This document shows positions 1 to 44,850 of a DNA stretch of 44,850 bases, piece after piece. How positions within the stretch are numbered: the first letter of the stretch is position 1; each line of letters begins with the position of its first letter. This DNA comes from an uncultured Bacteroidota bacterium (GTDB lineage Bacteria > Bacteroidota > Bacteroidia > Chitinophagales > Chitinophagaceae): the NCBI GenBank assembly GCA_903926855.1, contig CAIYKV010000147.1, positions 1 to 44,850 of the forward strand, in the 5' to 3' direction. The notes under the pieces are model-generated. The model did not search any database, was not told where the DNA came from, and worked only from the letters and a program-made list of their open reading frames with translations. A program made the position numbers and the translations under genes.

Positions 1-24
1 AACTTTATGAATTACTTATTTCTT

Positions 25-98
25 CCAACAGCCAACAGCCAACAGCCAACAGCCAACAGCCAACAGCCAACAGCCAACAGCCAACAGCCAACAGCCAA
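25..98. repeat. Heptanucleotide tandem repeat (CCAACAG)n, about 10.6 perfect copies
   Basis: Direct reading: ten consecutive CCAACAG units at 25-94 plus partial CCAA. Confidence 0.97.
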
Positions 99-138
99 TT
101 ATACCTTCCTTCCCATTATCTACAAAACTGCAAATCCC

Positions 139-1296
139 TTATTCAGCCCAACTCACCGTATATCCGGGGTTTTCAATTTCTAATGCCTCTATAGTCAGTT
201 GAAGAGGATGGAAAGTATCAATCATTACAGCCAATTCACCTGTTTCCTTTTTTCCGATACTTTTTTCCACTGCCCCGGGGTGTGGCCCATGAGGAATGCC
301 TGCGGGATGCAGGGTGATCATTCCCCGGGTTACGTTTTTCCGGCTCATAAAATCGCCATCTACATAATACAAAACCTCATCACTGTCAATATTGCTATGG
401 TTGTAAGGTGCAGGAATTGCATCGGGGTGATAATCATACAGCCTGGGGCAAAAACTACAAACTACAAAATTATGCGCCTCGAAAGTCTGGTGTACCGGAG
501 GAGGCTGGTGAACCCTACCGGTAATCGACTCAAAATCATGTATGCTAAAAGCGAATGGATAGCAGCATCCATCCCATCCAATTACATCAAAAGGATGATG
601 GGCATAATGCAAGCCGTATAATTCTCCCTTCTTTTTTGTTTTAATTAGAAAATCACCTGTTGCATCAACTGTTTGCAAATTTTCAGGTCTGCGGATATCT
701 CTCTCACAAAAAGGAGAATTTTCCAATAACTGTCCATGATTGCTAACATATCTTTTGGGGTACCTGATTGGACTGAAACTTTCCACAATCAATAAGCGAT
801 TATGGCTGGTAGAAAACTGGATCTGGTAAATGGTTCCTCTTGGAATTACCAGGTAATCACCATACCCAAAAGCTAATTCGCCGTATTGGGATATCAGTGA
901 ACCGCTTCCTTCGTGAACAAAAATCAATTCATCGGCATCGGCATTTTTGTAAAAGTATCGTGTAAGACTTTGCTCAGGTGCGGCTAAGACAATATGACAA
1001 TCCGAATTTACCAATATGGTTTTGCGGCTTTGGAGAAAGTCCGCTTCAGGCTGAATCTGAAAACCTTCAAAACTTCTATGCTTTAGCATTTTCTCTTCGG
1101 CCACTTTGGGCATACAATTTAACGGGTCATCCGCATGCGTTATACGTGTGGGTGGATATAAGTGATATAATAAAGAGTAATCATTACTGAATCCTTCTGT
1201 TGAAAACAATTGCTCCGAATATAAACTTCCATCCGGTTTTCTGAATTGGGTATGTCTTTTATGTGGGATGGAGCCAAGGGAATGGTAGTGAGGCAT
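139..1296 (-). CDS. hmgA: Homogentisate 1,2-dioxygenase family protein
   Basis: 385 aa; cupin-type protein with YHSLGSIPHKRHTQFRKPDGSLYSEQLFSTEGF N-terminus and HPAGIPHGPHPG motif typical of homogentisate dioxygenases. Confidence 0.85.
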   Translation of the reverse strand: MPHYHSLGSIPHKRHTQFRKPDGSLYSEQLFSTEGFSNDYSLLYHLYPPTRITHADDPLNCMPKVAEEKMLKHRSFEGFQIQPEADFLQSRKTILVNSDCHIVLAAPEQSLTRYFYKNADADELIFVHEGSGSLISQYGELAFGYGDYLVIPRGTIYQIQFSTSHNRLLIVESFSPIRYPKRYVSNHGQLLENSPFCERDIRRPENLQTVDATGDFLIKTKKKGELYGLHYAHHPFDVIGWDGCCYPFAFSIHDFESITGRVHQPPPVHQTFEAHNFVVCSFCPRLYDYHPDAIPAPYNHSNIDSDEVLYYVDGDFMSRKNVTRGMITLHPAGIPHGPHPGAVEKSIGKKETGELAVMIDTFHPLQLTIEALEIENPGYTVSWAE

Positions 1297-1303
1297 GAGG
1301 TGA

Positions 1304-1335
1304 TAATTAATAATTAGTAATTAATAATTAATAAT
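1304..1335. repeat. AATTAATAATTA-type AT-rich low-complexity repeat
   Basis: taattaataattagtaattaataattaataat just upstream of the hmgA start; same word family at about 27052-27090 and 44815-44850. Confidence 0.8.
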
Positions 1336-1573
1336 GAAAGGATTTCTCTGTGATGAGCTTTTTGAGTTTTGAAGGCAGCTTTATTAGCTTATTGCAGAGT
1401 TCTCAATGAGGATTTTATTAAACATATTTTTTTGATAATTGAAGGGAGAGCATCAGGAAATAGTATTTCCAGATACGCTTATCAATCCAATAAGTAAAAT
1501 TACGATGGAGGGGCATGGCAGCTATCTTGTTTTAAAGATACACTATTTTATAATTACCCGTATTGCGTAGAAT

Positions 1574-2953
1574 CTATTTAGCGATGACAATTTTGTATTT
1601 GGTTCCTTTGATTTTTTCATTTTGAACAAGCTGCAACATTTTTTTGGCTTCCGCTTTTTTAACGGCAACAAAACTGTTGAAATCTTTTACGATGATCAAT
1701 CCCAGGTCAGACTTTTCTAGCTTCCCCTTCTGTATCAAAAACCCTACAATATCAATTTTATTGAGTTTATCTTTTTTCCCTCCATTGATATAGATAGTTA
1801 CCCATTCTGAGGGTTTTGGGGGCTTGGTTGAGGTAGAAATATTGAGAATTGCTGGCTTTGTTTGGATATAAGAAGGTAGGAATTCCTCTGTATGCATAAG
1901 CAGATATGCTGTTCCGGAAGCATGCATTCTGGCGGTACGACCATTCCGATGGGTAAATTCTGCTTCAGTAGATGGAAGATGAAAATGGATGACATGTTTC
2001 ATTTCAGGTATATCCAAACCGCGGGCAGCGAGATCAGTTGCTACCAGGAAACGGATACTTCCATTACGGAACTGAATCAATGCCTGTTCCCTTTCCATTT
2101 GTTCCATGCCTCCATGAAATGCAGCATTCTCCACTCCTTTCTCTTTCAGCAGACTGCTGGTTCTTTCTACTGCGTCTCTATGATTACAAAAGATTAAAGC
2201 AGGTTCTTGATTAATATAGCAAAGCAGTTCGTATAATTTGTTTACTTTATCCTTTTCGGTTGAAATGACCTGTTTTATCAGCAAATCAGCACTACTATCT
2301 TTTGTTTGTAAAAAATTGAGTTCCGTGATTTCTCCCAAAGTTGCAAAAGAAGGAATGGACACCGTATCAGTAGCTGATACAAAAACACGTTTCTGCAAAT
2401 GGGATAATGAGCCAATGATATATGCCATCTCTTCCTCAAAACCAAGAGCAAGGGATTTATCAAACTCATCTAATATTAAAACCCTAAGTCCTTCCTCTGA
2501 AAATGTTTGTCTTTTGATATGATCTGCAATTCGTCCTGGCGTGCCAATCAGCAAAGCAGGGGCTTCGGCCAGATTCTGAACCTCCGTCTGCATATCATGT
2601 CCACCATAACAACAACTCACTTTATAGCCGGTAGCCATTTTCTTCCATACCTGCTCAATCTGGATAGCCAACTCGCGGGAAGGGGTTAATACCAGACATT
2701 GTACCCTGCCCTCTCCTTTCTGCAAAAGTTGATAGACCGGTAATAAAAAAGCCAGTGTTTTGCCAGACCCGGTAGGTGATAATAGCAATACTTCTTTTTT
2801 GGCATGAATCTCTGCAGTTAATTCTTCCTGCATTGGATTCAGAGAAGAAATAGAAAGATTTGCGAGTATTTCGGATACAGAGAAATTCGATTGCATCTGC
2901 AAAGCTAAGTTTCCCTGTGGATATAGGGTAATTTGGCTGCTATCAATATACAA
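1574..2953 (-). CDS. DEAD-box-like ATP-dependent RNA helicase with DbpA-like C-terminal RNA-binding domain
   Basis: SPTGSGKT, PSRELAIQ, GTPGR, LDEFD (motif II), SATD, HRNGRTAR motifs; C-terminal INGGKKDKLNKIDIVGFLIQKG resembles the DbpA RBD. Confidence 0.85.
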   Translation of the reverse strand: MYIDSSQITLYPQGNLALQMQSNFSVSEILANLSISSLNPMQEELTAEIHAKKEVLLLSPTGSGKTLAFLLPVYQLLQKGEGRVQCLVLTPSRELAIQIEQVWKKMATGYKVSCCYGGHDMQTEVQNLAEAPALLIGTPGRIADHIKRQTFSEEGLRVLILDEFDKSLALGFEEEMAYIIGSLSHLQKRVFVSATDTVSIPSFATLGEITELNFLQTKDSSADLLIKQVISTEKDKVNKLYELLCYINQEPALIFCNHRDAVERTSSLLKEKGVENAAFHGGMEQMEREQALIQFRNGSIRFLVATDLAARGLDIPEMKHVIHFHLPSTEAEFTHRNGRTARMHASGTAYLLMHTEEFLPSYIQTKPAILNISTSTKPPKPSEWVTIYINGGKKDKLNKIDIVGFLIQKGKLEKSDLGLIIVKDFNSFVAVKKAEAKKMLQLVQNEKIKGTKYKIVIAK

Positions 2954-3059
2954 CTATCTCTTAGCCAGCTTTTTATCATATATAGGAATGATTCAAAAAA
3001 TGCCATTACCTCGGATTACTGTTTGCATTTTCATTTTCAGTGTAATGAAGGAGCAATTA

Positions 3060-4157
3060 TTATAACAATTTTATCAATTGATCAATTTCCCCGGTACTGT
3101 TGAAAGAATGCAATACAACCCGTAAGCGTTCTTTATCCTTAGGCACTGTGGGGTAAAGAATTGGCCTGATATCAAAGCCCTTATTTTGCAAACTTGCAGC
3201 AACCTGTTTTACATTTTCATTGCCGGGTATCATGATACCCTGAATAGGGGTTGAGGAAAGCAGTTTTTGATACCGAATATCAGCTGTTTGAAATTGCCTT
3301 ATTAATAATTGTAATTGTGCCCGTTCAGATTGCATTGAGGGAAATAGTTGGTATGTCTGGTCAATCGCATACACACTCTGCTCCGGCAATGCTGTTGAAT
3401 AGATAAAGCTGCGTGCGAAATTAATCAGGTAGTTGCGTAATGATTCAGAGCCCAATATTGCAGCACCATGCACACCACATGCTTTTCCAAATGTATGCAC
3501 GCGGGCAAATACCTGGTTTTCTAACCCTAATTTTTGTACCAAGCCTTCTCCCCTTTCACCAATCACCCCTGTTGCATGTGCTTCATCAATTATCAAGTGA
3601 GCCGAATACTTTTGGGCAATTTGAACAAGTGATTCAAGCAAACCCAGATCACCGTCCATGCTGAATACCGATTCGGTTACAATAAAAAGAGTGCCGGAAG
3701 AATGTTTTATCTTTTTCTCCAGATCCTGAAGATCATTATGTCCAAATGAAAATGATTGGGCGAAGGAGAGCCTGATTCCATCGCGTATAGAGGCATGGGA
3801 TAAATGATCATAGAGTATGGTATCTCCTTTTTGCGGTACGGAAGACAAAAGCCCAAGGTTAGCATCGTAACCTGAATTAAATAGCAATGCAGTTTCTGAG
3901 TGGTGGAAATCGGCTATTTTTCTTTCCAGTTCTTCTATCAGCTGATAGTTCCCTGATAAAAGCCTGGAGCCTTTGGAACCAGAAGCCAATGCAATTACCG
4001 ATTCCTGATTTGCAGGAGGGAGACGTGAATGGGTTACAATGCCCAGGTAGTCATTAGAACACAAATCTACTTTACCTGCTGGAAGCATTAGTTTCCTCAG
4101 GGAATTATTTGCGATTCTATCCTGTAATTTTTTTTGAAGAAAATCGTCCCGATACAT
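3060..4157 (-). CDS. bioF: 8-amino-7-oxononanoate synthase-like PLP-dependent alpha-oxoamine synthase
   Basis: 365 aa; LCSNDYLGI, GSKGSRLLSGNYQLIEELE, DEAHATGVIGERGEG and HTFGKACGVHGAAI motifs. Confidence 0.8.
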   Translation of the reverse strand: MYRDDFLQKKLQDRIANNSLRKLMLPAGKVDLCSNDYLGIVTHSRLPPANQESVIALASGSKGSRLLSGNYQLIEELERKIADFHHSETALLFNSGYDANLGLLSSVPQKGDTILYDHLSHASIRDGIRLSFAQSFSFGHNDLQDLEKKIKHSSGTLFIVTESVFSMDGDLGLLESLVQIAQKYSAHLIIDEAHATGVIGERGEGLVQKLGLENQVFARVHTFGKACGVHGAAILGSESLRNYLINFARSFIYSTALPEQSVYAIDQTYQLFPSMQSERAQLQLLIRQFQTADIRYQKLLSSTPIQGIMIPGNENVKQVAASLQNKGFDIRPILYPTVPKDKERLRVVLHSFNSTGEIDQLIKLL

Positions 4158-4265
4158 TTCCCAAAACTAAAGGATTTGACATAAGTTTCTGGTAAGAGAT
4201 GTTGGCGGGTTTGTATTAATTTTGTTTATTACTATCCTTTTTGAAAGTTAACGATAACACTTTTT

Positions 4266-4874
4266 ATGTTTCTCTCAGAACATACCAAAAATATATTAGG
4301 GCTTCAACTTCCGACCGACCCTCGCTGGGTTGACCTGGCAGGCATTTCATTGGAAGCCATCCTTACAGACCATGCCTACTGTGAACAAAAAGCTGCTACT
4401 ACCTGTATCACCCTTATCCAACGATATTCTGATAAGGAGAAACTGGTATATTCTCTCGCTCCGATTGTAGCAGAAGAATGGGGGCATTTCAGACTAGTAT
4501 TGAATGAACTGAAGAAAAGAAAACTGGTATTAGGCAAACAGCGTAAAGACGAATATGTAAATAAACTGATAGAATTTCAGAAAAAAGGGGGAAGTCCTGA
4601 TGACAGGCTACTGGATCATTTGCTCACCATGGCCATGATAGAAGCCCGTAGCTGTGAGCGTTTTAAAAGATTAAGTGAAGGTTTACAGGATAAATATATG
4701 AGTGCTTTTTACAGGCGATTTATGGAGAGTGAAGCAGGGCATTATACTTTGTTTATTGAGTTGGCTGAAACTTACCTGGGAAAAGCTATGGTTAGAAACC
4801 GCTGGAAAGAATGGCTGGATCATGAAACTGTTATTATGAAAGACCTGGAAATCAGGGGCGATCGGATTCATTAA
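4266..4874 (+). CDS. miaE: tRNA-(ms2io6A)-hydroxylase
   Basis: 202 aa; diiron motifs EAILTDHAYCEQKAA, EEWGHF, MIEARSCERF, ESEAGHY. Confidence 0.9.
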   Translation: MFLSEHTKNILGLQLPTDPRWVDLAGISLEAILTDHAYCEQKAATTCITLIQRYSDKEKLVYSLAPIVAEEWGHFRLVLNELKKRKLVLGKQRKDEYVNKLIEFQKKGGSPDDRLLDHLLTMAMIEARSCERFKRLSEGLQDKYMSAFYRRFMESEAGHYTLFIELAETYLGKAMVRNRWKEWLDHETVIMKDLEIRGDRIH

Positions 4875-4877
4875 TAA

Positions 4878-5888
4878 CTATTGATATTTCTTTAGTTCGT
4901 TTTCAAAATAGCCCAGTTCCAGGCTGAAGTCAAGGTTTGGATAGTTTATTTGTAGTTGACTTGTTTTGGAAAGATAGGAACGCAGAAATTGGTGGTGTTG
5001 ATTGGTAGACGGATTAAATGGTTTGTGTTGGTAAGCCAACTGTATTCCCGCAATTTCTTTGATCAAATCTCTGGTAGCATCACTCATACTTGCTTCCATA
5101 AATTTTTCCCAAACATATTGGGTTGCCTGGTAATTAGGGTGTACCATGTCTTCGGCATAAAATCGATAATCACGCAAATCATCTATTACCAATTCATATG
5201 CAGGAAAATAGTATACCTGTTCATAATCAGCTACCAGTTCATGAACCGCTTGTATTAATACAGCTTTGCTGCGGTTATTATCAATCAGCCCTTCCCGCAA
5301 ATGCCGAACAGGGCTGATGGTAAATATGACCTGAAGACCAGGATTGAAAGCAAATATATTTTGTAACATGGCACCGAGCAGTGCTTTGGTTTGTGGTAAA
5401 TCCATCAGTTGCTTATCAAACCAATCAGCTGGTGCTTTATGATTATTAGCCGCCACCTGATATTCTTTGCCATTTATTGCATTTTTTGTAAGGCGATATA
5501 TCCATGCTGAACCCAGTGTAATCAGCAAATGATCTCCTTTTTTCAGAAATGTATGCGCATTGTTTGTAGATGTATTGATTTTCTGTAAACAATCCTCTGC
5601 CGTAATACCGGAAAAACGGCTATGGTGTTGCCAGCTATGCCAGGTTTCATTATAGCAAAATATATCCGCTTCTGTTATTTTTCGATTCTGTATATAGTTT
5701 GTAATGGCTTCAGAAACACTAACCGGATTAAACAAAATGCCATTGGGGTTTTCCAGCGTGCTAAATTTATGTTTACGCAATTTATCTCCGATACTTTCTG
5801 TAAAACAAGAGCCTAATAGCAATAGATTTTGTCCATGCTGTACAGGAGCAGGAGATTTTTTACTATCAAAATCGATATGAAATTTCAT
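4878..5888 (-). CDS. GSCFA domain-containing protein (SGNH-like)
   Basis: 336 aa; LLLGSCFTESIGDKL signature, TLGSAWIYR, ISPVRHLREG, DMVHPNYQA. Confidence 0.9.
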   Translation of the reverse strand: MKFHIDFDSKKSPAPVQHGQNLLLLGSCFTESIGDKLRKHKFSTLENPNGILFNPVSVSEAITNYIQNRKITEADIFCYNETWHSWQHHSRFSGITAEDCLQKINTSTNNAHTFLKKGDHLLITLGSAWIYRLTKNAINGKEYQVAANNHKAPADWFDKQLMDLPQTKALLGAMLQNIFAFNPGLQVIFTISPVRHLREGLIDNNRSKAVLIQAVHELVADYEQVYYFPAYELVIDDLRDYRFYAEDMVHPNYQATQYVWEKFMEASMSDATRDLIKEIAGIQLAYQHKPFNPSTNQHHQFLRSYLSKTSQLQINYPNLDFSLELGYFENELKKYQ

Positions 5889-5932
5889 TTTGTAATTTGA
5901 TTGGTTTCTAAAAAATAACTACAAGCAATATT

Positions 5933-6406
5933 CTATACCTCAAAAATAAGTTCCATTTTTTCTCCCACTGGCAGTACTTCCCATTGATAAAGCAATTTTC
6001 TTAACCTGGAACGAATTTGACTAATCTTGTCATCAGCAAGGGATATTGCCGGGAACTGGTTATTCCATGAAACAAATGCATCCTGCTGAATTTTATTAAA
6101 ATCAATAAATTCTCCCTGTACAATTTCTATCAAAAAAAGATTGGCCAGATTTTCAGCATAATATGCTTCATCCGTAACAGTTAAGGCAGCTCTTTTTTCT
6201 TTGTTTTCAAAATCCCGGATATCCATTCCCTGGTTAATCATTCCATTGAATGCAGTATGGTAGCCTAAGACTGATTCCAATATAAAATGGCTTAAATCAT
6301 GGCGAACAAAAAAATCATCACTGTACATCCAGGTTTCGGTGCCATTATCCCGAATATATTTAATGATATTGGGCTTAGCCTTGTTTTTTGTCAACTGAAT
6401 TACCAT
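5933..6406 (-). CDS. Conserved hypothetical protein, 157 aa
   Basis: Long ORF ending 1 nt before the downstream HMG-CoA lyase-like ORF on the same strand; no recognised domain. Confidence 0.7.
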   Translation of the reverse strand: MVIQLTKNKAKPNIIKYIRDNGTETWMYSDDFFVRHDLSHFILESVLGYHTAFNGMINQGMDIRDFENKEKRAALTVTDEAYYAENLANLFLIEIVQGEFIDFNKIQQDAFVSWNNQFPAISLADDKISQIRSRLRKLLYQWEVLPVGEKMELIFEV

Positions 6407-6407
6407 A

Positions 6408-7286
6408 TTACTTGAATAATTGATCAGCTATTGTCCGACTTTTCAGTAATGCATTTTTATCAATCCCTGTCAGTAATCCTTTTTCTTCAAAATAGGGTAT
6501 CATCCATTCTGAATTCATATTCCCAACCAAACTATCCTGTGCCATCGGGCAACCGCCAATGCCTTTCAATGCTCCATCAAACCTGCTACAACCCGCAACC
6601 CATGCGGCTTCTGCTTTTGCTTTCCAATTTTCGGGATTAGAATGAAGATGAACCCCTATTGTAATATCTGGATATGCTGAAATAAGGGACGAAACCGCAG
6701 TACTTACCTGTTCAGGGGTAGCTATTCCAACTGTGTCGGCAAGCGAAATTATACGAATTCCTTTTCCCGCCATTTCCTCCGCCCAATGAAGCAGTATATC
6801 TTCATTATAGGGATCTCCATAAGGATTCCCAAAGCCCATACTAAGATACAATACCAATATTCTATTGTATCTGATACACAATTCCTGGATAGCTTCAACC
6901 GTTTTTACGCTTTCTTCCATTGAGCTATGGGTATTCCGTAGTTGAAAGGTTGGTGAAATAGAAAACGGGAAGCCAATATATTGTATCTGCTCGTAGATAA
7001 CAGCCTCTTCTGCCCCTCTGAGATTGGCAACGATTGCGAGTAATTTAGTTTTACTATCTCCAATAGACAATTTACTGATCACTTGTTTTGTATCGGCCAT
7101 TTGAGGGATTGCTTTCGGAGAAACAAAACTGCCAAAATCAAGTGTATCAAAACCCACTTGCAAAAGTGCATTCAGGTATTCAATCTTTTGTTGGGTTGGA
7201 ATAAAATGGAGCCAGCCCTGCATAGCATCACGTGGACATTCTACCAGAGTTACCTGTGAATGCTGTTTAGTGATTGGGGGTTCCAT
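6408..7286 (-). CDS. Hydroxymethylglutaryl-CoA lyase
   Basis: 292 aa; VECPRDAMQGW start, FVSPKAIPQMADTKQV, SLADTVGIATPEQV, GVHLHSNPENW, FDGALKGIGGCPMAQD. Confidence 0.9.
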   Translation of the reverse strand: MEPPITKQHSQVTLVECPRDAMQGWLHFIPTQQKIEYLNALLQVGFDTLDFGSFVSPKAIPQMADTKQVISKLSIGDSKTKLLAIVANLRGAEEAVIYEQIQYIGFPFSISPTFQLRNTHSSMEESVKTVEAIQELCIRYNRILVLYLSMGFGNPYGDPYNEDILLHWAEEMAGKGIRIISLADTVGIATPEQVSTAVSSLISAYPDITIGVHLHSNPENWKAKAEAAWVAGCSRFDGALKGIGGCPMAQDSLVGNMNSEWMIPYFEEKGLLTGIDKNALLKSRTIADQLFK

Positions 7287-7332
7287 AAGCGGATAATTTA
7301 CTGAAACGAATTTCCTAATTTCATAAGACTTG

Positions 7333-8085
7333 TTATCCTTTCATTCTATGTTTCATTGCTTCATAAAGAATAATTCCCGTAGCTACTGATACATTGAACG
7401 AATCAAACGAAGTAGCCATTGGGATCTTGAAAAAATGATCGGCTGCTTTTGCCAGATAGGGTTGAACACCTTTGCCTTCATCGCCCATGATAATGCAACA
7501 GGGATCATTAAATGGCAATTCAAATACATTCTCTGCTGCGCGCATTTCACTCGTAAATACTTTGATACCATTTAGGTGCAGGTCATCTACTGCTTTTAAC
7601 AAACTATTGACCCGGCAGATATGGATCATCTCCAATGCACCTGCACTGCTTTTCATAGCTTCTTCATTCAAAGCACCAACTCCTTTATCTGGAATGATGA
7701 TTGCCTGGGCTCCACAACAAACAGCACTGCGGGCAATAGCGCCAATATTACGTACATCTGTAACCCCATCCAGCATCAGGAATAAAGGCAATTCTCCATT
7801 GGAAACCACATGATCGATCACCTGTTGCAGATCCATATATTGTACCCGTGCAACAAATGCAAGCACACCCTGGTGATTGGCCCTGGTTAATCCATTCAGC
7901 TTTTCAACCGGCACTATTTGAATGGGTATATTTTGGTCCCGGGCTATTTGTCGAATCATAATAATGCCATCGCCACTGGTGTTTTTCTGGAGCAATATTT
8001 TGTCAATCCCTTTCCCTGATTGAAGTGCTTCTATCAGGGGTTGGCGACCTATTATCAAGGAGTTTTGTTTTGTGGCCATTTGCAA
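7333..8085 (-). CDS. rlmB: 23S rRNA (guanosine-2'-O)-methyltransferase RlmB-like, SpoU family
   Basis: Substrate-binding N-domain; DGVTDVRNIGAIARSA, IIMGDEGKGV, FKIPMATSFDSFNVSVATGIILYE motifs; probable ATG start at 8079. Confidence 0.88.
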   Translation of the reverse strand: MQMATKQNSLIIGRQPLIEALQSGKGIDKILLQKNTSGDGIIMIRQIARDQNIPIQIVPVEKLNGLTRANHQGVLAFVARVQYMDLQQVIDHVVSNGELPLFLMLDGVTDVRNIGAIARSAVCCGAQAIIIPDKGVGALNEEAMKSSAGALEMIHICRVNSLLKAVDDLHLNGIKVFTSEMRAAENVFELPFNDPCCIIMGDEGKGVQPYLAKAADHFFKIPMATSFDSFNVSVATGIILYEAMKHRMKG

Positions 8086-8090
8086 ATGTA

Positions 8091-8684
8091 TTACTTCAAT
8101 CTACCTTCTGTGTATAATAGCTTTAGTTTTAGGATGGCTGCAACACTCATTGAGTCTGTTATGCTTCCTTCTTCCACCATGCTTACTGCTTGATCCAAAG
8201 ATACTTTTCGTATGTCTAATTGTTCAGTTTCTTCCGGATGGGAACTATGCTGTGTAAGCCCTTTGGCCAGGTATATAAGTGCTAATTCATCACTAACTGA
8301 ATTAGATAAGTGCATAGTAAGTAATAGCTGCCATTCCGCTGCCATTAGACCGGTTTCTTCCTGTAATTCCCGCCTGGCTCCTTCTAATGGGTCGGTGCCT
8401 ACCGGTGCTCCGCCTTCAGGAATCTCCCAGCTATAGCAATTTACAGGGAATCGGAATTGGCCTACCAGGTATATATTCAAATCATCATCAATGGCTACAA
8501 TTCCAACAGCGGTATTCCTAAAATGAACTTTCCCATAAATCCCATTTCCTCCAGAAGGATTGATTACATTGAATTCTGAAACGGATATCCAGGGATTGGC
8601 ATACACTTCTTTTTCACTGATGATCTGCCAGGGGTTTTGGAGTTCCATTTTTTTGATTTTCTTACAAGAAATATTTGTTCTCAA
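8091..8684 (-). CDS. NUDIX hydrolase (ADP-ribose pyrophosphatase-like)
   Basis: Nudix box GGAPVGTDPLEGARRELQEETGL. Confidence 0.92.
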   Translation of the reverse strand: MRTNISCKKIKKMELQNPWQIISEKEVYANPWISVSEFNVINPSGGNGIYGKVHFRNTAVGIVAIDDDLNIYLVGQFRFPVNCYSWEIPEGGAPVGTDPLEGARRELQEETGLMAAEWQLLLTMHLSNSVSDELALIYLAKGLTQHSSHPEETEQLDIRKVSLDQAVSMVEEGSITDSMSVAAILKLKLLYTEGRLK

Positions 8685-8717
8685 AATAAAAAACCCCTGC
8701 TGATAAAGCAGAGGTTT
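8685..8717 (-). terminator. Rho-independent terminator for metK
   Basis: Minus strand AAACCTCTGCT-TTATC-AGCAGGGGTTT (11 bp, one mismatch) followed by a T-rich run, 19 nt after the metK stop. Confidence 0.75.
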
Positions 8718-8735
8718 CCTTATTTTTTCCTGTTA

Positions 8736-9989
8736 TTATTTTAATCCGAAGGCTTTTTTAACCTTTTTGATATAGTCAAGTTTTTCCCATGTAAAAAGTT
8801 CTACTTTTACTTTCTTTACTTTTCCTGAAGGAGAAACAAACTCTTTGGTAACCACTTCATTTTTACGGCCCATATGTCCATATGCTGCCGTTTCACTATA
8901 AATCGGCGTACGCAGTTTTAAACGCTGCTCAATAAAGTAAGGACGCATATCAAACACACTTTCTACGATCTTACCAATCTGACCATCTGTTAATTCTACT
9001 TTTGCGGTTCCATACGTGTTTACGTTAATAGAAGTAGGTTGAGCCACCCCAATGGCATAAGAAACCTGCACCAAGACTTCATCTGCAACGCCTGCTGCTA
9101 CCAGGTTTTTGGCAATATGACGGGTAGCGTAAGCTGCAGAACGATCTACTTTACTAGGATCCTTTCCACTAAATGCACCGCCACCGTGGGCACCTTTTCC
9201 GCCGTAAGTGTCCACAATAATCTTACGACCAGTTAAACCGGTATCACCATGTGGTCCGCCAATCACAAATTTGCCGGTAGGGTTAATATGGTATTTAATT
9301 TTATCATTAAACAGTTTCGCGTATTTCTTATATTTTGATTTTACGCGTGGTATCAGGATAGTAACGATATCTTCCTTGATCTTAGCCAACATTTTAGCTT
9401 CCGTATCAAAATCATCGTGCTGGGTAGATACTACGATTGCATCAATCCGAACTGGTTTGTTATTATCATCGTATTCAAGTGTAACCTGGCTTTTTGCATC
9501 CGGGCGAAGGTATTTTATGGCTTTATTTTCTCTTCTCAAAGCAGCTAATTCAATCAGTATCTTATGAGCCAGATCCAATGCCAGTGGCATATAATCGTCT
9601 GTTTCATTCGTTGCATATCCAAACATCATACCCTGATCGCCTGCGCCCTGGTCTTCTTTCTTCTTTTTATCAACCCCCTGGTTAATATCAGCAGATTGTT
9701 CATGTATAGCAGACAGGATACCACAGCTATTGGCTTCAAACATATATTCACTCTTGGTGTATCCGATTTTACGGATTACTCCCCTTGCAATTTCCTGAAC
9801 ATCCAGGTAGGCTTTGGATTTAACTTCTCCGGCCAAGACAACCTGCCCGGTAGTTACCAGTGTTTCACAAGCTACTTTTGATTGAGAATCAAAAGCAAGA
9901 AAATTGTCGATCAATGCATCAGATATCTGATCCGCTACTTTATCCGGATGTCCTTCAGATACACTTTCAGAAGTAAATAAATAAGGCAT
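8736..9989 (-). CDS. metK: S-adenosylmethionine synthase
   Basis: 417 aa; [71 protein letters not shown]. Confidence 0.98.
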
Positions 9990-10011
9990 AGAGTTTTATT
10001 ATTAATGGCTG

Positions 10012-10043
10012 CAAATATAGTATAATGAATAATAAATATCCAA
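10012..10043 (-). promoter_or_regulatory. Bacteroidota-type promoter upstream of metK
   Basis: Minus strand -7 TATATTTG (TAnnTTTG), 21-nt spacer, TTG at the -33 position; implies a very short 5' UTR. Confidence 0.5.
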
Positions 10044-10181
10044 TTTGTAAATGCTGGGGATAATCAGTTTAGGGAATTGCTAACAGGCTTAACACTATCA
10101 ACCAGAAAATTGCAAAAAATGTCTGTGATATTAGTAGCTGGCAATAATCAGCAATGGAATGATGACCCTATTGGGTTAGGG

Positions 10182-11000
10182 CTATTTACCCGCCAACTCA
10201 GTATACAGATCCATATATTCAGTTAAATCAGAATCCCAACCCTTGAAAGGGACAACTTTTTTGCCTTTTACTTTGCCGAATTCTTCTACCAGTTTCTTTT
10301 CGATATTATCTGACCCGAAACTAATGGCATCAGCAAAGCTGGCTCCGCCTCTGAACATCGCGGTATTATTGCCTTCTTTGAATGCTTCCAGGTCTTTTTC
10401 TTTGATATTGGCGTTGATTATGGCTTTTCTTACCAGATCGGTGCCCAGTTTTTCCTTAAAAGTATTTTGCCCAATCGTAAACACCACTTTGCTATTTCCA
10501 AAAACGGGCTCTTTTTTATACGCTGTTTTTATATACGCAGGTATCAACCCGGTCATCCAACCACTGCAATGGATAATATCGGGCGGCCATCCAAATTTTT
10601 TAACGGTTTCCAATGCACCTTTACAAAAGAAAACGGTTCTCAGGATATTGTCTTCAAACCAAGTCTCATCATCGCTATGAAAAATCTGCTTACGCTTAAA
10701 GAAGTCTTCATTTTCCAAAAAATATACCTGCAATCGGGCATTGGGCAAAGAGGCTACCTTGATTTGTAAGGGATAATCATCATTATCAACAGATACATTG
10801 ATACCGGATAGCCTTACTACCTCATGCAATCGATGCCTCCGTTCATTAATTACCCCAAAACGTGGCATAATGCACCTAACTTCTAACCCACTGTCATTGC
10901 TTTTAATAGCCAATTTGTTGATCACTTCAGCAAATTCAGTCAGCTCCAGGTAAGGAGACATTTCTGTAGCAATGAATAAAATTCTCTTCTTTGTTGACAT
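10182..11000 (-). CDS. Stand-alone GT5 glycogen/starch synthase N-terminal (catalytic-domain) protein
   Basis: 272 aa; RILFIATEMSPYLELTEFAEVINKL, IMPRFGVINERRHRLHEVVRLSGI, WPPDIIHCSGWMTGLIPAYIK resemble GlgA N-domain; C-terminal nucleotide-sugar-binding half absent. Confidence 0.75.
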   Translation of the reverse strand: MSTKKRILFIATEMSPYLELTEFAEVINKLAIKSNDSGLEVRCIMPRFGVINERRHRLHEVVRLSGINVSVDNDDYPLQIKVASLPNARLQVYFLENEDFFKRKQIFHSDDETWFEDNILRTVFFCKGALETVKKFGWPPDIIHCSGWMTGLIPAYIKTAYKKEPVFGNSKVVFTIGQNTFKEKLGTDLVRKAIINANIKEKDLEAFKEGNNTAMFRGGASFADAISFGSDNIEKKLVEEFGKVKGKKVVPFKGWDSDLTEYMDLYTELAGK

Positions 11001-11478
11001 TAGTTACACGAATTTTAGCAAGATGCCGGAAAATGAGTTGGCTAAGGTACATAAAATACGGCGAAATGCAACAGAAACAGGGGTATCCACCCAAACTATC
11101 CCAAAAAACGCAGGCAGGAAACCACCCCGGGTTAATCAATTTGTAGTAAAAATTGGATAGATATCCTGGGGCAGCCATTCCCTGATCAACCCTTGTTTTG
11201 TGCAGAGAAAACAGGCTTATCTCAGATTTTCCCGGATTCTAAACCAGCAGTCAAGACTACCCGAAATTAGACAAGACCTCCCAGGAATTTAATTTTGTTT
11301 ACTTATGATTAGTCGTCAAAAGCAATGATGAAGGGATTCAGCCAAAACCTAACTGAGATTTCTTTCCTTACCATCCCCAAATTTGCTTATTATCATTTAT
11401 TTGATTACAACAAAACCTTCATAAGGAAATAAATTATAATTGAATTTGCTGCCGTAAATTGCCGATGAATCCTGCTGC

Positions 11479-12489
11479 ATGAATAAAAGGTTATTATCAA
11501 TAATCAAGTATTTGTTTTTTTTCGGGCTGGGGCTCTTCCTTGTCTGGTGGAGCCTGCACCAGATTCCAGATGCAGAATGGAATAAATTCAAAGAGGCTTT
11601 GGCTACTGCACATTATTGGTTAATCCTACCGGTTTTCCTGATACTGGCTTCCAGTCATATTGTTAGAGCGCTTCGCTGGCGCTTATTGATGGAGCCAATG
11701 GGCTATTTCCCATCTTTCCCAAATACCTTCTTTGCCGTAATGGTGGGATATCTGGCTAATCTGGCATTCCCCAGGCTGGGTGAAGTATTAAAATGCACAT
11801 TACTGGCCCGGTATGAAAAAATACCGGCTGAAAAAATTGTCGGGACTATTGTTGCAGAGCGTGCATTTGATGTTCTTTGTCTGGGGCTTCTTTTCTTATT
11901 GGCATTGATTCTACAATTTGATGTAGTTACCGGCAGTTACCAAAATGTAAAGACCCTGCAAAGTCAGCATCATGAATCAACCTCAATGGTTAAAATAATT
12001 ATCCTGATTATTCTGGCATTCGCCATTCTGGGTTTTGCTATTTGGATATTTGTGACTGGCAGGTGGAAAGGAGTATTGCAAAAATTTAAAAGCATTATTG
12101 CAGGCATCTGGGAAGGATTGATTACGGCACGTAAATTAAAACACAAAGCCTTATTTGCCTTTTATACTATATTAATATGGCTGCTCTATATAGGAGGAAC
12201 CTGGCTTGGTTTTCAGGGAACCAATGGAACGGCTACTATGGGACTGAGAGAAGCCATTAGTTCCTTGGCATTTGCCAGCATAGGAATGATCATTACGCCC
12301 GGCGGAATTGGAGCCTATGCGTTTCTGATGGCCAAAGTATTAGAAGAAAATGGTATCGAGTATGCAATTGGTGTGGCCAATGGAACGCTTCAATGGTTTG
12401 CTCAGTTTTTAATTGTTGTGCTTGTGGGTTCATTTTGCTTGATAATGCTGCCATTTTATAATAAACAAAAAACTCATGAAAGCCGTTGA
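11479..12489 (+). CDS. Lysylphosphatidylglycerol synthase TM region / UPF0104 family membrane protein
   Basis: 336 aa multi-TM; ASSHIVRALRWRLLMEPMGY, GYLANLAFPRLGEVLKC, ITPGGIGAYAF motifs. Confidence 0.85.
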   Translation: MNKRLLSIIKYLFFFGLGLFLVWWSLHQIPDAEWNKFKEALATAHYWLILPVFLILASSHIVRALRWRLLMEPMGYFPSFPNTFFAVMVGYLANLAFPRLGEVLKCTLLARYEKIPAEKIVGTIVAERAFDVLCLGLLFLLALILQFDVVTGSYQNVKTLQSQHHESTSMVKIIILIILAFAILGFAIWIFVTGRWKGVLQKFKSIIAGIWEGLITARKLKHKALFAFYTILIWLLYIGGTWLGFQGTNGTATMGLREAISSLAFASIGMIITPGGIGAYAFLMAKVLEENGIEYAIGVANGTLQWFAQFLIVVLVGSFCLIMLPFYNKQKTHESR

Positions 12490-12973
12490 CGCGATCGCTA
12501 AAAAAATAGTTACCCTTTCGCAATTACAATCACTGGTTTCCAGTTGGCGTGTGCGGGGTAGTTCCATTGCTTTCACGAACGGATGTTTTGATATTCTACA
12601 TGAAGGGCATATTTTCTCGCTTTCTCAGGCTGCAAAAGAGGCCGATTACCTGATAGTGGGCGTAAACAGCGACCGTAGTATTAAAGAATTAAAAGGCCCC
12701 GATCGCCCCATCAATCATGAACATAGCCGCGCTTTGTTATTGGCCAGTCTGGCGATAGTAGATGCCGTAGTTATTTTCGATGAATCAACTCCATTGAACC
12801 TCATATCAACTATACTGCCAGATGTATTGGTTAAGGGTGGCGATTATACAATAGAACAAATCGTGGGTGCTAAGGAAGTAATCGCTGCAGGGGGAAGGGT
12901 TGTGGTCAATCCGATTATTGAGGGATTTTCTACCACGGGCATTATACAACAGATAAAATCTTCATTTTCTTAA
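12476..12973 (+). CDS. rfaE2: D-glycero-beta-D-manno-heptose 1-phosphate adenylyltransferase (RfaE domain II)
   Basis: FTNGCFDILHEGHIFSLSQAAKEADYLIVGVNSDRSIKELKGPDRPI, VKGGDY; overlaps the upstream ORF by 14 nt. Confidence 0.9.
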   Translation: MKAVDAIAKKIVTLSQLQSLVSSWRVRGSSIAFTNGCFDILHEGHIFSLSQAAKEADYLIVGVNSDRSIKELKGPDRPINHEHSRALLLASLAIVDAVVIFDESTPLNLISTILPDVLVKGGDYTIEQIVGAKEVIAAGGRVVVNPIIEGFSTTGIIQQIKSSFS

Positions 12974-13091
12974 TACTGAAAAATCAACCTTGCTTCCGCT
13001 CCATCAATAAGGTGAAAACAGAGGCTCTATTTCCTTGCAAAATCAGTACCGAATAAACCGAAACTTAACATTTACACAAACCCGGCTTATT

Positions 13092-13099
13092 TATATTTG
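13092..13099 (+). promoter_or_regulatory. Putative -7 element (TATATTTG) upstream of ppk1
   Basis: Matches TAnnTTTG about 35 nt before the ppk1 start; no clear -33 TTTG. Confidence 0.4.
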
Positions 13100-13133
13100 A
13101 TAAAATCTATTTTGCCATTTTCCAAACTATTGC

Positions 13134-15212
13134 ATGCAAAAAAAAACATTGATTCAAAGAGATATCAGCTGGTTAAGTTTCAATGCCCGGGTATTACAAG
13201 AAGCCAATGACCCTACCGTACCTTTAAAAGAACGCATCCGTTTTTTGGGTATTTACTCTAATAATTCTGATGAGTTTTTCAGAGTAAGGGTGGCTACCTT
13301 AAAAAGAATGATCGAATTATCGGGCAAGAATAAAAAATTGAATATCCACCTAGAAAATGATCCGCAAAATATACTTGATCAGATTCAAACCATTGTATTA
13401 CGCCACCAGAACGAGTTCAACCGAATCTGGGCAGGGATATTGAAAGAATTAAAAAAAGAAAATATTCTTCTGGTAGATGAAAAGCATTTAAGTAAAGAGC
13501 AACAGATATTTGTAAAAAAATATTTTGACGAGCAGGTTCGTTCTAATATTATCCCCTTGATGGTTGAAAGCCTTCCCCAACTCCCCTATTTGCGTGATAA
13601 AAGTATTTACCTGGGTGTGGTAATGCGTAAAAAGAAATCGGCCTATCAACAAAAATATTCCCTGATAGAGGTTCCTGCAAAAGCCGTTGGGCGCTTTATA
13701 CAATTACCTGCAAAAGGCAAGGAAAAACCCATTATTCTATTGGAAGATGTCATACGTTTCAACCTTCCCGTAATTTTTTCCTATTTCGGATACGATTATT
13801 TTGACTCGTATGTTTTTAAAGTAACCAAAGATGCTGAAATAGATATTGACAATGATGTTAGCACTACTTTTGTAGAAAAGATTGAAAAAGGTTTAAAAAA
13901 CAGGCGTAAAGGAAAACCGGTTCGTTTTGTATACGATAAAGAAATGGATGCCGGGTTGCTTGAATACCTGATTAGACGATTAAACCTGAACCGAAAAAGT
14001 AATATTATACCCGGTGGCCGGATTCATAATTTCAGGCATTTTATGGATTTTCCGGATATCGTTTCAGCCAGCAGTACCCGCAGAGCCCCTTTTACCCATC
14101 CTGATCTCCAAAGTACCATGCGGGTTACTGATGTAATTGTGAAAAAAGATGTGATGTTGAATTTTCCTTATCATTCTTTTAATGGGATCATTGACCTTTT
14201 GCGGGAAGCTGCCATGGACCCGGATGTTACTTCTATTAAAATTACTGCATACCGACTGGCGTCCAACTCAAAAGTGATCAATGCTTTGATCAATGCAGCG
14301 AGAAATGGTAAAGAAGTGATAGTGATGCTGGAACTGAAAGCAAGATTTGACGAAGAAGCCAATCTTGAATGGAAAAAAATACTGGAGGAAGAAGGTATCA
14401 GGGTTTTATTGGGTGTGCCCAAACTTAAAATACACGCCAAGCTTTGTATTATCAAAAAAAGAAAAGGAAATAAAACGATTCAATACGGTTTTGTGAGTAC
14501 TGGAAACCTAAATGAAAAAACTGCAAGGGTATATGGGGATCATTGTTTACTTACGGGGAACCGAAATGTAATGGCCGATATCAACCGCATATTTCATTAT
14601 CTGGAAAACTGGAAAACCGGGGGACATTCTCTTCGAATATGCAAAACATTGATGGTTTGTCCTAATAATATGCGAAAGGAAATCAATCAGCTGATTGACA
14701 AAGAGATTAAAAATGCGAAAGCAGGAAAAGAAGCCGGCATCATTCTTAAAATCAATTCATTGAGTGATGCAGTACTCATTCAAAAACTATATGATGCCGC
14801 AGCTGCCGGGGTAGAAATACGAATGATTGTAAGAGGGATTTTCTGTCCGGTAATCGACCCTAAAAAATTCAAAAAAAATTTTACAGCCATCAGTATTGTA
14901 GATGAATACCTGGAGCATGCCAGGGTAATGATCTTTCATAACATGGGAAAAGAAAAAGTATATATTTCCAGTGCCGACTGGATGGTGAGAAACCTGGATC
15001 ACAGGGTGGAAGCAGCCATTCCCATATTAGACCCTGTTATTGCAGCCGAATTAAAAGATATTATCCACATTCAATTAAGAGATAATGTCAAGGCCCGAAT
15101 GCTCGACAATGAATTATCCAACAACTATGTATCTTCCGCAGGAAAAAGAAAAATACGTTCGCAGGTAGAAACCTATCATTACCTATTCAAAAAAAATAAA
15201 ATTACGCAGTGA
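13134..15212 (+). CDS. ppk1: Polyphosphate kinase 1
   Basis: 692 aa; RDISWLSFNARVLQEANDP, FLGIYSNNSDEFFRVRVA, KLKIHAKLCII, GFVSTGNLNEKTARVYGDHCLLT. Confidence 0.95.
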   Translation: MQKKTLIQRDISWLSFNARVLQEANDPTVPLKERIRFLGIYSNNSDEFFRVRVATLKRMIELSGKNKKLNIHLENDPQNILDQIQTIVLRHQNEFNRIWAGILKELKKENILLVDEKHLSKEQQIFVKKYFDEQVRSNIIPLMVESLPQLPYLRDKSIYLGVVMRKKKSAYQQKYSLIEVPAKAVGRFIQLPAKGKEKPIILLEDVIRFNLPVIFSYFGYDYFDSYVFKVTKDAEIDIDNDVSTTFVEKIEKGLKNRRKGKPVRFVYDKEMDAGLLEYLIRRLNLNRKSNIIPGGRIHNFRHFMDFPDIVSASSTRRAPFTHPDLQSTMRVTDVIVKKDVMLNFPYHSFNGIIDLLREAAMDPDVTSIKITAYRLASNSKVINALINAARNGKEVIVMLELKARFDEEANLEWKKILEEEGIRVLLGVPKLKIHAKLCIIKKRKGNKTIQYGFVSTGNLNEKTARVYGDHCLLTGNRNVMADINRIFHYLENWKTGGHSLRICKTLMVCPNNMRKEINQLIDKEIKNAKAGKEAGIILKINSLSDAVLIQKLYDAAAAGVEIRMIVRGIFCPVIDPKKFKKNFTAISIVDEYLEHARVMIFHNMGKEKVYISSADWMVRNLDHRVEAAIPILDPVIAAELKDIIHIQLRDNVKARMLDNELSNNYVSSAGKRKIRSQVETYHYLFKKNKITQ

Positions 15213-16105
15213 GGTTAGCAGCAATTGATATCGGAAGTAATGCAGCAAGATTATTAATTGCCGATGTAACGGATAATCAGAATGGGAAAGTTCAGTTTAA
15301 TAAATTAAACCTGGTGCGTGTTCCACTCAGACTGGGTTTCGATGTATTTGAAAAAGGGGAAATTTCCAAAGAAAAAAGAGGCATGGTATTACAAACCATG
15401 AAAGCCTATGGGCATCTTATTAATGCTTACGGAGTTTCCCACGTAATTGCCTGTGCAACCAGTGCTATGCGGGATGCGAGGAACAGCAGCGATCTGATTC
15501 GGAAAATTAAACTTGAAACAGGGCTGGATATAGAGATTATTAGCGGAGATTTTGAAGCTTCCCTTATCTATGAAAACCATGTTGCAGAAAATATGGATAC
15601 CGACCATAGCTATTTGTATATTGATGTAGGTGGTGGAAGCACCGAGCTTACATTTTTTGCGGATGGCAAACTGATTTTTAAACAATCATTTAATATCGGA
15701 ACCATTCGATTGTTGAAAGATATGGTAGCAGATGATAAATGGAATGAAGTAAAAGATTTTATCAAGAACCGCACAAAAGGTTATAAAAAAATTGTAGCCA
15801 TTGGTACAGGTGGTAATATCAATAAAGTTTTTTCTCTTAGCAAAAGAAAGGATGGAAAGCCTTTAAGCCTGGATTTACTAAAAGATTATTACAAAGAAAT
15901 TTCCAGTTATTCGGTTGCTGATCGGATTGATGTTTACAAATTACGTGAGGACAGGGCTGATGTAATTGTGCCTGCATTGCAAATATATATAAACGTAATG
16001 CGCTGGTCTGATGCAGAAGAAATCTATGTTCCAAAAATCGGGTTAGCCGATGGCCTGATCCAACATTTGTATTCCGAACTGGTTTCAAAGGGAATTAGTT
16101 CTTAG
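15209..16105 (+). CDS. Exopolyphosphatase / Ppx-GppA family phosphatase
   Basis: 298 aa; AAIDIGSNAARLLIADV, ACATSAMRDA, IDVGGGSTELTFF; start overlaps the ppk1 stop (GTGA). Confidence 0.92.
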   Translation: MRLAAIDIGSNAARLLIADVTDNQNGKVQFNKLNLVRVPLRLGFDVFEKGEISKEKRGMVLQTMKAYGHLINAYGVSHVIACATSAMRDARNSSDLIRKIKLETGLDIEIISGDFEASLIYENHVAENMDTDHSYLYIDVGGGSTELTFFADGKLIFKQSFNIGTIRLLKDMVADDKWNEVKDFIKNRTKGYKKIVAIGTGGNINKVFSLSKRKDGKPLSLDLLKDYYKEISSYSVADRIDVYKLREDRADVIVPALQIYINVMRWSDAEEIYVPKIGLADGLIQHLYSELVSKGISS

Positions 16106-16224
16106 CAGCCATCTTCCTCAAAAAAATCGCCTATCCCAAAGAGACTCATGGGTCGCTGCTTATTTTTTCACCGATAAGAGCCCGTTATTCACCCAAAATC
16201 TTTCCAATCCTACCCCGGTCTGAA

Positions 16225-16232
16225 TAGATTTG
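16225..16232 (+). promoter_or_regulatory. Putative -7 element (TAGATTTG)
   Basis: TAnnTTTG match 19 nt before ATG 16251; argues against the TTG start at 16230. Confidence 0.4.
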
Positions 16233-16250
16233 GAACAAACTAATTGCCAT

Positions 16251-17096
16251 ATGAGAAAAATATTGGTGCTTTTTCCGGCTATCTCAAGTTTACTAATCAC
16301 CCAATTATATGGAGCTGGTACACTGAGGGCAGATACCAACAGAATCGTTCATACAATTGATGGCAGTATCAATGAATGGCCGACGAGCAGATTTGAAACA
16401 GACAAAGAAACGCAGATAGTATATTCCGTTGATCAGGATGCAGATAATATTTACCTGGCTTTGAAGATACCCAGTCAGAAAATGCAAATGAAAATTTTGT
16501 CGATGGGAATGAATGTTTACCTGGATAAAAAAGGTAAAAAAAGAGAAGGAACAGGAATTGAATTTCCCGTAAAAAAAGAAAGCGCAAGTGGTGGCGGTGG
16601 ATATGGAGGAAACAGAAACGGTGGGCGCCAGAATGGATCCGGCGAAGCTGGTGATCCAAAAGCTGCCCGGGAAAAGATGGCTTCTACCCTGCTCTTTTTA
16701 AAAACCTTCGGATTTGATGACCAGGACGATAAAACACAACTGGTAACCCAACCCAATGGAATTAACATTGCTGCTGATTGGGATGATTCAAATGTACTGT
16801 ATATTGAATACCAGATTCCGGCAGCTTTTCTGGGTAAACCAACGGATTTAAATGGGAAGCCATTGTCGGTTGGCTGGAAAATAAATGGTTTTACAGCAAA
16901 TGCAGCAGCTGATGCTGGTTCAGGCTTTGGTTCAGGAAGATCGGCAGGCTTTGGAGGTGGTGGCGGAAGAGGTGGAGGAAGAAGCGGGGGAAGTAGTGGT
17001 ACAGGTAGTGCTCAAAGCACAACTCCATCACAGGATGCAAATTCTGATATGGCAAAAGAAATGAGTTTCTGGACAAAATTGATACTTAAGTTCTAA
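16251..17096 (+). CDS. Secreted protein with DOMON/CBM9-like fold and two Gly-rich RGG-like tracts
   Basis: ORF track 16230-17096; likely ATG start 16251 with signal peptide MRKILVLFPAISSLLITQLYGAGTLRA; IDGSINEWP... domain; tracts SGGGGYGGNRNGGRQNG and GFGSGRSAGFGGGGGRGGGRSGGSSG. Confidence 0.7.
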   Translation: MRKILVLFPAISSLLITQLYGAGTLRADTNRIVHTIDGSINEWPTSRFETDKETQIVYSVDQDADNIYLALKIPSQKMQMKILSMGMNVYLDKKGKKREGTGIEFPVKKESASGGGGYGGNRNGGRQNGSGEAGDPKAAREKMASTLLFLKTFGFDDQDDKTQLVTQPNGINIAADWDDSNVLYIEYQIPAAFLGKPTDLNGKPLSVGWKINGFTANAAADAGSGFGSGRSAGFGGGGGRGGGRSGGSSGTGSAQSTTPSQDANSDMAKEMSFWTKLILKF

Positions 17097-17116
17097 TCAT
17101 AATTCAAATAAACGCC

Positions 17117-18205
17117 TTGCAAAACAATAAAAAAACAGTCATAATCATAGCCCACCTGGCAGCCTGGTTATGTTTTTTTACAGTCCCCTATCTTGTATTT
17201 TTCCCTAGATTAAGGGAATTCAATATGACCAATCACCAATTGGCTATCATTGTTTGTAATAATGTGTTTTTGGTTTTGTTTTATTACCTGAATACCCTGA
17301 TTTTAATACCCAGGTTTCTGGCGAAAGGAAAATGGGGTTGGATTATACTTATTGTTGTTATCTGTCTTCTCATTTTCTTAAATGTACCCAAAGTAATTGC
17401 TACCTGGATTGCCGAACCTGAAGTAATTAATAACCAATCCCGTCTATTTATACCCAATCCGGCCTACCAGGGTAAAATAAAATTTAATCCAAATGTTCCC
17501 AGAAAACGGCCTTTGGCAGATCCCTATAATACAGTATTATTTCTATTGATATTTACAGTAGGTACCTGTATTTCAGTGATTCAGCGCTGGCTGCAGACCG
17601 AGCAAACCAGAAAAGAAACAGAAAATGAAAAACTCAATACAGAATTATCTTTCCTGAAATCGCAGGTGAACCCACATTTCTTTTTTAATACGCTGAATAA
17701 TATTTATTCGCTTGCAGTAGTCAGGAGTGAGAATACAGCTCCGGCTGTTATGAAGTTGTCCGCTATCATGCGTTATATACTTACGGAAACGCAGAGGGAT
17801 CTGGTGCCTTTAAGCAATGAAGTAGATTTTATTCATAATTTCATTGATCTTCAGAAAGTAAGACTAACAGATAAAGTGACTCTGAATTTTTCTACTTCGG
17901 GTGATCTTGATACTTTGCTGATTGCTCCTCTGCTTTTTATTCCATTTGTAGAAAATGCTTTTAAATATGGGGTTAGTACCAAAGAATCTTCCAAAATTGA
18001 TATTGATATCAGGACTGAGGGAAATATTGTATTTTTCAGTTCGGTTAACTATATCGTTTCTACGGAAAATACGCTTGCAGAGAATACCGGCATCGGAATC
18101 AATAATGTGAAAAGAAGGCTTGAACTGATGTATCCCGGAAAACATGTGTTAACCAATACGATTAAGGATAATTATTATTCCGTTATTTTACAGATTACAA
18201 CCTGA
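17117..18205 (+). CDS. LytS/YehU-type sensor histidine kinase (membrane)
   Basis: Multi-TM N-terminus; SFLKSQVNPHFFFNTLNNIYSLAV His_kinase motif; FIPFVENAFKYG; GIGINNVKRRLELMYP. Confidence 0.92.
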   Translation: MQNNKKTVIIIAHLAAWLCFFTVPYLVFFPRLREFNMTNHQLAIIVCNNVFLVLFYYLNTLILIPRFLAKGKWGWIILIVVICLLIFLNVPKVIATWIAEPEVINNQSRLFIPNPAYQGKIKFNPNVPRKRPLADPYNTVLFLLIFTVGTCISVIQRWLQTEQTRKETENEKLNTELSFLKSQVNPHFFFNTLNNIYSLAVVRSENTAPAVMKLSAIMRYILTETQRDLVPLSNEVDFIHNFIDLQKVRLTDKVTLNFSTSGDLDTLLIAPLLFIPFVENAFKYGVSTKESSKIDIDIRTEGNIVFFSSVNYIVSTENTLAENTGIGINNVKRRLELMYPGKHVLTNTIKDNYYSVILQITT

Positions 18206-18903
18206 TGATACAATGTATAGCCATAGATGACGAGCCGCTTGCCCTTCAATTGGTGAACGAGTACTGTTCCAAGATTGCATTTCTGAAACTCGAAAGGACT
18301 TTTACCAATACGGATGAAGCGAGAATCTTTTTACAGGAAAACCCTGTAGATCTATTGTTTTTGGATATACAGATGCCTGATATCAGCGGGATGCAATTTT
18401 ATAAAAATCTAAACCAGAAACCGCCAGTTATCTTTACGACTGCCTATAAGGATTTTGCTGCGGAAGGTTTTAATGTAGATGCCGTTGATTATTTGCTCAA
18501 ACCCTTTGAATATGATCGGTTTTTAAAAGCCTGTTATAAAGCAAAAGAATATATCGATTTTCTAAGTTCACAACAATTGCAATTGAATTCCATTTTTGTG
18601 AAAGTGAACTATGAAATCATGAAAATCAATTTGAAGGATATTGAATTGATTGAGGCGTTGGATGATTATATAAATATCTATATCAAACCCAACCCGGTTT
18701 TAACGTTAATGACCTTAAAAAGCATACAGGAAAAGTTGCCTCCCCGGGATTTTGTAAGGGTACATCGTTCATTTATTGTGCCTATCGCCAAAATTGAAAA
18801 ATTCAGCAAAACCAAACTCTGGGTTGCCGGAAAGGAAATCCCAATTGGAAGCAGCTATAGCCAGGTATATGATCAACTAATAGCCCTATCCAAAACAAAA
18901 TAG
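18205..18903 (+). CDS. LytTR-family DNA-binding response regulator
   Basis: IAIDDEPLALQLV, LLFLDIQMPDISGMQF, TTAYKDFAAEGF, C-terminal LytTR domain (VRVHRSFIVPIAKIEKF). Confidence 0.95.
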   Translation: MIQCIAIDDEPLALQLVNEYCSKIAFLKLERTFTNTDEARIFLQENPVDLLFLDIQMPDISGMQFYKNLNQKPPVIFTTAYKDFAAEGFNVDAVDYLLKPFEYDRFLKACYKAKEYIDFLSSQQLQLNSIFVKVNYEIMKINLKDIELIEALDDYINIYIKPNPVLTLMTLKSIQEKLPPRDFVRVHRSFIVPIAKIEKFSKTKLWVAGKEIPIGSSYSQVYDQLIALSKTK

Positions 18904-19011
18904 TCGATTCCCCGATTCAAATTGACCTATCACCTAAGAGTTTTCAAAAAAGCAATTTGCAGGTTTAATTTTAACTAGTTTTTTTTCATTAGTGTTAACC
19001 TACAAGACCGT

Positions 19012-19055
19012 AAAAAGGTATCATCGACTGTTCCCAGCCCTGGTGATACCTTTTT
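19012..19055 (+). terminator. Rho-independent-like terminator hairpin
   Basis: AAAAAGGTATCA (19012-19023) pairs with TGATACCTTTTT (19044-19055), extended by 2 pairs; 16-nt loop; downstream of the LytTR gene. Confidence 0.75.
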
Positions 19056-19100
19056 AATTAAGCAGTCGATTCCATATAATCCGGCCTGAATAGAATCAAT

Positions 19101-19108
19101 TACCTTTG
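19101..19108 (+). promoter_or_regulatory. Putative -7 element (TACCTTTG)
   Basis: TAnnTTTG match 16 nt before ATG 19124 of the aldehyde dehydrogenase; no clear -33. Confidence 0.4.
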
Positions 19109-19123
19109 GGCAAAGATTTTTTT

Positions 19124-20647
19124 ATGGACTTTTTACAGTCATTGGGTATTCTCGATAAAAACCAAGGTGTTTCAACTGGTTCCAGCTGGATAGTTTCAGG
19201 CGGGGAAGAAATCATTTCTTATTCGCCGGTTAACGGCAACCGCATTGCTTCAGTAAGCAGTACTGATCTAAAAGCTTATGAAGAGGTAATTAGTAAAGCA
19301 CAGGAAGCATTTATTATTTGGCGATCCTGGCCATCTCCCAAAAGAGGAGAAATCGTCCGGCAGATTGGAGAGCAATTGAGGGAGAATAAGGAACCACTGG
19401 GCAAACTGGTAAGTTATGAAATGGGAAAAAGCCTCCAGGAAGGTTATGGCGAAGTGCAGGAAATGATTGATATCTGCGATTTTGCCGTAGGACTTTCCAG
19501 ACAACTGTATGGACTAACCATGCATAGTGAGCGCCCAAATCACCGTATGTATGAACAATGGCATCCCTTGGGAATAACCGGTATCATTTCTGCTTTTAAT
19601 TTCCCTGTAGCTGTGTGGTCCTGGAATAGTGCACTCTCCTGGGTTTGCGGGAATGTGTGCATATGGAAACCCAGCGAGAAAACACCTTTATGTGGTATTG
19701 CAGTTCAAAAAATTGTATCAGAAGTATTCAAAAAAAATAATGTGCCCGAGGGTGTTTGCAGTCTGGTACAGGGAGGAAAAGAATTGGGCGAATGGATAAG
19801 CCATGATACCCGAATACCTCTTGTATCTGCAACCGGATCTACCCGTATGGGAAAAGCATTGGCCACAGCGGTTGCGGCAAGATTAGGGAAAAGTATTTTG
19901 GAACTTGGTGGCAATAATGCTATCATCATAACACCGCATGCAGATTTGGATATGGCGCTGATCGGATCGGTTTTTGGTGCCGTAGGAACAGCCGGACAAC
20001 GATGTACTTCAACACGAAGACTAATCATTCATGAATCGGTTTATAATACTTTTCGGGAAAAATTAGTAAAAGCCTATGGCCAGTTACGAATTGGGGATCC
20101 ATTAAATACCCATAATCATGTGGGCCCATTGATTGATCACGCGGCAGTAACTATGTACCTACAGGCTATTCAGCAATGTAAGCAACAAGGAGGACATTTT
20201 CTGGTAGAAGGAGGGGTATTGGAAGGGCCGGAATATACCAGCGGTTGTTATGTAAAACCCTGCATCGCAGAAGTAAATAATACTATGTCGATTGTCCAAA
20301 ATGAAACCTTTGCTCCTATTTTATACCTTATCAAGTATTCCCGATTGGAAGAAGCTATTCAATTGCAGAATGGTGTACCCCAGGGATTATCTTCTTCGAT
20401 TATGACTGTTAACATGCGTGAAGCAGAACAATTTCTTTCTTATGCAGGAAGTGATTGCGGGATTGCCAATGTGAATATTGGAACCAGTGGGGCTGAAATC
20501 GGTGGGGCATTTGGCGGAGAAAAAGAAACCGGCGGGGGAAGAGAAAGTGGCAGCGATGCATGGAAAGCTTATATGCGCAGACAAACCAATACCATCAATT
20601 GGAGCAATCATTTGCCTTTGGCACAGGGTATTCAATTTGACTTATAG
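19124..20647 (+). CDS. Aldehyde dehydrogenase, ALDH7/alpha-aminoadipic semialdehyde (piperideine-6-carboxylate) dehydrogenase-like
   Basis: ORF track 19106-20647; likely ATG 19124; RQLYGLTMHSERPNHRMYEQWHPLGITGIISAFNFPVAVWSWN, ELGGNNAIII, GTAGQRCTSTRRL. Confidence 0.9.
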   Translation: MDFLQSLGILDKNQGVSTGSSWIVSGGEEIISYSPVNGNRIASVSSTDLKAYEEVISKAQEAFIIWRSWPSPKRGEIVRQIGEQLRENKEPLGKLVSYEMGKSLQEGYGEVQEMIDICDFAVGLSRQLYGLTMHSERPNHRMYEQWHPLGITGIISAFNFPVAVWSWNSALSWVCGNVCIWKPSEKTPLCGIAVQKIVSEVFKKNNVPEGVCSLVQGGKELGEWISHDTRIPLVSATGSTRMGKALATAVAARLGKSILELGGNNAIIITPHADLDMALIGSVFGAVGTAGQRCTSTRRLIIHESVYNTFREKLVKAYGQLRIGDPLNTHNHVGPLIDHAAVTMYLQAIQQCKQQGGHFLVEGGVLEGPEYTSGCYVKPCIAEVNNTMSIVQNETFAPILYLIKYSRLEEAIQLQNGVPQGLSSSIMTVNMREAEQFLSYAGSDCGIANVNIGTSGAEIGGAFGGEKETGGGRESGSDAWKAYMRRQTNTINWSNHLPLAQGIQFDL

Positions 20648-20747
20648 CTTTTAACAGGAACTGATACTATATTTCTTATTTTTTGATAAGGACTGTGATT
20701 TTTATGCCCTTCTTTCGAATCATAGTAATAAAGCATTCAACGGTTAA

Positions 20748-21257
20748 ATGAATAGGTCCCTCACCAAACAGCAATTAATAGATCTGATTCTGGCCAATAA
20801 AGGGATCATTATCAAAATCTGCAATTCATATTGTTCTGATAAGAATTATCGTGAAGATCTAGGCCAAGAAATCATTTACCAACTACTCAGATCAGGAGAA
20901 AATTTCCAATCAGGAAATAAATTCTCTACCTGGATGTATCGCATTGCCCTTAATGTTGCCATTTCCTTTTACAGAAAACAAAAAACAAATACTCAGGTAG
21001 TTGCTTATACGGATTTGCCTTTTGAAATAGAAGATACTGACGACGGGAAAAGAGAAATGAATGAAAATATATCACGCCTCCAAAAAATGATCAGCCTACT
21101 GGGGCCACTGGATAAAGCAATGATGTTACTCTATCTCGACTCTAAGTCTTATGCAGAAATAGCCGAAGTACTTGACATCACAGAAACCAATGTTGCCACT
21201 AGGATCAGTCGTATCAAAATCCGTTTAAAACAACAATTTAATTATCTCAATCAATAA
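20748..21257 (+). CDS. ECF-type RNA polymerase sigma factor
   Basis: 169 aa; region 2 FSTWMYRIALNVAISFYRK, region 4 LLYLDSKSYAEIAEVLDITETNVATRISRIKIRLKQ. Confidence 0.92.
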   Translation: MNRSLTKQQLIDLILANKGIIIKICNSYCSDKNYREDLGQEIIYQLLRSGENFQSGNKFSTWMYRIALNVAISFYRKQKTNTQVVAYTDLPFEIEDTDDGKREMNENISRLQKMISLLGPLDKAMMLLYLDSKSYAEIAEVLDITETNVATRISRIKIRLKQQFNYLNQ

Positions 21258-21259
21258 TT

Positions 21260-21931
21260 ATGGAGTCCATTGAATTAGCAGAAATCTGGAAAGAATATGA
21301 CAGAAAAATTGATGAGGCAAAAGTCTTGAATTTACAATCCTGGGCCCTGAACCTGCATTGTTTTGAAGCTATACAATTACAAAAGGTAGAATCAAAATTT
21401 TCAAAGCTGGCCGCTTTTAAATTCAGGGCGGTTATCCTGGGACTTATCTGGTTAGCCTTTCTCGGATCTTTGGTATATGCGAACCATATGAAAAACCTTT
21501 ATTTCACTATCTCCCTTGGAGGTATATTTCTGATCACTTTGCTTTCTATTTTTTCCTATTGCAGGCAAATTATCCAGCTGAAAAGCATCCGGTATGATCA
21601 CAATATCCAGGAAACCCAAAAAAGGATTTCAATAATAGAAATCTCCACGCTGCAGAGTTTACGCATTTCCTGGCTCCAGCTCCCCTTTTACAGTACCTGG
21701 TTCTGGAATGATGAATGGATCAAGCATCCGAGTCATAATTTCTGGATGATCGCCTTCCCGATTACGCTTGGCTTTTTAGTGCTAACTCTCTATCTTTTTT
21801 TACAACTTCGCCCGGATAATATTGGACAGAAATGGGTAAAAATTATGTTAATGGCGGGACCAGAATACAAATCCCTGGTTATTGCAAATGAATTTCTGGC
21901 AGAGATTGAGAAAGTGAAGCAAAATTTATAA
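21260..21931 (+). CDS. Membrane protein paired with ECF sigma (candidate anti-sigma factor), 3 predicted TM
   Basis: 223 aa; starts 2 nt after the sigma stop; N-terminal SIELAEIWKEYDRKIDEAK, three hydrophobic segments. Confidence 0.65.
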   Translation: MESIELAEIWKEYDRKIDEAKVLNLQSWALNLHCFEAIQLQKVESKFSKLAAFKFRAVILGLIWLAFLGSLVYANHMKNLYFTISLGGIFLITLLSIFSYCRQIIQLKSIRYDHNIQETQKRISIIEISTLQSLRISWLQLPFYSTWFWNDEWIKHPSHNFWMIAFPITLGFLVLTLYLFLQLRPDNIGQKWVKIMLMAGPEYKSLVIANEFLAEIEKVKQNL

Positions 21932-22081
21932 ATAAATGATTGATATATAAGTATATATAAATTAAAGATCACCACAAGTAAACAGGATTCCACAGTACTA
22001 AGGTTTTGATAAAAAATGATGGAAATGATTATTTTATCGTTATGATTATGCAAATTTGTAGGGATTGAAATTCATTACGTA

Positions 22082-23767
22082 ATGCACCGAAGGATTGTTT
22101 TAGCCATATTTGTATTGACTGTATTCTTTTCCGAAAGTAATGCCCAGACTGATGCACCCCGAGGCTGGCACCTGCTTGATTTAGCTAAAGATTCCTTTTA
22201 TGGTATCAGTCTTGATAAAGCCTATCAATTTCTGAAAGAAAAACACAGAACATCGAAACCGGTTATCGTTGCCGTACTGGATTCCGGGGTGGATACCACC
22301 CATGAAGATTTAAAATCTGTGTTGTGGCGTAATCCTAAAGAAATACCCGGGAATGGGATTGATGATGACGGAAATGGATATGTTGATGATGTGTATGGCT
22401 GGAATTTCCTGGGTGGAAAAGATGGGAGAAATGTTACCAAAACCTCCGACGAAAGATCAAGGGTGTTTCATCATTTTAAAGCAAAGTTTGCGGGCAAAGC
22501 TATAGATACTGCTGCACTTTCTGTACTGGATAAAGATGATTATATCTTATGGAAAAAAGCATCAGACCAGCTTAATTTCAGTTCTGACGACCAGGTTCAG
22601 TTGATGTTTATTGAAATCACTACCAAAGCCATCAAAAAACATGATAAAGTGTTGCGGAAGGAAATGGGTTGTGAAGAATACACTTGCGAAAAAGTAGAGA
22701 AATTTGAGCCAGCTACCAGAACCGCACGTGAAGCCAAGTTTGGTTATCTCACCTGTATGAAAATGATTGGAGTGGATGCGGATGAAAAAAACACCAGCAC
22801 TATTTCAGACCTCGATGAAGAAGTAGAGAAGATGAAATCGAATGCTGAAGCTAGAGATATTCCCCCTATTGATTATCGGGCAGATATTATTAAGGACGAT
22901 TATTACAATTTTGCGGACAGATACTACGGAAACAATGATGTGATGGCAGGCTCAGGTGCTAAACATGGTACCCATGTCAGTGGCCTTATCGGGGCGCAAC
23001 GCAATAATGGGAAAGGAATGGATGGTGTTGCAGACAATGTCAAGATCATGATGGTAAGGGTGGTGCCGGAAGGTGACGAATACGATAAAGATGTTGCGCT
23101 GGGTATTATATATGCTGTAGATAATGGGGCCAAAGTAATCAATATGAGTTTTGGCAAATCCTTTTCCCCAGAAAAAAGATGGGTTGACAGTGCAGTTCAT
23201 TATGCAGAATTATATGATGTATTGATTGTTCATGCCTCAGGTAACGAAACTGCAGATATTGATAACAAAGAAAATTACCCCAATCCCTGGCTTAAGCAAT
23301 GGAATACCAATGCTACTAATTTTATAACGGTTGGTGCCAGCAGCGATCCGAAAATTTCCGGCGGCATTGTTGCGGATTTCAGTAATTATGGAAAAAATAA
23401 TGTAGATGTATTTGCCCCCGGCGTTCGTATGTATTCTACCCTGCCAGGAGGTAACGAGTATGGCAATCTGAAAGGAACGAGTATGGCCGCACCGGTTGTA
23501 GCGGGTTTGGCAGCTCTGATCCGTTCTTATTATCCAGACCTGAAAGCAATTGATGTTAAAAAAATCATTGAATCCTCTGTAACAATTCCTGCTGCTGATA
23601 TCATCAGTATCAGACCCGGTACAAAAGATGAAAACGTTCCCTTCAGTCAATTATCCAGATCTGGAGGCATTATTAATGCCTATAATGCAGTACAAATGGC
23701 AGAAATCACCAAAGCTTCTATACTGCATAAACCGGCTTCCTCAAATGCCGGAAAGGCAAAGCTTTGA
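22082..23767 (+). CDS. S8 family subtilisin-like serine peptidase, secreted
   Basis: Signal peptide; Asp AVLDSGVDTTHEDL, His KHGTHVSGLIGA, Ser GTSMAAPVVAGLAALI. Confidence 0.95.
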   Translation: MHRRIVLAIFVLTVFFSESNAQTDAPRGWHLLDLAKDSFYGISLDKAYQFLKEKHRTSKPVIVAVLDSGVDTTHEDLKSVLWRNPKEIPGNGIDDDGNGYVDDVYGWNFLGGKDGRNVTKTSDERSRVFHHFKAKFAGKAIDTAALSVLDKDDYILWKKASDQLNFSSDDQVQLMFIEITTKAIKKHDKVLRKEMGCEEYTCEKVEKFEPATRTAREAKFGYLTCMKMIGVDADEKNTSTISDLDEEVEKMKSNAEARDIPPIDYRADIIKDDYYNFADRYYGNNDVMAGSGAKHGTHVSGLIGAQRNNGKGMDGVADNVKIMMVRVVPEGDEYDKDVALGIIYAVDNGAKVINMSFGKSFSPEKRWVDSAVHYAELYDVLIVHASGNETADIDNKENYPNPWLKQWNTNATNFITVGASSDPKISGGIVADFSNYGKNNVDVFAPGVRMYSTLPGGNEYGNLKGTSMAAPVVAGLAALIRSYYPDLKAIDVKKIIESSVTIPAADIISIRPGTKDENVPFSQLSRSGGIINAYNAVQMAEITKASILHKPASSNAGKAKL

Positions 23768-23831
23768 TGATATAGGGATATCTCAGGTTTCTTCAGACCC
23801 ATTCATTATCTTTTCATCAAAAAATAATTCT

Positions 23832-24341
23832 ATGCCAATCCCGAATACAGGTGATTATCCTGCTTATTTTGAAAAATATATTTCGCTGGTTACTGCTGAC
23901 AGTCCATCTGAAGCCATTGCAAATTATTCAGCATTGCTGCTTAACTTTTTCAACTCACTACCAGAAGAGAAAGCCAATTATGCCTATGCAACAGGGAAGT
24001 GGACATTGAAAGAGGTATTACAGCATATGATAGATACGGAAAGAATATTTTCTTACCGCATTTTAAGGATCAGCCGAAATGATACCACGCCTTTGGCTTC
24101 TTTTGATGAGAACCATTATGCAGAAAATGCAGTAAGCTCATTAAGAAGCTTGACAAATATTAAGGAAGAATTTATTGCTGTCAGGAAATCTACCGATTTG
24201 TTGATTCTATCTCTTTCCAATGAACAGCTTTCTCATTTTGGTACGGCCAGTAACCAACCGGTAACTGCCAATGCGATTGGGTTTATGGTATTCGGGCACT
24301 TGCTGCATCATAAAAAAATTATTGAAGAAAAATATCTCTGA
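23832..24341 (+). CDS. DinB family protein
   Basis: ORF track 23628-24341; likely ATG 23832 (MPIPNTGDYPAYFEKYI); ATGKWTLKEVLQHMIDTERIFSYRILRISRND, GHLLHHKKIIEEKY. Confidence 0.88.
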   Translation: MPIPNTGDYPAYFEKYISLVTADSPSEAIANYSALLLNFFNSLPEEKANYAYATGKWTLKEVLQHMIDTERIFSYRILRISRNDTTPLASFDENHYAENAVSSLRSLTNIKEEFIAVRKSTDLLILSLSNEQLSHFGTASNQPVTANAIGFMVFGHLLHHKKIIEEKYL

Positions 24342-24353
24342 GCGTATTCAAGC

Positions 24354-25160
24354 TCAGTATCTTAAAAAATCACACCACTCTTCATCGCACAATAGTTTCT
24401 GTAGTGTGCTATTCTTCATTACTTGCATATAATCCATAGGTTTTCCATTTACCCAGATGGTTCGATATACCAGTCTTATTCCGTGGCTATAATCTACCCA
24501 CCAATTGATATGCCCGGTATATAAGGGTTGAATGGGATTCCCATCCGGCTTATGCCAGCCATAGATGGCTTCGTGTTCTGGTTTTGCATCGTGAATCAGT
24601 TTCCCGGAAATTACCAGATCCTTTTTTATCCCTGCGATCAAGCCCTTCCTTCCTTTTCTTTGTCCTTCTATTATCAAATGATGCTGCCACATAGTAACTG
24701 AGCTATCTCTGAATGCATACATCGGAACCGGTACTAATTTTACAACTGCTTGCTCGTAAATCGTATTGACCATTTTACGAGTAGGTAAGAAACAATGAAA
24801 GCTGTCTGCAATTTGCTGTGCCGCCATAGGGGTTAATGGAATCCTTGCCCAATCATCATCTGTTCCTACAGATAGATAATCTGGGGCAACATAGAAATAC
24901 GCAAAAATGGTTTTCCCTGAACTATCCGTAATACTGGTATGAATTCTTACGAATTTTCGAAGGTAAGAAGGATAATTCCCTGATAATATTTCTGCAACAG
25001 CTAAAGAATCGCGCTGTTTCCATTTACAGGCTGCAACGGTTTGATAAAAATCAGTGCCCGTTTTTGTTTCAGTTGATGGCTGTCTCACCGGCCAATGCAT
25101 TTTATGGCTGCTGCTACAGGAAACAAAAAAAAATAAAAAAATAAACCGGTACATTTTCAT
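24354..25160 (-). CDS. Hypothetical lipoprotein
   Basis: 268 aa; N-terminal MKMYRFIFLFFFVSCSSSH lipobox-like signal; no recognised domain. Confidence 0.65.
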   Translation of the reverse strand: MKMYRFIFLFFFVSCSSSHKMHWPVRQPSTETKTGTDFYQTVAACKWKQRDSLAVAEILSGNYPSYLRKFVRIHTSITDSSGKTIFAYFYVAPDYLSVGTDDDWARIPLTPMAAQQIADSFHCFLPTRKMVNTIYEQAVVKLVPVPMYAFRDSSVTMWQHHLIIEGQRKGRKGLIAGIKKDLVISGKLIHDAKPEHEAIYGWHKPDGNPIQPLYTGHINWWVDYSHGIRLVYRTIWVNGKPMDYMQVMKNSTLQKLLCDEEWCDFLRY

Positions 25161-25181
25161 ATTCTATCCTAGAATGATTTC

Positions 25182-25850
25182 TCAGAGTTCGGTTATTGTG
25201 ATGTTCTTAAACCAGGCTTCTCCCCCATGATCCTGTAAGGCAATATGCCCTTTTTTAGACATGCCATACCCATTGGTTTCTTTCCATTTACCGTTGGCTT
25301 TATGTTGCTTCCATGTATCCGTCCATAAATCGTATTCTACCACCTTCTTTCCATTCAGCCAATGTTCCACATGACCCTTGTTTACTTTGATTACTGTATG
25401 ATTCCATTCTCCCGCAGGATGTGTTGCATCCATCATTGGAGGATCCATGGCATAATTGGCCGCAGTTTTTTGCCAGTCAGCTATTTTTTCCGGGTAGCCC
25501 TGGTCATCAATCAGCTGATATTCCGGACCACTTTGGTAAGATGCGGGGAATTCTTCTGTTACCATATACAATATCCCGCTATTGGCTTGTGGTGCTATTT
25601 TCCAGTCAAGAGACAATAGAAAATTTTCATATTCCTTTTCTGTAATCAGGTCAGCATGTTTGGTATTGGGATCCTTATTCCCTTTATTAAAAAGAATTCC
25701 GCCTTTTGCCTGCCAGGAATCGGCCGGTTTATTTTGATAGGTGCGCCATCCCTTAAGTGTTTGCCCATCGAATATGGATTGCTGGCCAAATAGTAAGCCC
25801 AGGTTTACTAAAAAGATCAACAAACCGGTAATCAGTATTCTCTTTTTCAT
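25182..25850 (-). CDS. DUF1080 / 3-keto-disaccharide hydrolase domain protein
   Basis: Signal peptide; SIFDGQTLKGWRTY, NSGILYMV, EYQLIDDQG, GEWNHTVIKVNKGHVEHWLNGKKV, IALQDHGGEAWFKNI. Confidence 0.92.
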   Translation of the reverse strand: MKKRILITGLLIFLVNLGLLFGQQSIFDGQTLKGWRTYQNKPADSWQAKGGILFNKGNKDPNTKHADLITEKEYENFLLSLDWKIAPQANSGILYMVTEEFPASYQSGPEYQLIDDQGYPEKIADWQKTAANYAMDPPMMDATHPAGEWNHTVIKVNKGHVEHWLNGKKVVEYDLWTDTWKQHKANGKWKETNGYGMSKKGHIALQDHGGEAWFKNITITEL

Positions 25851-25930
25851 ATAACTGTTTTAGGGTTGCTGAAAGATAAAAACAAATCAGGTAATATTTA
25901 TAGCGTTTTAGCAGATAACTTAGCATTTCT

Positions 25931-26428
25931 ATGACAAGGATCGGTCTGATTTCAGATACACATGACTATGTAGATGAATCCATTTTCAAACATTTTGATA
26001 AATGTGATGAAATATGGCATGCAGGCGATTTTGGCACATCCAAAGTAGCTGATGCGTTACAGTCATTCAAGCCATTGAAAGGGGTTTATGGTAATATTGA
26101 TGGATATGATATCAGAAGCGTATATCCCGAAACCCTGGTATGGAATTGTGAGGAAGTGAAAATCCTGATGACACATATCGGTGGGTATCCCCCAAAATAT
26201 TATCCAATAAGTAAACCACTTCTGTTACAACATCATCCACAACTTTTTATCAGTGGTCACTCACATATTTTGAAGGTGATCTTTGATAATTCAGTGAATT
26301 GCCTGCATATGAACCCTGGCGCCGCGGGTAAACATGGCTGGCATAAAGTAAGAACCCTGATCCGCTTTGTAATTGACGGTAAAGATATGCGGGAATGTGA
26401 GGTGATTGAGTTGGGGGGGAGGGGGTAG
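25931..26428 (+). CDS. Metallophosphoesterase, YfcE/MJ0936 family
   Basis: RIGLISDTHDYVDE, IWHAGDFG, VYGNIDGYDIR, ISGHSHI, MNPGAAGKHG. Confidence 0.93.
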   Translation: MTRIGLISDTHDYVDESIFKHFDKCDEIWHAGDFGTSKVADALQSFKPLKGVYGNIDGYDIRSVYPETLVWNCEEVKILMTHIGGYPPKYYPISKPLLLQHHPQLFISGHSHILKVIFDNSVNCLHMNPGAAGKHGWHKVRTLIRFVIDGKDMRECEVIELGGRG

Positions 26429-26452
26429 TTATACAGAATTGTTTAATTGTTC

Positions 26453-26526
26453 AATTGCTGCATGGTTAAATGGCTGCTTGTAATAGGACTCTACTAACCA
26501 TATAACTATTTAACCATGCAGCAATT
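26453..26526. repeat. Perfect 19-nt inverted repeat with 36-nt loop, between convergent genes
   Basis: AATTGCTGCATGGTTAAAT (26453-26471) and its exact reverse complement ATTTAACCATGCAGCAATT (26508-26526). Confidence 0.9.
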
Positions 26527-26556
26527 AAACATCCTGCTTCTTAGTCGAATTTAAAA

Positions 26557-27030
26557 TTAAGCCATACCCGGAAACAAAGGCCTGCCCACAATCTCTCTGA
26601 ATGGCCAGGGGATGCTGGCTAATATCAGTATAAGGGCGATCAGGAAATACCAGAATGCTTTTTTATATTTTACTTCATCAGCAACCGCTTTTTTTGCCAT
26701 TCCATGACCAAATGTGATCAGTAAAATAGCTACAATCATGCCTACCGGATGTTCTACCCAAAAGAATCGAAAGAATTTATCTTTCATTACCCGGGTACCT
26801 TCTGGTAAATTGGTAACAAAAATGCCAAACCTGCCAAAACCTACCTGATACAAGCCCAATAAAAGTGTGACATGTCCGCTGATCATAGTAAATAACCATA
26901 TCTTTTTATCACCCGGAGCAAATATTTTCTTCGACTTCCATCCCGAATAGGCTTTCAGAATAGATATCACCAGCAAAACCAAAATGATCCAGCGTAAAAA
27001 ATTATGAAGATGTAATAAACCTGTTTGCAT
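26557..27030 (-). CDS. Hypothetical multi-TM membrane protein (cytochrome b-like hypothetical)
   Basis: 157 aa; 4 hydrophobic segments with conserved-looking His (LHNFLRW, ISGHVTLLLGL, VEHPVGM, FGHGMAK). Confidence 0.65.
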   Translation of the reverse strand: MQTGLLHLHNFLRWIILVLLVISILKAYSGWKSKKIFAPGDKKIWLFTMISGHVTLLLGLYQVGFGRFGIFVTNLPEGTRVMKDKFFRFFWVEHPVGMIVAILLITFGHGMAKKAVADEVKYKKAFWYFLIALILILASIPWPFREIVGRPLFPGMA

Positions 27031-27086
27031 ATATTCTGTTTTATCTGGTTTGTAATTATTAATTTTAAATTATTAATTGTTAATTA

Positions 27087-28166
27087 CTAATCAACCCAAT
27101 CTGCTACAAATAAATTGGTATCATGTCCCCCACCATTGTTTCGGTTGGAAGAGAATAGTATTTTTTTTCCATCCGGACTAAACATCGGAAAAGCATCGAA
27201 GCCTTTATCACGACTTACTTTTTCTAATCCCTTTCCATTAATATCGGTGAGGTACATGTTGAAAGGAAACCCTCTTTTATATTCATGGTTACTGCAAAAA
27301 ATAATATGCTTACCATCTGGTGTAAAATTCGGTGCCCAGTTAGCCTGTTCAAGGAATGTAATCTGGTGAGCATTCTTTCCGTCAGCATCTGCAACCCATA
27401 CTTCCATGTGGGTTGGCGCAACAAGTCCTTCTGCTAATAATTCTTTGTACTCTTTAATTTCTTCAGGGGTAGTAGGTCGGCTGGCTCTCCAGACTATTTT
27501 TTTCCCATCCGGACTAAACCATGCCCCACCATCATAACCCAAGGTATTGGTTACTTTAATTTCCTTACCGGTTGCCAGTTCCATTACATAGAGGTCAAGG
27601 TCTCCTTCTTTTACACTGCAATAAATCATCTTTTTCCCATCAGGTGAAAGGGTGCCTTCTGCATCATATCCTTTTGAATGGGTTAACTGTTTTATAATCT
27701 TTCCGCTGGTATCGGCCATATATATATCATAGCTTTCATAAATGGGCCAGATATATTTATTTCCATATTTAGATCTGTCGGGTAATGGCGGGCAGGTATC
27801 AGCTCCTTTAAAAGTAGAAGCATAAATAATATGTTTACCATCCGGCAGAAAATAGGAACAAGATGTTCGGCCTTTTCCACTGCTTACCATATGGTAGGTG
27901 AATTTTTCACCTTTGGCAGGTAGTTTTCCAATGAATATCTGATCGCAATTCAATCCTTCTTTTGGGTTGGTACGTTGGAAAATAATCGACTTTCCATCAT
28001 AACTCCAATACGCTTCTGCGTTATCACCCCCGAAAGTAAGCTGGGTGATATTTTTAAAATGCCTCTCTCCGGCAAATAGTACAGAATCGGGACTTATATT
28101 TTTGTCCTGTGCAAAAAGGGTTCCCGCTAATAAAATGAAAATGGGTAAAAAAGCTGATCTACGCAT
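27087..28166 (-). CDS. TolB-like PD40 beta-propeller protein, secreted
   Basis: Signal peptide; repeated SPDGKKIxxxS motifs (YDGKSIIFQR, FLPDGKHIIYAST, SPDGKKMIYCS, SPDGKKIVWRA, TPDGKHIIFCS, SPDGKKILFSS). Confidence 0.9.
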   Translation of the reverse strand: MRRSAFLPIFILLAGTLFAQDKNISPDSVLFAGERHFKNITQLTFGGDNAEAYWSYDGKSIIFQRTNPKEGLNCDQIFIGKLPAKGEKFTYHMVSSGKGRTSCSYFLPDGKHIIYASTFKGADTCPPLPDRSKYGNKYIWPIYESYDIYMADTSGKIIKQLTHSKGYDAEGTLSPDGKKMIYCSVKEGDLDLYVMELATGKEIKVTNTLGYDGGAWFSPDGKKIVWRASRPTTPEEIKEYKELLAEGLVAPTHMEVWVADADGKNAHQITFLEQANWAPNFTPDGKHIIFCSNHEYKRGFPFNMYLTDINGKGLEKVSRDKGFDAFPMFSPDGKKILFSSNRNNGGGHDTNLFVADWVD

Positions 28167-28256
28167 AATTGTTAATATTCGGCAAAAATAAGGGGCTGAT
28201 ACCAGTGAATTGTCAGAAAAATATCATCTCTTATTCTATCGGCCTATTTTTGTGTA

Positions 28257-29063
28257 ATGAAATACTGTATTCCGGCTCTATTTTTTCTATTCTTACTGGC
28301 CTGCAAGAACGAATCGAAAACAAATCATGCGCAAGCTTTATCTCCCGGGGACTTACCTGCGTCCGTCAAAAACCTGATAAGCAATGTAAGCAAAAACCCT
28401 GATAGTACCGGTTTACGGTTCCAATTGGTAGATGCCCTGGATAGTATGGGTGATTATACAGAGGCGCTGGCCCAGGCAGATTCGATGATCAAAAGAGATA
28501 GTCTAAGTTACGCTTTATGGTACAGGAAGGCAATGGTTCAGGAAAATGCCAAAGATACCCCAGGGGCTTTACGATCTTTCAGATATGCCATCAGGATATA
28601 TCCCTCTCCTGATGCAATGTTGGCAGCTGCCAATCTATTAGCAGAAAAAGGAAATGATACAGCATTATTATTGACAAAAGAGGTAGCCAGTTTCCGGGAG
28701 GGAAGAGAATATACAGCTCATTGCAATTTTATCAATGGGGTATATTATGCCCGCAAAGGAGAACATGCAAAAGCAATGGCGGCATTTAATAATTGTATTC
28801 TGAACGATCTGAATTATATGGAAGCGTATATGGAGAAAGGTTTTCTCTATTACGAGAGCAAGAAACTGCCTGAAGCGATACAGGTATTTACTACAGTAAT
28901 TACCCTCAAAAACACGTATCCTGATGGGTATTACTGGCTGGGAAAATGTTATGAAACAAACCAGAATAAACCAGGGGCAATTTCCAATTACCAAAAAGCG
29001 CTGACCCTTGATCCCCAATTAAAAGAGGCAGGAATCGCCTTAAAAAGATTGGGAGTGAATTAA
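28257..29063 (+). CDS. TPR-repeat lipoprotein
   Basis: Lipobox MKYCIPALFFLFLLACKNE; several TPR-like units (DYTEALAQADSMIKRDSLSYALWYRKA; KPGAISNYQKALTLDPQ). Confidence 0.85.
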   Translation: MKYCIPALFFLFLLACKNESKTNHAQALSPGDLPASVKNLISNVSKNPDSTGLRFQLVDALDSMGDYTEALAQADSMIKRDSLSYALWYRKAMVQENAKDTPGALRSFRYAIRIYPSPDAMLAAANLLAEKGNDTALLLTKEVASFREGREYTAHCNFINGVYYARKGEHAKAMAAFNNCILNDLNYMEAYMEKGFLYYESKKLPEAIQVFTTVITLKNTYPDGYYWLGKCYETNQNKPGAISNYQKALTLDPQLKEAGIALKRLGVN

Positions 29064-29113
29064 TTTTAAGGTTACAAAATAATTTTCTGAATTTCGTTTT
29101 ATAAATCAAAGAT

Positions 29114-29761
29114 ATGCCCATCATTGCCCCATCTTTATTAAGTGCCGATTTCCTGAATCTTCAAAAGGATTGTACCATGCTGAATGAAAGCGATGCAGAT
29201 TGGTTTCATCTGGATGTGATGGATGGAAGTTTTGTTCCCAATATCAGCTTTGGGTTTCCGATCATTGAGAAAGTCAGAAAAGCAACTACCAAGATTTGTG
29301 ATGTGCACCTTATGATACTTGAACCCGGCAAATATGCAGAAGCTTTTAAAAAAGCCGGCGCAGATATACTTACTGTGCACATTGAAGCTTGTCCACACCT
29401 TCACAGAAATATTCAGCAGATCAAGGGGCTGGGTATGCGTGCCGGGGTTGCCTTGAACCCGCATACACCTGTGAGTTTATTATTAGACATCATTGATGAT
29501 GTGGATATGGTTTGTCTGATGAGTGTGAACCCGGGTTTTGGCGGACAGCAATTCATTCCCAATACCATTAATAAGATAAGGGCGCTGAAACATTTAATAA
29601 AAGACAAAGGACTGCATACACTGATTGAAATTGATGGCGGTGTAACTCTTGAAAATGCACCAGCTATCTTACATGCCGGCGCCGATGTACTGGTAGCTGG
29701 AAATACTGTATTCAAATCTGATGACCCGCAATCTACAATTGCTGCTTTAAAAAGTTTATAA
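29114..29761 (+). CDS. rpe: Ribulose-phosphate 3-epimerase
   Basis: IAPSLLSADFLNL, WFHLDVMDGSFVPNISFG, VCLMSVNPGFGGQQFIP, EIDGGVTLENAP, VAGNTVF. Confidence 0.97.
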   Translation: MPIIAPSLLSADFLNLQKDCTMLNESDADWFHLDVMDGSFVPNISFGFPIIEKVRKATTKICDVHLMILEPGKYAEAFKKAGADILTVHIEACPHLHRNIQQIKGLGMRAGVALNPHTPVSLLLDIIDDVDMVCLMSVNPGFGGQQFIPNTINKIRALKHLIKDKGLHTLIEIDGGVTLENAPAILHAGADVLVAGNTVFKSDDPQSTIAALKSL

Positions 29762-29947
29762 AACAGCCATAACAGCATTATCAATTCATTAAGGATTGAT
29801 AAGCGCATTGCTGGTAAACTGCCAGTCAATTGTTTGGCAATCTCTCTACCTGTAATCATTGGACAGCTAAGCTTGTTTTGAATAGTTTGTATTATACTAT
29901 CCACATCTGTGTATAAGAAATACTAGGTTTTTATGTTGTTCTCGGAT

Positions 29948-29955
29948 TAAATTTG
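29948..29955 (+). promoter_or_regulatory. Putative -7 element (TAAATTTG) upstream of phoH
   Basis: TAnnTTTG match 54 nt before the PhoH start; no clear -33. Confidence 0.35.
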
Positions 29956-30009
29956 GAATAGATGTTATTTCAGCTCTTACCACATTTCAAACCCATTAAA
30001 CCGTAAAAT

Positions 30010-30993
30010 TTGACTGAGACTATTATTAACCTCGAATCCGTTAATCCCATTGAATTTTTTGGCGTAAACAACGGAAAGTTAGATTTGCTGAAAAAGAAAT
30101 TCCCACTGTTAAAGATCCTCTCCCGCGGGACACAATTAAAACTGAGCGGGGCCCCAGAGCAAATAGAAACAGCAAAAGAAAAAATCGTTTTGATCATTCA
30201 GTACCTGGAACGTAATGGGCATCTGAGTGAAAATTATTTTGAACAGATTCTTGGTGGAGACGATGCGGAAACTGTTGACAATTTTATTGACAGTAATCCC
30301 AATGATATCCTCGTTTTTGGCCCGAATGGCAAAACCGTAAGGGCACGTACACAGAACCAGAAAAAAATGGTGCAGGCAGTAGACCGAAACGATATTGTTT
30401 TCGCGATCGGACCAGCCGGAACAGGTAAAACCTACACAGCGGTAGCATTGGCTGTAAGGGCATTGAAGAACAAGCTGGTAAAAAAAATCATCCTGACACG
30501 TCCGGCGGTGGAAGCAGGTGAAAGTCTTGGATTTTTACCCGGAGATCTGAAAGAAAAGATTGATCCTTATCTGCGACCATTGTATGATGCATTGGATGAT
30601 ATGATCCCTGCTGATAAGCTGGGTTATTATATGAGCACACGTACTATTGAGATTGCCCCATTAGCCTATATGCGTGGCCGTACTCTCGACAATGCGTTTA
30701 TTATTCTGGATGAGGCACAGAATACCAATGACCTGCAGTTAAAAATGTTTTTAACAAGGATTGGCGCAAATGCAAAAGCCATTATTACTGGTGATCCTAC
30801 TCAGGTAGATCTGCCCAGAAATATGCGTAGCGGACTGGAAAAATCAACTCGGATACTGAAAAACGTTGACGGTATTGCACACATAGAATTAAACGAAGAA
30901 GATGTGGTACGTCACCGTTTGGTAAAAGCCATTATACGGGCCTATGAGAAAGAAAAAGAGAAAGAGGATGCAGAAACGGGATACCATAAATAA
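30010..30993 (+). CDS. phoH: PhoH family ATPase
   Basis: FAIGPAGTGKTYTAVALAVRAL, ILTRPAVEAGESLGFLPGDLKEKIDPYLRPLYDAL, FIILDEAQNT, ITGDPTQVDLP; starts with TTG. Confidence 0.95.
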   Translation: MTETIINLESVNPIEFFGVNNGKLDLLKKKFPLLKILSRGTQLKLSGAPEQIETAKEKIVLIIQYLERNGHLSENYFEQILGGDDAETVDNFIDSNPNDILVFGPNGKTVRARTQNQKKMVQAVDRNDIVFAIGPAGTGKTYTAVALAVRALKNKLVKKIILTRPAVEAGESLGFLPGDLKEKIDPYLRPLYDALDDMIPADKLGYYMSTRTIEIAPLAYMRGRTLDNAFIILDEAQNTNDLQLKMFLTRIGANAKAIITGDPTQVDLPRNMRSGLEKSTRILKNVDGIAHIELNEEDVVRHRLVKAIIRAYEKEKEKEDAETGYHK

Positions 30994-31027
30994 CTAGCAG
31001 TTTCTGGCCGCTGGCTAATTGCATTAT

Positions 31028-31067
31028 AAATAGAGGGGCTCTATCGGTTGATAGAGCCCCTCTATTT
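31028..31067. terminator. Bidirectional terminator between convergent phoH and ribBA
   Basis: Perfect 18-bp stem AAATAGAGGGGCTCTATC / GATAGAGCCCCTCTATTT with GGTT loop. Confidence 0.93.
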
Positions 31068-31086
31068 ATCTATATACTTTGTTAAG

Positions 31087-32289
31087 TTATTTGCCTAAAA
31101 TCTCGTGCCCTAGTTTGTCTCTTTTGGTTTCCAGGTATTTTAAGTTATGAGAATTGGGGTTCATTTCGATAGGAACTATCTCTACAATTTCAATCCCATA
31201 TCCATTCAAACCGGCACGTTTACGTGGATTATTGCTCATTAATTTGAGACTGGTAGCCCCAAGGTAACGAAGTATTTGTGCACCAACCCCATAATCTCTT
31301 TCATCCATTCCAAAACCCAAATGCAAATTGGCTTCTACCGTATCCATTCCTTCTTCCTGTAACTTATAGGCTTTTAGTTTATTGATCAGGCCAATCCCCC
31401 TGCCCTCCTGGTTCATATAAAGTATGATTCCCTTACCCTCATTTTCTACCATTGCCATTGCCTTATGTAATTGTTCTCCGCAATCGCAACGAAAACTGCC
31501 CAATATATCCCCGGTAAAACAACTGCTGTGAACACGGGTTAATACCGGCTCCCCTTTTTGCCAGCTTCCTTTAATTAATGCGAGATGTTCTGCTCCGGTT
31601 GTCTTTTCCTTAAAAGCCACCAGGGTAAAATGCCCGTATTTGGTAGGCATATCCACCCTTACCAATTCCTCAATCAAAGAATCTATTCTTAAGCGATAAT
31701 CAATCAGGTCTTTGATGGATATAATTTTCAAAGAAAATTTCTGCGCAATCTCCAATAACTCTGGCAACCTAGCCATGGTACCATCTTCATTCATTACTTC
31801 CACCAAAACTCCGGCTGGTTCCAAACCAGCCAGTCTTGCCAAATCAACAGCAGCTTCTGTATGCCCCGTTCTTCTTAATACCCCACCCGCTTTTGCACGT
31901 AAAGGGAAAATATGACCGGGCCTTCCCAAATCTGAAGGCTTTGTATGTGGGTTAACCAATGCCTGTATGGTTTTTGCCCTGTCGTGGGTAGATATTCCCG
32001 TAGTAGTTCCCTGTCCAATTAAATCAACAGATACCGTAAATGCCGTTTCATGCAACGAGGTATTAGAACTAACCATGGGCTCCAATCCCAATTCCAGACA
32101 ACGCTCTTCAGTTAAGGCTGCGCAGATCAGTCCACGCCCCTCCCTACTCATAAAATTGATTATTTCAGGAGTTGTATGCGTCGCTGCAATAATAAAATCC
32201 CCTTCATTTTCCCTGTCTTCATCATCCACCACAATCACCATCTTTCCGGTACGTATATATTCAATCGCTTCCTCGATCCTGTTTAACAT
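31087..32289 (-). CDS. ribBA: Bifunctional 3,4-dihydroxy-2-butanone-4-phosphate synthase / GTP cyclohydrolase II
   Basis: [80 protein letters not shown]. Confidence 0.97.
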
Positions 32290-32596
32290 ATTACTGATTT
32301 ATTCTCCAAAATTACAACCCATAACGCGTAAATAGGATGGTAAAAAATAAGCTTGGCGATATTTTACCAATAACGAAAATCAATAGCTACCCAATTATTC
32401 CTATTCAGACTGATAAAAAGCATATCTGAACTGAAAACTGAGCCATCAGGCAGTTTCCCATCCACCTACAAATTACTTCACTAAAATGCGGAAAACTATC
32501 CAAAAAGAGGGCGTTTTTTCACTAGCAGTTCTGCGGTAAATACCTAATGATATAACCCTCTTTGCTTAGTTAATTAGCCATATAAAAATTAAGGAA

Positions 32597-35500
32597 ATGG
32601 TTTTAAAAAAATTAGTCAGAAAGGAATTAATATTATACCTGTTTTCCTTTTCCGCTGTAGCCCAAAATACAACAGGAGATATTGGTGGAACAGTAAAAAC
32701 CCTTACCGGAGAAATTCTCGCAGGTGCCACTATAAAATTGCTGCATGAACCTACAGGCTTATTGCTGTATTCGCAAAGCCGGAGCAGGGGAAATTACAGA
32801 ATACCAGGACTTGTACCCGGTGGTCCATATACACTAGAAGTGTCATTTATAAACTTCCTGAATCAGAAAAAAACAGGGATTTATATTCAATTAGGTGAAG
32901 AAAAAATAATTGATTTCCAATTAGAAAAACAAAGTATCCGATTAGGGGAAGTCCGAGTTTTTGGATCACGCAAAAAAAACGAACCAGGCTGGGATGGCGG
33001 GAATATTCTTACAGAAGAAAGAATATTGAGCACACCCTCAGTAGGCAGGAATTTGCAAGATTATCTTCGGAATTTTCCGCAAGCAAAACTTGTGTCGGGA
33101 AATGAAGGCGCCGTATCAATAGCTGGTCAGAATAACCGATTCAATGCATTTTATATCGACGGAGCAATCAGCAATGATGTATTTGGTCTGGCAGCTTCCG
33201 GCACCAATGGCGGTCAGGCTGGTATTTCACCTGTCTCCATGGAAGCGATTCATCAATTGCAAATGACCATTCATCCGTTTGATGCTTCTTTGGGAAATTT
33301 TACAGGTGCTGGTATCAATGCAGTGACAAAATCAGGTACCAACCGGCAAACCAGTTCTGTGTATCATTTTTTCTCCAATGCCAATTTCATCGGCAAAACA
33401 CCAACCGGATCAAAACAATTAGCCACTAAAGCCGATGGTTTTCAGATGCAGCAATTCGGGGCGAGCTTACAGGGACCAATCTCTATCAATAAAATTTTTT
33501 ATTTTTTTAATTTTGAACTGCAAAGAGATACTCGACCGCAACCATTCTCTTTTAGTGATTATAGAGGTAACACCCATACAAGCCAGCTATTGAACATTTT
33601 AGCGAATACGCTGAAGGGGACTTATGACTATGAGCCAGGCGGGTTTATAAATAATCCCGAAACCTTGCATGCAGACAGATTGACTGCACGTATTGATTGG
33701 GTTGCCAACAACAAGCATAAAATTTCTTTGAGTACCCGCTATTTGCAGGCGCAAAAAGAGAATACCAATGCAAACAATTCTTCGGTGATTCATTTCAGAA
33801 ATGATGGTTATCTTTTGAATACCCATACCCATTCATTTTCCCTGGAATTAAAAAGCAATTTCCTGAGAAACAATGCCAACCAATTCATGCTCACCTATAC
33901 TCAGGTGAAAGATGACCGCGATCCTTTAGGAAAACCTTTTCCCAGGGTACGTATCAATGATGGCAATGGCGCTTTCCTTTTTGGAACAGATAATAGTTCT
34001 ACCAACAATCTGCTGATACAACAAAATTGGAGTTTGTTTGAAAAGTATAGTTTTACGATTTTAAAACATGCCATCAGCCTGGGAATGGATTGCGAATACA
34101 GTAAAGTAATGAATACATTTATTCAAAATAGTTTTGGCAATTATACCTATTTTTCAATTGCCGATTTTCTTACAAATGCAAAACCTACTTATTATCAATT
34201 GGGGTTTTCCCCACGAGATCCGCAAAACAAAGATCATTCGAAAACCGCTGCCCATTTCTCAATCCTCAAAACAGCCATTTTTGTGAATGACAAAATTCGG
34301 GTTAGACCCAATTTTTATGTACAATATGGAGTGCGAGTTGACCAGTACCATTTTATCAACTCCCCTATTGCAAATGATTACACCAATCAGATAGCCATCC
34401 CACAGTATGAAAAATATTGGGATTTACAAGATGCAAGATCAGGGGATGCATTATCTGTTCCTGTTTCAATTTCCCCGAGATTGGGCTTCCGTTATGGCTT
34501 TGTAAAAAACCGTGTTCAATTAAGTGGTGGTGTAGGATTATTTACTGGCAGAATCCCGCTTGCCTGGCCGGGCGGAACTTATCAAAATAATGGATTATTT
34601 GTAGGCGGATATACGGCTGCTCCGGCACAGTTGAATACCATCCGTTTCAGGCCCAATCCATACCAGCAATGGACACCGGCAGAATTGGGCGTCACTGCCA
34701 ATAGTACTACTCTTAATCTGATAGCCAAACAATTCAGTATGCCCCAATTGCTAAGGGCATCATTAGGACTTGAATTGGATTTGCCAAATAACTGGACTGT
34801 AAAGACAGAGATGATGTTAAGCCAACATACAAACGGTATCAAGTATACCAATATAAATATTTTACCTCCGAATGCAAATGCAAAAGGACCGGATAACCGC
34901 TCAGTATATACCATCCTCAACAACGGAAAAATCCCCTTAGAGAGTAATGGATCTAATCCATATAACTATGCAATATTACTGAGCAATTATCGGGGTGACA
35001 ATGGTTTTGCAAAAGATTTTACCGCCGCGATAACCAAAAAAGATCATACGGGTTTATTGCTGGAAGGCTCCTATCATTTTTCTCATTCTGTAACCTTACA
35101 TGATGGCACGAGTTCTGTCAATCAAAGTCAATGGAGGTTTATGGAAACTGTACATGGAAGGAATTCTATTTCATTATCTACTTCCGATTTTAGTGCCGGG
35201 CATAAGATAATGCTGGTATTCAGTAAGCGATTACAAAGCCTCAGAAAAAAATACCAAACCACGATCTCCTTTTCGTATACAGGTGAATCAGGTTCGGGAT
35301 TAAGCTATGTTTATAGCAATGGTAGTATGACAAGAGATGATGGAATCAATGGAGGAAATGACCTGATATATATACCTACCGCAAAAGATCTGGACGGAAT
35401 GATTTTCTTACCTTATACAACAGGAATGCAGGTAGTAACTGCAGAGCAGCAAAAAGGAGCGTTTGAAAAATACATATCACGGGATAGATATCTCAATCAA

Positions 35501-35866
35501 CAAAGAGGCAATTATGTAGAAAGAAATGGAAGCCGAACTCCTTTTACCCATATTGTTGATTTCAAAATAAAACAAGAACTGAATTTTGTGATATCCGGAA
35601 AGAAATACCAGGTTCAATTAAGTCTAGATGTATTTAATATCAGCAATCTTATTAACCGTAACTGGGGGCGCAGGTATTACCAGCCAAATGATAATTTTGC
35701 CCCTCTTGCTTTTATGGGATATCTGAGTGAGACCCAGCTAATTCCTCAATACCGATTTGATCCAAATCAATTACAGTCTGTTCCCTGGATAGTAAGTAAT
35801 AGTCTTTCCCCCTCTTTTACTGCAAGATGGATGGCACAAATGGGTATCCGTTTTACTATTTACTGA
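32597..35866 (+). CDS. Oar-like TonB-dependent receptor with N-terminal carboxypeptidase-regulatory-like domain
   Basis: 1089 aa; GDIGGTVKTLTGEILAGATIKLLHEPTG..., VGRNLQDYLRNFPQAKLVSG plug, GNFTGAGINAVTKSGTN, aromatic C-terminus GIRFTIY. Confidence 0.9.
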   Translation: MVLKKLVRKELILYLFSFSAVAQNTTGDIGGTVKTLTGEILAGATIKLLHEPTGLLLYSQSRSRGNYRIPGLVPGGPYTLEVSFINFLNQKKTGIYIQLGEEKIIDFQLEKQSIRLGEVRVFGSRKKNEPGWDGGNILTEERILSTPSVGRNLQDYLRNFPQAKLVSGNEGAVSIAGQNNRFNAFYIDGAISNDVFGLAASGTNGGQAGISPVSMEAIHQLQMTIHPFDASLGNFTGAGINAVTKSGTNRQTSSVYHFFSNANFIGKTPTGSKQLATKADGFQMQQFGASLQGPISINKIFYFFNFELQRDTRPQPFSFSDYRGNTHTSQLLNILANTLKGTYDYEPGGFINNPETLHADRLTARIDWVANNKHKISLSTRYLQAQKENTNANNSSVIHFRNDGYLLNTHTHSFSLELKSNFLRNNANQFMLTYTQVKDDRDPLGKPFPRVRINDGNGAFLFGTDNSSTNNLLIQQNWSLFEKYSFTILKHAISLGMDCEYSKVMNTFIQNSFGNYTYFSIADFLTNAKPTYYQLGFSPRDPQNKDHSKTAAHFSILKTAIFVNDKIRVRPNFYVQYGVRVDQYHFINSPIANDYTNQIAIPQYEKYWDLQDARSGDALSVPVSISPRLGFRYGFVKNRVQLSGGVGLFTGRIPLAWPGGTYQNNGLFVGGYTAAPAQLNTIRFRPNPYQQWTPAELGVTANSTTLNLIAKQFSMPQLLRASLGLELDLPNNWTVKTEMMLSQHTNGIKYTNINILPPNANAKGPDNRSVYTILNNGKIPLESNGSNPYNYAILLSNYRGDNGFAKDFTAAITKKDHTGLLLEGSYHFSHSVTLHDGTSSVNQSQWRFMETVHGRNSISLSTSDFSAGHKIMLVFSKRLQSLRKKYQTTISFSYTGESGSGLSYVYSNGSMTRDDGINGGNDLIYIPTAKDLDGMIFLPYTTGMQVVTAEQQKGAFEKYISRDRYLNQQRGNYVERNGSRTPFTHIVDFKIKQELNFVISGKKYQVQLSLDVFNISNLINRNWGRRYYQPNDNFAPLAFMGYLSETQLIPQYRFDPNQLQSVPWIVSNSLSPSFTARWMAQMGIRFTIY

Positions 35867-35899
35867 GTAAGTTTTTATCGGAATTGAAACAAATCAAAC

Positions 35900-36715
35900 T
35901 TATTTACCCCAGCCCCATTTCAGAAACTCAGGAAATGCAGAAGCCCAGGTTGACACATCATGCTTTCCCTCTTCCAGTTCTAAATAATGGATATGTTCCT
36001 CAGTATACCCTTTTGCTTTTAATTCAACAATCAGGTCCAGGGCATCATCAATAGAATCAATTATTCCGTTTTGATTCCTGTCAGCCGTCTCATCTAATCT
36101 GCCACATTCAATAAAAATTTTCAGCCAGGGATAAAAACCACCTTTTCGCACCTGTAAGTGCATTAATTTATCCTGTTCTTCATCATATCCATCCTCATAG
36201 CCTTTTCTCCGCCACCATAATGAAGGACTGAACAAACCTACTTTTCCGAATTCACTAGCCTGGTTCCATACAATATCCAAAGCACTTAATGCCCCTAAGG
36301 AAAATCCTGCAAATGATTTGTGTTTGAAAGTAGGTGTATTATATTTTTTACGAATAAATGGAATCAATTCATCAAAAATGAATTTGGAATAAAGTCCCGC
36401 TTTTGCCCCTCTCCCTTTATAATCAGCCGAATAAGCCGTTCCATATTCCATTCTTCTGTCGTGACCGCAATGAATTCCCACGCATAATAAAGGTTCAATG
36501 GAATTAGTGGCGAGTAACTCAGCAAGAATTTCTTCAAAGGGCATTTTTATCAGATCCTGGCCATCATTGATCAATAAAAGACTTAACGGAATCGTATTAT
36601 CTGATACAAGAGGAAGGTATACATCAACGATCACATGTCTTTCCAGGTATTCTGAGATAAGGGTGATTTGTTCTACGGTTACAGACGAAACTGTATTTGG
36701 GGTATTATCGGCCAT
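35900..36715 (-). CDS. Alpha/beta hydrolase-fold esterase (enterochelin esterase/esterase D-like)
   Basis: 271 aa; HVIVDVYLP, LLINDGQDL, ELIPFIRKKYNT, SFAGFSLGALSALDIVW (GFSLG nucleophile), SPSLWWRRKG, EGKHDVSTW. Confidence 0.85.
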   Translation of the reverse strand: MADNTPNTVSSVTVEQITLISEYLERHVIVDVYLPLVSDNTIPLSLLLINDGQDLIKMPFEEILAELLATNSIEPLLCVGIHCGHDRRMEYGTAYSADYKGRGAKAGLYSKFIFDELIPFIRKKYNTPTFKHKSFAGFSLGALSALDIVWNQASEFGKVGLFSPSLWWRRKGYEDGYDEEQDKLMHLQVRKGGFYPWLKIFIECGRLDETADRNQNGIIDSIDDALDLIVELKAKGYTEEHIHYLELEEGKHDVSTWASAFPEFLKWGWGK

Positions 36716-36921
36716 ATTTTCAAAAATAATGTAATGGTAACAATTTATTTGAATAGAAATTTCAAAGAAGGCATATCTGGGATTGGGCTATGGTAAAATC
36801 CGCTTCCTGAAAAGAGGGGGGTTAGGTAAAAACGCTTTTTTTATTTCAATTCAGTTTTCTTAAATTGACAGTTAAAAGGCCCCAGGCACTGTTCGTTTTA
36901 CTCATCAAACACCTATGCATC

Positions 36922-37875
36922 ATGAAAAAGATTGGTATCTTATTTGGCCAGGAAAGAAGTTTTCCACTGGCTTTTGTTGAGAGAATCAACAGCAAAAATA
37001 TTCCCGGAATTACTGCTGAACCCGTTCGGATTGATAAAGTAATGCAGGGGGAACCCAGCGGTTATGCCGTTATTATTGACAGGATCAGCCAGGATATCCC
37101 TTTTTACCGGGCTTATCTTAAAAACGCAGCTTTATGTGGTACGGCAGTAATTAATAACCCTTTTTGGTGGAGTGCTGATGAAAAATTTTTCAATAATTGT
37201 CTGGCTACCAAAATTGATGTCCCAGTTCCTAAAACAGTGATTCTTCCTTCCAGGGATTTACCACCGGATACTTCTGATCAGTCATTTAGTAATCTGGCTT
37301 ACCCACTCGACTGGGAAGGGATATTTCAATATGTTGGCTTCCCTGCTTATATGAAACCTTTTGCAGGTGGCGGTTGGAAGAATGTTTATAAGCTGACCGA
37401 TATGGATGATTTTTTTGAAAAGCATAGTGAAACCAATCAATTAGTGATGTTGCTGCAGGAAGAGATCATTTTTGAAGAATATTATCGGTGTTATTGTATT
37501 GGCGGAAAACATGTTCGAATCATGTCTTATGAACCACGTAACCCGCACCACCTGCGATATGTAGCCGATTTCAAACCTTCAGCTGAAAAACTGAAACTCA
37601 TGGAAGATATTGTTCTTCGGATCAACAAATATCTTGGTTATGATTTCAATACGGTAGAACTGGCGCTTAGAGATGGTATTCCTTATGCCATTGATTTCTG
37701 TAATCCGGCACCGGATGCGGATATCAAAAGCGTTGGGCAGGAAAATTTTGACTGGGTAGTAGAAACCGCTGCCAACTATGCTATCGAAAAAGCACAATCA
37801 TTGGTAGAAGGTGGAGATAATTTAACCTGGGGTGAGTATATCAAAAGAGGGAGTACCGGCAAGAAATTATATTAA
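36922..37875 (+). CDS. ATP-grasp domain protein
   Basis: ORF track 36865-37875; likely ATG 36922 (MKKIGILFGQERSFP); FPAYMKPFAGGGWKNVYKL, MLLQEEIIFEEYYRCYCIGGKHVRIMSYEPR, FNTVELALRDGIPYAIDFCNPAPDAD. Confidence 0.85.
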   Translation: MKKIGILFGQERSFPLAFVERINSKNIPGITAEPVRIDKVMQGEPSGYAVIIDRISQDIPFYRAYLKNAALCGTAVINNPFWWSADEKFFNNCLATKIDVPVPKTVILPSRDLPPDTSDQSFSNLAYPLDWEGIFQYVGFPAYMKPFAGGGWKNVYKLTDMDDFFEKHSETNQLVMLLQEEIIFEEYYRCYCIGGKHVRIMSYEPRNPHHLRYVADFKPSAEKLKLMEDIVLRINKYLGYDFNTVELALRDGIPYAIDFCNPAPDADIKSVGQENFDWVVETAANYAIEKAQSLVEGGDNLTWGEYIKRGSTGKKLY

Positions 37876-37958
37876 ACAGTTAGTGTCTGCTGCTGACAGT
37901 CTGGTGGTGATTGAAATAAGCCAACCCATCAGTAATACATGATAAACCAAACCGTATT

Positions 37959-39068
37959 ATGGCAAATCTGAGTTACAAACATTTTACTTTAGGTGTTGAA
38001 GAAGAGTATATGGTACTTGACCCGGTTACGAGGGAATTGAAAAGTCATGAGCAAAAGATTGTAGTAGAGGGACAAAAAATCCTGAAAGACAAAGTAAAAG
38101 CAGAAATGCACCAGGCGGTTGTGGAAGTGGGTACAGATATTTGCAAGGATATTGAAGAAGCCTATAATGATGTTGCTTCACTGAGAGGCAATATCGCCCA
38201 GATCGCGGGTGATCTTGGTTTATGGGTAGGCGCTTCCGGAACCCATCCGTTTAGCCATTGGGAAACCCAACTGATTACGGACCATGTTCGTTATAACCAG
38301 ATTGTGAATGAGCTACAGGAAGCGGCGCGAAGTAACCTGATTTTTGGATTGCATGTGCATGTAGGCATGGAAGACCGAAAAATGGCCATCCATATCGCGA
38401 ACACAGCCCGTTATTTTTTACCCCATGTGTATGCACTTAGCACCAATTCTCCTTTTTGGGAGGGACGGGATACGGGGTATAAATCATTCCGTACAAAAAT
38501 ATTTGACAAATTTCCAAGGACAGGGATCCCCGATTATTTTGAAAGTATTGAGGCATATGAAAATTATGTAAACCTGCTTATCAAAACCAATTGTATTGAT
38601 AATGCGAAAAAGATATGGTGGGATCTTCGGGTGCATCCTTTTTTCAATACGGTTGAATACCGGATTTGTGATGTGCCGATGACCATAAATGAAACAATTA
38701 CAATCGCTGCGCTTTTTCAGGCAATTACAGCTAAAATTTATAAGCTAAGAAGTCAGAATATGAACTATATGATCTACCAAAGATCATTGATCAATGAGAA
38801 CAAATGGAGGGCCAGCAGGTATGGAATTGATGGCAGTCTTATTGATTTTGGTAAAGAAACCGAAGTAAATACCCGTTCCCTTATCTACGAATTGCTCGAT
38901 TTTGTAGATGATGTAGTGGATGAACTGGGTAGTCGCCATATCGTCAATCATGTAGCCCGGATCTTTGAAACGGGTACAGGTGCGGACCGCCAGTTGGCCG
39001 TTTTCAGGGAAAAAAATGACCTGATAAGCGTGGTTGACTATATTCATGACCAGTTTCTGGCAATTTAA
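37959..39068 (+). CDS. Carboxylate-amine ligase, GCS2/YbdK family
   Basis: 369 aa; FTLGVEEEYMVLDPVTREL, GLHVHVGMEDRKMAI, STNSPFWEGRDTGYKSFRT, WWDLRVHPFFNTVEYRICDVP. Confidence 0.92.
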   Translation: MANLSYKHFTLGVEEEYMVLDPVTRELKSHEQKIVVEGQKILKDKVKAEMHQAVVEVGTDICKDIEEAYNDVASLRGNIAQIAGDLGLWVGASGTHPFSHWETQLITDHVRYNQIVNELQEAARSNLIFGLHVHVGMEDRKMAIHIANTARYFLPHVYALSTNSPFWEGRDTGYKSFRTKIFDKFPRTGIPDYFESIEAYENYVNLLIKTNCIDNAKKIWWDLRVHPFFNTVEYRICDVPMTINETITIAALFQAITAKIYKLRSQNMNYMIYQRSLINENKWRASRYGIDGSLIDFGKETEVNTRSLIYELLDFVDDVVDELGSRHIVNHVARIFETGTGADRQLAVFREKNDLISVVDYIHDQFLAI

Positions 39069-39129
39069 TAACTTAGCCGGGAGATTGAATTGTTAAAGAA
39101 CCCTAAATAACAGGCAACGAACCTGCTTA

Positions 39130-39711
39130 TTGGGGTATCTAACTATTGGCCAAACCTCTAAAACTACCCTATCTGTGACAGAGTACGAACTCATTGAAGG
39201 CTGCATCAGGCAGGATGCCCGTTGCCAGCGCATGCTTTTTGACAGGTATGCAGGCAAGATGATGGGCGTATGCCTAAGGTATGCAAATGACTCAATGGAA
39301 GCCGAGGACATGCTCCAGGATGCTTTTATTAAAGTTTTCCAGTATATAGGACAATTTAAGTTTGAGGGGGCTTTTGAGGGTTGGATCCGACGGATTGTTG
39401 TAAATACCGCGATTCGCCATCTGGAGAAGAAGAAATTGCATTTTAAGGATATTGATGACAATAGTCAGGATGCACCACAGATTGATCCTCAGGCCTATAC
39501 ACATCTGGGGCAGGATGATCTGATGAAACTGATTAACCAGTTACCGGAAGGCTACCGCATGGTATTTAACCTGAATGCGATTGAAGGATATAGCCATGAA
39601 GAAATTGCTGTGATGCTGAATATCCAACCGGGTACCAGCCGCAGTCAATTAGTAAAAGCACGTAAAATGCTGCAATACCAAATCATACAACTGCAAAAAA
39701 TTGCTGTATAG
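39130..39711 (+). CDS. ECF-type RNA polymerase sigma factor
   Basis: 193 aa; EAEDMLQDAFIKVFQYIGQFKFEGAFEGWIRRIVVNTAIRHLEKKK; region 4 YRMVFNLNAIEGYSHEEIAVMLNIQPGTSRSQLVKARKMLQ. Confidence 0.95.
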   Translation: MGYLTIGQTSKTTLSVTEYELIEGCIRQDARCQRMLFDRYAGKMMGVCLRYANDSMEAEDMLQDAFIKVFQYIGQFKFEGAFEGWIRRIVVNTAIRHLEKKKLHFKDIDDNSQDAPQIDPQAYTHLGQDDLMKLINQLPEGYRMVFNLNAIEGYSHEEIAVMLNIQPGTSRSQLVKARKMLQYQIIQLQKIAV

Positions 39712-39712
39712 A

Positions 39713-41605
39713 ATGATCGATAATGAATTTGATAATTTCGTCAACGGTAAACTAAAGGACCATGAGGCACCTGTGCCTGCCGGGCTTTGGGATAAGTTGA
39801 AGGATAAGCAATTCGATGATTTTGTTGGCGATTCACTCAAAGACCAAACGGCAGCAGTACCGGATGGGCTTTGGGATAAAATTACAGATGCACAGTTTGA
39901 TCAGTTTTTAGGCAATACAATAAGTGAGTATACGGCGCCTGTTCCTGATGGACTTTGGGCAAAACTGGCTGATGCCAATTTTGATGCTTCTGTACAAGAT
40001 AAAATCGGCAATTATATTGCTCCTGTACCCGAAAGTTTATGGGGTAAAGTGGCTGATGCCCAGTTTGATGCTTTTGTAGGTAGTTCCTTAAAAGATTATA
40101 TAGCACCTGTGCCGGAAGGACTGTGGGAGAAAATTCACCCGGAAGAAAAAGAAGAAAGAAGGATATTTTATTTTCTCAGAATTCCGGCTGCTGCGATATT
40201 CATATTTGCCATTCTTATGGGCGGAACGGCTGCTTATATCTGGTTAAAACCACATTTTGATTCTTCTAGAATACCTGCTGTAACTGGCCTGAGTAAAAAC
40301 CATAATAAACAAGCAATTGATAGCCCAGCTAATACAATAGCACATGACAATCAACCGGAGCCGGTTTCGAATGCAAACACGAATAGTAATCATACTAATT
40401 CAACAGTTCCGGGAAAAGATATTTCTACGACTCCTGTTCCCAATGCACCAAATTCTATTGAGAAGAAAAAAGATATCCTGACTTCCAAAGATCAGGTTTC
40501 GCATGCACCATTGCCTTTTAATCAGGAAAACCTGCCTGTTGTGAACAATAATCATCTGCCTGCTTCAAAAAAGAACAGACTGGATGGTAGTATTGCTAAT
40601 AGGAATAATTTACTAAATGGTTCTGGTAATCCGCTTAGTTCCGGCGATCTGGCTATACAACAGCAGCCTGTTCCGCCTATTACTAAAATTGATTCAACTG
40701 ATGGAGGTAACAATCCCTATATATATATCCCTCCTTATCAGTCAAATTTCTCTGCGATTGCTACGATCCCCTTCCCTGCTTTTACTGGCCTGAGGGATTT
40801 TTCCGGAAAAGAACTTACAGATTATAAACATGCCAGTCAGATAAAAAGCAATATTATTTGTCCAAGTAACCGTAATAACCCCAATACCGATTGGTTTGCA
40901 GAAGTCTATGCTTCTCCTGATTTTGCCGTGAAAAGTTTTTCTAATGTATCAGCCAGTCAGCAATATCTTCTGAAAAAAGACAGTATTGAAAGTATGCGTG
41001 TCGGATTTACTGCCGGTATCAGATTGGTAAAACCGATCAATGAAAATTTTCTGATCAAAACAGGGATACAATATTCACAGATCAACCAGCAATATCTTTA
41101 TCGTACAGAGAATGAGATCAAAACCACGACGGTTGTAACGGTAAGAACCATTGTACGTGCGCCGGGTGATACGGTTGTGATTGCTGATACCAGTGTATTA
41201 CAACAGATTGGTTATAAAAACAATATTGCCAAGAACCGTTTTAGAAGTGTTGATGTACCTGTTATTATCGGATATCAGTTTGGGAATGAGGATATCAAAT
41301 TTGGCATCAATGCAGGTGTCATATTCAATCTTAGTTCCTGGTACCAGGGAGTAATCTTGGATACCTCACTTGCCATTGTACCGCTTACGAAGAGTAATAA
41401 TATGGTGTACAAAACAAATATCGGGATGGGTTTATATGCAGGATTTAGTATAACCAAGCAATTGAGTGAAGACCTGCATATTTTCTTTGAACCTTATTTC
41501 CGTTATAATCTATCGAATATGACCAGTAATCAATCACCTTATAACCAGAAATTTAGTGTTGGCGGATTGTCGATCGGGTTACGGTTTAATTTAAACAAGC
41601 AATAG
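39713..41605 (+). CDS. Trans-envelope candidate regulator: five 28-aa repeats + TM + disordered linker + C-terminal OM beta-barrel-like domain
   Basis: ORF track 39701-41605; likely ATG 39713, 1 nt after the sigma stop; repeats FDxFVxxxLKDYxAPVPxGLWxKI; TM IPAAAIFIFAILMGGTAAYIWL; C-terminal barrel-like strands ending LSIGLRFNLNKQ. Confidence 0.85.
   Translation: MIDNEFDNFVNGKLKDHEAPVPAGLWDKLKDKQFDDFVGDSLKDQTAAVPDGLWDKITDAQFDQFLGNTISEYTAPVPDGLWAKLADANFDASVQDKIGNYIAPVPESLWGKVADAQFDAFVGSSLKDYIAPVPEGLWEKIHPEEKEERRIFYFLRIPAAAIFIFAILMGGTAAYIWLKPHFDSSRIPAVTGLSKNHNKQAIDSPANTIAHDNQPEPVSNANTNSNHTNSTVPGKDISTTPVPNAPNSIEKKKDILTSKDQVSHAPLPFNQENLPVVNNNHLPASKKNRLDGSIANRNNLLNGSGNPLSSGDLAIQQQPVPPITKIDSTDGGNNPYIYIPPYQSNFSAIATIPFPAFTGLRDFSGKELTDYKHASQIKSNIICPSNRNNPNTDWFAEVYASPDFAVKSFSNVSASQQYLLKKDSIESMRVGFTAGIRLVKPINENFLIKTGIQYSQINQQYLYRTENEIKTTTVVTVRTIVRAPGDTVVIADTSVLQQIGYKNNIAKNRFRSVDVPVIIGYQFGNEDIKFGINAGVIFNLSSWYQGVILDTSLAIVPLTKSNNMVYKTNIGMGLYAGFSITKQLSEDLHIFFEPYFRYNLSNMTSNQSPYNQKFSVGGLSIGLRFNLNKQ
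39722..40141 (+). repeat. Coding tandem repeat: 5 x 84 bp (28 aa), no indels
   Basis: Units NEFDNFVNGKLKDHEAPVPAGLWDKLKD / KQFDDFVGDSLKDQTAAVPDGLWDKITD / AQFDQFLGNTISEYTAPVPDGLWAKLAD / ANFDASVQDKIGNYIAPVPESLWGKVAD / AQFDAFVGSSLKDYIAPVPEGLWEKIHP. Confidence 0.97.
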
Positions 41606-41655
41606 CAGGCAACAAACTTAGAATAGATGGTATCTAATATGCGAGTGTAATTTTT

Positions 41656-42693
41656 ATGAAAAAAACAGTATTCATCATCGGGTCATCATTACTTCTTCTC
41701 TTTACTGCCTGCCAGAAAGAGATGTCAACTAATGATATTACCATTTACCCTGGTAATCCCTTGAATGATACGATTTGGACAAGAACCACACCTTCCAATG
41801 GCTCTGTAAATGATCTGGTAAATTATTTTCTCCCACAGGTAATTATCGATTCTTTTGATGCATCCAAATCAGATGTTACTTTAAGTTATGGCGATAGCCT
41901 ATCCATCAGTTTCCCGGCAGGTTCCTGTGTTGGAACTTCTGCTAATGGTGGTACACCGGGGGTTCCCAGCGGTAAAGTGCAATTACAGATATTACGACTC
42001 AAAACAAAAGGAGATTATATCAAGACATTCCGGCCTACTACCAGCAATGGGTATTTACTGGAAGCTGCCGGTGGATTTTTTATCAGGATTCTCTCAGAGG
42101 AAGGAAAAGAATTGGCACTGGCACCGGGTGCAACTGTCAAGTTATCTTTTAGTGATATTGATCCTGTTAAACCCAATATGCAGGCATTTTATGGAAAGGA
42201 AACATACCCGCTCCCTGCCAATAGTGTTATTGATACTGGTTTTACCTGGATGCGGGATACAGATACGAGTTGGCTGAGTACTTTTCAAAGACCGTCTACA
42301 ATTTCCGGCAATGCCATCATTAATGGGTATACGATCAATGTCAAAAATCTTCGTTGGGTAGCTGCGGAAAGATATATTGACAGTACTGCTAAAAAAGCAA
42401 AGATTTTCGCGATTCTTCCACCCAATTTCACCAATAAGAATACCGCTGTATTTGCCGTATTCATGAATCAGAAAACCATCGTAAACTTGACACCTGAATT
42501 CTCTTCCAGATCCTTCACTGCTAATAATATTCCAATAGGCAGTAAGATCCGTTTAATCACGGTTTCTAAAATCGGGGATGATTTTTATATGGGTACAAAA
42601 GATATTAATGATTTGGGGACGAATACAATTTTCTCTATTTCTCCTGATAAAATGGGAGTCACGGGTATTCTTACCTATTTAAACAGCTTATAA
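41656..42693 (+). CDS. Hypothetical lipoprotein in the sigma/beta-barrel cluster
   Basis: 345 aa; lipobox MKKTVFIIGSSLLLLFTACQKE; no firmly recognised domain. Confidence 0.8.
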   Translation: MKKTVFIIGSSLLLLFTACQKEMSTNDITIYPGNPLNDTIWTRTTPSNGSVNDLVNYFLPQVIIDSFDASKSDVTLSYGDSLSISFPAGSCVGTSANGGTPGVPSGKVQLQILRLKTKGDYIKTFRPTTSNGYLLEAAGGFFIRILSEEGKELALAPGATVKLSFSDIDPVKPNMQAFYGKETYPLPANSVIDTGFTWMRDTDTSWLSTFQRPSTISGNAIINGYTINVKNLRWVAAERYIDSTAKKAKIFAILPPNFTNKNTAVFAVFMNQKTIVNLTPEFSSRSFTANNIPIGSKIRLITVSKIGDDFYMGTKDINDLGTNTIFSISPDKMGVTGILTYLNSL

Positions 42694-42729
42694 ATAGTTC
42701 AATTTTGAACGCTTACCGGGGGGTATGCT

Positions 42730-42758
42730 ATAAGGGTTGCGAGAGCAGCCCTTATTTA
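42730..42758 (+). terminator. Rho-independent terminator for the sigma/barrel/lipoprotein cluster
   Basis: ATAAGGGTTGC-GAGA-GCAGCCCTTAT (11 bp with one G-T) followed by TTTA. Confidence 0.85.
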
Positions 42759-42832
42759 GTTTAGGGTTAGGGTTTTAGGGTTTAGGGTTGTTGGGGGTTT
42801 ACAGTTGGGAGTTGTTGGGGTTGTTAGGGAGT
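42755..42832. repeat. Telomere-like degenerate (T)TTAGGG / GTTGGGG short-period repeat
   Basis: ttagtttagggttagggttttagggtttagggttgttgggggtttacagttgggagttgttggggttgttaggg. Confidence 0.85.
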
Positions 42833-43753
42833 TTTGAAATCGAAGAGGGTGGCGGTGAAGAGGGCTCTTTCACGCTTTTTGAAGATGACGTCCCAGTCGC
42901 CTCTGTAGCGGAGGATTTTGGGAACAATCAGGCCATTAAAACGGGTCATTTCTACTTCCATACTTACTTCAAAATCATATACCCCTGCTTTATAGCTGAG
43001 TGAGTAATTACGGGCCAATACTTCAAGGGTTTTCATATCAAACCAGGTGACCATCTGATCCATCACTATCCGGCTGTTTTTTAGGAAACCGAGGTCTTCT
43101 TTTGGCGCGATGGTAAATACATAACATAGCACTCCGTGTAATTCCTGCACATCTAATCGGTAATCATACAATTTATGGGCGCTTTCATCATACAGATCCA
43201 GTTTTTCACCAATCAGAGGAATTCCTTTTATTTTTTTGCCTGGATTAAAGAACAACATTTTCAATTGCTCTTTGCGCTTTTCCATTCCGCTTTTATCATT
43301 GGTTGTCAGGTTTCTTCCTTTGACAATATTGTTTTCGCCACATATTTTGCCTTTGGTAAAAAAGAGTCCTGCATATAGTTCCGGCGTCATATAATTGAAC
43401 TTGCCATCGCTATCATAAAAATCACCAATAATTTTTTCTTCCAGTACATCCATTGTGCGGCAATCCCCTATTCTATTCTGTCTGGTTTTGCTGAACAAAG
43501 AAGCTTTTACACCGCCTTTTTTATCCAGCATTTTAATGTCATTATAGGAACTGAATCCAATTACGTGAAGATTGCGAAATGCTTTGTAGAAAGTAGTGTC
43601 TTCTTTTATTTGGGATAATAATTTCTTGTAATCGAAATTATTACGAACCACCACTTCGCTTAAAGTAAAACGATGTTCATCAATTATTACAGAACTATCC
43701 TGCGCCGTAGCCAATTTTGCAAAGAATAAAAGCAGGATCAGGTAGTATCTCAT
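42824..43753 (-). CDS. Hypothetical secreted protein
   Basis: 309 aa; signal peptide MRYYLILLLFFAKLATAQ; start overlaps the def stop by 4 nt. Confidence 0.75.
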   Translation of the reverse strand: MRYYLILLLFFAKLATAQDSSVIIDEHRFTLSEVVVRNNFDYKKLLSQIKEDTTFYKAFRNLHVIGFSSYNDIKMLDKKGGVKASLFSKTRQNRIGDCRTMDVLEEKIIGDFYDSDGKFNYMTPELYAGLFFTKGKICGENNIVKGRNLTTNDKSGMEKRKEQLKMLFFNPGKKIKGIPLIGEKLDLYDESAHKLYDYRLDVQELHGVLCYVFTIAPKEDLGFLKNSRIVMDQMVTWFDMKTLEVLARNYSLSYKAGVYDFEVSMEVEMTRFNGLIVPKILRYRGDWDVIFKKRERALFTATLFDFKTP

Positions 43754-44331
43754 TGTTTGGGGAATATCATTTTATAATCCACTTTTATCTTTCCTTTACT
43801 AATATCGTTGAGTTTACCCTGCAATAATTTCTTGCGAAGCGGCTTCAGGTAATCGATGAATAATTTCCCTTCGATATGATCATATTCATGTAAAAAAACG
43901 CGTGCAGTAATGCCATTGAAAGTAGCTGTATGGGGTTGAAAATTTTCATCTACATAAGAAACCTTTACTGTATCAAACCGATTAATATCTTCCCTTATTT
44001 TGGGTATGCTTAAGCATCCTTCATTATAGATCCATTCTTTCCCTTCAAGGGAAATGATATGTGCATTGATAAATACCTGTTTAATACCAGGCGCATCGGG
44101 ATATAACCCTTTTTCATCTTCTTCGAGGTTATCAAATATCTGTGTACTGTCAATTACAAACAGTCTAATATCCTTATTTACCTGAGGAGCTGCCAATCCT
44201 ACACCATTACTCTCATACATGGTTTCCCACATATCGGCGATAAGTGTCTGTAATTCCGGATAATCGGGCGTAATATCCTTACTAACTTTTCTGAGAACGG
44301 CTGCACCGTATGCCACTATTGGAAATATCAT
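43750..44331 (-). CDS. def: Peptide deformylase
   Basis: ESNGVGLAAPQVN, EGCLSIPKIREDI, FLHEYDHIEGKLFIDYL. Confidence 0.97.
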   Translation of the reverse strand: MIFPIVAYGAAVLRKVSKDITPDYPELQTLIADMWETMYESNGVGLAAPQVNKDIRLFVIDSTQIFDNLEEDEKGLYPDAPGIKQVFINAHIISLEGKEWIYNEGCLSIPKIREDINRFDTVKVSYVDENFQPHTATFNGITARVFLHEYDHIEGKLFIDYLKPLRKKLLQGKLNDISKGKIKVDYKMIFPKQ

Positions 44332-44360
44332 CTTGCAAACTATATTTTGGTAAATGGCTG

Positions 44361-44391
44361 CAAAAATACCGGAAAATGAGCAACCCGCAAA
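44361..44391 (-). promoter_or_regulatory. Consensus Bacteroidota promoter for def
   Basis: Minus strand TTTG - 19 nt - TATTTTTG, matching TTTG-N19-TAnnTTTG, 29 nt upstream of the def start. Confidence 0.65.
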
Positions 44392-44397
44392 TCGGGG

Positions 44398-44823
44398 TTA
44401 TTGTTTAGAGGCAAGATATTCCTGTAACATAATGGTAGCTGCGACCTGGTCGATATTGCCTTTCACCTGCCTATCCTTTTTCTTCATCCCCATTTCAACC
44501 ATTGCCCTTGAAGCCATTTTTGAGGTAAACCGTTCATCAACGGTTTGTATCGGTATCTCTGGAAATTCCTTTTTTAACCGAATAATTGCTGCTTTTACTA
44601 AGGGGGTGGCATGTGTGGCAGAATCGTCCAGATTAAGGGGCTCTCCTATTAAAATCAATTCTACCTGCTCTGATTGAAAATATTTTTTCAGAAAAGGAAT
44701 TAACTCTTTTGTTTCTATAGTGGTTAAAGCGGTTGCAATAATCTGCAAGGGATCGGTTACCGCCAATCCGGTTCTTTTTCCACCATAATCGATGCAGATA
44801 ACGCGGGGCATTGTAATTAACAA
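44398..44823 (-). CDS. ruvX: Holliday junction resolvase-like RuvX/YqgF
   Basis: 141 aa; VICIDYGGKRTGLAVTDPLQIIA, GEPLNLDDS, TVDERFTSKMA, KGNIDQVAATIMLQEYL. Confidence 0.95.
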   Translation of the reverse strand: MLITMPRVICIDYGGKRTGLAVTDPLQIIATALTTIETKELIPFLKKYFQSEQVELILIGEPLNLDDSATHATPLVKAAIIRLKKEFPEIPIQTVDERFTSKMASRAMVEMGMKKKDRQVKGNIDQVAATIMLQEYLASKQ

Positions 44824-44850
44824 TTAATAATTAACAATTAATAATTAACA
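44815..44850. repeat. 14-bp AT-rich tandem repeat (AATTAACAATTAAT)n, about 2.6 copies, truncated by window end
   Basis: AATTAACAATTAAT x2 plus AATTAACA; starts inside the ruvX start region. Confidence 0.9.

Follow-up and report, generated by a model that had tools for sequence, protein, structure and literature searches.

A predicted membrane-spanning anti-sigma factor, whose cytoplasmic part consists of five tandem copies of a short module, is encoded directly downstream of an ECF sigma factor gene in an uncultured member of the Chitinophagaceae (assembly GCA_903926855.1). The locus lies on contig CAIYKV010000147.1, positions 1 to 44,850 of which were analysed and are referred to here as the window. 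The protein is very probably of the Dma type, and we hold with good confidence that the locus as a whole is best explained by a membrane-spanning anti-sigma factor of the Dma/Reo type in which the presumed sigma-binding array is expanded. A first-pass annotation of this DNA had proposed a single chain running from the cytoplasm to the outer membrane (OM), a design supported by family conservation, N-in topology, a floor on linker length and the barrel domain. The novelty that it implied does not stand, as the design has already been published for Dma1/2/3 and Reo; what is new is the expansion of a minimal unit into an array, which has happened repeatedly. Features of the locus are collected in Table 1.

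Table 1. Predicted features of the sigma/anti-sigma/lipoprotein locus, in window coordinates.
Feature	Coordinates	Strand	Evidence
Predicted ECF-type promoter P1 of the sigma/anti-sigma operon, GGCAAC-N16-GTATCTA	39113..39141	+	Exact motif match; kept in relatives
ECF sigma factor gene	39175..39711	+	Pfam Sigma70_r2, Sigma70_r4_2; orthologs in barrel loci examined; dN/dS 0.006 vs L031
Membrane-spanning anti-sigma factor (Dma-like), 630 aa	39713..41605	+	ORF, Pfam barrel, sigma adjacency, relatives
Repeat unit 1, residues 4-31, presumed minimal sigma-binding unit	39722..39805	+	Unit HMM E 2e-14; 28-residue register
Repeat unit 2, residues 32-59	39806..39889	+	Unit HMM E 8e-10
Repeat unit 3, residues 60-87	39890..39973	+	Unit HMM E 1e-8; 5 nt changes vs L031, zero amino-acid changes
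Repeat unit 4, residues 88-115	39974..40057	+	Unit HMM E 2e-7; 3 nt changes vs L031, zero amino-acid changes
Repeat unit 5, residues 116-143, membrane-proximal	40058..40141	+	Unit HMM E 1e-13
Transmembrane helix, residues ~157-178, predicted N-in	40181..40246	+	Hydropathy maximum; K/R asymmetry in relatives
Asn/Pro/Ser-rich periplasmic linker, residues 179-385	40247..40867	+	Composition; dN/dS 0.37 vs L031; family length
C-terminal OM beta-barrel domain (predicted), residues 386-630	40868..41602	+	PF13568; amphipathic strands; dN/dS 0.019 vs L031
Second predicted ECF promoter P2, 2 nt past the anti-sigma stop, before the lipoprotein gene	41608..41636	+	Exact motif match
Conserved lipoprotein gene, 345 aa, lipobox ...LFTAC-QKE, predicted sigma target	41656..42693	+	Homologous next gene in 54 loci

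The sigma, anti-sigma and lipoprotein genes form a conserved unit, whose third gene and its promoter the first-pass annotation had not mentioned. The product of the first gene matches Pfam Sigma70_r2 (E 1e-14) and Sigma70_r4_2 (E 4e-16), and a comparison with general ECF and Bacteroidota models gave matches that were below cut-offs or generic. Its open frame extends from a TTG at 39130, and the GTG at 39175 is the more likely start because ortholog similarity begins there and a conserved promoter occupies 39113-39141. One base separates its stop codon (TAG, 39709-39711) from the anti-sigma ATG at 39713, which agrees with the first-pass observation of an ORF beginning 1 nt past the stop of an ECF sigma gene. 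That ORF is present as described, except that the length then given, 634 aa, is counted from a TTG further upstream, at 39701. Among the loci examined within the family, the sigma and barrel-protein genes are neighbours in the same orientation, and the spacing between them is typically -4 to +2 nt; the weak match L064 is the clear exception among the family loci listed. The two genes are also adjacent in loci from across the class, and no ORF fusing the sigma factor with the barrel was found.

The genome from which the window comes carries at least two further pairs of an ECF sigma and a membrane-spanning barrel protein (L112 on C258 and L113 on C178), both without the repeat array. Its remaining ECF sigmas are paired with short proteins that lack a barrel. 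Elsewhere in the window, a small sigma-70-like gene followed directly by a gene for a multi-TM protein (20748-21931) looks like a separate pair of sigma factor and membrane partner. A large TonB-dependent-receptor-like protein (Oar-like with a carboxypeptidase-regulatory N-domain, judged by sequence alone) is encoded at 32597-35866, a few kb upstream of the sigma operon and not adjacent to it. No Rfam families were found in the window.

Hydropathy, composition, the Pfam match and a strand test bear out the layout first read from the DNA, namely a soluble N-terminus, one transmembrane (TM) segment, a linker rich in Asn, Pro and Ser, and a barrel-like C-terminus. There is one strong hydrophobic segment in the protein, and K and R are richer on its N-terminal side in 62 of 69 relatives and on its C-terminal side in 2 of 69, which places the repeats in the cytoplasm. 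The segment keeps its earlier reading as a TM anchor, with a predicted N-in topology and no cleavable signal. The linker comprises 207 residues, 35% of them N, P or S, a composition that suggests disorder; across the 69 relatives its length ranges from 147 to 303 (median 179) and never falls below 147. Its sequence diverges while a minimum length appears to be kept, as expected of a tether. An AlphaFold2 model of the full protein, for which the input was the window sequence and that of a 90% identical relative (L031), had a mean pLDDT of 31.6 and is usable for secondary structure at most. Residues 1-180, modelled from the same two near-identical sequences, reached a mean pLDDT of 53.3, and this model has the same limit.

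At the C-terminus (residues ~386-630), the match to PF13568 (OMP_b-brl_2) scores 29.8 bits against a gathering score of 27, and the same family is matched in 41 of 53 relatives (E<=0.01). The alignment profile contains 7 strongly amphipathic, non-overlapping beta segments where 2.2 are expected from column shuffles; 1 of 500 shuffles had as many as 7. This count was run at several thresholds, of which 1.8 and 2.2 discriminate best and lower ones weakly; at the low threshold it is indistinguishable from shuffles. A PDB profile search with the barrel gave no credible match. Family assignment and strand pattern together point to an OM beta-barrel, as the first-pass annotation had suspected.

The N-terminus had been called repeat-rich, a description that is correct but understated. 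Residues 4-143 are five tandem copies in exact 28-residue register, with tryptophans at positions 26, 54, 82, 110 and 138. Self-comparison at a lag of 28 gives 54% identity and a BLOSUM mean of 2.98, whereas the maximum over 1000 shuffles, each taken at its best over all lags, was -0.04. The conserved letters of the unit are FD...F(V)...L......(A)PVP.GLW.K(I/L/V), laid out as a helix (FDxFVxxKLxD), a loop around PVP and then a short helix (GLWxKI); this helix-PVP-helix arrangement is seen in each unit of a low-confidence model. Pairwise identity among the five units is 38-69%, and the array is invisible at the DNA level to Tandem Repeats Finder run on the window. Scored with an HMM trained on relatives that have one copy, unit 1 (45.0 bits) and unit 5 (42.5 bits) rank above units 2-4 (30.1, 26.7 and 22.9); units 3 and 4 lie furthest from the single-unit consensus and may for that reason not bind sigma. 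In most of about 70 homologous pairs the cytoplasmic domain consists of little more than a single copy of the unit, which makes the unit a natural candidate for the sigma-binding element, probably a two-helix module of minimal size. In nearly all loci the unit is kept beside the sigma.

Selection was assessed against L031, a metagenome-assembled relative with 90% identity. The dN/dS is 0.047 for the repeats and 0 for the TM helix, alongside the values for the sigma factor, linker and barrel in Table 1. The repeat region differs by three amino-acid changes in 146 codons, none of them in units 3 and 4. The five-unit array is under purifying selection and, judged by selection, the protein is real and functional.

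Relatives of the protein were found in 77 of 296 genomes of the same family and in 56 of 199 genomes of the order, and within the class the barrel profile has matches in 118 of the 247 genomes searched, many of these matches having the same layout; a plasmid search found no relatives. The common form of the protein is one unit, TM helix, linker and barrel, and its cytoplasmic domain is most often one unit plus a basic juxtamembrane stretch. By the HMM, 53 proteins have one unit, 7 have two, 3 have three, 5 have four and 3 have five. These counts barely shift with the HMM threshold and include some near-duplicates (L031 being a close relative of the window). Arrays of two to five units are spread over several distinct clades, and visual inspection finds them in more distant genomes as well (L073, L144, L147, L151 and L153). 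A tree built from joined sigma and barrel sequences, with the repeats left out, requires at least 8 changes between single and multiple units, gains and losses together. The window's own genus has one unit in two species, four in two and five in this one. These distributions indicate that the multi-unit array arose repeatedly among the relatives. In L011 the units go back to a recent tandem duplication of 93 nt of DNA and share high identity. In L018 and L019 each of the four units is closest to its counterpart in the other protein, so arrays also persist. Three far longer open frames (L076, L077 and L078; 728-1004 aa) match the C-terminal barrel weakly, and L076 carries the short unit and has a sigma gene upstream.

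Promoter searches outline a possible local regulon. P1 and P2 share the element GGCAACnAACnT-N9-GGTATCTAA, and in a whole-genome search they were the only zero-mismatch sites, with one other site at three mismatches. Upstream of the sigma gene, the generalised motif GGCARC-N16-GTATCWA reaches at least 12 of 13 letters in 33 of 75 relatives at a spacing of 16, and in 0 of 75 at the 12 other spacings within 10-22. Behind the anti-sigma gene, 12 of 82 cases reach this level at a spacing of 16, and other spacings give hardly any; the motif is present at the P2 position in all four same-genus genomes with the gene pair, plus several other genomes. The lipoprotein homologue is the next gene in loci across the family and beyond, and gave no informative Pfam match and no credible PDB profile match. 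From the occurrence of the motif at both sites, the sigma factor is predicted to autoregulate its operon through P1 and to drive the lipoprotein gene, its local target, through P2. Apart from P1 and P2, one-mismatch matches across the genome about equal the reversed control, and no wider regulon is claimed for this reason. An intergenic promoter-like site with one mismatch, at position 3284 of C102 (L179:1501-1529), lies ~50 nt upstream of another lipoprotein ORF, a possible further regulon member.

The Dma/Reo-type reading can be put together as follows. The five cytoplasmic modules, each like the single module of the relatives, would most likely hold the product of the ECF sigma gene just upstream. 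The N-in helix would anchor the chain in the inner membrane, the disordered tether of ~205 residues would cross the periplasm, and a barrel of about eight strands would be inserted in the OM. If the OM or the barrel were perturbed, or the barrel failed to assemble, the state of the chain would change, and the sigma factor could be freed by tension, conformational change or linker proteolysis. Free sigma would then transcribe its own operon and the adjacent lipoprotein gene.

How many of the modules work is a matter of degree. A single unit, the first or the membrane-proximal one, may bind the sigma factor, with the rest serving as spacers or surviving as relics of tandem duplication; it is these two units that score best against the single-unit HMM, and single-unit relatives function with one copy. 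We nevertheless consider this unlikely given that the W and the FD...P motif are retained in all five units, that the array is so little changed relative to L031 even where it is most diverged from the consensus, and that the four L018/L019 units have remained distinct and mutually orthologous. We lean towards several units, rather than one, being able to bind sigma. A more tentative proposal is that the array acts as a multivalent sigma sponge, banking up to five sigma factors at one per unit or holding one with high avidity; unit number would then be an evolvable dial for threshold and gain, turned in Bacteroidia lineages by tandem duplication. Alternatively, the differences among the units could mean that the array is a hub for several different ECF sigmas, one per unit. 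This is very unlikely, as multi-unit genomes have 14, 15 and 16 matches to related sigmas and single-unit genomes have 14 and 14, and paralogous sigmas have neighbouring membrane partners of their own.

The first-pass annotation envisaged that the signal might reach the sigma factor with neither regulated proteolysis nor a separate receptor. The way in which the signal is passed can also be read differently. Many ECF anti-sigma factors, such as RseA, act through regulated proteolysis, and a long unstructured linker would suit this mode. Barrel misassembly would lead to a cut in the periplasmic linker, after which an intramembrane protease would free the N-terminus, and the intact chain would pass no direct signal. 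We give this somewhat less than an even chance, and it is compatible with the Dma/Reo-type explanation, from which it differs in the release step only. That the protein is an ordinary OM protein with an unusual N-terminal extension, co-transcribed with the sigma factor and not regulating it, is extremely improbable. Its barrel family is common in Bacteroidota, with 8 PF13568 matches in this genome, but such a protein would not be expected to show strict pairing with this sigma lineage, a conserved short cytoplasmic unit and N-in topology without a cleavable signal, and functional homologues have been published.

The predicted protein has every testable architectural feature of the Dma/Reo class. 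In the available text of the Dma paper, Dma1-3 of B. thetaiotaomicron have an N-terminal anti-sigma domain, a TM helix, a disordered tether and a C-terminal barrel, and they adjoin ECF21 sigmas, Dma3 excepted (PMC13088901); the window protein shares this arrangement and the ECF sigma neighbour. That text describes an anti-sigma domain and leaves repeats unmentioned (PMC13088901), whereas the window protein has five tandem cytoplasmic units. Dma2 is encoded in an operon of three genes, and Das2 is freed when Dma2 is lost (PMC13088901). The third gene of the present unit matches neither DUF4943 nor another Pfam family and so differs, as far as testable, from that of the Dma2 operon as described, and the regulon of the present locus is a prediction. 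A Reo-type anti-sigma factor that spans the periplasm and has an OM barrel was described in P. vulgatus in 2022 (PMC9308784); according to the available text it responds to envelope stress, and its operon is strongly induced (PMC9308784, PMC13114119). Like the window protein, EcfO/Reo of Bacteroides fragilis and Phocaeicola vulgatus combines a predicted periplasm-spanning anti-sigma factor with an OM barrel downstream of an ECF sigma; the likeness is one of described organisation, and repeats are unreported in the available text (PMC9308784, PMC13114119). For both Dma2/Das2 and Reo/EcfO, there is published genetic evidence that the anti-sigma factor restrains its sigma (PMC13088901, PMC9308784, PMC13114119).

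More distant systems offer partial parallels. CnrY has a class II anti-sigma domain whose pair of helices touches both sigma 4 and sigma 2 (PMC7406223). The 28-residue unit is likewise very short, and its roughly two helices might wrap around a sigma factor; the comparison concerns the way of working only, and unlike in CnrY the module is repeated. FecI/FecR/FecA similarly combines an ECF sigma with a membrane anti-sigma factor answering an OM event. The present locus differs in having no TonB-dependent receptor in the unit and in joining sensor and anti-sigma factor in one chain; a Pfam search of the protein found no FecR domain, and the OMP_b-brl_2 barrel is in the same chain. No description of tandem sigma-binding units was found in a literature search that lacked the original Dma1 study.

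Signalling from OM state to transcription by a single polypeptide is a young topic, represented by Dma and Reo since about 2022-2024 and studied in gut Bacteroidales. The window locus adds a clean genetic unit with two predicted promoters and one adjacent target. In addition, one genus offers natural variation from one to five in the presumed sigma-binding units, so that both the stoichiometry and the avidity of anti-sigma control can be tested directly.
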